Under the pieces are notes generated by a model, which had not been told where the DNA came from, did no database searches, and saw only the letters and a program-made list of their open reading frames with translations. Of a stretch of 51,721 nucleotides of DNA, positions 1 through 51,721 are shown piece by piece. Position numbers and translations under genes: made by a program. The stretch is from positions 1-51,721 of the forward strand of contig JAFUWD010000039.1 of NCBI GenBank assembly GCA_017483645.1, given 5' to 3'. Each line of letters begins with the position of its first letter. The first letter of the stretch is position 1. This DNA comes from Muribaculaceae bacterium (GTDB lineage: Bacteria > Bacteroidota > Bacteroidia > Bacteroidales > Muribaculaceae).

Positions 1-50
1 TAGGGGAGCAACTTACCCCACTCTTAATCAATCGGTTAGGATAGAATTAA

Positions 51-167
51 TTGTGCCTCTCCGAAGAACTGCGCACGGCACCGCTTCAACCCCATGTTTG
101 CCGCTGTCGCGCCGAAACATGGGGATAAACGCGGCCCGTCAATCAATCGTTCCTCGTAGAGGCACAA
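51..167. repeat. Nested inverted repeats
   Basis: Outer arms TTGTGCCTCT (51-60) and AGAGGCACAA (158-167) are perfect reverse complements. They enclose a second perfect pair, CCCCATGTTT (90-99) and AAACATGGGG (115-124). The DNA could fold as a long hairpin with a smaller one inside. No convincing coding sequence overlaps it. It may be an intergenic repeat, a structured RNA or part of a terminator; the sequence does not decide. Confidence 0.5.
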
Positions 168-295
168 CCGTACCGGCCGACACACTCCTCAGTCGCTTCG
201 CGCCAGCATTGCTGCGCTGCGCTTGTCCTTCGGGCTCCCGTTCGGTTGCGAGCACTTCGTGGTTCCCGAGCTGCGCTCGCCTACCCGTGGCCTTT
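168..295. other. Non-coding GC-rich spacer
   Basis: This stretch is rich in short repeated phrases such as TGCGCTGCGC and many CG steps. The open frame crossing it (53-325) lacks the features of a real protein. I see no gene, promoter or tRNA here. Confidence 0.4.
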
Positions 296-434
296 CCCCT
301 CAACTTAGGGGGAGAGTTCCTGTGATGCCGGTTATTTCACGGAGATTTCGCTGACAAAGGAGATTGATTATGAAAAATATTCTGCTGCCTCTGCGCCCTC
401 TGCGTGAGATGAGCTCTCCCCCTAAGTTATGGGG
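296..434. repeat. Small element with terminal inverted repeats (MITE-like)
   Basis: Two 24-bp ends (296-319 and 411-434) are reverse complements at 21 of 24 positions, with a perfect 15-bp core: AACTTAGGGGGAGAG at 302-316 against 414-428. They bracket about 90 bp without a gene, including the low-complexity phrase CTCTGCGCCCTCTGCGTGAG (391-410). The shape suits a small non-autonomous repeat. I see no clear target-site duplication, and only one copy is in the window, so mobility is inference. Confidence 0.45.
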
Positions 435-505
435 AATAATTGGCGGGGCATGTTCATGAAAATTGTTCACAGAAGGTGGCAACGACTATTTTTGCGGGGC
501 TTTTG

Positions 506-536
506 TTTCAGAAGTCGGGCGAAAATAGTAATTTTG
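506..536 (+). promoter_or_regulatory. serS promoter
   Basis: TTTC (506-509), 19 bp, then TAATTTTG (529-536) matches the Bacteroidota sigma-ABfr pattern. The expected transcript start leaves a leader of about 35-40 nt before serS. Confidence 0.6.
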
Positions 537-577
537 CAGTTTGAACACCAACGAAACGTATTAAACTGAACATAACA

Positions 578-1849
578 ATGCTTACACTTCAACTTATCAA
601 CCAAGACCCCGAGGCCGTGATAGCACGGCTGGCGGTCAAGCATTTCGACGGGCGCGAGCCCATCATGCGCGTGGTGGAACTCGACAAGGAGCGCCGCGCC
701 GCCCAGAAACAACGCGATGACAACGCCGCCCAACTCAACAAGATGGCCGCCAGCATCGGCGCCTTGATGAAACAGGGGCAACGCGACGAGGCCGAGCAGA
801 TAAAAGCAGAGGTGGCCGCCCTGAAAAGCACCAACAAAGAGATTGACGACCGCCTGACGGCAGCCGAGCAAGAAATCACCGACATCCTGCTGTCGGTGCC
901 CAATGTGCCCTATGCCGGAGTGCCCGAGGGACGCACCGCCGAGGACAACGTGGTGGAGCGCACCGGCGGGCCGATGCCCGACCTGCCCGAGGATGCCCTG
1001 CCCCACTGGGACCTGGCACGGAAATACAACCTGATTGATTTTGACCTGGGTGTGAAAATCACCGGTGCCGGATTTCCCGTCTACATCGGCAAGGGAGCAC
1101 GCCTGCAGCGCGCCCTCATCCAGTTCTTCCTCGACGAGGCTGGCAAGAGCGGCTACACCGAGGTGCAGCCCCCCTATGTGGTGAACGAGGCTTCCGGCCT
1201 GGGAACCGGCCAACTGCCCGACAAGGAGGGACAGATGTATCACTGCCAGGTCGACAATTTCTACCTCATTCCCACCGCCGAGGTGCCCGTGACCAACCTC
1301 TACCGCGACGTAATCATCCCCGCCGGCGAGCTTCCCAAGAAGAATTGTGCCTACTCGGCATGTTTCCGCCGCGAGGCGGGCAGCTACGGCAAGGACGTGC
1401 GCGGCCTGAACCGCCTGCATCAGTTCGACAAGGTGGAAATCGTGCGCATCGAGCGCCCCGAGGATTCCTATGCCGCCCTGGAAGAGATGAAGGACCATGT
1501 GCAGGGACTGCTCGAAAAGCTGGAGCTGCCGTGGCACATCCTGCGCCTGTGTGGCGGCGACATGAGCTTCACCAGCGCCATCACCTTCGACTTTGAAGTG
1601 TGGAGCGCCGCCCAAAAACGCTGGCTCGAGGTGAGCTCGGTGTCGAACTTCGAGACCTATCAGGCCAACCGCCTGAAATGCCGCTACCGCGGTGAGGACA
1701 AGAAGACCCATCTGTGCCACACCCTCAACGGCTCGGCACTGGCACTGCCACGCATCGTGGCCGCCCTGCTCGAGAACAACCAGACGCCTCAGGGCATCCG
1801 CATCCCCAAGGCGCTGCAACGCTACACGGGCTTCGACATCATCGACTGA
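578..1849 (+). CDS. serS: Serine--tRNA ligase
   Basis: Charges tRNA-Ser with serine in the cytoplasm. The 423-residue length is normal for the family. Residues 1 to about 100 form the two-helix coiled-coil arm that grips the long variable arm of tRNA-Ser, rich in Glu, Lys and Ala. The class II catalytic core follows, with the motif 2 loop around FRREAGSYGKDVRGL and motif 3 near the C-terminus (NGSALALPR). The ATG at 578 sits 42 nt after a good -7 box. The stop lies 7 bp before the next start, so the two genes are probably co-transcribed. No irregularities seen. Confidence 0.97.
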   Translation: MLTLQLINQDPEAVIARLAVKHFDGREPIMRVVELDKERRAAQKQRDDNAAQLNKMAASIGALMKQGQRDEAEQIKAEVAALKSTNKEIDDRLTAAEQEITDILLSVPNVPYAGVPEGRTAEDNVVERTGGPMPDLPEDALPHWDLARKYNLIDFDLGVKITGAGFPVYIGKGARLQRALIQFFLDEAGKSGYTEVQPPYVVNEASGLGTGQLPDKEGQMYHCQVDNFYLIPTAEVPVTNLYRDVIIPAGELPKKNCAYSACFRREAGSYGKDVRGLNRLHQFDKVEIVRIERPEDSYAALEEMKDHVQGLLEKLELPWHILRLCGGDMSFTSAITFDFEVWSAAQKRWLEVSSVSNFETYQANRLKCRYRGEDKKTHLCHTLNGSALALPRIVAALLENNQTPQGIRIPKALQRYTGFDIID

Positions 1850-1856
1850 GCCGCCC

Positions 1857-2882
1857 ATGGGCAGCAAGCGCATTCTCTGGATTGACTACCTGAAGGCCAT
1901 CAGCATGCTACTGGTGGTGGTGTACCACACACCTGAGCGCTACGACGTGCTCGACGAAGGGGTCGTTTTCAACCTGGGAGTGCCCATCTTCTTTGTGCTG
2001 GCCGGATTTCTTTACAACCCCGCCAAGCATGCCGGCACGGGGCAATACTTGCTGCACCGCGCGCGCCAGTTGCTGATTCCCTACACCACATTTTTTGTCG
2101 TCTTCTACGCCCTGTGGCTGGCAGTGGGCCGCCGCATGGTGGGCCCCGAGGAAGAGGCTATCGCCTGGTGGACGCCGCTTTATGAGTTCGCCACCGGCCA
2201 GCCCACCGTGGTGCTGGGCGCCTTCTGGTACATCGCCTGCTTGTTCTCCATGCAGGTGGTTTACCATGTGTTGCAACGATGGCTTCCCAGCAAGTGGATG
2301 ATAGCCATGAGCGTGGTCTTGGCGCTATCCACCTACGCCCTTTACATCCACCCCTGGAATGTGGGCAAAGCATTCATCTATATGCCGCTCTACGCAGTGG
2401 GGCACACTTGCCGCTACGCATTGGCCGCCATCGGGAACCAGCCCGCCCGCAGGCGGTTCGCCACTGTGCTGCCGCTGATTGTCGGCATCGCCGTGCTGGC
2501 TTGGAGCGCCACCGTGGCCGACCGCCTGCTGTTCCGCTATGCCACGGTGGTGGGTGTGCTGCTGGTGCTGCCCGCCTGGTTCGCCGCCGCACCGTGGGTG
2601 GCCGACCGTTGTGGAGAGCGCAAGATGGTGACCCACATCGCGGTGTACGGCATCACCTATCTGGCCCTCCAGAACTACCTGATAGGTGTCATCAAACTGG
2701 TGCTGTGCCGCCTGTGCGGGCCCGACATCTTCATGGAGCAGTGGTGGCTCAAGGGCGTTGTGGCACTGACAGTGATGTTGCTCATCTATCCCTGCTCGCT
2801 GTTCATAGCACGATGGATGCCCTGGATGCTGGGCAAAAGCCGACATGATTATCCCAAAGAAAATTCAATTTCTTTATCTTAA
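1857..2882 (+). CDS. Acyltransferase-3 family membrane protein
   Basis: A polytopic inner-membrane protein of 341 residues with about ten hydrophobic segments. The N-terminus (RILWIDYLKAISMLLVVVYH) has the start typical of the acyltransferase-3 family, including the conserved YHT-type histidine near residue 22. Members transfer acetyl or other acyl groups to cell-surface sugars; the substrate cannot be read from the sequence. I chose the ATG at 1857, 7 bp after the serS stop, rather than an upstream in-frame start that would overlap serS by about 160 bp. The gene ends just before the lysS promoter. Confidence 0.85.
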   Translation: MGSKRILWIDYLKAISMLLVVVYHTPERYDVLDEGVVFNLGVPIFFVLAGFLYNPAKHAGTGQYLLHRARQLLIPYTTFFVVFYALWLAVGRRMVGPEEEAIAWWTPLYEFATGQPTVVLGAFWYIACLFSMQVVYHVLQRWLPSKWMIAMSVVLALSTYALYIHPWNVGKAFIYMPLYAVGHTCRYALAAIGNQPARRRFATVLPLIVGIAVLAWSATVADRLLFRYATVVGVLLVLPAWFAAAPWVADRCGERKMVTHIAVYGITYLALQNYLIGVIKLVLCRLCGPDIFMEQWWLKGVVALTVMLLIYPCSLFIARWMPWMLGKSRHDYPKENSISLS

Positions 2883-2905
2883 TTCCCGAATTATACCTAA
2901 CTTTG
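2873..2905 (+). promoter_or_regulatory. lysS promoter
   Basis: TAACTTTG at 2898-2905 is a perfect -7 box, with a weak -33 (TTTA at 2873-2876, 21 bp upstream). The upstream part overlaps the last codons of the acyltransferase. The leader to the lysS ATG would be about 15-20 nt. Confidence 0.6.
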
Positions 2906-2927
2906 CACCATAGTAAACAAAAAGGAT

Positions 2928-4676
2928 ATGAACATATTAGAACTGAGTGAACAAGAAATAGGGCGACGCAACAGTCTGGAGCAACTGCGCCAGATGGGCA
3001 TCGACCCCTACCCCGCACAAGAATTTGTGGTGAACGCATATAGCGACGACATCAAGGCGCGCTTTTCCGACGACGAGCCGCAGCGCCAGGTGAGCATCGC
3101 CGGCCGCATGATGAGCCGGCGCATCATGGGCAAGGCGTCGTTCTTCGAGCTGCAAGACTCACGCGGTCGCGTACAGGTGTATGTGAGCCGCGACGACCTG
3201 TGCCCCGGTGAAGATAAAGAGTTGTACAACACCGTGTTCAAGAAACTGCTCGACATGGGCGACTTTGTGGGCATCACAGGTTTTGTGTTCCGCACACAGA
3301 TGGGTGAGATTTCGGTGCACGCCCAGTCGCTCACCCTGCTCAGCAAGAGCCTGAAACCACTTCCCGTGGTGAAGATGAAAGACGGTGTGGCTTACGACTC
3401 GTTCGACGACCCCGAGCTGCGTTATCGCCAGCGCTATGTTGACCTGGTTGTGAACGACGGCGTGAAAGACACCTTTATCAAGCGTGCCACCGTGCTCAAA
3501 ACGCTGCGCCAAGTGCTCGACGACGCCGGTTACACCGAGGTGGAAACACCCACCCTGCAAAGCATTGCCGGCGGCGCCAGTGCCCGCCCGTTCATCACTC
3601 ACTTCAACGCTCTCGATGTGGACATGTATATGCGCATCGCCACCGAGCTTTATCTCAAGCGACTGATTGTGGGCGGCTTCGAGGGGGTGTATGAAATTGG
3701 CAAGAACTTCCGCAACGAAGGCATGGACCGCACACACAACCCCGAGTTCACCTGCATGGAGCTATATGTGCAGTACAAAGACTACAACTGGATGATGAGT
3801 TTCACCGAGCAATTGCTTGAGAAAATCTGCATCGCGGTGAACGGCTGCACCGAGAGCGTCATCGACGGCAAGACCATCAGTTTCAAGGCTCCTTACCGTC
3901 GCCTGCCCATCCTCGACGCCATCAAGGAGAAGACAGGCTATGACCTCAACGGCATGGATGAGGCCCAAATCAGGGAAGTGTGCGGCAAACTGGGCATGGA
4001 GATTAACGACACCATGGGCAAGGGCAAGCTCATTGATGAAATCTTCGGCGAGTTCTGCGAGGGTGATTTCACTCAGCCCACCTTCATCATCGACTATCCC
4101 GTTGAAATGTCGCCACTGACTAAGATGCACCGCAGCAAGCCCGGTCTGACCGAGCGTTTCGAGCTCATGGTCAACGGCAAAGAGCTGGCCAACGCCTACA
4201 GCGAGCTCAACGACCCCATCGACCAGGAAGAACGCTTCAAAGAGCAAATGCGACTGGCCGACAAGGGCGATGACGAAGCCATGATTATCGACCAAGACTT
4301 CCTGCGCGCACTGCAATACGGCATGCCGCCTACCAGCGGCATCGGCATCGGCATCGACCGTCTGGTGATGTTCATGACCGGCAAGACCACCATTCAGGAT
4401 GTGCTGCTCTTCCCGCAGATGCGTCCCGAGAAGGTGCCCCACCGCGACAAGGAAGAAGCATTCACCGCACTGGGCATTCCCGCCGAATGGGTGGCCCCCA
4501 TCCAGAAGGCCGGTGTACTCACCGTGGCGGCATTGGCGTCACTTGAGAAGCCCGGAAAGCTCTTCCAGGATTTGCTCGATATCAACAAGAAGTACAAGCT
4601 GGGCTACAAGGCCCCCACAGCCGACGAAGTGAAGCAATGGGTGGCCACAGCCGCAAGCCGTCAGCCTCAAGGCTGA
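2928..4676 (+). CDS. lysS: Lysine--tRNA ligase, class II
   Basis: Charges tRNA-Lys with lysine. The 582 residues contain an OB-fold anticodon-binding domain (about 50-160, with the strand QVSIAGRMMSRRIMGKASF) and a class II catalytic core (about 180-500). Motif 2 appears as GKNFRNEGMDRTHNPEFT and motif 3 as GIGIGIDRLVM. About 75 extra residues follow the core (from about 507), a C-terminal extension seen in Bacteroidota LysRS that makes the protein longer than the E. coli enzyme. The start is fixed by a promoter 22 bp upstream. The next gene starts 25 bp after the stop. Confidence 0.97.
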   Translation: MNILELSEQEIGRRNSLEQLRQMGIDPYPAQEFVVNAYSDDIKARFSDDEPQRQVSIAGRMMSRRIMGKASFFELQDSRGRVQVYVSRDDLCPGEDKELYNTVFKKLLDMGDFVGITGFVFRTQMGEISVHAQSLTLLSKSLKPLPVVKMKDGVAYDSFDDPELRYRQRYVDLVVNDGVKDTFIKRATVLKTLRQVLDDAGYTEVETPTLQSIAGGASARPFITHFNALDVDMYMRIATELYLKRLIVGGFEGVYEIGKNFRNEGMDRTHNPEFTCMELYVQYKDYNWMMSFTEQLLEKICIAVNGCTESVIDGKTISFKAPYRRLPILDAIKEKTGYDLNGMDEAQIREVCGKLGMEINDTMGKGKLIDEIFGEFCEGDFTQPTFIIDYPVEMSPLTKMHRSKPGLTERFELMVNGKELANAYSELNDPIDQEERFKEQMRLADKGDDEAMIIDQDFLRALQYGMPPTSGIGIGIDRLVMFMTGKTTIQDVLLFPQMRPEKVPHRDKEEAFTALGIPAEWVAPIQKAGVLTVAALASLEKPGKLFQDLLDINKKYKLGYKAPTADEVKQWVATAASRQPQG

Positions 4677-4701
4677 GCACGGCCACCACCACCGCACGGT
4701 C

Positions 4702-5751
4702 ATGCTGCTCCGAAAAAACGAACGCGGCCTGAACGACCACGTGTCGGTGGTCAAAGGCATCGCCATCATGCTCATGCTGCTGGGCCATTCAGGTATGCCC
4801 TGGTGTGGCCACATGCTGTCGATGATCAGGATGCCGGTGTTTGTCATTGCCAGCGGTTATTGCTTCAAGGACTATTATATCACCCACCGCCTCATTTTTG
4901 CACGGCGGCGGGTGAAGTCGTTATACTGGCCATTTGTGAAATGGGGGCTACTTTTCGTGTTGCTGCACAACGTGTTTTGCTACATGGGATTGTATGCCGC
5001 CGAGACACCCGTTTACGGCTGGCGCGACATGGCACAACTGGTCCCCAAAGTGCTGGTCATGCAAACCCCTGAGCCACTGGTGGGTGGTATTTGGTTCATC
5101 ACCGAGTTGTTTTTTGGCGTCATGCTGTTCACCCTGCTGCTGCCGCTCATCAAGCGATGCCCGCTGGCCTGGGTGGTGGGCTTTGCGGCGGTGGCGGTGC
5201 TGATGAACCTGACGGGCTTCCACTTCAGGTTGCGCGATGTGAGCCTGATGAGCGCCAGCTACTACACGCTGGGCTATTGGGTGCGCGGACGCACACTGAG
5301 CCACAGTTGGCGCACGATTGCAGTGCTGGCTGTGACCCTGTATTTGAGTTCGCTGGTGGTGCGCGGCAACTTCCAGCACATGGCACCCGCGTGGATTGTC
5401 CCCAACTACGCCACTGTGATAGTGGGGGCATGGCTGCTGGCAGCGCTGGCATGGCACATTGTGGAGCATTGCCCGCTGCTGACACGCATCATGGCTCATG
5501 TGGGCACACACACGCTCATCATCCTCACCCTGCATTTTCTGGCTATGCGCATGGTGTCGTGGCTCATCATCATGTGCACAGGGATGCCGATGGAATGTCT
5601 GAGCCACCATCCTGTCATCAAAGGGTGCGTTTGGGCATGGCCGCTCTATTTTGTGGCGGGTCTCACACTGCCCCTTGCCTACGACTGGTTGAAGCAAAAA
5701 ACGCTGAAAACCGTCGGCAAATGGTTGAAAAATGAGCGTGAAGTAGCGTAA
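4702..5751 (+). CDS. Acyltransferase-3 family membrane protein
   Basis: A polytopic membrane protein of 349 residues with about ten hydrophobic segments. It opens with the family signature: a charged start, then VKGIAIMLMLLGHSGMP with its conserved histidine, then a segment ending in SGYCFKDYY. It probably O-acylates a surface glycan or similar molecule; the substrate is unknown. It lies 25 bp after lysS and is probably co-transcribed with it. It is a distant homologue of the protein at 1857-2882, and both follow an aminoacyl-tRNA synthetase gene. Confidence 0.82.
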   Translation: MLLRKNERGLNDHVSVVKGIAIMLMLLGHSGMPWCGHMLSMIRMPVFVIASGYCFKDYYITHRLIFARRRVKSLYWPFVKWGLLFVLLHNVFCYMGLYAAETPVYGWRDMAQLVPKVLVMQTPEPLVGGIWFITELFFGVMLFTLLLPLIKRCPLAWVVGFAAVAVLMNLTGFHFRLRDVSLMSASYYTLGYWVRGRTLSHSWRTIAVLAVTLYLSSLVVRGNFQHMAPAWIVPNYATVIVGAWLLAALAWHIVEHCPLLTRIMAHVGTHTLIILTLHFLAMRMVSWLIIMCTGMPMECLSHHPVIKGCVWAWPLYFVAGLTLPLAYDWLKQKTLKTVGKWLKNEREVA

Positions 5752-5766
5752 TTCAAAAAATTTCAG

Positions 5767-5774
5767 TACCTTTG
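5767..5774 (+). promoter_or_regulatory. -7 box almost touching a start codon
   Basis: TACCTTTG at 5767-5774 is a perfect Bacteroidota -7 element. The ATG of the next gene is at 5778, so a transcript from this box would have essentially no leader. No good -33 element is visible, so the assignment is tentative. Confidence 0.4.
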
Positions 5775-5777
5775 GCA

Positions 5778-6239
5778 ATGGACTTTTTTCATTCAGTTGA
5801 GTTTTATGTGTTGGCGCTGTTTGTAGCCTTTGCGTTATTGGGGCTTATTGTAAGCCCCCGACTGAGTGGTGCAGCCATATCGGCGATTGCCCCGATGGAA
5901 CTGGGTGGGCGGTCGGCCGAGCCATCGGGCACGTTACGCTTGGAATGTGGTCCGGCAGGTACTATGACGATACGGCGCTATGGTTTGGCCGTGCGTGACG
6001 GCGAGGGAGCGTATCTCACCGTCACCATCATCGACGACAAAATGAAAATCGTCGAAAAACGAGGTGCGGCCACCGGAGGAACCGGACAGACCACCGAGGT
6101 CGATGCTATGGCACAGCTCACCAAACTACCGACTCGCAAACTGCACGTGCGCTACGACAGCGAAATCACCGGCGAATGGGGTCTGGCTACGGTGCTTGTG
6201 ACCGACGGCAACTCTGTTGAAACCCGGCTGAAGTATTAA
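5778..6239 (+). CDS. Small membrane-anchored protein of unknown function
   Basis: About 153 residues. One hydrophobic segment near residues 8-26 is followed by a soluble, probably beta-rich region of about 120 residues with many Gly, Thr and Val. It has no lipobox and no catalytic motif I recognise. The N-terminal segment looks like an anchor, so the soluble part probably faces the periplasm. I chose the ATG at 5778; a TTG two codons upstream lies inside the -7 box and is unlikely. It precedes the porZ-like pair by 71 bp, but nothing links the functions. Confidence 0.7.
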   Translation: MDFFHSVEFYVLALFVAFALLGLIVSPRLSGAAISAIAPMELGGRSAEPSGTLRLECGPAGTMTIRRYGLAVRDGEGAYLTVTIIDDKMKIVEKRGAATGGTGQTTEVDAMAQLTKLPTRKLHVRYDSEITGEWGLATVLVTDGNSVETRLKY

Positions 6240-6310
6240 AATCGTCCCATGTGTGCAATTTATTGCAAAAAACTGCGTTAATAATAATAAACTACTAGTA
6301 GACTTTGAAA

Positions 6311-8602
6311 ATGACACGCAACTACATCATTTCGTTCTTGCTCACGCTCTTGGTTTCCATGGGCATGATGGTTCAGGCCGAACAATGGGTACTGCACCCC
6401 AATTTCTCGGGAGGAACCGCAACGAAAAACATCATCGACACCGAGCAGCGGGTTTTTTATGTTGTCGGGACCAATCTGTTTTGTTACGACAAAGCCACCG
6501 AGCAGATTCAAGTGCTGAGCACTGTCAATGTGCTACACGATTCCCACATCACCCAGATTTATTACAATACCGAACAAGATTATGTAGTAGTCACCTACAT
6601 AGATTCAAACATTGACATTATCAAGGCTGACCTCACCGTAGAGAACGTGTCGGCCATCAAAGATGTGGTGATGAATCACTCCAAGCTCATTAACGATGTC
6701 ACCTTCGGTGGAGGCTGCATGTATGTGGCCACTGATTTCGGTTTTGTGAAGTTCGATGAAAAAACATTCGACTACAAGATGTTACGCAATTTCAACACCG
6801 CCATCACATCTGTTGCACAAGTAGGCGACCTGCTGTTACTGGGTGCCGGCAACAACATCTATTACGACAAAGCTGAAAAACCGGCCGATGTATTAGATTA
6901 TTATTTGAAATATTCAAAGACCTATGCCAATCCGCACTTCTATCCCATTGATGACAACAAGTTTCTCTTGACTGCCACCGCCGGCCTGTATCGCATGGCC
7001 ATCAGCATCAGCCCAGAGTCAGGACAAGCCACCCTCACCCCGACCACCATCTTCACCGGATCGGCTTTGGTGGCCGGCCCCGTACAGAAACGCCCTGGCG
7101 GTTTTCTGGTGAACTATTTTTCCAAGAGTTTTTATTACACACTCAACGAACAGGGCGCAACACCCACTAAAGTGAGTGGCGGAAAAGAAATGTACAGCGC
7201 TTGGTACGCGGGAGACGGCACGCTGTGGGGCGTGGGAGTCAACGGACTGCATATCAAGGGTGAAACCGATTATGAAAAATACAACTCTTTGAGCTTTTTA
7301 GACGTGTTGCCTTATTGGCTCACCTATAGCCCCTTAGAGAAAAAAATCTATGTCACTAACAGCGGCCCCTGGAAAGGCGCAAGCGCCCACACTTCACACA
7401 TCAACACCTACGATGGCAAACAATGGCAAGACGTCACACCCTCATTCATACCCAATGGCGGTCTTTACCCGATAGCCTTCCACCCCACCGACACCAATAC
7501 TTATTTCATACCGTCGTGGAGAGGAAAGTATTTGTATCGCATCACCAATGGCGCCGAGGTGACTTCGTTCAGAAATTCATGGCCGCTTTCTTCCAGCTCG
7601 TATGGCCCTCGTATGTCGTTCGACGACTACGGCAACCTCTGGATGGTGCAAGAATATCCAATAATCACGAAACCCGTGGCCGTGTTGCCCTTTAGCGCGC
7701 TCGACAAGGAAAATCTCGCCAAGACCGACTGGCTCACCTTTGCCGTGGAAGATGCCGTGGCCGGACAAAGCCCCCAGCGCAACAGTATAGCAGTGTCAAA
7801 AGGCACCAACGTAAAAGTGTATTGCGGCGGCGATTTCAAACGCCCCATCGTCTTCTGGAAAGAAGAAGGTGAATTGAAAAGCGGCGTGACCTTGAAGACT
7901 AAAGCCTACACCTCGTTCACCGATATTGATGGTGGCATGGCAAGTTGGACCTACACCTACCGCATCAAGGCCGACAGCCTGGGACAAGTGTGGGTGGCTT
8001 CTTTGGAGGGACTTCTTGCCTTTGACCCGGCCAAAGCATTCGACGACGACTTCCGGGTGAACAACTGCGCCGCCATGAACGGCAACAAGGTGTACAGCAT
8101 GACGTTCGACCCACAAGGTAACGTGTGGGTGGCCACCGAGAACATGGGTCTGTGCAAGATTAGTGGTGACGGCAAGACGCTGCTTAAGCAGTATAACACC
8201 GAAAAAAGTCCCATCGTAAACAATCTTATCTATGACGTGTGCTATGTGCCCGTGACTAACTCCATCTTCATGACCACTGGACTGGGAGTGATGGAGCTCA
8301 AACTCGACACTGACCCAGAAAGCGAGAAGTTTGACAACGTGTACGCTTCACCGGCTCTGGTACTGCCCGATTTCACAGGCCATGTCACCATCTTCGGTCT
8401 CATCGACGGCGCCACCGTGATCATCAAAGACGTGGACGGCAACGTGGTGAAACAACTCGAAACGACTGCCGGCATGGCCAAATGGGACTGCTGTGACGAC
8501 ACAGGTGAGCGCCTGCCCACAGGCAAATACCTTGTCTACGCCGCCATGGGCCAGCCGGCCGACGATGCCAGCCCGGTCACCTACATCAACATTGTGAAAT
8601 AA
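6311..8602 (+). CDS. PorZ-like type IX secretion cell-surface protein, copy 1
   Basis: A secreted protein of 763 residues. It has a signal peptide (about 1-23, ending VQA), two regions of propeller-like repeats (about 25-330 and 330-670) and a C-terminal domain of about 80 residues like the type IX sorting signal (PDFTGHVTIFGLIDG ... WDCCDDTGERLPTG). This architecture is that of PorZ, which in Porphyromonas gingivalis belongs to the PorU/V/Q/Z surface attachment complex and binds A-LPS. The usual PNPVRPDF motif at the start of the sorting domain has changed to SPALVLPDF here. The start is ATG 6311; an in-frame TTG six bases upstream is less likely. It lies 42 bp before its paralogue. Confidence 0.78.
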   Translation: MTRNYIISFLLTLLVSMGMMVQAEQWVLHPNFSGGTATKNIIDTEQRVFYVVGTNLFCYDKATEQIQVLSTVNVLHDSHITQIYYNTEQDYVVVTYIDSNIDIIKADLTVENVSAIKDVVMNHSKLINDVTFGGGCMYVATDFGFVKFDEKTFDYKMLRNFNTAITSVAQVGDLLLLGAGNNIYYDKAEKPADVLDYYLKYSKTYANPHFYPIDDNKFLLTATAGLYRMAISISPESGQATLTPTTIFTGSALVAGPVQKRPGGFLVNYFSKSFYYTLNEQGATPTKVSGGKEMYSAWYAGDGTLWGVGVNGLHIKGETDYEKYNSLSFLDVLPYWLTYSPLEKKIYVTNSGPWKGASAHTSHINTYDGKQWQDVTPSFIPNGGLYPIAFHPTDTNTYFIPSWRGKYLYRITNGAEVTSFRNSWPLSSSSYGPRMSFDDYGNLWMVQEYPIITKPVAVLPFSALDKENLAKTDWLTFAVEDAVAGQSPQRNSIAVSKGTNVKVYCGGDFKRPIVFWKEEGELKSGVTLKTKAYTSFTDIDGGMASWTYTYRIKADSLGQVWVASLEGLLAFDPAKAFDDDFRVNNCAAMNGNKVYSMTFDPQGNVWVATENMGLCKISGDGKTLLKQYNTEKSPIVNNLIYDVCYVPVTNSIFMTTGLGVMELKLDTDPESEKFDNVYASPALVLPDFTGHVTIFGLIDGATVIIKDVDGNVVKQLETTAGMAKWDCCDDTGERLPTGKYLVYAAMGQPADDASPVTYINIVK

Positions 8603-8644
8603 ATTCATCTTCATCACCATAACGCAAAAAAACAAAAAATCAAT

Positions 8645-10960
8645 ATGAGCATGCTAAAACGAATTGTCATCTTCCTGGCGCTGGCGCTCCCCTTTATGAC
8701 CAAGGCACAGTACGGTGTGGGCGATTGGCGCATTCACACCATCTTTGTCGGCTCGGAAGCACAGCGTGTCATCGACACACCCAACAAGGTCTACTACCTG
8801 GTGAGCAACAACCTCTTCTGCTACGATAAGGAGACCGAGGAGAACGAGGCATACAACAAACGCAACTATCTGTCGGATGTCACCATCAGCCAAATTTACT
8901 ACAACTATGAGAAGAAATATCTGCTGGTGGCTTACGTCAACTCCAACATCGACATCATTCTCGACTCGGGCAAGGTGGTGAATTTGCCCGACATCAAGAA
9001 CGCCGTCATGACTCAATCCAAAACCATCAACCATGTGAACTTTGCCAAGGATAAAGCCTTCGTGGCCACTAACTTTGGCTATGTAGTCATTAACGACGTG
9101 AAGATGGAGGTGCAGGAATCGCGCGTGTTCAACACCCCGATTTACTCGGTGGCACAGGTGGGCGACGTGATGCTCATCAGCGCTTCCAAACTTTATTATG
9201 GCCTTGCCAGTGAGTATCACGAAACGTTGGCTTCCTACAAGTCAACCTCCAACTCCAACAGCAAGCTCATTCCACTGAACGACAACAAGTTCTTCTATAT
9301 CTCAGGATGGTTCTATGTGTTCACCATCAACAAAGATGAAAGCGGCAACATCTCGTTCTCGAGCACGCAGATAGCTCAAGCGGCGCCAAAAGATGTGCAA
9401 CCTACTCCCACCGGATTCATCGCCAACTACAAGGAAGCCGGCTATTACTACACCTTTGATGCCGAAGGCAACAACGCCACGCAGGTAACCGCTGCCAAGG
9501 AACTCTTCAGCTGCCACCCCAACGGCGACGGCACCATGTGGGCCGTGGGAGCCAGCGGACTGCACCGGGCAAACGACCAAGCCAACTATTTCAAGCCCAA
9601 CGGCATTCAATTCGCCAACCCCTTCCACATGGCTTATAACGGCCTCACCAAGAAGCTTTTCGTGGCATCCACAGCCACCAACGCCTTCTTCTCGGGCAAC
9701 ACCCCCACCGCCATCAGTTCCTACGATGGCACCACATGGGAAAATGTCACGCCCACCACGAACTACTCCAGCGGTTCATTCCACATAGTTTTCGACCCTG
9801 AAATTGAGGACACTTACTACCTGAGCACATGGACCAAGGGATTAGCAAAGATAAAAGGGCGTGAAGTTGTGCGTGCGTACAATGCCACCAACACGCCGAT
9901 GCTGGCCCGCAGTGGAGCCATGCACCCCATCCACGCTTTCGACCGCTATGGCAACCTGTGGGTGTGTCAATCCTACGAGAACCCCGACCACCCCGTGATG
10001 GTGGTGCCGCGTGCCAAACTGCTGAAGAGCAACACCACCGCCAGCGACTGGTACACCCCCAATGTGCCCACTGTGGACCAAGGCTCGACCAAGCGCGCCA
10101 GCTTTGTGGTGTCGAAGCACAACACCGCCGACGTAAAAGTGTTCAACTCGGGTGACTTCCAGCGCGCATTCGTTTTCTGGAAAAATGAAAATGGCAACAT
10201 CGACAATGCCAATCCGCCCTATCGCACCTACACCAGCTTCCACGACCAAGATGAGAAAGGTTTCGAGTGGACTTATGTGCTGTGCATGACCGAAGACTTG
10301 AATGGTCGAGTTTGGGTGGGATGCGTGCAAGGCATCTTCTCCTTTGACCCCGCACAGGCCTTCGACGACAGTTTCCGCATCAACCACACCAAGGTGCCCC
10401 GCAACGACGGCACCGACCTGGCCGACTACCTGCTCGACGGTATTCAGGTGAACTGCATCGCCGTGGACGGCGCCAACCGCAAGTGGATTGGCACCAACGA
10501 GTCGGGTCTGTTCTTGGTGAGCCCCGACGGGTCACAAATCCTGAAGCAGTTTAACACCAGCAACAGCTACCTCTCGTCGAACACAATTTACAACGTGTGC
10601 TGCAACACCGACAACAACTCGGTCTATATCATCACCCCGACGGGTGTGTTTGAATACTTCAGCGACTCCACGCCTGCCGAACCCGATTACAGCAATGTCT
10701 ATGCCTATCCCAATCCTGTGCGGCCCGACTTCACCGGTCTGGTCACCATCAAGGGACTCATGGACAACTCGCTGCTGAAAATCGTCGATGCCGGCGGAAA
10801 TGTGGTGAAGCAACTGCGCTCCACCGGTGGCATGGCCACCTGGGACTGCTGCGGCGACAACGGCAACCGTGTGAAAACGGGAGTTTACTACGTCATGGCA
10901 TCGCAGGGCGATAGCAGCAGCAAGCAGTCATCGGTCACCAAACTTGTCATTATCAAGTAA
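8645..10960 (+). CDS. PorZ-like type IX secretion cell-surface protein, copy 2
   Basis: 771 residues with the same layout as the preceding gene: signal peptide (about 1-21, ending KAQ), two propeller regions and a C-terminal sorting-type domain. This copy keeps the intact motif YPNPVRPDFTG followed by VTIKGLMDNSLLKI and a WDCCGDNGNRVKTGVYYV block, the form expected of orthodox PorZ. The two proteins align along their whole length (for example NLFCYDK, SNIDII and SVAQVGD in both). This copy is the better candidate for functional PorZ; the upstream copy may have diverged. A strong terminator follows 33 bp after the stop. Confidence 0.82.
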   Translation: MSMLKRIVIFLALALPFMTKAQYGVGDWRIHTIFVGSEAQRVIDTPNKVYYLVSNNLFCYDKETEENEAYNKRNYLSDVTISQIYYNYEKKYLLVAYVNSNIDIILDSGKVVNLPDIKNAVMTQSKTINHVNFAKDKAFVATNFGYVVINDVKMEVQESRVFNTPIYSVAQVGDVMLISASKLYYGLASEYHETLASYKSTSNSNSKLIPLNDNKFFYISGWFYVFTINKDESGNISFSSTQIAQAAPKDVQPTPTGFIANYKEAGYYYTFDAEGNNATQVTAAKELFSCHPNGDGTMWAVGASGLHRANDQANYFKPNGIQFANPFHMAYNGLTKKLFVASTATNAFFSGNTPTAISSYDGTTWENVTPTTNYSSGSFHIVFDPEIEDTYYLSTWTKGLAKIKGREVVRAYNATNTPMLARSGAMHPIHAFDRYGNLWVCQSYENPDHPVMVVPRAKLLKSNTTASDWYTPNVPTVDQGSTKRASFVVSKHNTADVKVFNSGDFQRAFVFWKNENGNIDNANPPYRTYTSFHDQDEKGFEWTYVLCMTEDLNGRVWVGCVQGIFSFDPAQAFDDSFRINHTKVPRNDGTDLADYLLDGIQVNCIAVDGANRKWIGTNESGLFLVSPDGSQILKQFNTSNSYLSSNTIYNVCCNTDNNSVYIITPTGVFEYFSDSTPAEPDYSNVYAYPNPVRPDFTGLVTIKGLMDNSLLKIVDAGGNVVKQLRSTGGMATWDCCGDNGNRVKTGVYYVMASQGDSSSKQSSVTKLVIIK

Positions 10961-10992
10961 ATTCCAATAGCATCATATTGAGAAATGATTGA

Positions 10993-11032
10993 GAATGATT
11001 GAGGACCATTATTTCCTCAATCATTCTTTTTT
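10993..11032 (+). terminator. Rho-independent terminator after the porZ pair
   Basis: A perfect 13-bp stem (10993-11005 with 11014-11026) has an 8-nt loop and is followed by six T. It closes the porZ transcript just before the U32 promoter. Confidence 0.88.
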
Positions 11033-11046
11033 CCGCACAAGTTTTG

Positions 11047-11054
11047 TACCTTTG
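11047..11054 (+). promoter_or_regulatory. -7 box of the U32-family gene
   Basis: TACCTTTG at 11047-11054 is followed by an ATG at 11065, giving a leader of only about 5 nt. The -33 region is weak and overlaps the T-run of the preceding terminator. Confidence 0.5.
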
Positions 11055-11064
11055 CACAGTCAGT

Positions 11065-12333
11065 ATGGAAAATGCAGCAAAATTGACACGAAAGGATTAT
11101 GAAATCATGGCCCCGGTGGGGTCGTGGGAATCGCTCACTGCAGCGTGGCAAGGTGGTGCCGATGCCATCTACTTCGGCATTGAGGGGCTGAATATGCGGT
11201 CGAAATCGAGTGTGAACTTCACCCTTGACGACTTGCACACGATTGCCGCATGGTGCCATGAGCACGGCATGAAAAGTTACCTCACGGTGAACACTGTGGT
11301 CTATGAAGAAGACATGGACTACATGCATCGCATCATTGACGCGGCTCATCAGGCAGGCATCACCGCCATCATCGCCAGCGACATGGCAGCCATCGACTAT
11401 GCCCGGCAGCAAGATGTTGAGGTGCACATCTCCACCCAGGTGAATGTGAGCAACAGCGCGGCCGTACGCCACTACGCGCGTTACGCCGATGTGATGGTAC
11501 TGGCGCGCGAGCTCAATATGGACCAGGTGGCGGCCATCCACCGCACTATCGAGCGCGAGAACATCACCGGGCCCGGCGGCAAGCAGGTGCGCATCGAGAT
11601 GTTCTGCCACGGAGCGCTGTGCATGGCTGTATCGGGAAAATGCTATCTGAGCTTGCATCAGACCGGAGCAAGCGCCAATCGCGGTGCGTGCCGGCAGATT
11701 TGCCGGCGCAGCTACATCGTGACCGACCGCGAAACGGGCGAAGAACTGGCTGTTGACGGCAAATACATCATGTCGCCCAAAGACTTGAAAACCATTCATT
11801 TCTTAAACAAAATGATGGATGCCGGCGTGCGCGTTTTCAAAATAGAGGGACGAGCCAGAGGGCCTGAATATGTGCGCACCGTGGTCGGCTGCTACAATGA
11901 AGCCATCGGCGCCGTGCTCGACGGCAATTTCAGCAGTGAGCGCATTGACCAGTGGAACGAGCAGTTGGCACGGGTATTCAACCGCGGATTTTGGGACGGA
12001 TATTACTTGGGACAACGTCTGGGCGAGTGGACCGAAAAATACGGCTCATCGGCAACCCGCGTTAAGGTATACGCCGCCAAGGGGGTGCGCTATTACGACC
12101 GCCTGGGAGTGGCCGAATTCCTGATGGAGGCTGGTGAAGTCCATGTGGGCGATGAGGTGCTCATCATCGGCCCTACCACAGGTGCCGTACCCCTCACGGT
12201 GCAGGAAATACGTGTCGACCTCAAGCCCGTGGAACACACGGTGAAGGGTGAGAGCTTCTCCATCAAGACCGACGTGAAAATACGCCCCAGCGACCGGCTC
12301 TATGTTTGGAAGCCCACCGGTTTGAAGTATTGA
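11065..12333 (+). CDS. Peptidase U32 family protein (TrhP/YegQ-like)
   Basis: 422 residues. The N-terminal TIM-barrel-like part (MAPVGSWESLTAAWQGGADA) leads into the U32 signature around IEMFCHGALCMAVSGKCYLS, with further cysteines (GACRQICRR) suited to an Fe-S cluster. Despite the name, characterised members (TrhP, RlhA, UbiU/V) take part in hydroxylation of tRNA, rRNA or ubiquinone; TrhP-type tRNA uridine hydroxylation is the likeliest role but is inferred. I reject an upstream in-frame start at 10999 because it would place the terminator and promoter inside the gene. The hydrolase gene starts 15 bp downstream. Confidence 0.85.
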   Translation: MENAAKLTRKDYEIMAPVGSWESLTAAWQGGADAIYFGIEGLNMRSKSSVNFTLDDLHTIAAWCHEHGMKSYLTVNTVVYEEDMDYMHRIIDAAHQAGITAIIASDMAAIDYARQQDVEVHISTQVNVSNSAAVRHYARYADVMVLARELNMDQVAAIHRTIERENITGPGGKQVRIEMFCHGALCMAVSGKCYLSLHQTGASANRGACRQICRRSYIVTDRETGEELAVDGKYIMSPKDLKTIHFLNKMMDAGVRVFKIEGRARGPEYVRTVVGCYNEAIGAVLDGNFSSERIDQWNEQLARVFNRGFWDGYYLGQRLGEWTEKYGSSATRVKVYAAKGVRYYDRLGVAEFLMEAGEVHVGDEVLIIGPTTGAVPLTVQEIRVDLKPVEHTVKGESFSIKTDVKIRPSDRLYVWKPTGLKY

Positions 12334-12348
12334 GTTCTTCATACAAAC

Positions 12349-13338
12349 ATGAAAACAAACCTCGCACAGCACAATTCCAACCCGACTGCTCGGCATACGA
12401 CAATGCGCCGTCTAATTTGGGCATTGGGAACATTTGCCGCCGTGGCGTTGCTGCTCACTTTGGGAGCAAGCCTCTACATGATAAACTATGCATTGGCGCG
12501 CGACAGCCGACCCGACGAGGAAGCGTTGGCGCATGTTCTTGAACAGGCTCCGCAGGTGGCGCCATGGGTCGACAGTTTGCGCCATGCGGGTGCCTTGCAC
12601 GACACCACTATCACCGGGCCGAACGGGCTGCGCCTGCATGCTCTTTGGGCTCGCGCTCAGCATCCGACCGCACGAACGGCAGTGATTGTTCACGGCTACA
12701 AAGTGCAAGCCTTGGGCATGATGCACATCGGCTATCTTTACCACCACGATTTAGGCTTCAACATCTTGCTGCCCGACCTCAGCGCACACGGCCACAGCCA
12801 GGGCAGTTACATCGGCATGGGCTGGAACGAACGCCATGAAGTGCTGCGATGGGTCGACGTGGCGTCGCACCTGTTCGGCGACTCGACAAGGGTCGTGCTG
12901 CATGGCATCTCCATGGGAGCTGCCACGGTGATGAACACGGCTGGAGAAAAATGCCCGGAGCGTGTGAGGTGTGTGGTGGAAGATTGTGGCTACACCAGCG
13001 CGTGGGATGAGTTTGCAAGCGAAGCGCGCAATCGCTTCGGGTTACCACCGTTCCCTGTGCTCTATGCCAGCAGTGCGCTCACGCGAGTGATGCTCGGCTG
13101 GTCGTTTGGGCAGGCGGCGCCGGTGGAGCAAGTGAAGCGCACCAAGTTGCCCATTTTCTTCATTCATGGCGACAACGACGACTTTGTGCCCTTCTGGATG
13201 GTGCATCCTCTCTACGAAGCGGCCGCGGCCGACAAGCAACTGTGGGTCACACCCGGCTGTGCCCACGCCCAAAGTTACTACCACTACCCCAAGGAATACA
13301 CCAGTCGGGTGGCCAATTGGACACACCGCCACATGTGA
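12349..13338 (+). CDS. Membrane-anchored alpha/beta hydrolase
   Basis: 329 residues with one membrane segment (about 20-45), then an alpha/beta-hydrolase domain probably exposed to the periplasm. The likely triad is the Ser of GISMGAA, the Asp in the HGDNDDFVP block and the His of GCAHAQSY. The strand AVIVHGYK carries the oxyanion-hole region. The substrate is unknown; relatives are annotated as serine aminopeptidase-like or lysophospholipase-like. The start may instead be the ATG at 12403 (MRRLIWAL), just before the membrane segment. It is probably co-transcribed with the U32-family gene. Confidence 0.82.
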   Translation: MKTNLAQHNSNPTARHTTMRRLIWALGTFAAVALLLTLGASLYMINYALARDSRPDEEALAHVLEQAPQVAPWVDSLRHAGALHDTTITGPNGLRLHALWARAQHPTARTAVIVHGYKVQALGMMHIGYLYHHDLGFNILLPDLSAHGHSQGSYIGMGWNERHEVLRWVDVASHLFGDSTRVVLHGISMGAATVMNTAGEKCPERVRCVVEDCGYTSAWDEFASEARNRFGLPPFPVLYASSALTRVMLGWSFGQAAPVEQVKRTKLPIFFIHGDNDDFVPFWMVHPLYEAAAADKQLWVTPGCAHAQSYYHYPKEYTSRVANWTHRHM

Positions 13339-13393
13339 CATTCTCACTTGTTCCCGTAGAAATTAACATTTTCGGATTGTTAAAAAATGTAAT

Positions 13394-13425
13394 AAAATGC
13401 GCAAATGGGACGATTTGCGCATTTT
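13394..13425. terminator. Perfect palindrome: terminator or operator
   Basis: AAAATGCGCAAAT (13394-13406) and ATTTGCGCATTTT (13413-13425) form a perfect 13-bp stem with a 6-nt loop. It lies 56 bp after the hydrolase stop and ends in TTTT, so it can act as a terminator on either strand. It is also about 70 bp before the first fadL-like ATG and could bind a dimeric regulator. Confidence 0.65.
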
Positions 13426-13495
13426 CTATGCCCATTTTACCACTTTTGTTAGGCATTTGCACTACTTTCGCACAAAATTTACAATCAATTTAAGA

Positions 13496-14836
13496 ATGAA
13501 AAAGAAAGTTTTAGGTTTAACTACTCTGGCAGCCATGTGGAGCATGAACATGCTCGCAGGCGGGCTGCTTCACAACACCAACCAGCACATTGCATTCGTG
13601 CGCATGATGGCTCGCGGAGCCAGCAACGAAATCGACGCCGTATATTCTAATCCTGCCGGAACTGCCTTTATGGACGATGGATGGCAGTTGTCGCTCAACA
13701 TCCAGAGCGCTTTCCAGACGCGTAACGTCACCACCACCTTCCCGCTGTTCACCGAGGAGAACCACACCCGCAAGTTCAAGGGCAACGCCGCTGCGCCTGT
13801 GCTGCCATCGCTCTATGCCACATATAAAAAAGACCGCTGGACGCTGTCGGGCTTCTTCGGAGTGACTGGCGGTGGAGGCAAATGCTCATTTGACCACGGA
13901 CTGCCCATGTTCAATGCTGCCGTGATGAGCGGCATCTACGCCAAAACAGCAGCCCTGCCCACCGGCCCGCTGCTGCCGACCGCCTACGACATCAGCACGG
14001 CCATGAAGGGACGCCAATATGTGTTCGGCGGGCAATTTGGTGTGGCCTATCGCATCCTGCCCTGTTTCTCGGCCTTCGCCGGCATGCGTATGAATTACTT
14101 CAACGGCAACCAGAGCGGCCACATCACCGCCACACTCAAGGGATCTGAACAAACCCTGGCCAATATTGTGCTTGATTGCGACCAAACCGGATGGGGCATC
14201 ACACCTATCTTGGGTGTCAACTACAAATGGCGCGGACTGACATTGGCGGCAAAATACGAATTCAAGACCAATCTCAACATCGAAAACGACACCAAGACGC
14301 TCATCACCGAGCCCACCGAGTTCCGCTCGGCTTTGGCCGATTTTGAGGACGGTGTAAATACCCCCAGCGACCTGCCCAGCGTACTCTATGTAGCCGCTGG
14401 ATATGAGTTTATTCCTCGTAAATTGCGCGGAACAGTGGAATTTCACTGGTACGACGACAAACACGCAGAAATGGCCGGCGACAAGCAGAAAGCGCTGCGC
14501 CACGGCACCTACGAAGTGCTTGCCGGTGTGGAATGGGACATCAACAAGATTTTCACCGTGAGCGCCGGTTTCCAGAACACCGATTACGGCCTGAGCGACG
14601 ACTACCAGTCGCACACCAGCTTTGCCTGCGACAGCTACTCCATCGGTTTGGGGGCAGCAGCCAACATCACCAGCCACATCAAGGTGAACATCGGCTACTT
14701 CTGGACAAACTACAAAGACTACAACAAGACAGTGGCAGCCGGCACACCCGGTTATTGCGGCACCACACTGGCCGGCAGCGATACCTTCTCGCGCACCAAC
14801 AAGGTGTTCGGTATGGGTATTGACTATAAGTTCTGA
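13496..14836 (+). CDS. FadL/OmpP1-family outer-membrane protein, copy 1
   Basis: 446 residues: a signal peptide (about 1-20, before GGLLHNTN), then a beta-barrel rich in alternating hydrophobic and aromatic residues, ending in phenylalanine (GMGIDYKF) as outer-membrane proteins do. The segment EIDAVYSNPAGTAF has the NPA motif near the N-terminus typical of the FadL/TodX/OmpP1 channel family, which passes hydrophobic compounds across the outer membrane. The substrate is unknown. The start is ATG 13496; an in-frame ATG at 13397 lies inside the palindrome. A weak -7 box (TACTTTCG, 13463-13470) precedes it. Its paralogue starts 20 bp after the stop. Confidence 0.85.
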   Translation: MKKKVLGLTTLAAMWSMNMLAGGLLHNTNQHIAFVRMMARGASNEIDAVYSNPAGTAFMDDGWQLSLNIQSAFQTRNVTTTFPLFTEENHTRKFKGNAAAPVLPSLYATYKKDRWTLSGFFGVTGGGGKCSFDHGLPMFNAAVMSGIYAKTAALPTGPLLPTAYDISTAMKGRQYVFGGQFGVAYRILPCFSAFAGMRMNYFNGNQSGHITATLKGSEQTLANIVLDCDQTGWGITPILGVNYKWRGLTLAAKYEFKTNLNIENDTKTLITEPTEFRSALADFEDGVNTPSDLPSVLYVAAGYEFIPRKLRGTVEFHWYDDKHAEMAGDKQKALRHGTYEVLAGVEWDINKIFTVSAGFQNTDYGLSDDYQSHTSFACDSYSIGLGAAANITSHIKVNIGYFWTNYKDYNKTVAAGTPGYCGTTLAGSDTFSRTNKVFGMGIDYKF

Positions 14837-14856
14837 AAACTAAATACTAAACTGCT

Positions 14857-16185
14857 ATGAAACGAAAACTCACTCTTATCGCTACACTGCTCATCGCCAT
14901 CACTCCGATGGCTTGGGCCGGTGGTCTGATGACCAACACCAACTACCACATTGCCTTCGACCGCATGATGGCACGCGGTGCCACCACAGAAATCGATGCC
15001 GCGTTCAGCAACCCTGCCGGACTGGCATGGACCAATCATGAGGGATGGCAACTGTCGTTCAACTATCAAGGCCCGCAGCAAAACCGCGACATCAACGCCA
15101 CCTATGGCTCGCCACTGCTTCCCGACACCACACATTACTATCCCGGCAAGGCCACTGCGCCTTTCGTGCCGGCACTGTTTGCCGTCTACAAGCACGACCG
15201 CTGGGCAGCTTGGGCCATGATGGGCATCGTGGGCAGCGGCGGCAGAGTGGAGTACAAGGAAGGCATGCCCATGTTCGACGCCATGGTGGCGGCGGCCATC
15301 TTGCAACAGAGCGGTGGTGCGCTCACCCCTAAGGTCTACAACATCGAGAGCTACATGAAAGGCAAACAGTACATCTACGGCGCACAAATCGGTGCCACCT
15401 ACCGCATCGGCGACCACTGGGCCGTGAGCGGCGGACTGCGTGTGAGCTACTACGATGGTTACACCCGCGGACACGTCAAGGCCACCATGAAGGCCAACGC
15501 GCAGGTGCTGGCCGACCTGGAGGTGGATGCCGACCAGAAAGGCTGGGGCGTGAACCCCATTCTGGGCGTGGATTACCATTGGAAAAACCTCACTTTGGGA
15601 GCCAAATACGAATTCCGCACCAAGCTCAACATTCCCTGCTCCACCTCAACGTTGAAAGATGCCGGCGGCGCGCTGGCAGCCTACGCCGATGGTGAAAAAA
15701 TCCGCTACGACATGCCGGCACTGCTCACGCTGGCGGCCGGTTACGAGTTCATCCCCGCCAAGCTGCGAGGAGCGTTGGAATTCCACTGGTTTGACGACAA
15801 GAACGCCAAAATGGCTGGAGACCGCCAGAAAGCCCTCACCCACGGCACCTATGAGTTCCTGGCCGGATTGGAATGGGACATCAACCGCAAGTTCACCGTG
15901 AGTTGCGGCGCCCAACGCACCGACTACGGCCTGAGCGACGGCTATGAATCCAACACCTCCTTTGCCTGCGACAGCTATACCTTCGGCCTGGGTGGTGCAT
16001 GGAACATCACCCCCAAGCTGCGCATCAACGCATCGTACTTCTGGACGTGGTACTCCGACTTCACCAAGGTCGTTCCCGCTTCCTATCCCAACCCCGGCGG
16101 CTACTATGGCACCACCATGAGCGGCACTGAGACCTACAGCCGCACCAACCGCGTGCTGGGCTTAGGCATTGACTACAAGTTCTGA
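14857..16185 (+). CDS. FadL/OmpP1-family outer-membrane protein, copy 2
   Basis: 442 residues with a signal peptide (about 1-21, ending AWA), the NPAG motif in EIDAAFSNPAGLAW, a beta-barrel body and C-terminal GLGIDYKF. It is clearly a paralogue of the preceding gene along its full length (for example EFHW, HGTYE and TSFACDSY in both), a tandem duplication. The two are probably co-transcribed and may form channels of different specificity. Confidence 0.85.
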   Translation: MKRKLTLIATLLIAITPMAWAGGLMTNTNYHIAFDRMMARGATTEIDAAFSNPAGLAWTNHEGWQLSFNYQGPQQNRDINATYGSPLLPDTTHYYPGKATAPFVPALFAVYKHDRWAAWAMMGIVGSGGRVEYKEGMPMFDAMVAAAILQQSGGALTPKVYNIESYMKGKQYIYGAQIGATYRIGDHWAVSGGLRVSYYDGYTRGHVKATMKANAQVLADLEVDADQKGWGVNPILGVDYHWKNLTLGAKYEFRTKLNIPCSTSTLKDAGGALAAYADGEKIRYDMPALLTLAAGYEFIPAKLRGALEFHWFDDKNAKMAGDRQKALTHGTYEFLAGLEWDINRKFTVSCGAQRTDYGLSDGYESNTSFACDSYTFGLGGAWNITPKLRINASYFWTWYSDFTKVVPASYPNPGGYYGTTMSGTETYSRTNRVLGLGIDYKF

Positions 16186-16223
16186 CAAGGCACGACAACG
16201 CGACGTAAAAAACTCAAACAAGT

Positions 16224-16255
16224 TTTGGTTTTTTGCTCGCTTAACCGTAACTTTG
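16224..16255 (+). promoter_or_regulatory. tRNA-Arg promoter
   Basis: TTTG (16224-16227), 20 bp, then TAACTTTG (16248-16255) is a textbook promoter 17 bp before the tRNA. An A-tract and T-tract around the -33 box (16206-16234) form an imperfect hairpin that may also end transcription from the fadL-like pair. Confidence 0.75.
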
Positions 16256-16272
16256 CACCCGCATTACAGGCT

Positions 16273-16344
16273 GCCCCTGTAGTTCAATGGATAGAACGGA
16301 GGTTTCCTAAACCTGAGATTTGGGTTCGATTCCCAGCGGGGGTA
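16273..16344 (+). tRNA. tRNA-Arg (anticodon CCT)
   Basis: It folds as a cloverleaf. Acceptor 16273-16279 pairs with 16337-16343, the D-arm is GTTC/GAAC, the anticodon loop TTCCTAA has CCT at 16306-16308, and the T-loop is TTCGATT. The terminal pair of the anticodon stem is G-G, and the variable loop has 4 nt. CCA is not encoded. The last 13 bases double as the left attachment site of the integrated element. Confidence 0.93.
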
Positions 16345-16347
16345 CAA
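16332..16347 (+). repeat. Left attachment site (attL)
   Basis: CCCAGCGGGGGTACAA covers the T-stem 3' strand, the acceptor 3' strand and three bases beyond the tRNA. It is identical to 21360-21375. Integration here restores a complete tRNA gene. Confidence 0.88.
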
Positions 16348-16359
16348 ATATAATACAAC

Positions 16360-16405
16360 AAAAGCACTAATAATCAATGATTTGCGGTGCTTTTGCTTTT
16401 CTTTT
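16360..16405 (+). terminator. Terminator downstream of the tRNA, supplied by the element
   Basis: AAAAGCAC (16360-16367) pairs with GTGCTTTT (16387-16394), followed by GCTTTTCTTTT. It probably ends the tRNA transcript, replacing the chromosomal terminator now displaced to 21385. Confidence 0.65.
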
Positions 16406-16423
16406 ACTGGCATATTACTGGCA
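16404..16423 (+). promoter_or_regulatory. Paired arm-type repeats, left end
   Basis: Two direct copies of TTACTGGCA, at 16404-16412 and 16415-16423, start 11 bp apart, about one helical turn. The same TACTGGCA pair occurs at the other end (21221-21240). These are probably integrase arm-binding sites. Confidence 0.65.
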
Positions 16424-16622
16424 AAACTATACTTTTAAGGTCATTTTTTGAATCCCTTGAGGTGCTTGCTCGGAGTTCGTCAGCTGCTGCAACATCATCG
16501 GGCAAGCTCCCCTTTCCCGCGCGCGTAATGACTTCGGCAAAATCAGGTTTGCCATGTTTATCAACAGCACCCCTAAACAACAAAGTTTGCCGCCCCGGGG
16601 GCTTCCAAAGGCATCTTGCCTT
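16404..16622 (-). pseudogene. Probable gene remnant
   Basis: A 72-codon open stretch has no ATG and ends at a TAA inside the left arm repeat. Its translation looks protein-like (GAVDKHGKPDFAEVI, then LPDDVAAADELRAS and ending LKSIVLPVICQ). The pattern is loosely reminiscent of the N-terminal part of BT4734-like/VirE-N domain proteins of Bacteroidales mobile elements; that is a weak impression. It is GC-richer than the rest of the element. The overlapping 97-codon frame (16427-16720) looks less protein-like. Confidence 0.3.
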
Positions 16623-16672
16623 TTATACACAATTTCATGAATAATATCATTAAGAACTTTATTAACAATATC

Positions 16673-16756
16673 ATTTAAGGTGTACACCCTTTGTACATGG
16701 ATTGTACACCCTTTGTACATGGATTGTACACCATGGTGTACATGTACACCTTAAAT
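16673..16756. repeat. Iteron-like TGTACA array
   Basis: TGTACA begins at 16681, 16692, 16703, 16714 and 16725, exactly 11 bp apart, then at 16737 and 16743. The 11-mers TGTACACCCTT and TGTACATGGAT alternate, giving two full 22-bp units and part of a third. An 18-bp perfect palindrome (16725-16742) lies inside, and a 14-bp perfect inverted repeat (16673-16686 and 16743-16756) bounds the whole. AT-rich DNA with a repeated AATATCATT (16643 and 16667) flanks it. The layout is that of plasmid iterons or a cooperative operator. Confidence 0.7.
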
Positions 16757-17505
16757 TAAGGCGGCTTTTTGCCAAGTCTATCCAATACCATGTTTCTTAC
16801 CTCGCTCACTTTCTTCTTGTAGGCTTCCGCGCCGCATTTTCTATTTTTTTCCACCGCCAAAATCAATTGCTTGAGCTCCATTTTAGTGCTGATATAGTAG
16901 CCCCTTTGGTGATAGGAGTACACCGCCATGCCAAAGTCTTCGGCAAGTCTTCTTCTAATTGTGTCCCGCTTCCTTCTTGTGAAGTATCCACTGAGGGCAC
17001 CACCGCACTCCTTCTTTAGTTCTTTTTCATCACAAAAAGCCTTGTCGCGGCCTACCATTCGGGCAAACAAAAATAAATCATTTGTCTTGCAGTGGGTTTT
17101 TCGCCCCAAGATGCTCTTAGCTGCCAAGTAGGCCAGTAATGCTACCTTGTCCGGCTCGGAGATGTTTCTCGACCCGCGGATTTCCCAAAACAATCTTCTT
17201 GAAATGCCAGTCCTTGCGCCTTTGTACTTCAAATACACTTCTCCGGAACGCTGGTAATACTCGTATGCATCTGATTTACACTCAAAGCCCAAAAAATCCT
17301 CGGCAGTTCTCACCAATTGTCGCACTGGCATTGCATCGCCGTATTTATCCCGTACTTTTTTCATGTACTCATAGGAAGCCCAGCTCAGCATCTTATCGAA
17401 AGTTTTCCGCGGCCGATTGATGAAGCCTTCTAAAATAGACACTGGAAAGTTATAGTAGGCAGTTTCATTTTTTGGAAACCACTGATAAGCCTTGTTAGTT
17501 ACCAT
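16756..17505 (-). CDS. Protein of unknown function; possible DNA-binding or replication protein
   Basis: 249 residues, basic at the C-terminus, mostly helical by composition. I recognise no family. A stretch around 185-210 (RRKRDTIRRRLAEDFGMAVY then YHQRGYYIS) could be a helix followed by a wing, and the last 40 residues are Lys- and Arg-rich. It is the last gene of the HTH-led operon, and its stop codon touches the TGTACA array. A replication initiator or a regulator that binds that array is plausible, purely from position. The ATG at 17505 overlaps the stop of the upstream small frame in the string ATGGTAACTAA, which suggests translational coupling. Confidence 0.7.
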   Translation of the reverse strand: MVTNKAYQWFPKNETAYYNFPVSILEGFINRPRKTFDKMLSWASYEYMKKVRDKYGDAMPVRQLVRTAEDFLGFECKSDAYEYYQRSGEVYLKYKGARTGISRRLFWEIRGSRNISEPDKVALLAYLAAKSILGRKTHCKTNDLFLFARMVGRDKAFCDEKELKKECGGALSGYFTRRKRDTIRRRLAEDFGMAVYSYHQRGYYISTKMELKQLILAVEKNRKCGAEAYKKKVSEVRNMVLDRLGKKPP

Positions 17506-17782
17506 TGTTGCGCTCTCTTGTCATTTTTGAAAATGCACAAACCACACTCAAGCCCCACAATCTTGCATCTTTTGGGTCTCTCGGGCGATTTGTGCTGCTT
17601 ACCGAAGAATGTGCCGGGGGCAGTTTGCCATGCCTTTGTGGGGCATTTCTCGAAGCCGGGGCACTATCACGAAACGCGGCGGGGCAATTACCCGCCATTT
17701 GGAAAAATCCCAAAAAAGGAGTAAATTTGCCCCAGTGATTCGGCTTTATTATGCTAATGAAGTCAATCATTTTATAATCCAT
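17495..17782 (-). CDS. Possible small protein of the element operon
   Basis: A 95-codon frame. Its ATG overlaps the upstream stop (ATGGATTATAA) and its stop overlaps the next start, as in tightly coupled operons. The N-terminus, MDYKMIDFIS, resembles that of the gene before it (MDYIMIKEFIS). The rest is rich in Pro, Arg and Ser and lacks clear structure, and the DNA contains strong inverted repeats. It may therefore be a cis-acting region rather than a gene. The junctions favour a gene and the composition argues against it. Confidence 0.35.
   Translation of the reverse strand: MDYKMIDFISIIKPNHWGKFTPFLGFFQMAGNCPAAFRDSAPASRNAPQRHGKLPPAHSSVSSTNRPRDPKDARLWGLSVVCAFSKMTRERNNGN
17560..17735. other. 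Segment with several inverted repeats
   Basis: Within an AT-rich element this segment is locally GC-rich. GGCGGG (17678-17683) pairs with CCCGCC (17691-17696), and GGGGCAA (17681-17687) pairs with TTGCCCC (17727-17733), so two exclusive foldings share bases. A transfer origin, replication origin or structured mRNA is possible. It coincides with the doubtful small frame at 17495-17782. Confidence 0.35.
17765..17781. repeat. 17-bp element motif, copy 1
   Basis: AATCATTTTATAATCCA on the plus strand is identical to 21179-21195. It spans the stop codon of the gene at 17772-18335 and the start of the small frame at 17495-17782. Confidence 0.7.
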
Positions 17783-18335
17783 TTGAAGGGTCTTGCTGTG
17801 AAGCATCACCCTTCTTTTGTTCCACATGATATTGCCCACTCTCCACAAGTTGCTGAAGATACTTCATTACTTGTTCCATGTCATTGATATTGCCCATTCC
17901 AGCGAAATAGAAAATCACAATGTTAGCCCACTGGTCGGGGGTGAATAATACAACCAAGTCACCAGTGTCACCGGTCACCTTGCCCGATTCGCTGCTGATG
18001 CCCAGTGTACCATAACCAATGAAAAGGGGGTACAATGGCACTTGCCAAAGCTGGGTCCTAACTTCAAAAGGTTTGTGTTGCTTCAGGGGTGAATCCTCTA
18101 CCACCTTGAATCTTCCAAGGAGTTGCCCCACTACTGGGTGCAAAATGTTTCTGCCCTTGCGTTGAACACTGGTTATTTCGCTGCCTTTGCTTATAGAAAG
18201 ACGATTTGGAAGGGTGCTGCTTCCATGTTGCCAGTAATAGCTGCTGGCTGTGCCTTCCTTGTGCTGGTAGAAGGCCACTTGCATTGATTTGCTAATGAAT
18301 TCCTTAATCATGATATAATCCATTTTGTTAGTCAT
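17772..18335 (-). CDS. Protein of unknown function, element operon
   Basis: 187 residues from the ATG at 18335, or 183 from the ATG at 18323, which matches the MDYxMI start seen in the next frame. The middle is rich in beta-type residues (Val, Leu, Tyr, Gly) with a segment DLVVLFTPDQWANIVIFYFAG. The C-terminus is polar and Gln-rich. There is no signal peptide or recognised motif. The start overlaps the HTH gene stop by 8 bp, so it is the second gene of that operon. A role in element maintenance is guessed from position only. Confidence 0.65.
   Translation of the reverse strand: MTNKMDYIMIKEFISKSMQVAFYQHKEGTASSYYWQHGSSTLPNRLSISKGSEITSVQRKGRNILHPVVGQLLGRFKVVEDSPLKQHKPFEVRTQLWQVPLYPLFIGYGTLGISSESGKVTGDTGDLVVLFTPDQWANIVIFYFAGMGNINDMEQVMKYLQQLVESGQYHVEQKKGDASQQDPSNGL
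18306..18322. repeat. 17-bp element motif, copy 2 (two mismatches)
   Basis: AATCATGATATAATCCA differs at two positions from the other copies. It covers the first codons of the gene at 17772-18335 if that gene starts at 18323. Confidence 0.6.
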
Positions 18336-18639
18336 TTTTTGCCTTGATACAATGATTCTCCAAGAAGGCTTCGATGTCAGCCCTACGCACATAAATCTTC
18401 CTACCAAACTGGCTGAATGGTATCACTCTTTTGTCGCGATAGTCTTGCCATGTCTTTGACGAAACACCAAGCATCTTTCTTGCTTCGGTGCTTTCCAGCC
18501 ACATGGCATTGATTTCGGTTTCGGATTTGGTTTGCAGTGTGTTCTTCACTTCTTGCAGCAAGCCCTTGATGCCATTCCATTCCGATTCAGGAAGCACCAC
18601 CAAAGAAGGCACTGCTGTTATTGACGTAGGTTGTGCCAT
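18328..18639 (-). CDS. HTH (excisionase/MerR-type) DNA-binding protein
   Basis: 103 residues from the ATG at 18639; a TTG five codons upstream is less likely. The C-terminal half (about 50-100) is the small winged-helix form common in Bacteroidales mobile elements: a W-L-x-S-x-E-A start, VSSKTWQDYRDKRVIPFSQ, then GRKIYVRRADIEAFLE. Such proteins act as excisionases or regulators beside tyrosine recombinases. It leads the operon and has a strong promoter 60 bp upstream. The repeated 17-bp motif of the element is a candidate binding site. Confidence 0.85.
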   Translation of the reverse strand: MAQPTSITAVPSLVVLPESEWNGIKGLLQEVKNTLQTKSETEINAMWLESTEARKMLGVSSKTWQDYRDKRVIPFSQFGRKIYVRRADIEAFLENHCIKAKND

Positions 18640-18702
18640 TTGCACTGAAAACAATCAGGGAAAACAATTCACAACATTGTGGCTTGTGTCTGATTGGTGT
18701 CG

Positions 18703-18734
18703 CAAAAGTACTTTCGGTTAATTAGTGTGCCAAA
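18703..18734 (-). promoter_or_regulatory. Promoter of the HTH-led operon
   Basis: On the minus strand, TTTG (18734-18731), 20 bp, then TACTTTTG (18710-18703). This perfect match gives a leader of about 60 nt. Confidence 0.75.
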
Positions 18735-18786
18735 ATATTTTGCAGAACATTGAAAGGCTTTTTTCAAGCCCTTTTTATTCCAAAAA

Positions 18787-18827
18787 TGGAACAAAAAAGG
18801 CATCTAAAAAGATGCCACTTTGTTCCA
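18787..18827 (-). terminator. Terminator of the integrase operon
   Basis: GGCATC and GATGCC (18799-18804, 18811-18816) form a stem within a longer dyad (TGGAACAAA at 18787 onward and its complement near 18819-18827). On the minus strand the stem is followed by six T, suiting termination after the gene at 18843. Confidence 0.75.
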
Positions 18828-18842
18828 CTGGTATTTTGCGAT

Positions 18843-19703
18843 TCAATAAGGTTCTTTGAGCCAAAAATCGGCTTCATATTTTATAGCCTGATTATATATG
18901 GATTTGATGTAAGATGTTTTTGCAATATTCATTTGCTTTGAGTCATACTTGTCCCAGTCCTTCTTCATGGCTTCATCAATCAATTCAAATAAGTCCATGC
19001 AGTCAAAAATACGCCGATAATCTTCATTTCGATGCCATTTGTAATGTCTTCTAATTCTCAAAATAAGCCAGTGTAATTTGCTGTTTTTTGGCGGTTTCCC
19101 GGTTAGTATTTTACGGGCCCGCGCGATTGTGCCTTCAATTTGTTTGGGTGTCACCTCCTCTTTGATTTCATTTTCTTCTATAAAATACTCTATATTAGTA
19201 GGCTCCTCGCAAAAGTCATCAAAATCATAAGCACTACAAGAATAATAATAGCCCACATCATCAGCAATGCCTTGTTCTTCAGCGAGAAATTGTAATTGTT
19301 CCCTAATCCATTCTTCGGCATCTTTGTTGTTTCTCCAGTCCTTCAGGTAGGCTTCGGCTTCCTCAATGGTCATTTGTCGCTGATTCATACCTAATGCCTT
19401 ATATCTTTCGATAAGGGCTTGCTTAAGGGCTTCCAGTGCTTTTTTACAGGTAATAGTTACTTTGCCAGCTTTCACCGGCTCATTATTGAGGACTGCAAGA
19501 AGCTGCTGTGCCAGCTCTATTCTTTCTCTTGCATTTCGCCTTGCTCCCCTACTGACTCCGGTTATAATATCAGCAAAGTCACGCTCGTCACAAGCTGCCG
19601 CCTTAAAGCTATCCCACAATTCGGCTTCAAACCTTTCAAAAGGGGTCTTTAATATAAGCCTTGTAAAGTCACCACGCTTGCTGTTTACTTGTTCCAAATC
19701 CAT
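18843..19703 (-). CDS. Acidic helical protein of unknown function
   Basis: 286 residues, very rich in Glu, Asp, Lys and Ala and probably all-helical. An acidic stretch lies near 165-185 (SCSAYDFDDFCEEPTNIEYF), followed by a more basic segment (KLHWLILRIRRHYKWHR). I see no signal peptide, membrane segment or known motif. It starts 48 bp after the integrase stop and ends before a strong terminator, so it belongs to the integrase transcript. It may assist recombination or be the cargo of the element; nothing in the sequence decides. Confidence 0.7.
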   Translation of the reverse strand: MDLEQVNSKRGDFTRLILKTPFERFEAELWDSFKAAACDERDFADIITGVSRGARRNARERIELAQQLLAVLNNEPVKAGKVTITCKKALEALKQALIERYKALGMNQRQMTIEEAEAYLKDWRNNKDAEEWIREQLQFLAEEQGIADDVGYYYSCSAYDFDDFCEEPTNIEYFIEENEIKEEVTPKQIEGTIARARKILTGKPPKNSKLHWLILRIRRHYKWHRNEDYRRIFDCMDLFELIDEAMKKDWDKYDSKQMNIAKTSYIKSIYNQAIKYEADFWLKEPY

Positions 19704-19751
19704 AACATATAAATTTGTATGCTTTTGCTATATCATTAAGGGGGTGCTGGT

Positions 19752-21173
19752 TCACTGGTTGAGGGAAGCCAGCACCGAAGTTATTTCTTCCTCACTCATG
19801 CCCTGAATCAATGCAAGAAGCTGGGTTTTCTTGTCGACCGGGCTACCAAATACGGATTCCAGTGCCTTGTCATTCTCGCTGGTGTCGAAGTTACCCATGT
19901 AGCCTTCAGTGGTTTGTAGCCTTGAATGTGCCAGCAAAGACTTCACCTTGTTGCTTTCGATACCCTTTTGTGCTGCCACACTTGCAAAAGAATGCCTGCT
20001 GATATGCATGGATACTTTTTTGCTGATGCCAGCCTTTGCAGCCAGTCTTTTCAGGCTCTTATTGATAAGGGCATTTTTGGAAGACACTTCTTCAAAAAGT
20101 TTTTGCTTCATGTCGCTGGGAAGGGTGTCCCTATCTGCCTGAAGTATGGCACTGGCATAAGTCTTTCGATTGTCCATGAAGGGAAAAATGTAGTCAGTGG
20201 GCTTGCTGGCTTCGGTTCGATACATGGCAAGAATGGCTGCTGCTTGTGGCACAAGCTTCAAGTCCCTTGTCTTGTGGTTCTTGCCCATTTGATAGTTAAG
20301 CCGGCCACCTTCCACATTCAGCCACCTTAACTGAAGCAAGTCACCCACCCTGATGCCGGCGCAATAATAACTGAAAAGGAAGCAATTCAGGCTGTGCCAG
20401 TCAAGACTGCCTTTTTCCGGCTCAAGTGCTTCCAGTGCCTGAATTTCGCTGATATTTAGCTTTTCTTTTTCGGTCTTGATGCCACTAAACCTGAAAACCA
20501 AAAAGGGGTCTTTGTCGGGTGTAATGTATCCCAGTTCAATGCTTTTTCTCACCAGCGTTTTGAAAACCTTGAGTACAACAACAATTGTATTTTGGTGAAG
20601 CATCTTGCCAGCTTCCTTCGGGCTTCTTGAATTATGAAGGGTGTGAAGGTAGGCATCAAACTTTGTAACAAATTCAGGTGTAATTTCGCTGAAAAGCACT
20701 TCTTTCTTGTGCTTCATCTTCTTGTCCATGAAGTCAGCCAGCTTGTTGAGGAAGCCATTATACTTCTTCCAGTTCCTGATGCCGCCAGCTTCAAGAATGG
20801 CTTGTGTCCTTTCGGCTGCAAAGCCAGTCATGCCACTGGCATCAATCTTCAGGAAAGTATGCGATTGTTCTTCACCCTTCACCAGCAAAGCAACACTTTC
20901 GGCCGTGGCTGCTGATGTTTCCTTCAGTTCCTTGTAACTCTTTCGGGCATCTTCAAGAATGTCGGCTAAAACTTCATTCCAAACCTTGCTGTTAGGCTCA
21001 CTTTCTCTAATCCAGTTATTACCCTTGCACTTTGCATTGAAGTCTTTTTTGCGGTTCAGGAAGATGTCAGTCTTGATTCTCTTTCGCCGGCCGGCGATTG
21101 TGACACACAACAAAATGTTATATTTCTTGTTGCGGTTCGGCTTTGTGTTAAGCTCAAATCGGTAGGTTGCCAT
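19752..21173 (-). CDS. Tyrosine-type site-specific integrase
   Basis: 473 residues, normal for Bacteroidales integrases. An N-terminal arm-binding domain (1 to about 110) precedes a SAM-like core-binding domain (about 115-225) and the catalytic domain (about 235-450). Catalytic residues are visible: Arg275 (AGIRVGD), a Lys near 298-301 (GKNHKT), His390 and Arg393 (HISRHSF), His416 (LAHSR) and the nucleophile Tyr425 (TTEGYMG). All are intact, so the enzyme is probably active. It should recombine the 16-bp core at tRNA-Arg. Its promoter lies in the right arm repeats, which suggests that it represses itself when bound. Confidence 0.95.
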   Translation of the reverse strand: MATYRFELNTKPNRNKKYNILLCVTIAGRRKRIKTDIFLNRKKDFNAKCKGNNWIRESEPNSKVWNEVLADILEDARKSYKELKETSAATAESVALLVKGEEQSHTFLKIDASGMTGFAAERTQAILEAGGIRNWKKYNGFLNKLADFMDKKMKHKKEVLFSEITPEFVTKFDAYLHTLHNSRSPKEAGKMLHQNTIVVVLKVFKTLVRKSIELGYITPDKDPFLVFRFSGIKTEKEKLNISEIQALEALEPEKGSLDWHSLNCFLFSYYCAGIRVGDLLQLRWLNVEGGRLNYQMGKNHKTRDLKLVPQAAAILAMYRTEASKPTDYIFPFMDNRKTYASAILQADRDTLPSDMKQKLFEEVSSKNALINKSLKRLAAKAGISKKVSMHISRHSFASVAAQKGIESNKVKSLLAHSRLQTTEGYMGNFDTSENDKALESVFGSPVDKKTQLLALIQGMSEEEITSVLASLNQ

Positions 21174-21178
21174 ATCAA

Positions 21179-21195
21179 AATCATTTTATAATCCA
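21179..21195. repeat. 17-bp element motif, copy 3
   Basis: AATCATTTTATAATCCA lies in the short integrase leader, between the predicted transcript start and the ATG at 21173. It may be an operator or a translation-control site. Confidence 0.7.
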
Positions 21196-21198
21196 ATG

Positions 21199-21230
21199 CA
21201 AATTTAAACACTTTATTTTTTACTGGCAAA
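21199..21230 (-). promoter_or_regulatory. Integrase promoter overlapping an arm site
   Basis: On the minus strand, TTTG (21230-21227), 20 bp, then TAAATTTG (21206-21199). The -33 box overlaps the right-end arm repeat at 21221-21228, so integrase bound there would block its own transcription. Confidence 0.72.
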
Positions 21231-21240
21231 TCTACTGGCA
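21221..21240 (+). promoter_or_regulatory. Paired arm-type repeats, right end
   Basis: TACTGGCA occurs at 21221-21228 and 21233-21240, 12 bp apart and in the same orientation as the left-end pair. Confidence 0.65.
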
Positions 21241-21359
21241 AAATTTTCACATTCTATTACATTTTATTTTACTCTATTTCAAAAATAATTATTACCTTTG
21301 CGGTGTTTTTCAGGAACTTACAAAATTATGCCAATGTGGCAAATTACTATTTTAGTACC

Positions 21360-21375
21360 CCCAGCGGGGGTACAA
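21360..21375 (+). repeat. Right attachment site (attR)
   Basis: Identical 16 bp to 16332-16347. Together with the preceding bases it makes a perfect hairpin: GTACCCCC (21355-21362), AGC, GGGGGTAC (21366-21373). Confidence 0.88.
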
Positions 21376-21384
21376 TTTATAACT

Positions 21385-21425
21385 GCAGGGGGGTCCGGCG
21401 ATTTACGGCACCCCCTGCTTTTTTT
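21385..21425 (+). terminator. Original tRNA-Arg terminator, displaced by the element
   Basis: GCAGGGGG (21385-21392) pairs with CCCCCTGC (21411-21418), followed by seven T. It lies 10 bp beyond attR, so before integration it would have followed the tRNA directly. Confidence 0.82.
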
Positions 21426-21439
21426 GCATCGGCCTTTCT

Positions 21440-22483
21440 TTAAAATACCGAGGCTGCAATAGTTTTTTCACTTAAGTCGATAAGAAACACAGCCGTGATT
21501 CCCGACCAAACTTTTTCTACTGCGTCATCCGGCTTATTTGCCACGCGGCCTAAGGCTTCCCTGGCTTTTAACCACTGGGCAAGACTACTTTTAATATCTT
21601 TTCGCAAGTTACAGGCACCATTATACTCCTCAACATATAAGCTGTCGCTTTGTCGGTTGTACATCTCATCATGGTCCTCATAATAAACACTGTCCAGAGC
21701 CTGCTTCATACTCTGCTGAAGAAGCGATTCGGCTTGACGAAGGTTACTGCTTGATTGTCCTCTTTTGCCATCAAACAATAGGGCATTCATTTTCTTTTGG
21801 TCCTCAATTCTTGAGCGAACAACATCTTGATGGCTCATAAGGCTTGACGGACCCGCTAGCGAGCCTCCCCAAAAAAGCAATCTTGCAATTGTTGACAAAT
21901 AAGTGGTTAAATCGCTTTCCAAAACTTTCCATTTTGCCATCTCTTCGCGAAGTGCCGCACGAAGGGGCTCGTTCGAAACACGACGACACATTCTTTCGTA
22001 CATCACCGCTTCGCGATAACGGTCCACGGCAATATCCACATCCAACCCGACGATAGCAGACATTGTCGGCCCACCAGCCATCGGCGCATAAACAGTTTCT
22101 ATCTCGTTGAGAACCGAATCAATCTTCTGCGCTTCATCCAATCCCTTTGGTGAATGATGGTTATCAAAATAAGCCACAAGTAAGGGATTGATACGCCTGA
22201 CCTCGCTCATGACCAAGTCGATGTTTTGGGGGACTGTATCACCCATGTGCAACCTCCATAAATATTGAGCCACCTCTACGAGTTCGCCATGCTCACACAC
22301 GATATTATCGTCGGTCCAAAAGGCTAATGAATCTTTAAGCTCATCATAATTAGAATCGCTTGTTTCGCACACAGTAAGTGAGTCGGCCTGAGTTTTGGGC
22401 TTCTTGTTGTCAGTTGGCCTTGAATTGCACGCCGGCAGCACCATGACCGCTATCGTCAGCAGCAAAATACTAATCCTATTCAT
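21440..22483 (-). CDS. Lipoprotein of unknown function
   Basis: 347 residues. A lipoprotein signal peptide ends in a lipobox, VLPAC, near residues 15-19, so the mature protein is lipid-anchored. The rest is largely helical with many charged residues. A C-terminal segment (NLRKDIKSSLAQWLKAREAL) is loosely like LprI/DUF1311 lysozyme-inhibitor repeats; that is a tentative impression. It stands alone with its own strong promoter and lies just outside the integrated element. Confidence 0.75.
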   Translation of the reverse strand: MNRISILLLTIAVMVLPACNSRPTDNKKPKTQADSLTVCETSDSNYDELKDSLAFWTDDNIVCEHGELVEVAQYLWRLHMGDTVPQNIDLVMSEVRRINPLLVAYFDNHHSPKGLDEAQKIDSVLNEIETVYAPMAGGPTMSAIVGLDVDIAVDRYREAVMYERMCRRVSNEPLRAALREEMAKWKVLESDLTTYLSTIARLLFWGGSLAGPSSLMSHQDVVRSRIEDQKKMNALLFDGKRGQSSSNLRQAESLLQQSMKQALDSVYYEDHDEMYNRQSDSLYVEEYNGACNLRKDIKSSLAQWLKAREALGRVANKPDDAVEKVWSGITAVFLIDLSEKTIAASVF

Positions 22484-22521
22484 ATTATCCTGTTTTTAAG
22501 GGAAGATATTTTTAAGAAGAA

Positions 22522-22553
22522 CAAATTTATAACAAAAGAACTATCGCCACAAA
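22522..22553 (-). promoter_or_regulatory. Lipoprotein gene promoter
   Basis: On the minus strand, TTTG (22553-22550), 20 bp, then TAAATTTG (22529-22522), 39 bp before the ATG at 22483. Confidence 0.7.
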
Positions 22554-22607
22554 TATCATCTTATTTTTCTGATGAAAAATTTTTCTCTTTCAAAGAAGAT
22601 ACCCTCC

Positions 22608-22760
22608 AAATTAGGCGGCGGCTCGGAAAAACTCGAAGCGAACTTTGGTTTTTCGCTCGCCTTGCACTAATTTTGCCTACAAAATGGCGAAATTAGGCGG
22701 CACCTCGAAAAAACATTCAAGCAAGCTTGATGTTTTTCGCTCGGTTTGCACTAATTTTGC
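22608..22760 (+). promoter_or_regulatory. Tandemly duplicated promoter of the rRNA methyltransferase gene
   Basis: Two units about 83 bp apart share AATTAGGCGGC, an A-tract, a T-tract (TTTTTCGCTCG) and TTGCACTAATTTTGC. Each contains a -7 box TAATTTTG (22668-22675 and 22752-22759). In each, the A- and T-tracts form an imperfect hairpin over the -33 region. The second copy starts transcription about 15 nt before the ATG. Confidence 0.7.
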
Positions 22761-22778
22761 AAAAAATTACTGAAAGCG

Positions 22779-24317
22779 ATGAATGACAAGTTTGAAATGG
22801 TGGCCAAGACCTTTCAAGGACTGGAGGGTGTGCTGGCCGATGAGTTGAGAGCGCTGGGCGCCGATGAAGTGACTGAAGGACGCCGCATGGTGGCCTTTGT
22901 GGGCGACAAGGAAATGATGTACCGCGCCAATTTCTGTTGCCGCACAGCGTTGCGGATTCTCAAACCGTTTCTGAAATTTCACGCCAACAGTGCCGATGAC
23001 CTCTATGAGCATGTGAAAGAGTTCGACTGGGAACAAGTGCTCACGGTCAACAAAACATTTTCTATCGACGCCACCACCTTCGGCGAAGAGTTCAGGCACT
23101 CACGCTTTGTCACCTACCGCGTGAAGGATGCCATCGTCGATTTCTTCAACGAGCGCTATGGCAAGCGGCCGTCGATTCGCCTCACCAACCCTGACCTGCG
23201 CTTCGACGTACATATCGCCGGCACCGAAGTCACCATCTCACTCGACTCGAGCGGTGAACCGCTCTACCGTCGAGGATGGCGCGTGGCTCAGACCGATGCC
23301 CCCATCAACGAGGTGCTGGCTGCAGGCATCATCAAGCTGAGCGGGTGGGACGGCCAAAGTAACTTTGTAGACCCGATGTGCGGCAGCGGCACGTTCTTGA
23401 TTGAGGCGGCAATGATTGCGGCCAACATCAATCCAGGTGTATTCCGCAAGGAATACGCTTTCCAGCTGTGGAATGACTATGACGAGGAGATGTTCTCACG
23501 TATCTACAACGACGATAGCGGCGAGCGTGAGTTTACCCACAAAATCTACGGCAGCGACATTGAAGGCAAGGCCGTGGCCATCGCACGCGAGAACATCAAA
23601 AGCGCCGGACTGGGACGATTCATCGAGCTGGAGCGCCGTGCCATCGAAGACATCACCGAGGCGCCTGAAAAAGGAGTCCTCATCACCAACCCGCCCTACG
23701 GCGAACGTCTGGAGGTGGAGAATATCGAGCAACTTTACCGCACCATCGGCGAGAAGCTAAAAAAAGTGTTCACCGGCTATCACGCATGGCTCATTTGCTA
23801 CGACAAGGAGCATTACGACAAGATTGGGCTCAAGGCTTCGGTGCACTACCCATTGCAAAACGGAGGTTTGGACTGCGAGTTGCGGGAATATGTGATTTTC
23901 GACGGCACCTATGACGACTTGCGCAGCCGTGGAGAGACGATAAAGAACGAAGGCTTCCGGGCCAGCGAGGACAAGCGACGCTTGCCACGTCGCGAATTCC
24001 GTCCCACCGACGATACCGAAGGCACCGACCACCCACGTCGTGAGTTCGACCGACCGCCACGCCGCCCCTTTGACCGTGGTGCCGACCGCTTTGCCGAGCG
24101 GCCACGCCGCCAGCGCGACGAGGAAAATGGAGATCATCCTCGAATCAGGCGCAACGGTGGTGCCGACACCAGGCACAGTGAGGAATACGCCCGACACATG
24201 CTGCGCGACAGGCAGCCACGCTTGGGCGCCGACAAAGAGGTGCCCATTATCAAGGGCCGCCGCAAGAGCTGGAAGCGCAAAGATTTGGACGACAACTCCT
24301 CCACCCCGCAGCAGTGA
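22779..24317 (+). CDS. THUMP-domain RNA methyltransferase (RlmL N-terminal-like)
   Basis: 512 residues. The N-terminal THUMP domain (about 1-160) binds RNA. The methyltransferase domain (about 160-390) has the SAM-binding motif PMCGSGTFLIEA and the catalytic NPPYGER. It corresponds to the N-terminal half of E. coli RlmL and probably makes m2G in 23S rRNA. The last 115 residues are a low-complexity Arg-, Asp- and Pro-rich tail with repeated RREF and PRR units, probably disordered and RNA-binding. The stop overlaps the GTG start of the next gene. Confidence 0.88.
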   Translation: MNDKFEMVAKTFQGLEGVLADELRALGADEVTEGRRMVAFVGDKEMMYRANFCCRTALRILKPFLKFHANSADDLYEHVKEFDWEQVLTVNKTFSIDATTFGEEFRHSRFVTYRVKDAIVDFFNERYGKRPSIRLTNPDLRFDVHIAGTEVTISLDSSGEPLYRRGWRVAQTDAPINEVLAAGIIKLSGWDGQSNFVDPMCGSGTFLIEAAMIAANINPGVFRKEYAFQLWNDYDEEMFSRIYNDDSGEREFTHKIYGSDIEGKAVAIARENIKSAGLGRFIELERRAIEDITEAPEKGVLITNPPYGERLEVENIEQLYRTIGEKLKKVFTGYHAWLICYDKEHYDKIGLKASVHYPLQNGGLDCELREYVIFDGTYDDLRSRGETIKNEGFRASEDKRRLPRREFRPTDDTEGTDHPRREFDRPPRRPFDRGADRFAERPRRQRDEENGDHPRIRRNGGADTRHSEEYARHMLRDRQPRLGADKEVPIIKGRRKSWKRKDLDDNSSTPQQ

Positions 24318-25300
24318 CCCACCCCGAAAAAATCAACGAGTATTTTAATAGCCGCGGCTTCACCGTGGTGAGTGCCTTGATGCTTGCCATCGCCGCTGGC
24401 GTGAGTTTGGTGTTGTCGCCCCCACCCGTTCCCGATGCCGGCAGTGGCATCTTGTTTTCAGCCCAATGGTCGACCATCGATTCGCCCACTGCGTCGGCTT
24501 TCCTCAATGTGGCCTGCATCATCGGCATCGGACTTCTTATGCTGGCGCTGAACAAGGTGTTCAACTTCGTGCGCTCCTATACCTTCATTTTTACATCGGT
24601 ATTTTTCCTGCTTGAAATGTCCACCCCGCTAACGTGCGGCATTTTCAACACCGGCACCACCTTGTGCCTGGTGCTCTTGGGTGGCATCTTACTGCTTTTC
24701 TCATCCTATCAAGACAAACATTCGCAGCACAGCATTTTCCTGCTGATGGCTGTGCTGGCCACCTGCAGTCTGTTTCAGTACGCATTTTTGCTGCTCATTC
24801 CGGCATTCTGCTTTGGATTTATGTATATGCGTGCCATGAACGTCAAGGGCTTCTTGGCCATGCTGCTGGGCCTGCTTACACCCATTTGGATTGTACTGGG
24901 ACTGGGCATCGCCCATTTGACCGACTTCAAGCCCTTCGGCATCAATGCCATTTGGGAATCGCTCGACTTGGGACAAATGCGCATGCTAGTTGTGACTGCG
25001 GCCACCACCACCCTGCTCGCCATTGTGCTTACCGCCATGAACCTGCTCACCATCATGAACTATCGGCTACAACTGCGAGTGTACAACGCCTTCTTTGTTA
25101 TGATGAGCGCGCTGGCTATTATAGCCATGTCCATCGACTACAAGGACATGACAGCATTCTTGCCCATCTTGTTCTTGTGCTTGAGTGTACAAGTGGCTCA
25201 CAGCTACACGCTGAGCACATTCTCACACCGTTATCTATTCATCATCGCCTTGATGGCACTGGCTATCGCCTCGTGCACGGCTCACTTGCTTCAAGGCTGA
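24314..25300 (+). CDS. Polytopic membrane protein of unknown function
   Basis: 328 residues with about nine or ten membrane segments and short loops. I recognise no catalytic motif; similar proteins in Bacteroidales are annotated only as conserved membrane proteins. The GTG start at 24314 overlaps the preceding stop (GTGA), indicating coupled translation with the methyltransferase gene. No ATG suits the N-terminus better. pdxB follows 24 bp after the stop. Confidence 0.78.
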   Translation: MTHPEKINEYFNSRGFTVVSALMLAIAAGVSLVLSPPPVPDAGSGILFSAQWSTIDSPTASAFLNVACIIGIGLLMLALNKVFNFVRSYTFIFTSVFFLLEMSTPLTCGIFNTGTTLCLVLLGGILLLFSSYQDKHSQHSIFLLMAVLATCSLFQYAFLLLIPAFCFGFMYMRAMNVKGFLAMLLGLLTPIWIVLGLGIAHLTDFKPFGINAIWESLDLGQMRMLVVTAATTTLLAIVLTAMNLLTIMNYRLQLRVYNAFFVMMSALAIIAMSIDYKDMTAFLPILFLCLSVQVAHSYTLSTFSHRYLFIIALMALAIASCTAHLLQG

Positions 25301-25324
25301 ACCAAGAATTCACCGCACTTGCCT

Positions 25325-26353
25325 ATGATTCACATTGTTGCCGAAAGCCACATTCCCTATCTGCACGGCGTGCTTGAGCCGTGGGCAAGAGTCACCTACT
25401 CGCCCGTTATCGACGCCAAGACGGCACACGATGCCGATGTGCTGCTGGTGCGCACACGCACACGATGCGATGCAGCGCTGCTCAACGGCAGCCACGTGCG
25501 CTTCATCGGCACCGCCACCATTGGCACCGACCACATCGACATGGATTACTGCCGTCAACACGGAATCACCGTGGCCAATGCTCCGGGATGCAACGCTCCG
25601 GCAGTGGCACAGTGGGTGCTTACCGCCATCGGCCGATGGATGCATCTGCGCAACGAGCAGGATGCCAGCCACCTGACACTGGGAGTGGTGGGCGTGGGAC
25701 ACGTGGGCAGTATTGTGGCCCGCTGGGCACGACAATTAGGCTTCAATGTGCTGCTCAATGACCCGCCACGGGCAATGCGCTCACCCGACGAGGCCGAGCT
25801 TTTCACTCCCCTGGCACAACTGGCGGCCCGGTGCCACATCATCACTTTCCACACGCCGCTAACAAGCAGCGGTCCGCATGCCACCCGCCACTTATGCGAC
25901 ACGCAGTTGCTCTCTGCCGCTAACAAATGCCGGTTAATAGTGAATGCCGCCCGCGGAGGCATTGCCGACGACCAAGCACTGGCACAATGGCATGGCGACG
26001 TGGCAATCGATTGCTGGGAAAACGAGCCACAGCTCAATCCGGCCCTGCTCCACAAGGCAATGGTAGCCACGCCTCACATCGCCGGCTACTCGGCACAAGG
26101 AAAAGCACGCGCCACAGCCATGCTGTTACAGGCCTTGAACGCTCATTTTGGATGGCAAGTGCCCGTTCCCGTCATCGACGCACCGACTGCCGGAGCAGAG
26201 CATGTGACACTCGACGGCATCATGGCCACCTACGATATCATGGCCGACACCGCAGCACTCCAAGCCCAGCCCGCCAGCTTCGAAATCTTGCGCAACACCT
26301 ACCACTTGCGCAGTGAGGTGTGTGACTTATTTCAGCCAACTGATAGCAAGTAA
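25325..26353 (+). CDS. pdxB: 4-phosphoerythronate dehydrogenase
   Basis: Oxidises 4-phospho-D-erythronate, the second step of the DXP-dependent vitamin B6 pathway. 342 residues of the D-isomer-specific 2-hydroxyacid dehydrogenase family. Visible features are TATIGTDHID and NAPGCNAPAVAQWV in the substrate half and the nucleotide-binding GVVGVGHVGSIV. The typical Arg (NAARGG), Glu (CWENEP) and His (ATPHIAGYS) catalytic positions follow. The C-terminal 65 residues form the dimerisation part. The start is ATG 25325, not a TTG six bases upstream. It ends tail-to-tail with lrp, with 2 bp between the stops. Confidence 0.92.
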   Translation: MIHIVAESHIPYLHGVLEPWARVTYSPVIDAKTAHDADVLLVRTRTRCDAALLNGSHVRFIGTATIGTDHIDMDYCRQHGITVANAPGCNAPAVAQWVLTAIGRWMHLRNEQDASHLTLGVVGVGHVGSIVARWARQLGFNVLLNDPPRAMRSPDEAELFTPLAQLAARCHIITFHTPLTSSGPHATRHLCDTQLLSAANKCRLIVNAARGGIADDQALAQWHGDVAIDCWENEPQLNPALLHKAMVATPHIAGYSAQGKARATAMLLQALNAHFGWQVPVPVIDAPTAGAEHVTLDGIMATYDIMADTAALQAQPASFEILRNTYHLRSEVCDLFQPTDSK

Positions 26354-26355
26354 CG

Positions 26356-26822
26356 TTAATGCGAGTAAACATCAACTGCAATTTCGCGGTTTATTCCTTG
26401 TTCGAGCGACAAGAGTGTCTCAGTGCGTGCCACACCCGGGATATTCTGAATGTAATTGTTGATTAAGTGCATCAAGTGGGCATTGTCGCGTGCGTACATC
26501 TTGATAAGCATGGTGAACCGGCCTGTGGTGCAGTGACATTCCACCACTTCAGGAATTTTTTCAAGTTCAGGTAAAACACTGCCGTACATTGAGCCACGCT
26601 CCAGTGTCAACCCAATAAAATTACACACATTATAGCCCAGCGCAACTGGGTCTACCCGATAGCCCGACCCAGTGATAACCTTAAGCTCTATCATACGCTG
26701 AATGCGCTGATGAACAGCCGCACGCGACACACCGCAAGCCATCGCAACGTCTTTCGATGGAATGCGGGCATTTTGCATGATTATTTCAAGGATTTTTTAT
26801 CGAGCGAATCTATTTGTACCAT
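26356..26822 (-). pseudogene. Lrp/AsnC-family regulator with a one-base frameshift
   Basis: The open part (26356-26778, 140 residues) has the Lrp HTH (SKDVAMACGVSRAAVHQRIQRM) and the RAM ligand-binding domain, but lacks the first helix. The missing start is present just upstream in another frame: ATG at 26822 encodes MVQIDSLDKK, and one extra A in the run of six A (about 26792-26797) would join it to ILEIIMQNARIPSKD. The repaired protein would have 155 residues, the usual length. This may be a real mutation, a slippage site or a homopolymer sequencing error. The internal ATG at 26778 could give a truncated protein. Confidence 0.85.
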
Positions 26823-26844
26823 GATTATTGTTTCTATTATTATG

Positions 26845-26852
26845 CAAAATTA
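26845..26852 (-). promoter_or_regulatory. lrp -7 box
   Basis: TAATTTTG on the minus strand, 23 bp before the ATG at 26822. No clear -33 box. It is divergent from the candidate small RNA. Confidence 0.5.
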
Positions 26853-26876
26853 CAAATTTCTTTTTAAAGGCACTAC

Positions 26877-26884
26877 TATTTTTG
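26877..26884 (+). promoter_or_regulatory. -7 box of the candidate small RNA
   Basis: TATTTTTG fits TAnnTTTG. The -33 is weak (TTTC at 26857-26860 is 16 bp away). Confidence 0.35.
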
Positions 26885-26889
26885 GTAAA

Positions 26890-26999
26890 TTTTCGGCAAA
26901 ATAAACCTACTGAAAACAATAATCAAACAAACGAGTGGTGATGGGTGGCGCATCCCTTCAGGTGAGAGCTACACGTCGCCTCGTTTGAAGGTTTTTTTT
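26890..26999 (+). ncRNA. Candidate small RNA with alternative hairpins
   Basis: CCTTCA (26955-26960) pairs with TGAAGG (26986-26991), followed directly by eight T, a clear terminator. Inside, AGGTGA (26960-26965) pairs with TCGCCT (26976-26981). An upstream CAAACGAG (26928-26935) pairs perfectly with CTCGTTTG (26980-26987), which shares bases with both stems, so the foldings compete as in attenuators. No plus-strand gene follows, so this would be a free-standing RNA of about 110 nt. Alternatively it is only a terminator. No known RNA family recognised. Confidence 0.4.
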
Positions 27000-27106
27000 C
27001 ATTTGCTGCGGTGCTCGATATGGAGAGCAATAAGCCAAATCAGACAAAACTGCGCAAAGTGTCACGAGAAAAGAACTTTGCGCCGTCAATATCTTTATTG
27101 AATCTG

Positions 27107-27541
27107 TTACGGAACTATTTTCTTGAGCGTAAGGCGCTGCAAGCGGCCCTTCCCGTCGGTACGGGTAAGCACCACGTTGCGGCTGCCACGCTCCACCATG
27201 GTGAAGCGGTTGTCTGCATCGAGCAGCTCGCTGAAGTCGACATAGGCCACCTTGGCATCGGGGAAGGTGATGGTGAGCACATCGCCATCTTCACTCCAGC
27301 GGCCATAATTCTCAAGGTTATCAGTGTGCTGTTCATCCACTTTTCGCACGCAGAACACGGTGCTTTGGAATTGAAAGAAGTATTGGCCATGATAGTCGGC
27401 CAGTGTGGTGCCGTCGAGTTCAATACGCTCCACGTTCCATGTGCCGAACCAAGAACCGATGTCGCCATTATTGTGTGTGCAGCCGGTGGTCAGCACCACC
27501 AGCAACGCTATGCTGAAGAGTTGTGTGAGATGTTTCATCAT
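27107..27541 (-). CDS. Lipocalin-like lipoprotein
   Basis: 144 residues (143 from the second ATG at 27538). A lipoprotein signal ends in the lipobox VLTTGC near residue 21. The mature part has a pattern like small lipocalin-type lipoproteins of Bacteroidales: GTWNVERIELDG, then alternating strands with YFFQF and GDVLTITF. Its role is unknown, perhaps binding a small ligand at the outer membrane. The start overlaps the wzi stop by 4 bp, so it is the last gene of the glsA-glsB-wzi operon. Confidence 0.75.
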   Translation of the reverse strand: MMKHLTQLFSIALLVVLTTGCTHNNGDIGSWFGTWNVERIELDGTTLADYHGQYFFQFQSTVFCVRKVDEQHTDNLENYGRWSEDGDVLTITFPDAKVAYVDFSELLDADNRFTMVERGSRNVVLTRTDGKGRLQRLTLKKIVP

Positions 27542-29070
27542 TTACCAAGTGTGAAATTTCCGTGATAAGTAATTGACAGCAGGGCGCCGGTGTTGTCGCC
27601 CATCATATTGCCGCGGTCCAGCGCAAACTGTGCACGCGCTTCCAAGCCCGGCACACGAGCCGGCTGGTAACGGGCCTCGACGAGCATTGAGGTTTCATGA
27701 ACGCCCTCGGCTCGGGGAAAGAAGGGTGTGCCCCAGGCCTTCCGATACGACACCAATGCCCGGTAGTGCCACTCGCTGTTCAGGTCGCCCTTGAACCCCA
27801 CGTGGAAAGCACGCAGCAAGTTGTCGGTGTAGCGCAGGTAGCCATCCAGGTTATAAAGAGGGGCCTTGACCATCGGCGAGCCGATTGACTGACCGTGGTT
27901 CTGGTAACCATTGTAGGTATAGTTGTTGTAGTAATCGTCGGCACCAGTGGCTTTGTCGGTGAGCGGAGTACCCTCATGGTCGCGGGGAGCCCAGTGGATG
28001 TGACCACTTTGGTTGGTGAGGTCTAAGTATTCCACCACTACACCGCTCACCACCGATGGCCGCCCCGTGGTAAACTCCAATCCCCACAGACCGTCGAATC
28101 CATTCAGCATACCAATACCCGAGCCGTCCTCCCAGGGACTTTGGTAATAGGCACGCAGACGATTGCCATTCTTGAAGCGGTAGGCACCTATGATGTCCCA
28201 TGAGCCAATATGGTTTCCCTCCACAAAGTCGTCGCCCCGGTTTCCGCCACCACTGCCGGCGATGAGCGCACGCCAAAACGCCTTGGCGTCGGTTGCCATC
28301 TCCAGGCGCGACTGCTCCACACCCTTGTCGTAGCGCACAACGGTGCCACCAAACTGGCATGCAGCCTGTCCACCGATAGTGAACACAAAGGGCTTGGTGG
28401 GATTGGTGCGGAAGTAGATGTTCTTATAATTGTACCAATAGCGGGTAGTCACAAAACTGTTGAGGTAATTGTAATGATTCTCAAGCCAATGGCCATCGGC
28501 AAACTTGTAGTAACCAATCTGACCGGCGATTTGTACCCATCCCTTTGTGAAGGGGATATTTTGAAAATTGACAAATCCGGCTGCAAACCCCGCTCCCGGG
28601 CGCGCATTGCCACTCATCACCAGGTCACCGCTGGTCAGGTCGTTGAGCAGAAAGGGCGACTGCTGCTGTTTCTGCCCCAGCAAAAGGAACACCCCGCGAT
28701 ATTTTCCCTCGGCATAGGCTTGTTGCAACCAAAAACGGGCCGGATGTTGACGATTGGCCACCATGCCGTCAGCAACCGTGTAGCGCAAGTAGTCGGTGCC
28801 CGACGAGTAGCCGCCCCACACCTCGGCGCCGAAACCATATGACAACCTGCGGGTAGTGTCCATCGTGTGCCACAGTGCTGCTTGTACCAGCGCCGACTTG
28901 GCCTGTGTGAGAGTTCCGCCACGGTTGGCAGCCATATAATGCGGTGCGAAATCACCTCCGCCTGCATTGGCTGTGAACGAGGCCTCATAATCAATTTGCA
29001 CCTGAGCCTGCATGGTAAGAACCGCAAACAGACTCAATGCCACAGGGACTCTACTGAAAAATTTTCTCAT
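27538..29070 (-). CDS. Wzi-family capsule assembly outer-membrane protein
   Basis: 510 residues with a signal peptide (1 to about 21, ending MQA) and a long beta-barrel rich in aromatic and Gly residues, ending in FTLGK. Segments such as FWLQQAYAEGKYRGVFLLLG and GFVNFQNIPFTKGWVQ match the Wzi family. E. coli Wzi anchors capsule at the cell surface; in Bacteroidota the family is broad and the ligand uncertain. The start at 29070 lies 1 bp after the glsB stop; upstream in-frame codons lie inside glsB. It is operonic with the glycine-lipid genes. Confidence 0.8.
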   Translation of the reverse strand: MRKFFSRVPVALSLFAVLTMQAQVQIDYEASFTANAGGGDFAPHYMAANRGGTLTQAKSALVQAALWHTMDTTRRLSYGFGAEVWGGYSSGTDYLRYTVADGMVANRQHPARFWLQQAYAEGKYRGVFLLLGQKQQQSPFLLNDLTSGDLVMSGNARPGAGFAAGFVNFQNIPFTKGWVQIAGQIGYYKFADGHWLENHYNYLNSFVTTRYWYNYKNIYFRTNPTKPFVFTIGGQAACQFGGTVVRYDKGVEQSRLEMATDAKAFWRALIAGSGGGNRGDDFVEGNHIGSWDIIGAYRFKNGNRLRAYYQSPWEDGSGIGMLNGFDGLWGLEFTTGRPSVVSGVVVEYLDLTNQSGHIHWAPRDHEGTPLTDKATGADDYYNNYTYNGYQNHGQSIGSPMVKAPLYNLDGYLRYTDNLLRAFHVGFKGDLNSEWHYRALVSYRKAWGTPFFPRAEGVHETSMLVEARYQPARVPGLEARAQFALDRGNMMGDNTGALLSITYHGNFTLGK

Positions 29071-29071
29071 C

Positions 29072-30007
29072 TTATTCGTTATTTTTTTTATATGTTCGGA
29101 TATGTCGGTTCTTTTTTTCGTCGGTGATTTCATCAATTTTGAAGAAAATGCTGCTTTCCTCCACTTCGCCAAACTCATGATTGATGGCCGTGCCACACAT
29201 ACGCATGGTGGGCGACAGGCTCATGTAGGCATTGACCAATGGAGGGATGTTGATGCCATGTTGCCGCACAAAGGCGTTGAGGCGCCGATAGTCCTCCTTG
29301 AAATTGTCGCCCACAAAATAATCACGCAGTTGCGGGTCATCGTTGCCTGTGTCGGCCAGTGGCTCGATGGGGGTCACCAGCGCATCAGGGTCGGGAAAAT
29401 ACAGATTCAGGAAATAGAGCAACATATTGCGGCATGCGCGGTCGTAGGCGGGATACATGGTCATCTTGCCGAAGAGGTACAACACCTGTGGATGAATGAT
29501 GGTGAGGGCTCCAAGCCCGTCCCACAGGTTGTCGAGGGCATAAATGGCTTTCACGCCGGCCCTGGTGGACTGGTACTCCAAGCGCACAAACGACCGTCCT
29601 AACTCAATGGTGCGAGGAAGCAACTCGTTGACAAACCGCTCCGAGAAACGGAACATGTGGGCAGTGGCCATGCGTGGCACCCCGGCGACAATGCGCACAT
29701 CGCTGCCCAAGATATAACGATAGGCCCCCACGATTTCTCGACGATCGGGATTCCACACGAGCAACTGTCGGCAGGGCGGGTCCATGAGGTCGAACTCGTC
29801 GATGTCACATTCCTTGCCGGTTCCTCCGCCGGCAGCCCTGAAAGAAATCTCGCGCAACCGCCCAATCTCACGCATCACATTGGGTGCCGAGTGGGCGTCG
29901 ACAACGTAAATCTCGTTACCGGCTTTGTTGGTTTTGCGCAACAGGCGCTCGGGCGTGAGCTCGGCCTCAAGCAGCCTCACATCAATGGGGTCAATTATCT
30001 GTTTCAT
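29072..30007 (-). CDS. glsB: Glycine N-acyltransferase (GlsB-type, GNAT/OlsB-like)
   Basis: 311 residues with the OlsB/hemolysin-like acyltransferase fold: LREISFRAAGGGTGKECDID, then DPPCRQLLVWN, EIVGAYRYI and FSERFVNELLPRTIELGRSFV. In Bacteroides thetaiotaomicron GlsB joins a 3-hydroxy fatty acid to glycine, giving commendamide, the first step of glycine-lipid synthesis. Assignment rests on family and on the adjacent acyltransferase. The start is the ATG at 30007, which overlaps the end of the upstream gene by 17 bp; the longer frame would run far into it. wzi follows 1 bp after the stop. Confidence 0.85.
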   Translation of the reverse strand: MKQIIDPIDVRLLEAELTPERLLRKTNKAGNEIYVVDAHSAPNVMREIGRLREISFRAAGGGTGKECDIDEFDLMDPPCRQLLVWNPDRREIVGAYRYILGSDVRIVAGVPRMATAHMFRFSERFVNELLPRTIELGRSFVRLEYQSTRAGVKAIYALDNLWDGLGALTIIHPQVLYLFGKMTMYPAYDRACRNMLLYFLNLYFPDPDALVTPIEPLADTGNDDPQLRDYFVGDNFKEDYRRLNAFVRQHGINIPPLVNAYMSLSPTMRMCGTAINHEFGEVEESSIFFKIDEITDEKKNRHIRTYKKNNE

Positions 30008-30848
30008 GGCTGGAGGATTTGAGGTTTGCCAATTGATAGACCGCCTGCCGCACGCGCTCGGTTTCCTCGCGCGGATAGGCAGCATCGAGTGTGTCGCATG
30101 CGATAGGCTCACCCACCGACACACGCAGTGTGGTGCCGCGCAACTTGAGCATTTCGTGTGGCAGAAGTATCATCTCCACGTTAAATTTCATTCCCAAGCG
30201 GACACGCCAGCGGGCCAAGCGATAGAAAAGAGCCGAGTTTTTAGCGTCGACGTACACCGGCACAAGGTCGCGCTTGTGCGACACGGCGTGTGTGACGATG
30301 AATTTTGACCATGTCAGGTCGGCGATGGAGCCATCATCCATTTTGCGCGAACATAATCCGGCCGGGAACGTAATCATCTGGTTGGAGCCGGCATATTGCC
30401 GCTCGATTTCAGCGGCTGCCTGACGCGATTGTCTTCCGTACTTGTTCACCGGCAGGAATATTCCGGCAAGCGGCTTCACCGCCATGAGCAAGTCGTTGAC
30501 CAAGAATCGTATATTACCCTGGTGGCGGTCGCCCAAAAGTTGTATGAGCGCCATCCCGTCGAGCCCGCCCAACGGATGGTTGCTTACATAGATGTAACGT
30601 CCGTCCGCCGGCACCTGCTCCAATCCATGCGCCTCGACTTTCACATCCAAGTAGTCGAGGGCTGTGCGTGCCGCCTCCACACCCGTTTTGTCGCCGATGC
30701 GTCGCAATATCTCGTTCAGTTCATCCTGATGGATGATGCGTGCCAACCAGCGCACCGCAAATCCCGGTATCCATCGAGAATATTTGGGCGCTTTGCTGCG
30801 TAAAACTTCACGCACATCGATATGTAGAGCATCGCCTGACATAAACAT
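29991..30848 (-). CDS. glsA: O-acyltransferase (GlsA-type, PlsC-like)
   Basis: 285 residues. A lysophospholipid-acyltransferase domain has the catalytic motif as SNHPLGGLDG (the HxxxxD site) and the substrate motif as FPAGLCSRK. With GlsB it would add the second acyl chain to make a diacylated glycine lipid at the inner membrane. The promoter box (30871-30864) rules out the longer start at 30896; ATG 30848 or 30842 fit, leaving a leader of about 10-16 nt. It is the first gene of the operon. Confidence 0.83.
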   Translation of the reverse strand: MFMSGDALHIDVREVLRSKAPKYSRWIPGFAVRWLARIIHQDELNEILRRIGDKTGVEAARTALDYLDVKVEAHGLEQVPADGRYIYVSNHPLGGLDGMALIQLLGDRHQGNIRFLVNDLLMAVKPLAGIFLPVNKYGRQSRQAAAEIERQYAGSNQMITFPAGLCSRKMDDGSIADLTWSKFIVTHAVSHKRDLVPVYVDAKNSALFYRLARWRVRLGMKFNVEMILLPHEMLKLRGTTLRVSVGEPIACDTLDAAYPREETERVRQAVYQLANLKSSSHETDN

Positions 30849-30863
30849 TTCTTTAGCAAAAGG

Positions 30864-30871
30864 CAAAGTTA
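30864..30871 (-). promoter_or_regulatory. glsA operon -7 box
   Basis: TAACTTTG on the minus strand, 15 bp before the ATG at 30848. The -33 is weak. Confidence 0.55.
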
Positions 30872-30911
30872 AGAAATTTTCACAGAAGGTCATCACTTCA
30901 AGCCCACAAAA

Positions 30912-30943
30912 TTTGTTTTACGGCACGAAAAGTAATAATTTTG
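30912..30943 (+). promoter_or_regulatory. Perfect promoter next to a start codon
   Basis: TTTG (30912-30915), exactly 20 bp, then TAATTTTG (30936-30943). The ATG at 30948 follows after 4 bp, so the transcript should have almost no leader. Confidence 0.78.
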
Positions 30944-30947
30944 CAAC

Positions 30948-32417
30948 ATGATTGCCAGTAAAAAAGCCTCTATGGCCCTATGGACAACAATGGTATTAGC
31001 CATTGTTGCACTTGCCACAGCCGCGGCCTCAATCTTTGCACCTGATGACGCCGCACGCATCATCGCGGCCCTGCTGGTGGCCGGAGCGGTGCCCATGCTG
31101 GTCTACGGCCGTTGCCGCAATGCCTCGGCGGGAGGCATGTGGGTGTTGCTGGTACTCTGGGGATTCATGGCAATGGTGGGCGTGATGCAACTGCGGGAAT
31201 GGTGCCTGATGCCCACTTTCTCGTTCGACAGCCCCGATTTGAAAAGCGATGCTGGGTGTTACTACAACTGGGCAATCCACCACTACAACGGCAGCGTCCC
31301 CGAGCCAAAGAGCATCGTCTTCAAGGGTTTTCCCCTGCTCATGACACTGCTATTTCATCTGTTGGGACCCAACGTGCTGTGGCCCCTGACTATGAACATG
31401 ATGTTCACACTGCTGGCAGTGGTGGTGGGAGGCCAAGCGTGCTGGCGTCTGTTGCATCCTGTCGTGGACTACAAGGGGTCGTTCACAAGCACGCTGGCCA
31501 TGGCAATGACCGGCACGCTGATGTACTATGTGTCGCAAGGGCTGGCTATCCAAAAGGAGGCTTCTATCTATCTGGGCATGGCGCTCACCACCTATGTGCT
31601 GGCCGGCATGGCCAAGCATGCCGACGACCGCTGTAGGCTGACGCTGCGCGACGCCTTGCTTTTTGGACTGGGCTGCATTATCATGGGATTTGTGCGCACC
31701 ACATTTCTTTACTGCACCTTTGTGGGCATCGGACTGATGACGGCGGCACATCCGCGCCTGTTGTGGCGCAAGGGGTGCATACTCCTGACTATTGCGCTGG
31801 CAGCTTTCACCGCAGGCAACATGCATGCGCTCTACTCGCTGGAGCAGCACATGGTCATCATGGAAGGCAGTGGCGCCATGAGCCGGACTTTTCTCACCGG
31901 TCATGGACCTTCAGCTCCCTATATGATGTTGCTGGGTCCGTATTTTTCCTTCTCGGTGCTGCACCGACTGGCCCTGCTGCCATTTGTCATGTCGGTTCAA
32001 TTCTTCATTCCGTTTCCGTGGACCTATAACAACTTTGACTTCTTGCGGCTATTCCTGCGGATGGCGTGGGGATGGTACATCATAGGTGGCATCGCGCTGT
32101 TCTACTACCTGTTCCTGTCGTGGCGCCGGCCTGTGAAGCTGGGAGTATGGCCCTGGCTTCCCGTGGTGCTTTTTGCCGGCATCGCCTATATAATAGGCGG
32201 CTCGGTGAACCGCTATGTGCTGCCCATCGAGCCGTTGTTTGTCCCCGTGGCGGTGTATGTGGTGTGCTTGCTGCGCCAGGGGTTGTTTCGCAAGCCTTTT
32301 GCCGCTTGGGCGGTCTTCTTTGTGGCGGTGGTGGTTGTGACGCTTGCGGTGTGTCACCACATTCAAATCGAGTATTTTGAATCGCTCGATGCCTACTACC
32401 GCTCGCTCATGCCTTAG
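30948..32417 (+). CDS. Polytopic membrane protein, possibly a GT-C glycosyltransferase
   Basis: 489 residues with about eleven or twelve membrane segments. The first periplasmic loop (about 90-125) has acidic residues (FDSPDLKSDAGCYYNWAIHH), where GT-C fold glycosyltransferases carry their catalytic Asp. That makes a lipid-linked sugar transferase plausible, but I see no signature that proves it. It is transcribed away from glsA, and its 3' end overlaps the pyrH stop by 4 bp tail-to-tail. No other gene shares its transcript. Confidence 0.75.
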   Translation: MIASKKASMALWTTMVLAIVALATAAASIFAPDDAARIIAALLVAGAVPMLVYGRCRNASAGGMWVLLVLWGFMAMVGVMQLREWCLMPTFSFDSPDLKSDAGCYYNWAIHHYNGSVPEPKSIVFKGFPLLMTLLFHLLGPNVLWPLTMNMMFTLLAVVVGGQACWRLLHPVVDYKGSFTSTLAMAMTGTLMYYVSQGLAIQKEASIYLGMALTTYVLAGMAKHADDRCRLTLRDALLFGLGCIIMGFVRTTFLYCTFVGIGLMTAAHPRLLWRKGCILLTIALAAFTAGNMHALYSLEQHMVIMEGSGAMSRTFLTGHGPSAPYMMLLGPYFSFSVLHRLALLPFVMSVQFFIPFPWTYNNFDFLRLFLRMAWGWYIIGGIALFYYLFLSWRRPVKLGVWPWLPVVLFAGIAYIIGGSVNRYVLPIEPLFVPVAVYVVCLLRQGLFRKPFAAWAVFFVAVVVVTLAVCHHIQIEYFESLDAYYRSLMP

Positions 32418-33124
32418 TAAACCACCGTTCCTAAATTCTCGCCGGCAATGACACGGCGCAGATTGCCTTTCACGTCCATGTTAAACACATGAATGGGCAA
32501 ATGGTTGTCGCGAGCCATCACCGTGGCGGTCATGTCCATCACCTTGAGACCACGGTTGTAAATCTCGTCGTAACTGATGCGGTCGAACTTGGTGGCCGTG
32601 GGGTCCTTCTCGGGGTCGGCAGTGTAGATGCCATCCACGCGTGTGCCCTTGAGCATCACGTCGGCCTCAACTTCAATGCCACGCAGGGTGGAGCCGGTAT
32701 CGGTTGTGAAGTAGGGGCTGCCCGTGCCGCACGACATAATGGCCACCTTGCCTTGCTTCATGGCTTCGATGGCACGCCACTTGCTGTAATGCTCACCGAT
32801 GGGAAACATGTTAATAGCCGTGAACACTTGTGCGGGTTGTCCCATATCCTCGAGTGCCGAAGCCAGTGCCAGCGAATTGATGACCGTGGCCAGCATTCCC
32901 ATTTGGTCGCCCTTGACGCGGTCAAATCCTTGTGATGCGCCCTTGAGGCCACGGAAAATGTTTCCGCCGCCAATCACAATGGCCACCTGCACGCCCGCCT
33001 CCACGATTTCCTTGATTTGCTCGGCATAGTCATTCACCCGCTGCGGGTCAATTCCATAGCCTTGGCTGCCCATGAGCGACTCACCACTGAGCTTGAGTAG
33101 AATGCGCTTGTAGATTGTTTTCAT
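32414..33124 (-). CDS. pyrH: UMP kinase
   Basis: Phosphorylates UMP to UDP with ATP in pyrimidine synthesis; active as a hexamer. 236 residues, standard for bacterial PyrH of the amino-acid-kinase family. Motifs: LLKLSGESL at the N-terminus, VAIVIGGGNIFRG, DQMGMLATVINSLAL and the ATP-site region GTGSPYFTTDT followed by DGIYTADPEKDP. The start is ATG 33124; longer in-frame codons run into the upstream terminator. Here it is not next to frr or tsf. Confidence 0.96.
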   Translation of the reverse strand: MKTIYKRILLKLSGESLMGSQGYGIDPQRVNDYAEQIKEIVEAGVQVAIVIGGGNIFRGLKGASQGFDRVKGDQMGMLATVINSLALASALEDMGQPAQVFTAINMFPIGEHYSKWRAIEAMKQGKVAIMSCGTGSPYFTTDTGSTLRGIEVEADVMLKGTRVDGIYTADPEKDPTATKFDRISYDEIYNRGLKVMDMTATVMARDNHLPIHVFNMDVKGNLRRVIAGENLGTVVY

Positions 33125-33151
33125 GTGTTGTTGTTTGATAAGGTGTTTGTA

Positions 33152-33191
33152 CAAAAACGGTTGGAACAATCTTAAATTGGCTCCAACCGTT
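33152..33191 (-). terminator. Terminator after the TPR protein gene
   Basis: AACGGTTGGA (33156-33165) pairs perfectly with TCCAACCGTT (33182-33191). On the minus strand the stem runs into five T. It separates the TPR gene from pyrH. Confidence 0.82.
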
Positions 33192-33211
33192 CTTTGTCGT
33201 TTAAAAAACTA

Positions 33212-33892
33212 TTATTTACCGGCAAGTGCGTTAGCTCGCTCGATATATTTGTCCACGTTCACGCGGTAGTTTTGCGTATAAGCGGGATAATTGTCTTTCA
33301 CTTCCTGATAGATAGCAGCCTCCTCGGCATACTTTTTCTGGCTATGGAGCACCGTTGCTTTTTTGAGCATGAACATGGGTGCATACATCTCATTGCCATT
33401 GGCATAGCTGATAGCTTTGTCGAAAGCGGCAACAGCCTTGTCGAGCTGCTTGAGATTCACATAGCAGTCGCCCAGCAGCGACATGGCAGCCGGAGCCACG
33501 ATGTTGCCCTCGGGGTCGTATTTCTCGAGATACTGAGCTGCCTCCTTGTACTGGCCTTTCTGATAGAGCAGGATGGCGGCTTTGAGCGCAGCACGCTCAG
33601 CAGGCTTGTTGCTGAAGGCGTCGGCCACCTTCTGATAGCCCTTGAGAGCCTCATCGGTGTTGCCCTGCAACTGCTCCAAATCGGCACGGCCAATCTGGTC
33701 GGTAGCCTTCTGGATGTTCGGGTTGCGGATACCATAGATGTATCCCACTGCCAGCAGCACCAGCACTGCGATGATGCCCACTGCCCAATAAATGTACTTC
33801 TTGTTGTCCTCCATTCGCTGCGCAGCCGTCGAGAGCGACTCATTCACCTCCTCGAGTGTGGTGCGCACATTTTGATTTTGTTTTTTTGCCAT
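33212..33892 (-). CDS. Membrane-anchored tetratricopeptide-repeat protein
   Basis: 226 residues. A short cytoplasmic start precedes one membrane segment (about 33-52, YIYWAVGIIAVLVLLAVGYI), then at least three TPR-like helix pairs (about 75-200, with ALKGYQKVADAF, EAAQYLEKYDP and LDKAVAAFDKA). The repeats probably face the periplasm and bind proteins. The topology resembles the YfgM/TPR_21 group, which works with periplasmic chaperones; this is a tentative parallel. The start is ATG 33892. It has its own promoter and terminator. Confidence 0.85.
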   Translation of the reverse strand: MAKKQNQNVRTTLEEVNESLSTAAQRMEDNKKYIYWAVGIIAVLVLLAVGYIYGIRNPNIQKATDQIGRADLEQLQGNTDEALKGYQKVADAFSNKPAERAALKAAILLYQKGQYKEAAQYLEKYDPEGNIVAPAAMSLLGDCYVNLKQLDKAVAAFDKAISYANGNEMYAPMFMLKKATVLHSQKKYAEEAAIYQEVKDNYPAYTQNYRVNVDKYIERANALAGK

Positions 33893-33934
33893 TGTATAAT
33901 TGTTACTTTTAGTTTTTGCGTAATTTTCAACGTG

Positions 33935-33965
33935 CAAAAGTAATAGATATTCTTAAAATAAGAAA
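33935..33965 (-). promoter_or_regulatory. TPR protein gene promoter
   Basis: On the minus strand, TTTC (33965-33962), 19 bp, then TACTTTTG (33942-33935), 43 bp before the ATG. Confidence 0.6.
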
Positions 33966-34065
33966 ACAAATCCCCAACAATTTTTCGAAAACTTGCCTTT
34001 TGCACCTCCAAAGGGCTGCTTTTGGGCGCACACAGAGCAATAACGGGATTTTTAGCCGAATGAAA

Positions 34066-34097
34066 TTTGGAAAACAGCGCCGAAAGTGCTAACTTTG
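34066..34097 (+). promoter_or_regulatory. Alcohol dehydrogenase promoter
   Basis: TTTG (34066-34069), 20 bp, TAACTTTG (34090-34097). The leader to the ATG at 34174 is about 70 nt, long enough for control. Confidence 0.72.
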
Positions 34098-34173
34098 GGA
34101 AAATTTCAGTTATTCATCACGGCCACCCGAGCCCAAGTGCACAACGGGAGCCTTAAAAACAACGAACCATACC

Positions 34174-35346
34174 ATGAGCAGTAAAATGAAGTTTTGCCTA
34201 AACATCCCCACCCGTCTTATTTTCGGTGCTGGGGAACTCAACCAATTGTCGACTTTGCCATTGCCCGGGAAAAAGGCACTGATTGTCATCTCGTCGGGCA
34301 CTGCCATGAAGCGTTATGGCTACCTCGACCGGCTCCAGGCCCAGCTGGCCAAAGCCGGCATCGACAGCGTCACTTTCGACAAAATTTTACCCAATCCCAT
34401 CGTTGGTCATGTGACCGAAGGAGCCGAGCTGTGCTTGGCCGAGCATTGCGACTTCGTCATCGGCATGGGTGGTGGCAGCAGCATCGACAGCGCCAAGGCC
34501 ATCGCCATTGTGGCGGCTGGAGGTGGAACTTTCTGGGACTATGTGCATTGCGGCACTGGCGGCTGCAAGCCCATCAATCGCGCTCTGCCCATTGTGGCCA
34601 TTCCCACCACTGCAGGCACGGGCACCGAAGTGGACCTGTGGGGTGTAGTCACTAATGAGGCAACTCAAGAGAAGGTGGGATTCGGCAGCACGCACATCTA
34701 CCCCACCCTGGCCATCGTCGACCCCGAGCTCATGCTCACCGTGCCCCCGCTGCTGACCGCCTATCAGGGATTTGACGCATTTTTCCATGCAGCCGAGGGC
34801 TACATCGGAAAGGCACACACCCCCATCAGCGACCTCTACGCCCTGGAGGCCACCCGCTTGCTCTATAAATATCTGCCTGTGGCAGTCAACGACGGAAAAA
34901 ACTTGTGGGGACGTATCAAAGTGGCATGGGCCAGCACACTGGCCGGCATGGTGGAGAGCACCAGCAGTTGCATCGGGCAGCATGCATTAGAGCACGCCAT
35001 GAGCGCCTATTACCCCGAGCTGCCCCACGGTGCTGGACTGATAGCGCTTTCTCACACCTACTTCAAAACTTTCAAAAACGATGCCATGAAGCGCTACATG
35101 AAGATGACCGAGAAAATGACGCAGGCCAAGAGCGCACGGCCCAGCGACTTCCTCGATGCACTGGAACGAATGAAACGGCAGTGTGGTGTCGACGACATCA
35201 AACTGAGCGACTGGGGCATCCAGCCATCCGACTTTGAGCGCTTCGCCGACAACGCCATTGCCACCGGCCAAGCGATGCTCGACCTCGACCCACGCTTCCT
35301 TAACCGACACGAAATCATTGACCTTTACGCCGAGGCCTACCGGTAA
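34174..35346 (+). CDS. Iron-containing alcohol dehydrogenase
   Basis: 390 residues of the group III (Fe-dependent) alcohol dehydrogenase family, close to NAD(P)H-dependent butanol dehydrogenases. The N-terminal Rossmann-like part has the cofactor loop GMGGGSSIDSAKA. AIPTTAGTGTEV and the metal-site histidines in FFHAAEGY, HALEHAMSAYYPELPHGAGL follow. It probably reduces aldehydes or oxidises short alcohols; the substrate is not evident. The AraC gene starts 31 bp after the stop and probably shares the transcript. Confidence 0.9.
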   Translation: MSSKMKFCLNIPTRLIFGAGELNQLSTLPLPGKKALIVISSGTAMKRYGYLDRLQAQLAKAGIDSVTFDKILPNPIVGHVTEGAELCLAEHCDFVIGMGGGSSIDSAKAIAIVAAGGGTFWDYVHCGTGGCKPINRALPIVAIPTTAGTGTEVDLWGVVTNEATQEKVGFGSTHIYPTLAIVDPELMLTVPPLLTAYQGFDAFFHAAEGYIGKAHTPISDLYALEATRLLYKYLPVAVNDGKNLWGRIKVAWASTLAGMVESTSSCIGQHALEHAMSAYYPELPHGAGLIALSHTYFKTFKNDAMKRYMKMTEKMTQAKSARPSDFLDALERMKRQCGVDDIKLSDWGIQPSDFERFADNAIATGQAMLDLDPRFLNRHEIIDLYAEAYR

Positions 35347-35377
35347 TGGCCACCACACACTACAAGGCAGAAACAGC

Positions 35378-36271
35378 ATGAAGACAAAACGACCCATCAC
35401 TGAACTAAAACTGAACGACATCCCCTCCATTTCGACCAAGATGCGTTATTTTGACGGCGAAATTTATTTTGCCGACAACATCAACTCGGTCCAGGGGCTG
35501 GCCAAAGAGTTCAAAGTGAATTTTATCGTTTTTGTCTTCTGTCTGAAGGGGGCTTTCACACTCAAGCTCGACCAGCAGCACTATACACTGAAAGCATGCG
35601 ACGGGCTCTTTGTCGAGAATAACACCATTGTCGAGGTGGGTGACTTGTCGGACGACCTGTCATGCAAAATTTGCGCCTTTAACACCGACATGGGTTTCAG
35701 TTTCATCAGCAAGAGCGCGTTTCGCGCCATCATGCAGATTCAGCAGAATCCCGTCATCCACTTCACCGACGAAGAGATGACACTCATGCTTAAATACTAC
35801 GAGCTCCTCGACTTCAAAATGTCGAACGCCTCACTCAGTTCGGGCAAGGAGGCCGTCACTAACATCATCAAAGCCTACGGCAATGACTTGCTGGCATCGG
35901 TGAACAGGCACTTGAACGCCGACGAGAGCAGCATGCTCCGCCAGGGCGACAAGCTATTCCGCAAGTTTGTGCTCATGCTTGCCGACGAGGCTCATGAACG
36001 CAGTGTGAAGAGCTACGCCGACGAGCTGTGTGTCTCGCCCAAGTACCTCACCAGTGTGTGCCAGCAGCATGGAAACAAAACAGCCAGCCAAATCATCGCT
36101 ATGGCCGTGACCAGCCGCATCAAGCAGCTACTGCTCTACAGCGACCTCTCCATCAAGGAGATTGCTGCCGAGCTCCACTTCGACAACCTCTCGTTCTTCG
36201 GGAAATATGTAAAAAAACACCTCGGCGTTTCGCCCAATAATTACCGAAAGGCCAACGGTTACGGACGCTGA
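35378..36271 (+). CDS. AraC-family transcriptional regulator
   Basis: 297 residues. The N-terminal domain (about 1-185) looks like a sensor cupin. The C-terminal two-HTH domain (about 195-295) has SYADELCVSPKYLTSVCQQ, the second helix IKEIAAELHFDN and the family ending FFGKYVKKHLGVSPNNYRK. It probably regulates the preceding alcohol dehydrogenase gene in response to a small molecule. The start at 35378 is the first ATG after the upstream stop; the longer frame overlaps the dehydrogenase gene. Confidence 0.9.
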   Translation: MKTKRPITELKLNDIPSISTKMRYFDGEIYFADNINSVQGLAKEFKVNFIVFVFCLKGAFTLKLDQQHYTLKACDGLFVENNTIVEVGDLSDDLSCKICAFNTDMGFSFISKSAFRAIMQIQQNPVIHFTDEEMTLMLKYYELLDFKMSNASLSSGKEAVTNIIKAYGNDLLASVNRHLNADESSMLRQGDKLFRKFVLMLADEAHERSVKSYADELCVSPKYLTSVCQQHGNKTASQIIAMAVTSRIKQLLLYSDLSIKEIAAELHFDNLSFFGKYVKKHLGVSPNNYRKANGYGR

Positions 36272-36284
36272 GAACCAATCATTA

Positions 36285-36327
36285 ACGGCAGGCCGGCAGC
36301 ACTATGATTGTGTTGCCGGCCTGATTG
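36285..36327. terminator. Bidirectional terminator between araC and ftsZ
   Basis: A perfect 10-bp stem, CAGGCCGGCA (36289-36298) with TGCCGGCCTG (36314-36323), is extended by four inner pairs. It lies between two converging genes and can serve both. Confidence 0.75.
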
Positions 36328-36351
36328 TTATCGCTCATCAGGACTAATAGC

Positions 36352-37737
36352 TTAAGCCCCAAAGTTGATGGTTCCGCTGGTCGATTTCTTGGGCTGAGCC
36401 ACACGGGGTGCCTCGGCGGCCTTTTCCTCCTTGATGGCTGCCGACTGCTGCATCTCACGGATGGCCGATTTGGTTTCGGGCTTGCGACCGTATGTGGGAT
36501 TGCGGTCAAACATATCGATGATTTCATCATTGTCCACATCCTCTTGCCGCAAAATAATGTACTGCGCCTTGGCCTTGTCCTGAACCATGCGGTTGAATGC
36601 TTCGCTACCGTACTCCTCCTTCATGCGCGCTTCGGCATCGGCGAGGGGAGCAGCGGGGCCTGCCACAGCAGGCTCAGCAGCCATTTTGACCTTGACGGGG
36701 GCTGCAGGAGCCTCTTCGCCCAACGACACATTGAAGCCGGCGGCCAGCACCGTGATTTTGATACGGTCGTCGAGCGTGCGGTCGTGGGTGACACCTGTGA
36801 TCACGTCCACATCCTCGCTAAAGTTGGCCATGAAGGCCTGCAACTCGCTCAACTCGGAAGCGTTGAAGGGATTGGAGCTGTCGGGGTTGTAGAAAATGTC
36901 AATGAGGATACGGCGCGAACCGTACACATCGCGGTTCTTGAGCAGCGGCGACTCCAGCGCGTCGTCAATAGCCTTGGTGACACGATGCTCGCCCTCGCCA
37001 TATCCGCAGCTGATGATTGCCACGCCGCCGTCGCGCAAGGTGGTGTTCACATCGTTGAAATCGAGGTTGATTTTTCCCGAGGCTGTGATTATCTCGCTGA
37101 TGGAACGCGCGGCAGTCGAAAGCGTGTCGTCGGCCTTGCCGAAAGCGTTATCAAAGTCGAGGTCGGGATAAATGTCAATGAGTCGCTGATTGTTGATGAT
37201 CAGCAACGCATCGACGTATTTGCTCATCTCGTCGGCTCCGGCCAGAGCCTTCATAATTTTTTTCTGTCCTTCAAAGAGGAAGGGGATGGTCACGATGCCG
37301 ATGGTGAGCATGCCCTTGTCCTGAGCGATGCGCGCCACAACAGGAGCAGCTCCTGTTCCGGTGCCGCCACCCATACCGGCCGTGATGAACACCATCTTGG
37401 TGTCGTCATCGAAGAGCGATGCAATTTCATCGGCACTCTCTTCGGCTGCCGCACGGGCCAGTTCGGGCTTGTTACCCGCTCCCAACCCCTTGGTGGTGTT
37501 GGGGCCGATAAGCACCCTGTTGGGCACCGGCGAGCCGTTGAGCGCCTGCCGGTCGGTGTTAAGTACAACAAAGGAAACCCCTTCGATTTTCTGGGCATAC
37601 ATGTGGTTGATGGCATTGTTACCGCCACCACCCACGCCCACCACCTTGATGATGGTCGGCATCTTGTTGAAGTCGTCCTCGAAGCCCGACGTTGCGTCTA
37701 TGTTGGCTAAAATGTTATTGCTGTCTTGCATAGTCAT
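36352..37737 (-). CDS. ftsZ: Cell division protein FtsZ
   Basis: A tubulin-like GTPase that forms the Z-ring. 461 residues. The GTPase domain (about 25-330) has VGVGGGGNNAINHM, NTDRQAL, the tubulin signature MGGGTGTGAAPV and the T7 loop NLDFNDVNTTL with its catalytic acids. A long variable linker (about 345-440) is Ala-, Pro- and Glu-rich. The C-terminal tail ends in STSGTINFGA; the segment NPTYGRK may be part of the partner-binding tail. It is the last gene of the division cluster, 48 bp after ftsA, and ends at a bidirectional terminator. Confidence 0.97.
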   Translation of the reverse strand: MTMQDSNNILANIDATSGFEDDFNKMPTIIKVVGVGGGGNNAINHMYAQKIEGVSFVVLNTDRQALNGSPVPNRVLIGPNTTKGLGAGNKPELARAAAEESADEIASLFDDDTKMVFITAGMGGGTGTGAAPVVARIAQDKGMLTIGIVTIPFLFEGQKKIMKALAGADEMSKYVDALLIINNQRLIDIYPDLDFDNAFGKADDTLSTAARSISEIITASGKINLDFNDVNTTLRDGGVAIISCGYGEGEHRVTKAIDDALESPLLKNRDVYGSRRILIDIFYNPDSSNPFNASELSELQAFMANFSEDVDVITGVTHDRTLDDRIKITVLAAGFNVSLGEEAPAAPVKVKMAAEPAVAGPAAPLADAEARMKEEYGSEAFNRMVQDKAKAQYIILRQEDVDNDEIIDMFDRNPTYGRKPETKSAIREMQQSAAIKEEKAAEAPRVAQPKKSTSGTINFGA

Positions 37738-37785
37738 TAGGTTTTTAAATTGAAAAACTTGATTATATCGAGTGGAGGACGTTTG

Positions 37786-39081
37786 TTATTCGTCGGTTTC
37801 CTCATCTTCAGTGAAAAATTCTTGTGCCTTGGCCCTGAGCTTATCGATAAAACTACGTTTTTTCGGCTTGCTGGGTTCGGGCCTTTCGGGCACGACAGGT
37901 TGCTCGGGGACAGCCTGTGGCACCACCGGGCTTTCGTAGGAGTGACGCTCCACGCAGGTTTCGCCGTGCGGCATCATCTCGGCTGCACGCGCCAGCAGGG
38001 AGAACACTTGGATATACTCCGGCTTGTTGATGGCGTGGTTGGTGATATTGAGCGACTGGGGATACTGTCCTAATCTGACCTTTATCTTGAGGATTTCCTC
38101 AACCTTCTGCGCCAGTCCGGGCATGGCCACGGTGCCACCGATAAGAACAACCGTGCGAATGTCGTCGTCGTTCATGCCCGCATACTCTATTTGCTGCTTG
38201 ATGTTGGCAATAATCTCGCCCACGCGCGCCGAGATATAGTTCGACGCATCGCTGCTTTTCACGCCCTCGATGTCGATGATGTCCACATTGTTGGGGTCGA
38301 GTGGATTATTGATGTTTTTCTTCACTTGCTCGGCCGTTTCCTCGAGCACGTTGGCCCCGTTCATGATGTCGCGGGTGATGTTTCGTCCACCCATGGGCAG
38401 AGTCATCAGGTAGGTCAACGCCCCACCCTTGTAAATCGACACCGTGGTGGTCTCGGCTCCGATGTCGACCAGCATCACGCCCAGCGAAATCTCACTGTCC
38501 TTGAGCACCTCGCGTCCCACCGCCAGCGGCGTGACGATGTAATCACGGGCCTTGATGCCAAAACTCATCACGCGGTCCAGATTCAACTTGAGTTGCGGCT
38601 TGGCCACAATCAAATTGGCCTTGATTTTGATGGACGAGCCAAACTGCCCCACGGGCTCGGTGGTCTCGGCCTTGTCGACGTAATAGGCGCATGGCACGAT
38701 GTCGATGGTCTCATATGACTTCACCTGCTTGCGTGCCGCCTCGCGGATAATGGATGTGATGGTTTCTTGTGTAATCGACTTCTGTGAATCCAGCCCGCGG
38801 TTTTCCTCGGTCATCTCACTGTGCAGCGAGCGTCCGCTGATGCCCACAAACACCTGTGTCACACGGCCGTCGATGCTTCGCTCCAGCTCATGAATGATGC
38901 GATTGATGCTGCTCTTGATGTTTTCCACATTCTGCACACAACCATATCGCACACAGTTCGACAGCCTCTCCTCGGCCAGATGGTTGACCGAGATGAGTCC
39001 TGACGCTGATTTCTCGGCGATGGCACCCACTATCTTGGAACTGCCTATCTCCAGTGCTACTATATATTGGTTCTGTTCCAT
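37786..39081 (-). CDS. ftsA: Cell division protein FtsA
   Basis: An actin-like protein that tethers FtsZ to the membrane. 431 residues, with the N-terminal phosphate loop ALEIGSSKIVGAI, the 1C subdomain (about 85-165) and the second nucleotide motif (LVDIGAETTTVSIYKGG). VLIGGTVAMPGLAQKVEE completes the actin-fold set. The C-terminus is a Pro-, Lys- and Glu-rich linker followed by a probable amphipathic helix (RSFIDKLRAKAQEFF) for membrane binding. It lies 17 bp after ftsQ. Confidence 0.96.
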   Translation of the reverse strand: MEQNQYIVALEIGSSKIVGAIAEKSASGLISVNHLAEERLSNCVRYGCVQNVENIKSSINRIIHELERSIDGRVTQVFVGISGRSLHSEMTEENRGLDSQKSITQETITSIIREAARKQVKSYETIDIVPCAYYVDKAETTEPVGQFGSSIKIKANLIVAKPQLKLNLDRVMSFGIKARDYIVTPLAVGREVLKDSEISLGVMLVDIGAETTTVSIYKGGALTYLMTLPMGGRNITRDIMNGANVLEETAEQVKKNINNPLDPNNVDIIDIEGVKSSDASNYISARVGEIIANIKQQIEYAGMNDDDIRTVVLIGGTVAMPGLAQKVEEILKIKVRLGQYPQSLNITNHAINKPEYIQVFSLLARAAEMMPHGETCVERHSYESPVVPQAVPEQPVVPERPEPSKPKKRSFIDKLRAKAQEFFTEDEETDE

Positions 39082-39098
39082 AAGTATTGGTATGTTAT

Positions 39099-39959
39099 TT
39101 AATTGTTTTTCGGTTTTTGCTTCTTATCGATGGCCAGTGTGGGCTTCTCGTCACTCACGGCCATGGTTTGCTCATCAGGCATCTGCTCGTCGTCTTCGGG
39201 GTCGTAGGCCAGTTCCACCTTCACCGCCTTCTGACGCTTGGTGGCCACTACCTGGTGACTCCACTTCACCGATATGGTGTCGTAGGTTTGCCACCCTTTC
39301 TCGGGCAGGACTTTGCTGTAGAACAACTTCAGTTTGGCAAATTTTGTGGCAACGTCGGTCACCGGGCCCATGTTCACCACATGGCCGTAGATGCCGGGCA
39401 CCACAAAGACGTTGTTGCTGTCGGCCACGCTGTACATCGTCACAAGCGAATGCAGCAACGAGTCGCGCTCCACAAAGTCGACCATGGGCATGAGTCTCGT
39501 GGCCGGATAGGCGGCGGTGAAGTGTCCCTGCACCACCGGCACATCGGCATGATAACTCGCTGTGGCCGTCATGCGCTTTCCGTCGCGGTTCACATAGTAG
39601 GAGTCATTGCCGTCGAAAACGCGCAACACCGGCACCAGCTGGCTCACCTTGATGGTCACCACGCCTTCCTGGCCTTTCACGCAGTCCACTTTTTCCAAAT
39701 ACTCCGACCGTCGCAGCTTCTCTTCGACAAGGGTGGCATCGATATCGTTCATCGACTTCCCTTTCATGGTGATTCCTAGCTTGGCCAGTTCGTCGAGCAC
39801 TCCCTGCTGCGTGACAAAGACCGAGCTGTCGGCATTCTCAATGACCACGTCCACACGCTGGCACACTTGCGTGTGTGCCTTGTGGCGCGCCCACAAGATG
39901 CCGGCCACAAGCAGGCCCGCAAGCACAAGCAGCAGGATATTTTGGACCAAGTGCTTCAT
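39099..39959 (-). CDS. ftsQ: Cell division protein FtsQ
   Basis: A single-pass inner-membrane protein linking early and late division proteins. 286 residues: a short cytoplasmic end, one membrane segment (about 6-24, NILLLVLAGLLVAGILWA), a POTRA-like domain (about 33-105, including the strand VVIENADSSVFV) and a beta domain. The C-terminal tail (about 245-286) is acidic, then Lys-rich. Sequence conservation is low, as usual; the assignment rests on topology and its place between murC and ftsA. The start overlaps the murC stop by 4 bp. Confidence 0.9.
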   Translation of the reverse strand: MKHLVQNILLLVLAGLLVAGILWARHKAHTQVCQRVDVVIENADSSVFVTQQGVLDELAKLGITMKGKSMNDIDATLVEEKLRRSEYLEKVDCVKGQEGVVTIKVSQLVPVLRVFDGNDSYYVNRDGKRMTATASYHADVPVVQGHFTAAYPATRLMPMVDFVERDSLLHSLVTMYSVADSNNVFVVPGIYGHVVNMGPVTDVATKFAKLKLFYSKVLPEKGWQTYDTISVKWSHQVVATKRQKAVKVELAYDPEDDEQMPDEQTMAVSDEKPTLAIDKKQKPKNN

Positions 39960-41338
39960 TGCTGTTGTTTCTTCACTTCATGGCAGATTTGAGGCAGCAA
40001 GTCGACCACGTCGCCTGCTCCCACTGTCAATAAAACGTCAAAGTTAAGCAAATGAATTGATTTTATCAAATTTTCTTTGGTGTAAATGTTTTTTACCGGG
40101 CATGTCGCCTTGTCGAGAATGATTTGCGACGTCACGCCCTCAATGGGCAATTCGCGTGCCGGATAGATGGGCAGCAGCAGCAATTCATCGGCCAGCGAGA
40201 GCGCGCGGGCAAAGTCGGGCGCGAAATCACGGGTGCGGGTGTAAAGATGCGGCTGGAAAATCACCGAGATTTTCCGTCCGGGATACAGGTCGCGCACGCT
40301 GGTGATGCTGGCGGCAATCTCGCTGGGATGGTGCGCATAGTCATCGATAACCACTTTGCCGCGGGGGCCGGGTTCTTTGAGCCAGAACTCGAAACGGCGC
40401 TTGGCGCCCATAAACGATGCCATGGCGCGGCGCATATCGTCGGCCGGCACTTGCACAAGGCGGCAAGCCGCCATGGCCGCGACAGCATTGTCGATGTTGA
40501 TGTCCACAGGCACTCCCAGACTTATATCGGTGATGGTTTCCCAGGGGGTCACCAGGTCGAAAACGATTTCACCGCCACCCTTGCGGATGTGCGAAGCATG
40601 AAAATCGCCGGCATCGCGGCCATAGGTGTAGGTGCGCACATCGCCACCCAAGCGGGGCACCAGTTTCAGGCCTGTGTGCACAATGAGCGCGCCACCGGGC
40701 CTAATCAGCTCGGTAAAGTGGGCAAACCCTTCGAGATAATTCTCCTCGGTGCCATAGATGTCGAGATGGTCGGGGTCGGTGCTGGTAATTACCGCCACAT
40801 AGGGGCGCAAGTGGTGGAACGAGCGGTCGAACTCGTCGGCCTCGATAACCGAGTAGGGGCTGGTGTCGGACAGCAGGAAATTGCTGCCATAGTTGCGTAG
40901 CACGCCTCCCAGAAAAGCATTGCAGCCCACTCCCGACTCGTGGAGGATGTGCGCTGCCATGCTCGAAGTGGTGGTTTTCCCATGCGTGCCGGCAAAACAA
41001 AGTCCCTGGCTATGCTCGGTGACGATGCCCAGCAGCTTGGCGCGCTTCACCACCTCAAACCCGCCGTTGCGGAAGAAGGTCAACCCCCGATGGTCGGACG
41101 GCACGGCCGGCGTATAGACCACCAGTGTGGTGCGCGGGTCGCGGCAATACTCGGGAATGAGTGCGGGGTCTTCGTCGAAGGCGATTTCCACACCTTCGGC
41201 CTGGAGAGCCCGCGTGAGGTCCGATGGCGTGCGGTCGTATCCGGCCACACGCTTGCCCTTGGCCAGAAAATAGCGTTCCAGGGCAGCCATGCCGATGCCG
41301 CCGGCACCCACAAAATATAACGATTCGAAATTGTTCAT
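39956..41338 (-). CDS. murC: UDP-N-acetylmuramate--L-alanine ligase
   Basis: Adds L-alanine to UDP-MurNAc, the first peptide step of peptidoglycan synthesis. 460 residues, with the UDP-binding N-terminus (VGAGGIGMAALERYFLAKG), the ATP P-loop AGTHGKTTTSSMAAH and the central DEFDRSFHHLRP. The C-terminal domain has DDYAHHPSEIAA and FQPHLYTRTRDFA. It overlaps ftsQ by 4 bp and starts exactly where murG ends, so translation of the three is coupled. Confidence 0.97.
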   Translation of the reverse strand: MNNFESLYFVGAGGIGMAALERYFLAKGKRVAGYDRTPSDLTRALQAEGVEIAFDEDPALIPEYCRDPRTTLVVYTPAVPSDHRGLTFFRNGGFEVVKRAKLLGIVTEHSQGLCFAGTHGKTTTSSMAAHILHESGVGCNAFLGGVLRNYGSNFLLSDTSPYSVIEADEFDRSFHHLRPYVAVITSTDPDHLDIYGTEENYLEGFAHFTELIRPGGALIVHTGLKLVPRLGGDVRTYTYGRDAGDFHASHIRKGGGEIVFDLVTPWETITDISLGVPVDINIDNAVAAMAACRLVQVPADDMRRAMASFMGAKRRFEFWLKEPGPRGKVVIDDYAHHPSEIAASITSVRDLYPGRKISVIFQPHLYTRTRDFAPDFARALSLADELLLLPIYPARELPIEGVTSQIILDKATCPVKNIYTKENLIKSIHLLNFDVLLTVGAGDVVDLLPQICHEVKKQQQ

Positions 41339-42448
41339 TTATTTTTCGTTTGAATGATTGATAATTTTCTCCACTTGGTCCACGATGGCCTCGGCCGAAT
41401 GGTGCAGCGCCATGCGCGCCACATTGTCGCTGAGCGATGCCAGCAGGTCATCGTCGGCCACGGTGGCAAGCATGGTGGCGGCCAACTGCTCCACGGCATC
41501 CACGTCACGCACCATGATAGCCGCGCTGCGGTCCACAAGGGCTTGGGCGTTTTTGGTCTGGTGGTCTTCGGCCACGTTGGGCGACGGCACCAAGATTGCC
41601 GGCTTGGCCAGCAGTTGCAGCTCACTGATGCTGCTGGCGCCGGCACGCGACACCACCAGGTCGGCCGCGCGATAGGCCATGTCCATGTTGGTGACAAAGG
41701 CCATCTGCTTCACATTGGCGGCCTTCGAGGCCTCAAGGGCACGGCGGCACTCGTAGTCGTAGATTTTTCCTGATTGCCAAATCACTTGCACCTGTGGATG
41801 GGCCGCTATCGTTTCCAGGCTTGACATGATGGCGTTGTTCACAGTGCGCGCTCCCAGGCTTCCGCCCACAATGAGGATGGTGCGTTTGCCGGGGTCGAGG
41901 CCCATCGCCTCGCGCGCTTGCTCGCGTGTGGCCGTGCACTCCAGCAGATTGCGCCGCACGGGGTTGCCGGTCATGACAATGCGGTCGGCAGGGAAAAACC
42001 GCTCCATACCCTCGTAGGCCACACAGATGGCCTTCGCCTTCTCGGCCAGCAACTTATTGGTGACACCGGCGTAGGAGTTCTGCTCCTGAATGAGCGTGGG
42101 TATGCCTCGCTTCTGGGCGGCCTTGAGCATGGGGCCGCTGGCATATCCGCCCACACCGATGGCGATGTCGGGGGCAAAGTCGTTAAGGATGTCGCGGGCC
42201 ATGCGCATGCTTTTGAACAATTGCCACAGCACACGCACGTTGCGCCAGGGGCGCTTGCGGTCGAATCCGCTCACCGGCAGGCCCTTGATTTCATAGCCCG
42301 CGGCGGGCACACGCTCCATCTCCATTCGCCCCAGCGCTCCCACGAAGAGAATACTGGCGTCGGGATAACGGCGACGGATTTCATTGGCTATCGACAGGGC
42401 GGGGAAGATGTGACCTCCTGTACCGCCTCCACTCACTAATGCTTTCAT
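41339..42448 (-). CDS. murG: UDP-GlcNAc:lipid I GlcNAc transferase MurG
   Basis: Converts lipid I to lipid II on the inner face of the membrane. 369 residues from the ATG at 42448; three codons more if the ATG at 42457 is used. Motifs: SGGGTGGHIFPALSIA for lipid I binding, PTLIQEQNSYAGVTNK and GGSLGARTVNNAI. The donor-binding site SRAGASSISELQLL is also present. The preferred start overlaps the ftsW stop as TGATG, the usual coupling signal in this cluster. It abuts murC. Confidence 0.96.
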   Translation of the reverse strand: MKALVSGGGTGGHIFPALSIANEIRRRYPDASILFVGALGRMEMERVPAAGYEIKGLPVSGFDRKRPWRNVRVLWQLFKSMRMARDILNDFAPDIAIGVGGYASGPMLKAAQKRGIPTLIQEQNSYAGVTNKLLAEKAKAICVAYEGMERFFPADRIVMTGNPVRRNLLECTATREQAREAMGLDPGKRTILIVGGSLGARTVNNAIMSSLETIAAHPQVQVIWQSGKIYDYECRRALEASKAANVKQMAFVTNMDMAYRAADLVVSRAGASSISELQLLAKPAILVPSPNVAEDHQTKNAQALVDRSAAIMVRDVDAVEQLAATMLATVADDDLLASLSDNVARMALHHSAEAIVDQVEKIINHSNEK

Positions 42449-43773
42449 CACTTCCACACGTTTTTGATTATTTGCGTCGGGTTCTCGGCATCCAGCCCTT
42501 CGGGCAACGGCATGTCGTCGACTTTCTTATTCGGATTGTTGTAATTGGCGATGGTGCGGCTCACACTCAGCATCACCCCGAAGGCCACGCTCATCACCAC
42601 GATGGACGTTCCGCCCTTGGAGATGAGTGGCAGCGGCTGCCCCGACACCGGGAACACACCCACATTGATGGCCATGTGGAACAGCGCCTGATAGGTAATC
42701 AACGACGCCATGCCGATGACCAGCAACGATGGCAGCACGCGCTTGCTGCGCCGCACTATCATGGCCGCGCGCGCAAGTAGCCACAGGTAAAGAATGAGCA
42801 CAAACATGCCGCCCAGCACACCGGTTTCCTCGATGATGATGGAATAAATATAGTCGCTGAACGCCAGCGGCAAACGGCTGCACTCGCGCGAATTGCCCAC
42901 ACCCACGCCCACCAGACCGCCATGAGCTTGCGCCATGCGTGAGAACATTTCCTGCTGGTTCTTGTTGGTGATGGGACGGAAGCGCAACGAGTCTTGATTG
43001 AGATAGTCATTGATGCGGTTGCGCCATGTGGCATCGCGCATGAGCACCTTTTTCTCGCTTGAGCCTGCATCGACCACCATTTCGGTGTCACTTTGCGCCA
43101 GCACCTCGGCCTTCTTGTCATTGTTGTGCTTGATGAGGAAAAACATTCCACCCACCACAGCATAGAACAGGCCCAGCATCAAAATCTTTTTGAGCCGGGC
43201 GCCACCAATCAACAGCATCGATGCGCTGATGGACATCAGCAACAATGTGTTGGTCAGTCCGCTGCCCAGCATCAATCCGCCATAAATGGCCACAGCCAGG
43301 CCGGCACTGAAAATGCCTCCGCGTGAAATGTCTTTGTTTTGCTGGCTTTTTGCCAATATATAGGCCAGCAATGTCACAATCGACAACTTGGCCAATTCGG
43401 CAGGCTGCAATGTGACACCGGGCAGAATCTTCATGGCGCGCTGCGCACCATTGATGACTTCACCGAAGAGCATCACATAAACCAGGCAGAACACCGTTAA
43501 AAACGCCAGCAAGGGTATCATGATGTAGAGGAAACGCGGCTTGTTGTAATCCACACGGTGCAGCACAAACACCAGCAACCCTCCCACGGCCAGAAAAGCG
43601 CACTGCTTGATGATGGGGGCATAGACCCCCGCAGTGGCAATCTCGCGGCTCGAAGCGCTGTAACTCTCTATGATGGATATGATGATGAGCGTGAAGTAGA
43701 TACCCCAAATCCAGGGGTCGCCATACTTCTGCGCTATCTCATTGAAGCGGGTTGTCTTTTCTTTTTCCGACAT
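42448..43773 (-). CDS. ftsW: Peptidoglycan glycosyltransferase FtsW (SEDS family)
   Basis: Polymerises lipid II during septum formation together with FtsI. 441 residues with about ten membrane segments. Signature segments: GAQRAMKILPGVTLQPAELA, including the LQPAE motif, and the large loop before AQAHGGLVGVGVGNS. The C-terminal GVFPVSGQPLPLISKGGTS matches the SEDS signature. The extracellular loop (about 225-285) is polar and longer than in Proteobacteria. The catalytic Asp expected in SEDS proteins lies in that loop region; I could not place it with certainty. Confidence 0.96.
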   Translation of the reverse strand: MSEKEKTTRFNEIAQKYGDPWIWGIYFTLIIISIIESYSASSREIATAGVYAPIIKQCAFLAVGGLLVFVLHRVDYNKPRFLYIMIPLLAFLTVFCLVYVMLFGEVINGAQRAMKILPGVTLQPAELAKLSIVTLLAYILAKSQQNKDISRGGIFSAGLAVAIYGGLMLGSGLTNTLLLMSISASMLLIGGARLKKILMLGLFYAVVGGMFFLIKHNNDKKAEVLAQSDTEMVVDAGSSEKKVLMRDATWRNRINDYLNQDSLRFRPITNKNQQEMFSRMAQAHGGLVGVGVGNSRECSRLPLAFSDYIYSIIIEETGVLGGMFVLILYLWLLARAAMIVRRSKRVLPSLLVIGMASLITYQALFHMAINVGVFPVSGQPLPLISKGGTSIVVMSVAFGVMLSVSRTIANYNNPNKKVDDMPLPEGLDAENPTQIIKNVWK

Positions 43774-43803
43774 GGTGCTTTGATTAAAAGAGAGGGTGAT
43801 GTA

Positions 43804-45150
43804 TCATTTTTGGTTCATCATCGATTTCACAAGCGCCTTGAACTGGTCGCCGCGGTCCTCCATGTTGCGGAACAGGTCGAAACTGGCGCAACAAGGCGAC
43901 AGCAGTACCGTGCTGCCGGTTGTTGCCAGCTGGCGGCACTTGCTCACACACTCGTCCATGCTGGTGGCATCGGTCACAACGGGTACCATGCCATCGAAGA
44001 AACTGTGCAGCTTGGCATTGTCCTTGCCCAGGCACACGATGGCGCGCACTTTTTCTTTCACCAGTGGCTCTATCTCGGAATAGTCGTTGCCTTTGTCCAC
44101 ACCGCCCAGGATGAGCACCACCGGCTCAGTCATGCTCTCCAGAGCATACCAGCAGGCATTTACATTGGTGGCCTTGCTGTCGTTGATGTATCGCACGCCG
44201 TCGACCGTGCCGGCATATTCCAGGCGGTGCTCCACTGCCTGAAAATCGCTCAATGCATGGCGAATCACGTCCTTCTTGATGTGAAGCAGCGATGCGCTCA
44301 ATCCGGCAGCCATCGAGTTGTACATATTGTGGCGTCCCATGAGTGCAAGTTCGCTGGTGGGCACCTGCCAGGGCTGTCCGTCCACATCAAAGCACATAAT
44401 GCCTTCCTTGATGTAAGCGGAGCAACGCTCATCGTCACGGTCGGCAAAAGGTAACAAGCGTGCCTCGGTGTCGATATTCTGGAGCTGACGGGCAATGATG
44501 GGGTCGTCCTCCCAGTAGATGAACGAGTCGTCCTTGGTCTGGTTACGCATGATGCGGAACTTGGCCGCGGCATAATTCTCCATCTTGTAGTCGTAGCGGT
44601 CCAAATGGTCGGGGGTGATGTTGAGCAGCACGGCAATGTTGGCTTTGAAGTCATACATATTGTCGAGTTGAAAACTGCTCAACTCAATCACATACACATC
44701 ATGCGGGTCGGTGGCCACTTGCAGCGCCAGGCTGTTGCCCACATTGCCGGCCAGCCCCACGTTGAGTCCTGCCTCCTTGAGGATGTGGTAGGTGAGCAGT
44801 GTGGTGGTGGTTTTTCCGTTACTGCCGGTGATACACACCATCTTGGCGTCGGTGTAACGGCCGGCCAACTCTATCTCGCTGATGATGGGAATACCCAGGC
44901 CGATAGCTTTGCTCACAAGGGGTGCCGTGTCGGGGATACCGGGGCTTTTCACAATTTCATCGGCATTGAGGATTTTCTCCTCGGTGTGTCCGCCATCCTC
45001 CCAGTTGATGTCGTAGCGCTTCAGCATCTCCACATATTTGGGCTTGATGTGCCCCATGTCACTGAGCCACACGTCCATGCCCTGTTTTTTGGCGAGCACA
45101 GCGGCTCCAACTCCACTCTCGCCACCTCCTAAAACTACAAGTCGTTTCAT
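43804..45150 (-). CDS. murD: UDP-N-acetylmuramoylalanine--D-glutamate ligase
   Basis: Adds D-glutamate to UDP-MurNAc-L-Ala. 448 residues. Motifs: VVLGGGESGVGAAVLAKKQG in the N-terminal domain, the P-loop TGSNGKTTTTLL, ELSSFQLDNM and NITPDHLDRY. The C-terminal domain contains YINDSKATNVNA and LLSPCCASFDLF. It lies between mraY (9 bp) and ftsW (30 bp). No irregularities. Confidence 0.97.
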   Translation of the reverse strand: MKRLVVLGGGESGVGAAVLAKKQGMDVWLSDMGHIKPKYVEMLKRYDINWEDGGHTEEKILNADEIVKSPGIPDTAPLVSKAIGLGIPIISEIELAGRYTDAKMVCITGSNGKTTTTLLTYHILKEAGLNVGLAGNVGNSLALQVATDPHDVYVIELSSFQLDNMYDFKANIAVLLNITPDHLDRYDYKMENYAAAKFRIMRNQTKDDSFIYWEDDPIIARQLQNIDTEARLLPFADRDDERCSAYIKEGIMCFDVDGQPWQVPTSELALMGRHNMYNSMAAGLSASLLHIKKDVIRHALSDFQAVEHRLEYAGTVDGVRYINDSKATNVNACWYALESMTEPVVLILGGVDKGNDYSEIEPLVKEKVRAIVCLGKDNAKLHSFFDGMVPVVTDATSMDECVSKCRQLATTGSTVLLSPCCASFDLFRNMEDRGDQFKALVKSMMNQK

Positions 45151-45159
45151 ATCTCGTTT

Positions 45160-46425
45160 TTATCGAATTTTCAATGTTACAAATGTTATCACAGCCAAGA
45201 AAATAGCCACCAAGAAGAATCGCATCACCACCTTTTGCTCGGGAATGGGGTTCTGCGGTGTCTTAATCACATAATCCCACTTGAGTTTGTCGTTGGGCAC
45301 GGTGAAGTGATGGTGCAGCGGCGTCATCTTGAACAGGCGCTTGTCGTGACCCGTCTTGCGCTTGAAGTACTTACACACAGGAACTTGCAGCATCACGGCA
45401 CCCTCCTCCACCAAGAAGATGCCGCACAACACCGGCAAAAGCCATTCCTTACGGATGAGGATGGCAAACACTGCGATGATGCCGCCCAAGCACAAACTGC
45501 CAGTGTCGCCCATGAACACCTGAGCCGGATGCGAGTTGTACCACAAGAAACCGATGGTGGCACCGATAAAAGCGGCCGCGTAGACCACCAACTCGCCGCT
45601 GTCAGGAATATACATAATGTTGAGGTACGACGCGTAAATCACGTTGCCACCCAGATAACACATGATAGCCAGCGCCACCCCGATGATGGCACTGGTGCCT
45701 GTTGCCAGGCCATCTACGCCGTCGGTAAGGTTGGCTCCGTTACTCACTGCCGCCACCACAAAGATGGTGACCAAAATAACGAGAACCCATCCACCGGCCT
45801 GGGCATACGGGCCCATCCAGCGGGTGAAATAAGAATAGTCGAAGTTGTGGTTTTTCACAAACGGGATGGTCGACTTGGTAGCCTTGACCGCTTCCGTTTT
45901 GTGGGTAACCACCAGCTCGTTGGTCTGACGATTGGTGACGCTCACATTCTCATTCATCACAATGGCGGGACTCAAATACATTGTCAAGCCCACAATCAGG
46001 CCCAAACCCACCTGTCCCACTATCTTGAACTTTCCTTTCAGCCCTTCCTTGTGATGGTGGAACACCTTGATATAGTCATCGGCGAAACCCAGCGCGCCAC
46101 ACCACAGCGTGGACACAATCATGAGCACCATATACACGTTGTTGAGCTTGCCCAGCAGCAGGCAAGGCACCAAGATGGAGATGATGATGATGATGCCACC
46201 CATGGTGGGAGTGCCTTGTTTTGCCTTGTTTCCGCCCTCGCTGGCATCACGCTCCTTGTCGCACATCTGCTTGCCCTTGAGCGTGTCGATGATGCGCCGG
46301 CCAATCACTATGCCGATAAACAGCGACAATATCAGTGCAAAACCCGAGCGGAAGGTCAAGTAATCGAACAACCGCGCTCCGGGTATGTCAAAACTCTCAA
46401 GATAGTGGAAAAGATGATAAAGCAT
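45160..46425 (-). CDS. mraY: Phospho-MurNAc-pentapeptide transferase
   Basis: Transfers phospho-MurNAc-pentapeptide to undecaprenyl phosphate, giving lipid I in the inner membrane. 421 residues, longer than the usual 360 because of a loop of about 60 residues (from about 155) between early membrane segments, as is common in Bacteroidota. Catalytic signatures: the Asp pair in GFADDYIKV, NLTDGVDGLA, and the histidines in MTPLHHHF. About ten membrane segments. Confidence 0.97.
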   Translation of the reverse strand: MLYHLFHYLESFDIPGARLFDYLTFRSGFALILSLFIGIVIGRRIIDTLKGKQMCDKERDASEGGNKAKQGTPTMGGIIIIISILVPCLLLGKLNNVYMVLMIVSTLWCGALGFADDYIKVFHHHKEGLKGKFKIVGQVGLGLIVGLTMYLSPAIVMNENVSVTNRQTNELVVTHKTEAVKATKSTIPFVKNHNFDYSYFTRWMGPYAQAGGWVLVILVTIFVVAAVSNGANLTDGVDGLATGTSAIIGVALAIMCYLGGNVIYASYLNIMYIPDSGELVVYAAAFIGATIGFLWYNSHPAQVFMGDTGSLCLGGIIAVFAILIRKEWLLPVLCGIFLVEEGAVMLQVPVCKYFKRKTGHDKRLFKMTPLHHHFTVPNDKLKWDYVIKTPQNPIPEQKVVMRFFLVAIFLAVITFVTLKIR

Positions 46426-46458
46426 GTCTTTATATAATTATAATGTGGGGGTGATGTG

Positions 46459-47922
46459 TTAACGACCTTCAAAAATTTGCTGCAACACCTCGCGGTCGTC
46501 GAAGTGATGCTTGACGCCATTTATTTCCTGATAGTTCTCATGGCCTTTTCCCGCCACAAGAACCACATCGCCGCGCTGCGCGAGTGCGCAGGCCGTGCGG
46601 ATGGCCTCCCGACGGTCGGTAATTTTCAAGCAGCGGGCTGGCAGGTCGCCATCAAGGCCTTCCTCCATTTGCCGCAGGATTTCCTCGGGATCCTCATTGC
46701 GCGGATTGTCGCTGGTGAGAATCACCCTGTCACTGCGCAGTGCAGCCTCTCGCGCCATGATGGGTCGCTTGCCGGCATCGCGGTTGCCACCGCAGCCACA
46801 CACGGTGATGATGTGTCCGCGGCCGGAGAGCACTTCGGCAATGGTGTCGAGCACGTTGACCAATGCATCGGGTGTGTGAGCATAGTCAACAATGGCGGTG
46901 AAGCCGCCGGGAGCACGCATCGTCTGGAAGCGTCCGGCAACGGGAACCAGAAGGCTCATCTTCACCAGCACCTCGTCGGCAGGAAACCCCAGCAACAAAG
47001 CAGCACCATAGACCGACAGCAAATTGTAGGCATTGAACCGACCGGTGAACATCACTTCGAGCTGATGACCATTGAAGTCGAGCAGCGTGCCGTCGAGCCG
47101 GTCTTCAATCACACGCCCCTTGAAATCGGCCAGCGAGCGCAGCGAGTAGGTGTGCTTGGTGGCCTTGCTGTTCTGCACCATCACACTGCCCACCTTGTCA
47201 TCGGCATTTACCAGCGACCACGCCGTGGACGGCAGAGCGTCGAAGAATGATTTCTTGGCTGCGATATAGTTATCAACAGTTTTATGGAAATCGAGGTGGT
47301 CGCGGGTGAGATTGGTGAAGATGGCACCGGCAAATTCCAGTCCCTCTATACGGCGATGCACACAAGCATGCGAACTCACCTCCATGAAAGCATAGTCGCA
47401 TCCGGCCTCCACCATCTCGTGGAGCAGCCGATTGAGTGTCAGGTGGTCGGGGGTGGTTTGCACGGCGGGCGTTTCGCGCGTGTCAACAATGTTTTTCACC
47501 GTTGAGAGCAATCCGGCTTTATAGCCCAAGAGACGTGTGAGCTCATAGAGCAGCGTAGCCACCGTGGTCTTGCCATTGGTACCGGTAACACCCACCAGAC
47601 GCAGGTGCCGCGACGGATGATCAAACCATGCGCTGGCAGCCTCGGCCAGTGCCACGGTGCTGTCGGGTACCACCACATAGGTGACTTGGGGACTGCACTC
47701 GGCGGGCAATTGCTCGCACAGCACCGCCACGGCACCTGCCTGGGCCACCTGGTCGATGAAGCGGTGCGAATCCACCGCCACACCCCTCACAGCCACAAAC
47801 ATCGCACCTGGCTGCACTTGCCGCGAATCGGCCACAAGGTCGGTTATTTCCACGTCGGCATCGCCCACTATGTTGAGGACTTTCATGTCCTCTATAATGC
47901 TATGTAATTTTTTAGGTTCCAT
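46459..47922 (-). CDS. murE: UDP-MurNAc-tripeptide synthetase, probably meso-DAP-specific
   Basis: Adds the third residue of the peptidoglycan peptide. 487 residues. Motifs: DSRQVQPGAMFVAVRG, P-loop TGTNGKTTVATLLYEL, NLTRDHLDFH and DYAHTPDALVNVL. The motif SDNPRNEDP carries the DNPR sequence that marks meso-diaminopimelate enzymes; lysine enzymes differ there. The 37-bp gaps on either side are the widest in this part of the cluster, but no promoter is evident. Confidence 0.97.
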   Translation of the reverse strand: MEPKKLHSIIEDMKVLNIVGDADVEITDLVADSRQVQPGAMFVAVRGVAVDSHRFIDQVAQAGAVAVLCEQLPAECSPQVTYVVVPDSTVALAEAASAWFDHPSRHLRLVGVTGTNGKTTVATLLYELTRLLGYKAGLLSTVKNIVDTRETPAVQTTPDHLTLNRLLHEMVEAGCDYAFMEVSSHACVHRRIEGLEFAGAIFTNLTRDHLDFHKTVDNYIAAKKSFFDALPSTAWSLVNADDKVGSVMVQNSKATKHTYSLRSLADFKGRVIEDRLDGTLLDFNGHQLEVMFTGRFNAYNLLSVYGAALLLGFPADEVLVKMSLLVPVAGRFQTMRAPGGFTAIVDYAHTPDALVNVLDTIAEVLSGRGHIITVCGCGGNRDAGKRPIMAREAALRSDRVILTSDNPRNEDPEEILRQMEEGLDGDLPARCLKITDRREAIRTACALAQRGDVVLVAGKGHENYQEINGVKHHFDDREVLQQIFEGR

Positions 47923-47959
47923 TCTAATCTTGAAAATGACTATAATATATATAATAAGG

Positions 47960-50062
47960 TTAATGGATAAGCCTCAAGTTTATGACTTGGCCTCGCGAGA
48001 AAGCCGCTCCGGCGGCAAGGCTCTGCTCCACCACATATCCCGTTCCGCTGAAGCGCACGCACAAGCCGGCGTTTTCCAACCTTGCCACGGCCTCGCGCAC
48101 GCCCAGGCCGCGTACGTTGGGCACGCCTTTCTCCACGGGTTGCGGCTGCCGGAAGACGGTGGCTTTAGTCAACGACAAGCCTTTTTTGACGTTCGACGTG
48201 GTTGTCTTGCTGACCGACGCATACAGTGTGGCCTGTGATGCCCCTGCCGTGGCGGCATCGCTCTTTTCGGCTTGCGCCTGATAATTGGGCGCTGAACCCA
48301 AGAAACCACGGGCATACATCTTGCGAGCCACATTGCGCATCACCATGCCACTGCTGGCACCGGCACCACGGTTGGCACCAAGCATAAGCACCACGCACGA
48401 GTATTTGGGCTTGTCATAGGGGAAGAAGCCGCAGAAAGCCAGGCGCTTCTGTGTGCCATAATGGCCGTCGGCGCTGATGGTGTAGGCAGTTCCCGTTTTA
48501 CCGGCAATCTCCACCTTGTCGTCCTGCACCCATTTGCGGGCCGTTCCTCGGCTGCCCCACACCACATCGCGCAGCATGATGCGTAACTTCTGCGCATTTT
48601 GCGGCGAGCACACCTGCTGACGGATATAGTCAACGGGGATGATGGAGTCGGGCTGGCCCTCACGCGAAAGTTTTTTCACCAAATGCGGCCTCACATACTT
48701 GCCATCGTTGGCAATGGCGTTATACATGGCCAGGGTGCTCAGCGGCGGAATGAGCGTGCTGTAGCCGAAGGCCATGCGCGTGAGCGCCACGCGGTCGGCA
48801 CGGGCATTGCCCAATTTGGGAAAATATGGAGTGCGCTCACCACCGATACCCGAATGGAACGGCTCAAAAAATCCCATTTTCTCCAATCGCTGGCGGAAGC
48901 CGTCGGGATTGCTGCCAAAACGCTTGACAGTGATTTTCGACATGCCGATGTTGGACGATGTTTCGATGATTTGCCGCGGTGTGAGCTGTGCTCCGCCATG
49001 AGGGTCGGTAATGGGACGCCCCTCGTACATCCACGAGGTGCCCGTCTGTATAGGCGCGTCAATATTGTCGATAACTCCTTCCTCCAGAGCCACCATCATC
49101 GAAATGGGCTTCATCACCGAACCAGGCTCATAGCCCAGCACGGCGTTGTTCCGCCCCTCGCCGTAGTCGCCCAAGTTTTCTTTCCATTCAAGATTGCTGA
49201 TAGCCTTGATTTCACCGGTAGCCACCTCCATGAGCACAGCAGTGCCCCAGCGGGCGTCGGTCTCGTGGAGCATATTATAAAGTTCGGTCTCAACGATGTC
49301 CTGCAGCGCCACACTGATGGTGGTGGTGATGTCGTAGCCCTTGACGGCGGGCACACTCTCGGCCTTGACGATGCTGTTGGTGAGCTGGATGCGCTTGGCT
49401 GTTCCCGGCTTGCCGTAGAGCAGCGTGTCGAGCGCCATCTCCAGGCCCGAGCGGCCATGCAGTGTGCTGCTGGTGCTGTCCTTGCCCACACTGCCAATGG
49501 AACGCGACGCCATGGAGCCGTAAGGCTTGCAGCGCTTGGTCTCTCGCTCGTAGTACAGTCCGTTTTTGTTCTTCGACAGGTTGAAGAACGGGAATTTCTT
49601 CACGCGCTCATACTCGCCGTGCGACAACATGCGGCCAAACACTCGATAGGCGCGGTTGCGACGCTTGGTGTTGTCGAGGATGCGTTGCCGGTCGGTGAGC
49701 AACTTCTCGCGCCACTGCGCGGCTGTGCGGCTTTTGTCGAATGCCGCAAGGCTGTCGGCCAGCGGGTCGATGTTCTTCATCAGCACACTGTCCTTGATGC
49801 CGGCTGTGAACCAGTCGATGCGCAGGGTATAGTACTGCAAGTTGGCTGCCAGCACAGTGCCATTGTCAGCCAGCAGTTTGCCGCGCTCTGGCTCAATGGG
49901 CACCTCGCTGGTAAGGATGCTGTCGGCCTTGCGGTTCCAGTCGTCGGAATAAATCACCGACGTTTTGAGCATGTCCCACACGATGAAGCCTGAAAAGAGC
50001 AACATCAAGCCCACCACAAGTGAATAGCGCGTGTGGATATATTTCTTGTTGGTTTGTTTCAT
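47960..50062 (-). CDS. ftsI: Septal penicillin-binding protein (FtsI/PBP3-type)
   Basis: A transpeptidase that cross-links septal peptidoglycan with FtsW. 700 residues: a short cytoplasmic end, one membrane segment (about 13-31), a dimerisation/pedestal domain (about 40-240) and the transpeptidase domain (about 245-600). The catalytic Ser315 is in EPGSVMKP, followed by SSN at 369-371 and KTG at 522-524. A PASTA domain occupies about 646-700, after a low-complexity linker. It overlaps ftsL by 4 bp. Confidence 0.96.
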   Translation of the reverse strand: MKQTNKKYIHTRYSLVVGLMLLFSGFIVWDMLKTSVIYSDDWNRKADSILTSEVPIEPERGKLLADNGTVLAANLQYYTLRIDWFTAGIKDSVLMKNIDPLADSLAAFDKSRTAAQWREKLLTDRQRILDNTKRRNRAYRVFGRMLSHGEYERVKKFPFFNLSKNKNGLYYERETKRCKPYGSMASRSIGSVGKDSTSSTLHGRSGLEMALDTLLYGKPGTAKRIQLTNSIVKAESVPAVKGYDITTTISVALQDIVETELYNMLHETDARWGTAVLMEVATGEIKAISNLEWKENLGDYGEGRNNAVLGYEPGSVMKPISMMVALEEGVIDNIDAPIQTGTSWMYEGRPITDPHGGAQLTPRQIIETSSNIGMSKITVKRFGSNPDGFRQRLEKMGFFEPFHSGIGGERTPYFPKLGNARADRVALTRMAFGYSTLIPPLSTLAMYNAIANDGKYVRPHLVKKLSREGQPDSIIPVDYIRQQVCSPQNAQKLRIMLRDVVWGSRGTARKWVQDDKVEIAGKTGTAYTISADGHYGTQKRLAFCGFFPYDKPKYSCVVLMLGANRGAGASSGMVMRNVARKMYARGFLGSAPNYQAQAEKSDAATAGASQATLYASVSKTTTSNVKKGLSLTKATVFRQPQPVEKGVPNVRGLGVREAVARLENAGLCVRFSGTGYVVEQSLAAGAAFSRGQVINLRLIH

Positions 50063-50406
50063 TTCGATGCAAGTTGATAAGGTGGTTGTTCGGGACTGGC
50101 CAGGTCGATGTGCATGGTGTCGACAAAGCTCTTCATTTGGCTCTCTCGTATCATCGAGTTATAGCGTGCACTGGCATTCACGCAGTCGGTCTTGGCATTG
50201 TCAAGTTCCACTTTCAGGTCCATGACTTCCTTGATGTTCATTTGGCACACATACTTATTGCTGATATACATCAGCATCATGGCCGTTCCGGCCACGATGT
50301 AAATCCAGTTGTGCTTGAAGAAGTCAAACGACAGGAATGAGCGCCCCTGCACCACTTGCTTGACCACTTTCTTTCCGGTTTTTCCGTTTTTCTTGCTTGC
50401 TGCCAT
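50059..50406 (-). CDS. ftsL: FtsL-like division protein
   Basis: 115 residues: a basic cytoplasmic start (AASKKNGKTGKKVVKQ), one membrane segment (about 34-50, WIYIVAGTAMMLMYIS), then a periplasmic stretch that may form a coiled coil (about 58-95). The sequence is poorly conserved; the call rests on size, topology and position between rsmH and ftsI. FtsL forms the FtsQLB complex that activates FtsW and FtsI. No separate ftsB is near. Confidence 0.85.
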   Translation of the reverse strand: MAASKKNGKTGKKVVKQVVQGRSFLSFDFFKHNWIYIVAGTAMMLMYISNKYVCQMNIKEVMDLKVELDNAKTDCVNASARYNSMIRESQMKSFVDTMHIDLASPEQPPYQLASK

Positions 50407-50451
50407 GTCTAATATACTCGGTTTGCTGCGTAGTTCGTTGTTAATCTGAAT

Positions 50452-51372
50452 TTATTCCTCCCCGGCCAGACGTTCGGCAATACGCAGTTTGGCACTGCGC
50501 GAGCGCGGATTGCGTGCCACCTCGGCGGCATCGGGTACGATTACCTTGTTGTTCACCACCTTGAAGGGAGTGTGCAGGCGGCCAAAAAAGTCTTTGTCCT
50601 GCCGGCCCTCAATGTTGCCGGTGCGCATGAAGTTCTTCACCAGGCGGTCCTCAAGCGAATGATAGGTGATGACCACCAGCCGCCCGCCGGGATTGAGCAG
50701 GGCCACAGCTTGCTCAAGCAGGCGCTTGAGCACTTCCATCTCATGGTTCACCTCGATGCGCAACGCCTGAAACACCTGCGCCAACTCCTTCTTTTCCTGA
50801 GCGGGACGGATGAGCGGACGCAAAACATCCACCAACTGGCCGGTGGTGGCAATGTCACCGGCAGCGCGTGCCCGCACCACGGCGGCGGCCATGCGGCGGG
50901 CCTGCTTGAGCTCACCGTAGAGGTAAAACACGTCGGCCAGACGCTCCTCACTGCTCTCAGCCAGCACGGCACGTGCATCGCGGCTGCTGCCTCGGTTCAT
51001 GCGCATGTCGAGCGGGCTGTCGAAGCGAAAAGAGAAGCCTCGCTCACTGTCGTCGAAATGGTGGAACGACACTCCCAAATCGGCCAAGATGCCGTCCACA
51101 CCGGCCACCCGGTGAAACCGCATGAAATTGGCCAAAAAGGCGAAATTGCTATGTACAAATGTAAACCGCGGATCGTCGATGCGGTTAGCCCACGCATCCA
51201 TGTCCTGGTCAAGACCATAAAGACGGCCTTCACTTCCCAGCCGCTCCATAATGGCGCGACTGTGCCCGCCGCCACCAAAAGTGACGTCGACATACACACC
51301 TGCGGGCTGAATGTTCAATCCTTCGATGCAAGGCTCCAAGAGCGCGGGAATGTGATAAACGGGCTGGTCCAT
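50452..51372 (-). CDS. rsmH: 16S rRNA m4C1402 methyltransferase RsmH
   Basis: N4-methylates C1402 of 16S rRNA. 306 residues with YHIPALLEPCIEGL, the SAM motif YVDVTFGGGGHSRAI, the characteristic LADLGVSFHHFDDSERGFSF and LDMRMN. ITYHSLEDRLVKNF lies near the C-terminus. The start is ATG 51372; a TTG further upstream is unlikely. It is the first gene of the division cluster. mraZ, which usually precedes it, is absent; an AT-rich gap and a tRNA lie upstream. Confidence 0.96.
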   Translation of the reverse strand: MDQPVYHIPALLEPCIEGLNIQPAGVYVDVTFGGGGHSRAIMERLGSEGRLYGLDQDMDAWANRIDDPRFTFVHSNFAFLANFMRFHRVAGVDGILADLGVSFHHFDDSERGFSFRFDSPLDMRMNRGSSRDARAVLAESSEERLADVFYLYGELKQARRMAAAVVRARAAGDIATTGQLVDVLRPLIRPAQEKKELAQVFQALRIEVNHEMEVLKRLLEQAVALLNPGGRLVVITYHSLEDRLVKNFMRTGNIEGRQDKDFFGRLHTPFKVVNNKVIVPDAAEVARNPRSRSAKLRIAERLAGEE

Positions 51373-51399
51373 CTCAAGGTTTTTATTTTCAGGGTGTAA

Positions 51400-51410
51400 A
51401 GTTAGCAATT
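51400..51410 (-). promoter_or_regulatory. Weak rsmH promoter candidate
   Basis: On the minus strand TAACTTTA (within 51400-51410) is one base off TAnnTTTG, about 30 bp before the ATG. Another candidate, TAAATTTG, lies about 20 bp further upstream. Neither has a good -33 box. The whole cluster down to ftsZ has no better promoter that I can see. Confidence 0.35.
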
Positions 51411-51466
51411 ATTTGGCACAAATTTACAAAACTAAACCCCAGAAATTTACATTTTCACCAAAAAAG

Positions 51467-51488
51467 TTATTAACAACCCTGTGAATAA
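51467..51488. other. Inverted pair of DnaA-box-like 9-mers
   Basis: TTATTAACA (51467-51475) and TGTGAATAA (51480-51488, reverse complement TTATTCACA) face each other across 4 bp in AT-rich DNA. TTATTCACA fits the loose DnaA-box form TTATnCACA. Chance similarity in AT-rich DNA is possible. Confidence 0.3.
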
Positions 51489-51626
51489 TTTGGTTTTTAA
51501 TTGATTTTTAAGGATTTGCAAAAACCTCGCAAATTATTTGCGGATGTAAACAAACACTCATTCACCTACATTTTTGCATTGACCCCATTTTTCATTCTTT
51601 TTCCCATCACAGCTTCCCGAACAAAC

Positions 51627-51648
51627 AAAAAAAGAGAGAGCCGCTCTC
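51627..51648 (-). terminator. Terminator after tRNA-Asn
   Basis: On the minus strand a short GAGAG/CTCTC stem (51636-51648) is followed by a run of T (51633-51627), 15 bp after the tRNA. Confidence 0.6.
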
Positions 51649-51662
51649 GCAACTCTCCCAGG

Positions 51663-51721
51663 CGCTTCAAGATGGACTTGAACCAACGACCCCATGATTA
51701 ACAGTCATGTGCTCTAACAAA
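51663..51721 (-). tRNA. tRNA-Asn (anticodon GTT), partial
   Basis: The window ends inside the gene. On the minus strand the end of the D-arm, an anticodon arm with loop CTGTTAA (anticodon GTT), a variable loop, T-loop TTCAAGT and the 3' acceptor strand are visible. One T-stem pair is T-T. The 5' acceptor strand lies outside the window, so the pairing cannot be checked. Confidence 0.8.

Follow-up and report, generated by a model that had tools for sequence, protein, structure and literature searches.

Iteron plasmid origins combine direct repeats with AT-rich DNA and an adjacent initiator gene, a layout resembled by the locus described here with its probable initiator, but the plasmid repeats lie about two helical turns apart, whereas those of this locus and its relatives have a one-turn pitch (11–12 bp). 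In phage-inducible chromosomal islands (PICIs), the origin lies immediately 3′ of rep and contains iterons and an AT-rich region, and in the E. coli PICI origins two sets of iterons flank the AT-rich region (main text of PMC6092414). The text of PMC10803314 describes PICMIs as minimal satellites of Vibrionaceae with a core of integrase and AlpA, and includes PF12728 in the model used to search for them. RepA of PLE, a RepA_N protein, is presented in the text of PMC7145576 as a satellite initiator that has no predicted helicase or primase activity and binds semi-palindromic iterons. An iteron-binding initiator of this kind can serve when a phage supplies the remaining replication functions.

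A preliminary description of the DNA studied here (the window, the whole stretch of 51,721 nucleotides that was analysed) had pointed to an origin-like or operator-like array of TGTACA hexamers at 16673–16756. The array sits within a 5,028-bp element that has its own integrase and is inserted in a tRNA-Arg gene. The features of the element and its target are as follows.

16273–16345, + strand: tRNA-Arg (CCT), the integration target (ARAGORN; Rfam RF00005)
16332–16347, + strand: att core on the tRNA side, CCCAGCGGGGGTACAA, a 16-bp direct repeat with 21360–21375
16622–16680, no strand: AT-rich stretch (82% AT), probable unwinding region
16673–16686, + strand: far arm of the inverted repeat, comprising the outermost hexamer and a CTTAAAT box on the bottom strand (similar boxes in relatives)
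16681–16748, no strand: seven TGTACA hexamers, probable iterons (similar arrays beside homologues)
16725–16742, no strand: 18-bp palindrome TGTACACCATGGTGTACA (read from the sequence)
16743–16756, − strand: gene-side arm of the inverted repeat (repeat search)
16756–17505, − strand: 249-aa protein, probable replication initiator (Rep; no match in Pfam or PDB, best PHROGs match E=0.046)
17772–18407, − strand: gene of unassigned function, a 211-aa ORF whose true start is probably internal (ORF list)
18328–18654, − strand: HTH_17 protein, probable excisionase or AlpA-like regulator (PF12728, E=2.1e-12)
18843–19703, − strand: 286-aa protein with no assigned function (ORF list, Pfam, PHROGs)
19752–21173, − strand: tyrosine recombinase, the integrase (PF00589, E=2.8e-16; PF13102)
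21360–21375, + strand: distal copy of the att core (repeats 5,028 bp apart)

Both att cores are 16-bp copies of the 3′ end of tRNA-Arg(CCT). The HTH_17 protein also matched the PHROG 'excisionase and transcriptional regulator' (E=2.9e-7), and relatives of the gene at 17772–18407 were recognised by eye in loci L008 and L062. Searches with Pfam and PHROGs recognised no terminase, primase or helicase gene in the window element. In the relative genome G012, whose aligned flanks are approximately 89–90% identical, the element is missing and the corresponding tRNA is followed by different DNA. This is an empty site for the element, though not a clean single difference, because a lipoprotein-like neighbouring gene (21440–22483) is likewise unmatched there. 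Exact repeats of the tRNA end bound elements in six of eight relatives tried (L008, L052, L062, L063, L009 and L060), and none were found in L059 and L061; the seven att pairs, window included, enclose 4.5–8.2 kb. An 84-bp unit is present in 1.8 copies at 22608–22760 of the window, directly upstream of a gene at 22779, and has short matches near the empty site in L087.

Five of the hexamers start at 16681, 16692, 16703, 16714 and 16725, in exact 11-bp steps, and two more start at 16737 and 16743. The inverted arms, ATTTAAGGTGTACA and TGTACACCTTAAAT, are 14 bp long and 100% complementary, and a 22-bp direct repeat fills 16681–16724. The AT-rich stretch starts where the array stops on the side away from the gene, reaches the 99.9th percentile when compared with 60-bp windows up to 3 kb away, and contains a 21-nt repeat (16631–16651 and 16655–16675, 81% alike). 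Base 16756 is shared, being the last of the inverted-repeat arm and the lowest coordinate of the stop codon of the 249-aa gene (16756–16758). The coordinates thus bear out the anatomy given in the preliminary description: five hexamers in 11-bp phase with two beside them, a perfect inverted repeat, an 18-bp palindrome, AT-rich DNA with its own repeat, and contact between array and stop codon.

The hexamer occurs 17 times in the whole window where 8.9 are expected; this total was reached in one of 100 shuffles and is therefore only mildly unusual. Its clustering stands out, with seven copies in 80 bp compared with at most two in 300 first-order random sequences. The best palindromic hexamer of any kind reached five once in 40 first-order random sequences, and with the array masked the best such cluster in the window was two. 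The window's own genome (101 contigs totalling 2.1 Mb, completeness 79%) contained no second run of three TGTACA at 11-bp pitch. DnaA boxes are frequent, though not universal, at iteron-type origins, and an exact DnaA-box-like sequence, TTATACACA, lies inside the AT-rich stretch at 16623–16631. An exact box was present in one of 19 flanks, against 0.24 expected; a DnaA box is not conserved in the relatives, and we set it aside as chance.

In gene order the window element and its relatives resemble the SaPIs and Gram-negative PICIs, with int, a probable excisionase, a putative rep, an array immediately 3′ of it and sometimes terS, and the probable iterons likewise lie beside AT-rich DNA (main text of PMC6092414). 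Site-specific att sites and an integrase, by which PICIs are recognised, were found here as the 16-bp att pair, the tyrosine recombinase and the absence of the element from G012. Unlike PICIs, elements of the window type are only about 5 kb long (4.5–8.2 kb over the seven att pairs), their initiator has no Pfam match, and their hosts are Bacteroidia; the string 'Bacteroid' occurs 0 times in the main text of PMC6092414. In the window and the TGTACA relatives, moreover, the AT-rich DNA has an array on a single side only, unlike the E. coli PICI origins described there. With PICMIs the window element shares its very small size, an integrase and, in its HTH_17 protein, PF12728, but it has no recognised primase and occupies tRNA-Arg, whereas PICMIs are described with a DUF3987/DUF5906 primase and a fis site (text of PMC10803314). 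The PLE origin differs in that its repeats are longer and the non-coding region around it spans 2.7 kb (text of PMC7145576). RepA_N, the family of its initiator, was absent from the 16 Pfam families matched at E≤0.5 by any of 23 members of the window family. The marine 'Charybdis' elements, as described in the accessible text of PMC12324425, are of similar size; no link to the 249-aa family was found and they were set aside.

The gene adjoining the array had been called uncharacterised, and this holds for its whole family: candidate identities from Pfam and PDB profiles were rejected as chance-level matches, and PHROGs matches were weak, none being significant. No known initiator family was matched in the Pfam and PDB searches, plasmid Rep families in Pfam included, and a simple HUH pattern was absent from the window protein and from 21 of 23 members. 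The window protein was matched in four of 101 genomes. Profile searches found members in 5 of 397 genomes of the family, 12 of 393 of the order, 6 of 101 of the genus and 6 of 335 of the class, in sets that overlap and each count the window's own genome. A scan of named genomes yielded four loci, in Bacteroidales, Muribaculaceae or Candidatus Azobacteroides MAGs, and the homologues are spread over several families of the class Bacteroidia. Two IMG/VR records encode members (L080 as query). Viral contigs gave no relatives with alignment A1, the window protein, L082 or the L008 terminase as query, nor any match to the two-arm DNA pattern, and tblastn against phages and plasmids found no match. 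Two stand-alone homologues, L006 (1393–2130) and L013 (1833–2543), come from Bacteroidales MAGs, L006 being on a Candidatus Azobacteroides contig; neither has a detected integrase or array, and both are possibly domesticated. Among the matches listed from a largely open-access literature, there was no description of the 249-aa family or its islands.

Conservation of the array was assessed by searching the 400 bp 3′ of each gene for repeats spaced one or two helical turns apart, with a threshold of p<0.01. This was passed by 17 of 26 3′ flanks, compared with 1 of 25 on the 5′ side and 18 of 230 controls (Fisher p=5e-11); the controls flank other genes of these loci and include coding DNA, which is itself able to repeat at 21 and 24. 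When 17 loci were pooled, the largest excesses were at lags 11, 12, 13 and 22 (z=16.6, 20.1, 10.9 and 13.1 respectively). The main excess in the 3′ flanks spanned lags 11–13 and 22–25, with none at 9–10 and weaker ones elsewhere, for example at 14, 31 and 33; the 5′ flanks were also in excess at lag 11 (z=6.8).

Nine of the 26 flanks did not reach the threshold: L008 (p=0.014), L063 (p=0.09), L053 (p=0.037), L054 (p=0.30), L056, L057, L061, L006 and L013. The pitch is irregular in L008 and L063, yet they hold five and four TGTACA respectively. No integrase was detected within 6 kb of the others; little flank was available for L057 and L013, and the gene of L006 was scored for integrase in L010. 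Of 27 loci searched with 11 integrases and 11 small HTH proteins as hand-picked queries, 16 had an integrase no more than 6 kb away and 20 had the HTH gene, one copy being split over two of these loci. Among loci with an integrase, 13 of the 15 in the flank test passed, L008 and L063 being the exceptions. Among the 11 loci in the test for which no integrase was detected, four still passed (L058, L059, L099 and L084); L084 is half of the split copy, the other half of which, L085, has an integrase, and in L099 an integrase-like gene was seen by eye at a greater distance.

The preliminary description had proposed conservation of the array beside homologues of the gene as a check on its reading. 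The array was kept, but TGTACA itself is clustered in only six of 26 3′ flanks (seven copies in the window, five each in L062, L008 and L052, four in L063 and three in L009); the proteins of the five other TGTACA loci are 20–44% identical to the window protein. Inspection by eye revealed other repeat words, ACAGCA-like in L055, L057, L058, L059, L060 and L082, CCACATAAATAA in L079, and CACGACCTATAA in L080 and L084. The TGTACA type needs two changes in a tree of 23 members, and it may have had a single origin. What is kept more widely than TGTACA is an array at about one turn, a box of the CTTAAAT/CTATAATA type, and AT-rich DNA beyond. Boxes of a set comprising CTTAAAT, CTATAATA and similar words, chosen after inspecting the flanks, occur in 20 of the 26, compared with 0.0–0.4 expected per flank. 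In each of 23 loci, the 60-bp segment with the highest AT content up to 350 bp from the stop codon was ranked against the surrounding 6 kb, and in 15 it reached the 99th percentile or higher. Such a rank takes a maximum and so favours high values; in L013 this maximum is high and there is no array. Two separated copies of the array are present in L080, L081 and L084.

As a lone genome-wide marker the motif TTTAAGGTGTACA was rejected, since it occurs at 18 places in 16 of 397 genomes and the reversed control pattern at 26. Among the 18 loci, clusters were found in G000, G038, G057 and G293, all beside the gene. L024 (G445) has three TGTACA in approximately 250 bp with no regular pitch.

In two relatives the homologue is linked to replication genes. 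The L054 homologue is fused to a BT4734-like_N domain, which matches a DNA primase/helicase PHROG, and the L053 homologue is followed by a CHC2/Toprim primase gene. Neither of these loci has a significant array or a detected integrase. Genes downstream were scanned in 15 loci (L008, L009, L052, L053, L055, L060, L078–L084, L098 and L099), and a terminase small subunit was clear in four (L008, L055, L083 and L099). The order integrase, HTH protein, Rep, array, terminase small subunit is direct in L008 and L083 and occurs in L055 after other genes. A small-subunit match in L098 was below cut-off; L099 has a portal of the SPP1 type and, just short of the Pfam cut-offs, a large-subunit-like protein. 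DUF5681 genes lie downstream in L082 (above cut-off) and in L052 and L079 (below).

Several further observations were made in these loci. In L055 (10400–11951) two terminase-small-subunit genes are adjacent, of the Sf6/phrog_309 and Terminase_2 types, preceded by a small unassigned gene. L099 and L102 belong to a 16.7-kb IMG/VR record with the initiator, a portal, Terminase_2 and a large-subunit-like gene; inspection by eye added a 1333-aa tape-measure-like protein and an integrase-like gene at the opposite end, and recognised no capsid gene. A RusA resolvase gene follows the array in L078 (5703–6128, Pfam) and in L079 (9566–10006, by eye).

The gene and array are best read as a replication initiator with an iteron origin, arranged as in PICIs; we consider it likely that the array is the initiator-binding part of the origin and that the adjacent 249-aa protein is the initiator. 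The preliminary description had left origin and operator side by side, and the comparison among homologues favours the origin. As an operator, the array would play no part in replication; the 249-aa protein would bind it cooperatively to regulate transcription of its own operon or of genes downstream. Palindromic hexamers in phase suit a cooperative regulator, a gene starts shortly beyond the AT-rich stretch in L008, L052 and L082, and a weak promoter-like match overlaps the window array, there being six such matches in 1.5 kb against 2.2 expected. However, the array is kept in the window although the sole ORFs separating it from the tRNA are of 85 and 97 aa, and in L062 although the listed ORFs beyond it are on the other strand, except for one of 101 aa about 800 bp on. 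It also lies 3′ of the gene, 24 of 25 5′ flanks being without significant repeats, and one homologue is fused to a primase-like domain. Because the primase-linked L053 and L054 lack a significant array, we lowered our estimate for the origin very slightly and raised that for the operator by as little; an operator is still unlikely.

Repeats in 11-bp phase are also typical of some plasmid centromeres, so the array could be a partition site comparable to parC or tubC, occupied by an adaptor protein of the ParR or TubR kind. Neither the Pfam search of the window element nor inspection by eye of relatives' gene maps revealed a partner ATPase or GTPase, integrated 5-kb elements need little partition, and the AT-rich DNA at the array edge would be left unexplained; we regard partition as very improbable. 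A marginally lower probability attaches to a recombination or packaging site, that is, accessory sites for integrase and excisionase or a pac site for terminase. The window array begins 326 bp from the end of an att core and the L008 array adjoins a terminase gene, but in L009 and L062 the arrays are kilobases from both att copies, and the array is kept where no terminase gene was recognised, in the window and (by eye) in L062 and L063. Across the window, L009 and L062 it holds to the 3′ end of the Rep gene despite differing distances to the att sites. Least probable is a hairpin origin or structured RNA, in which the inverted repeat would act as a single-strand hairpin, for example a rolling-circle nicking site or an attenuator. 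As single-stranded DNA, the window array gave a much stronger fold than its shuffled versions (z=−5.1), but the two relatives folded gave weaker values (z=−2.2 in L062 and −1.1 in L052), so that folding in the window may follow from its palindromic sites. The window protein lacks the simple HUH pattern, and no RNA family was found in 16200–17600 except the tRNA.

On the origin reading, the HTH_17 protein and the integrase would excise the 5-kb element, and the initiator would bind the TGTACA sites, which lie one turn apart on a single helix face. Once occupied, the array with the CTTAAAT box at its end would open the adjoining AT-rich DNA (16622–16680), and host or helper-phage replication proteins would load there. 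The element may replicate autonomously. Its amplified DNA would then be packaged by a phage, on which the element would depend. Since relatives of the element carry small-terminase genes, the window element is most likely a minimal phage-satellite-like island, amplified and packaged in this way. For the window element itself, which has no recognised terminase gene, the word satellite rests on those relatives, and we favour it with moderate confidence.

The locus offers a testable initiator–origin pair of less than 1 kb, for a protein family outside Pfam and PDB, and suggests that Bacteroidales and other Bacteroidia carry phage-satellite-like islands. We give roughly even chances to a broader proposal, that this unnamed initiator family defines a lineage of satellite islands of about 5 kb across Bacteroidia, in which the origin architecture (one-turn iterons, a CTTAAAT/CTATAATA junction box and an AT-rich melting region) has stayed constant while the recognition word has repeatedly switched (TGTACA, ACAGCA, CCACATAA, CACGACC). 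If that is true, the iteron code would be readable against protein sequence. The origin reading, if right, would by itself provide a small replicon and a naturally occurring range of iteron specificities with which to study DNA recognition and opening by initiators.
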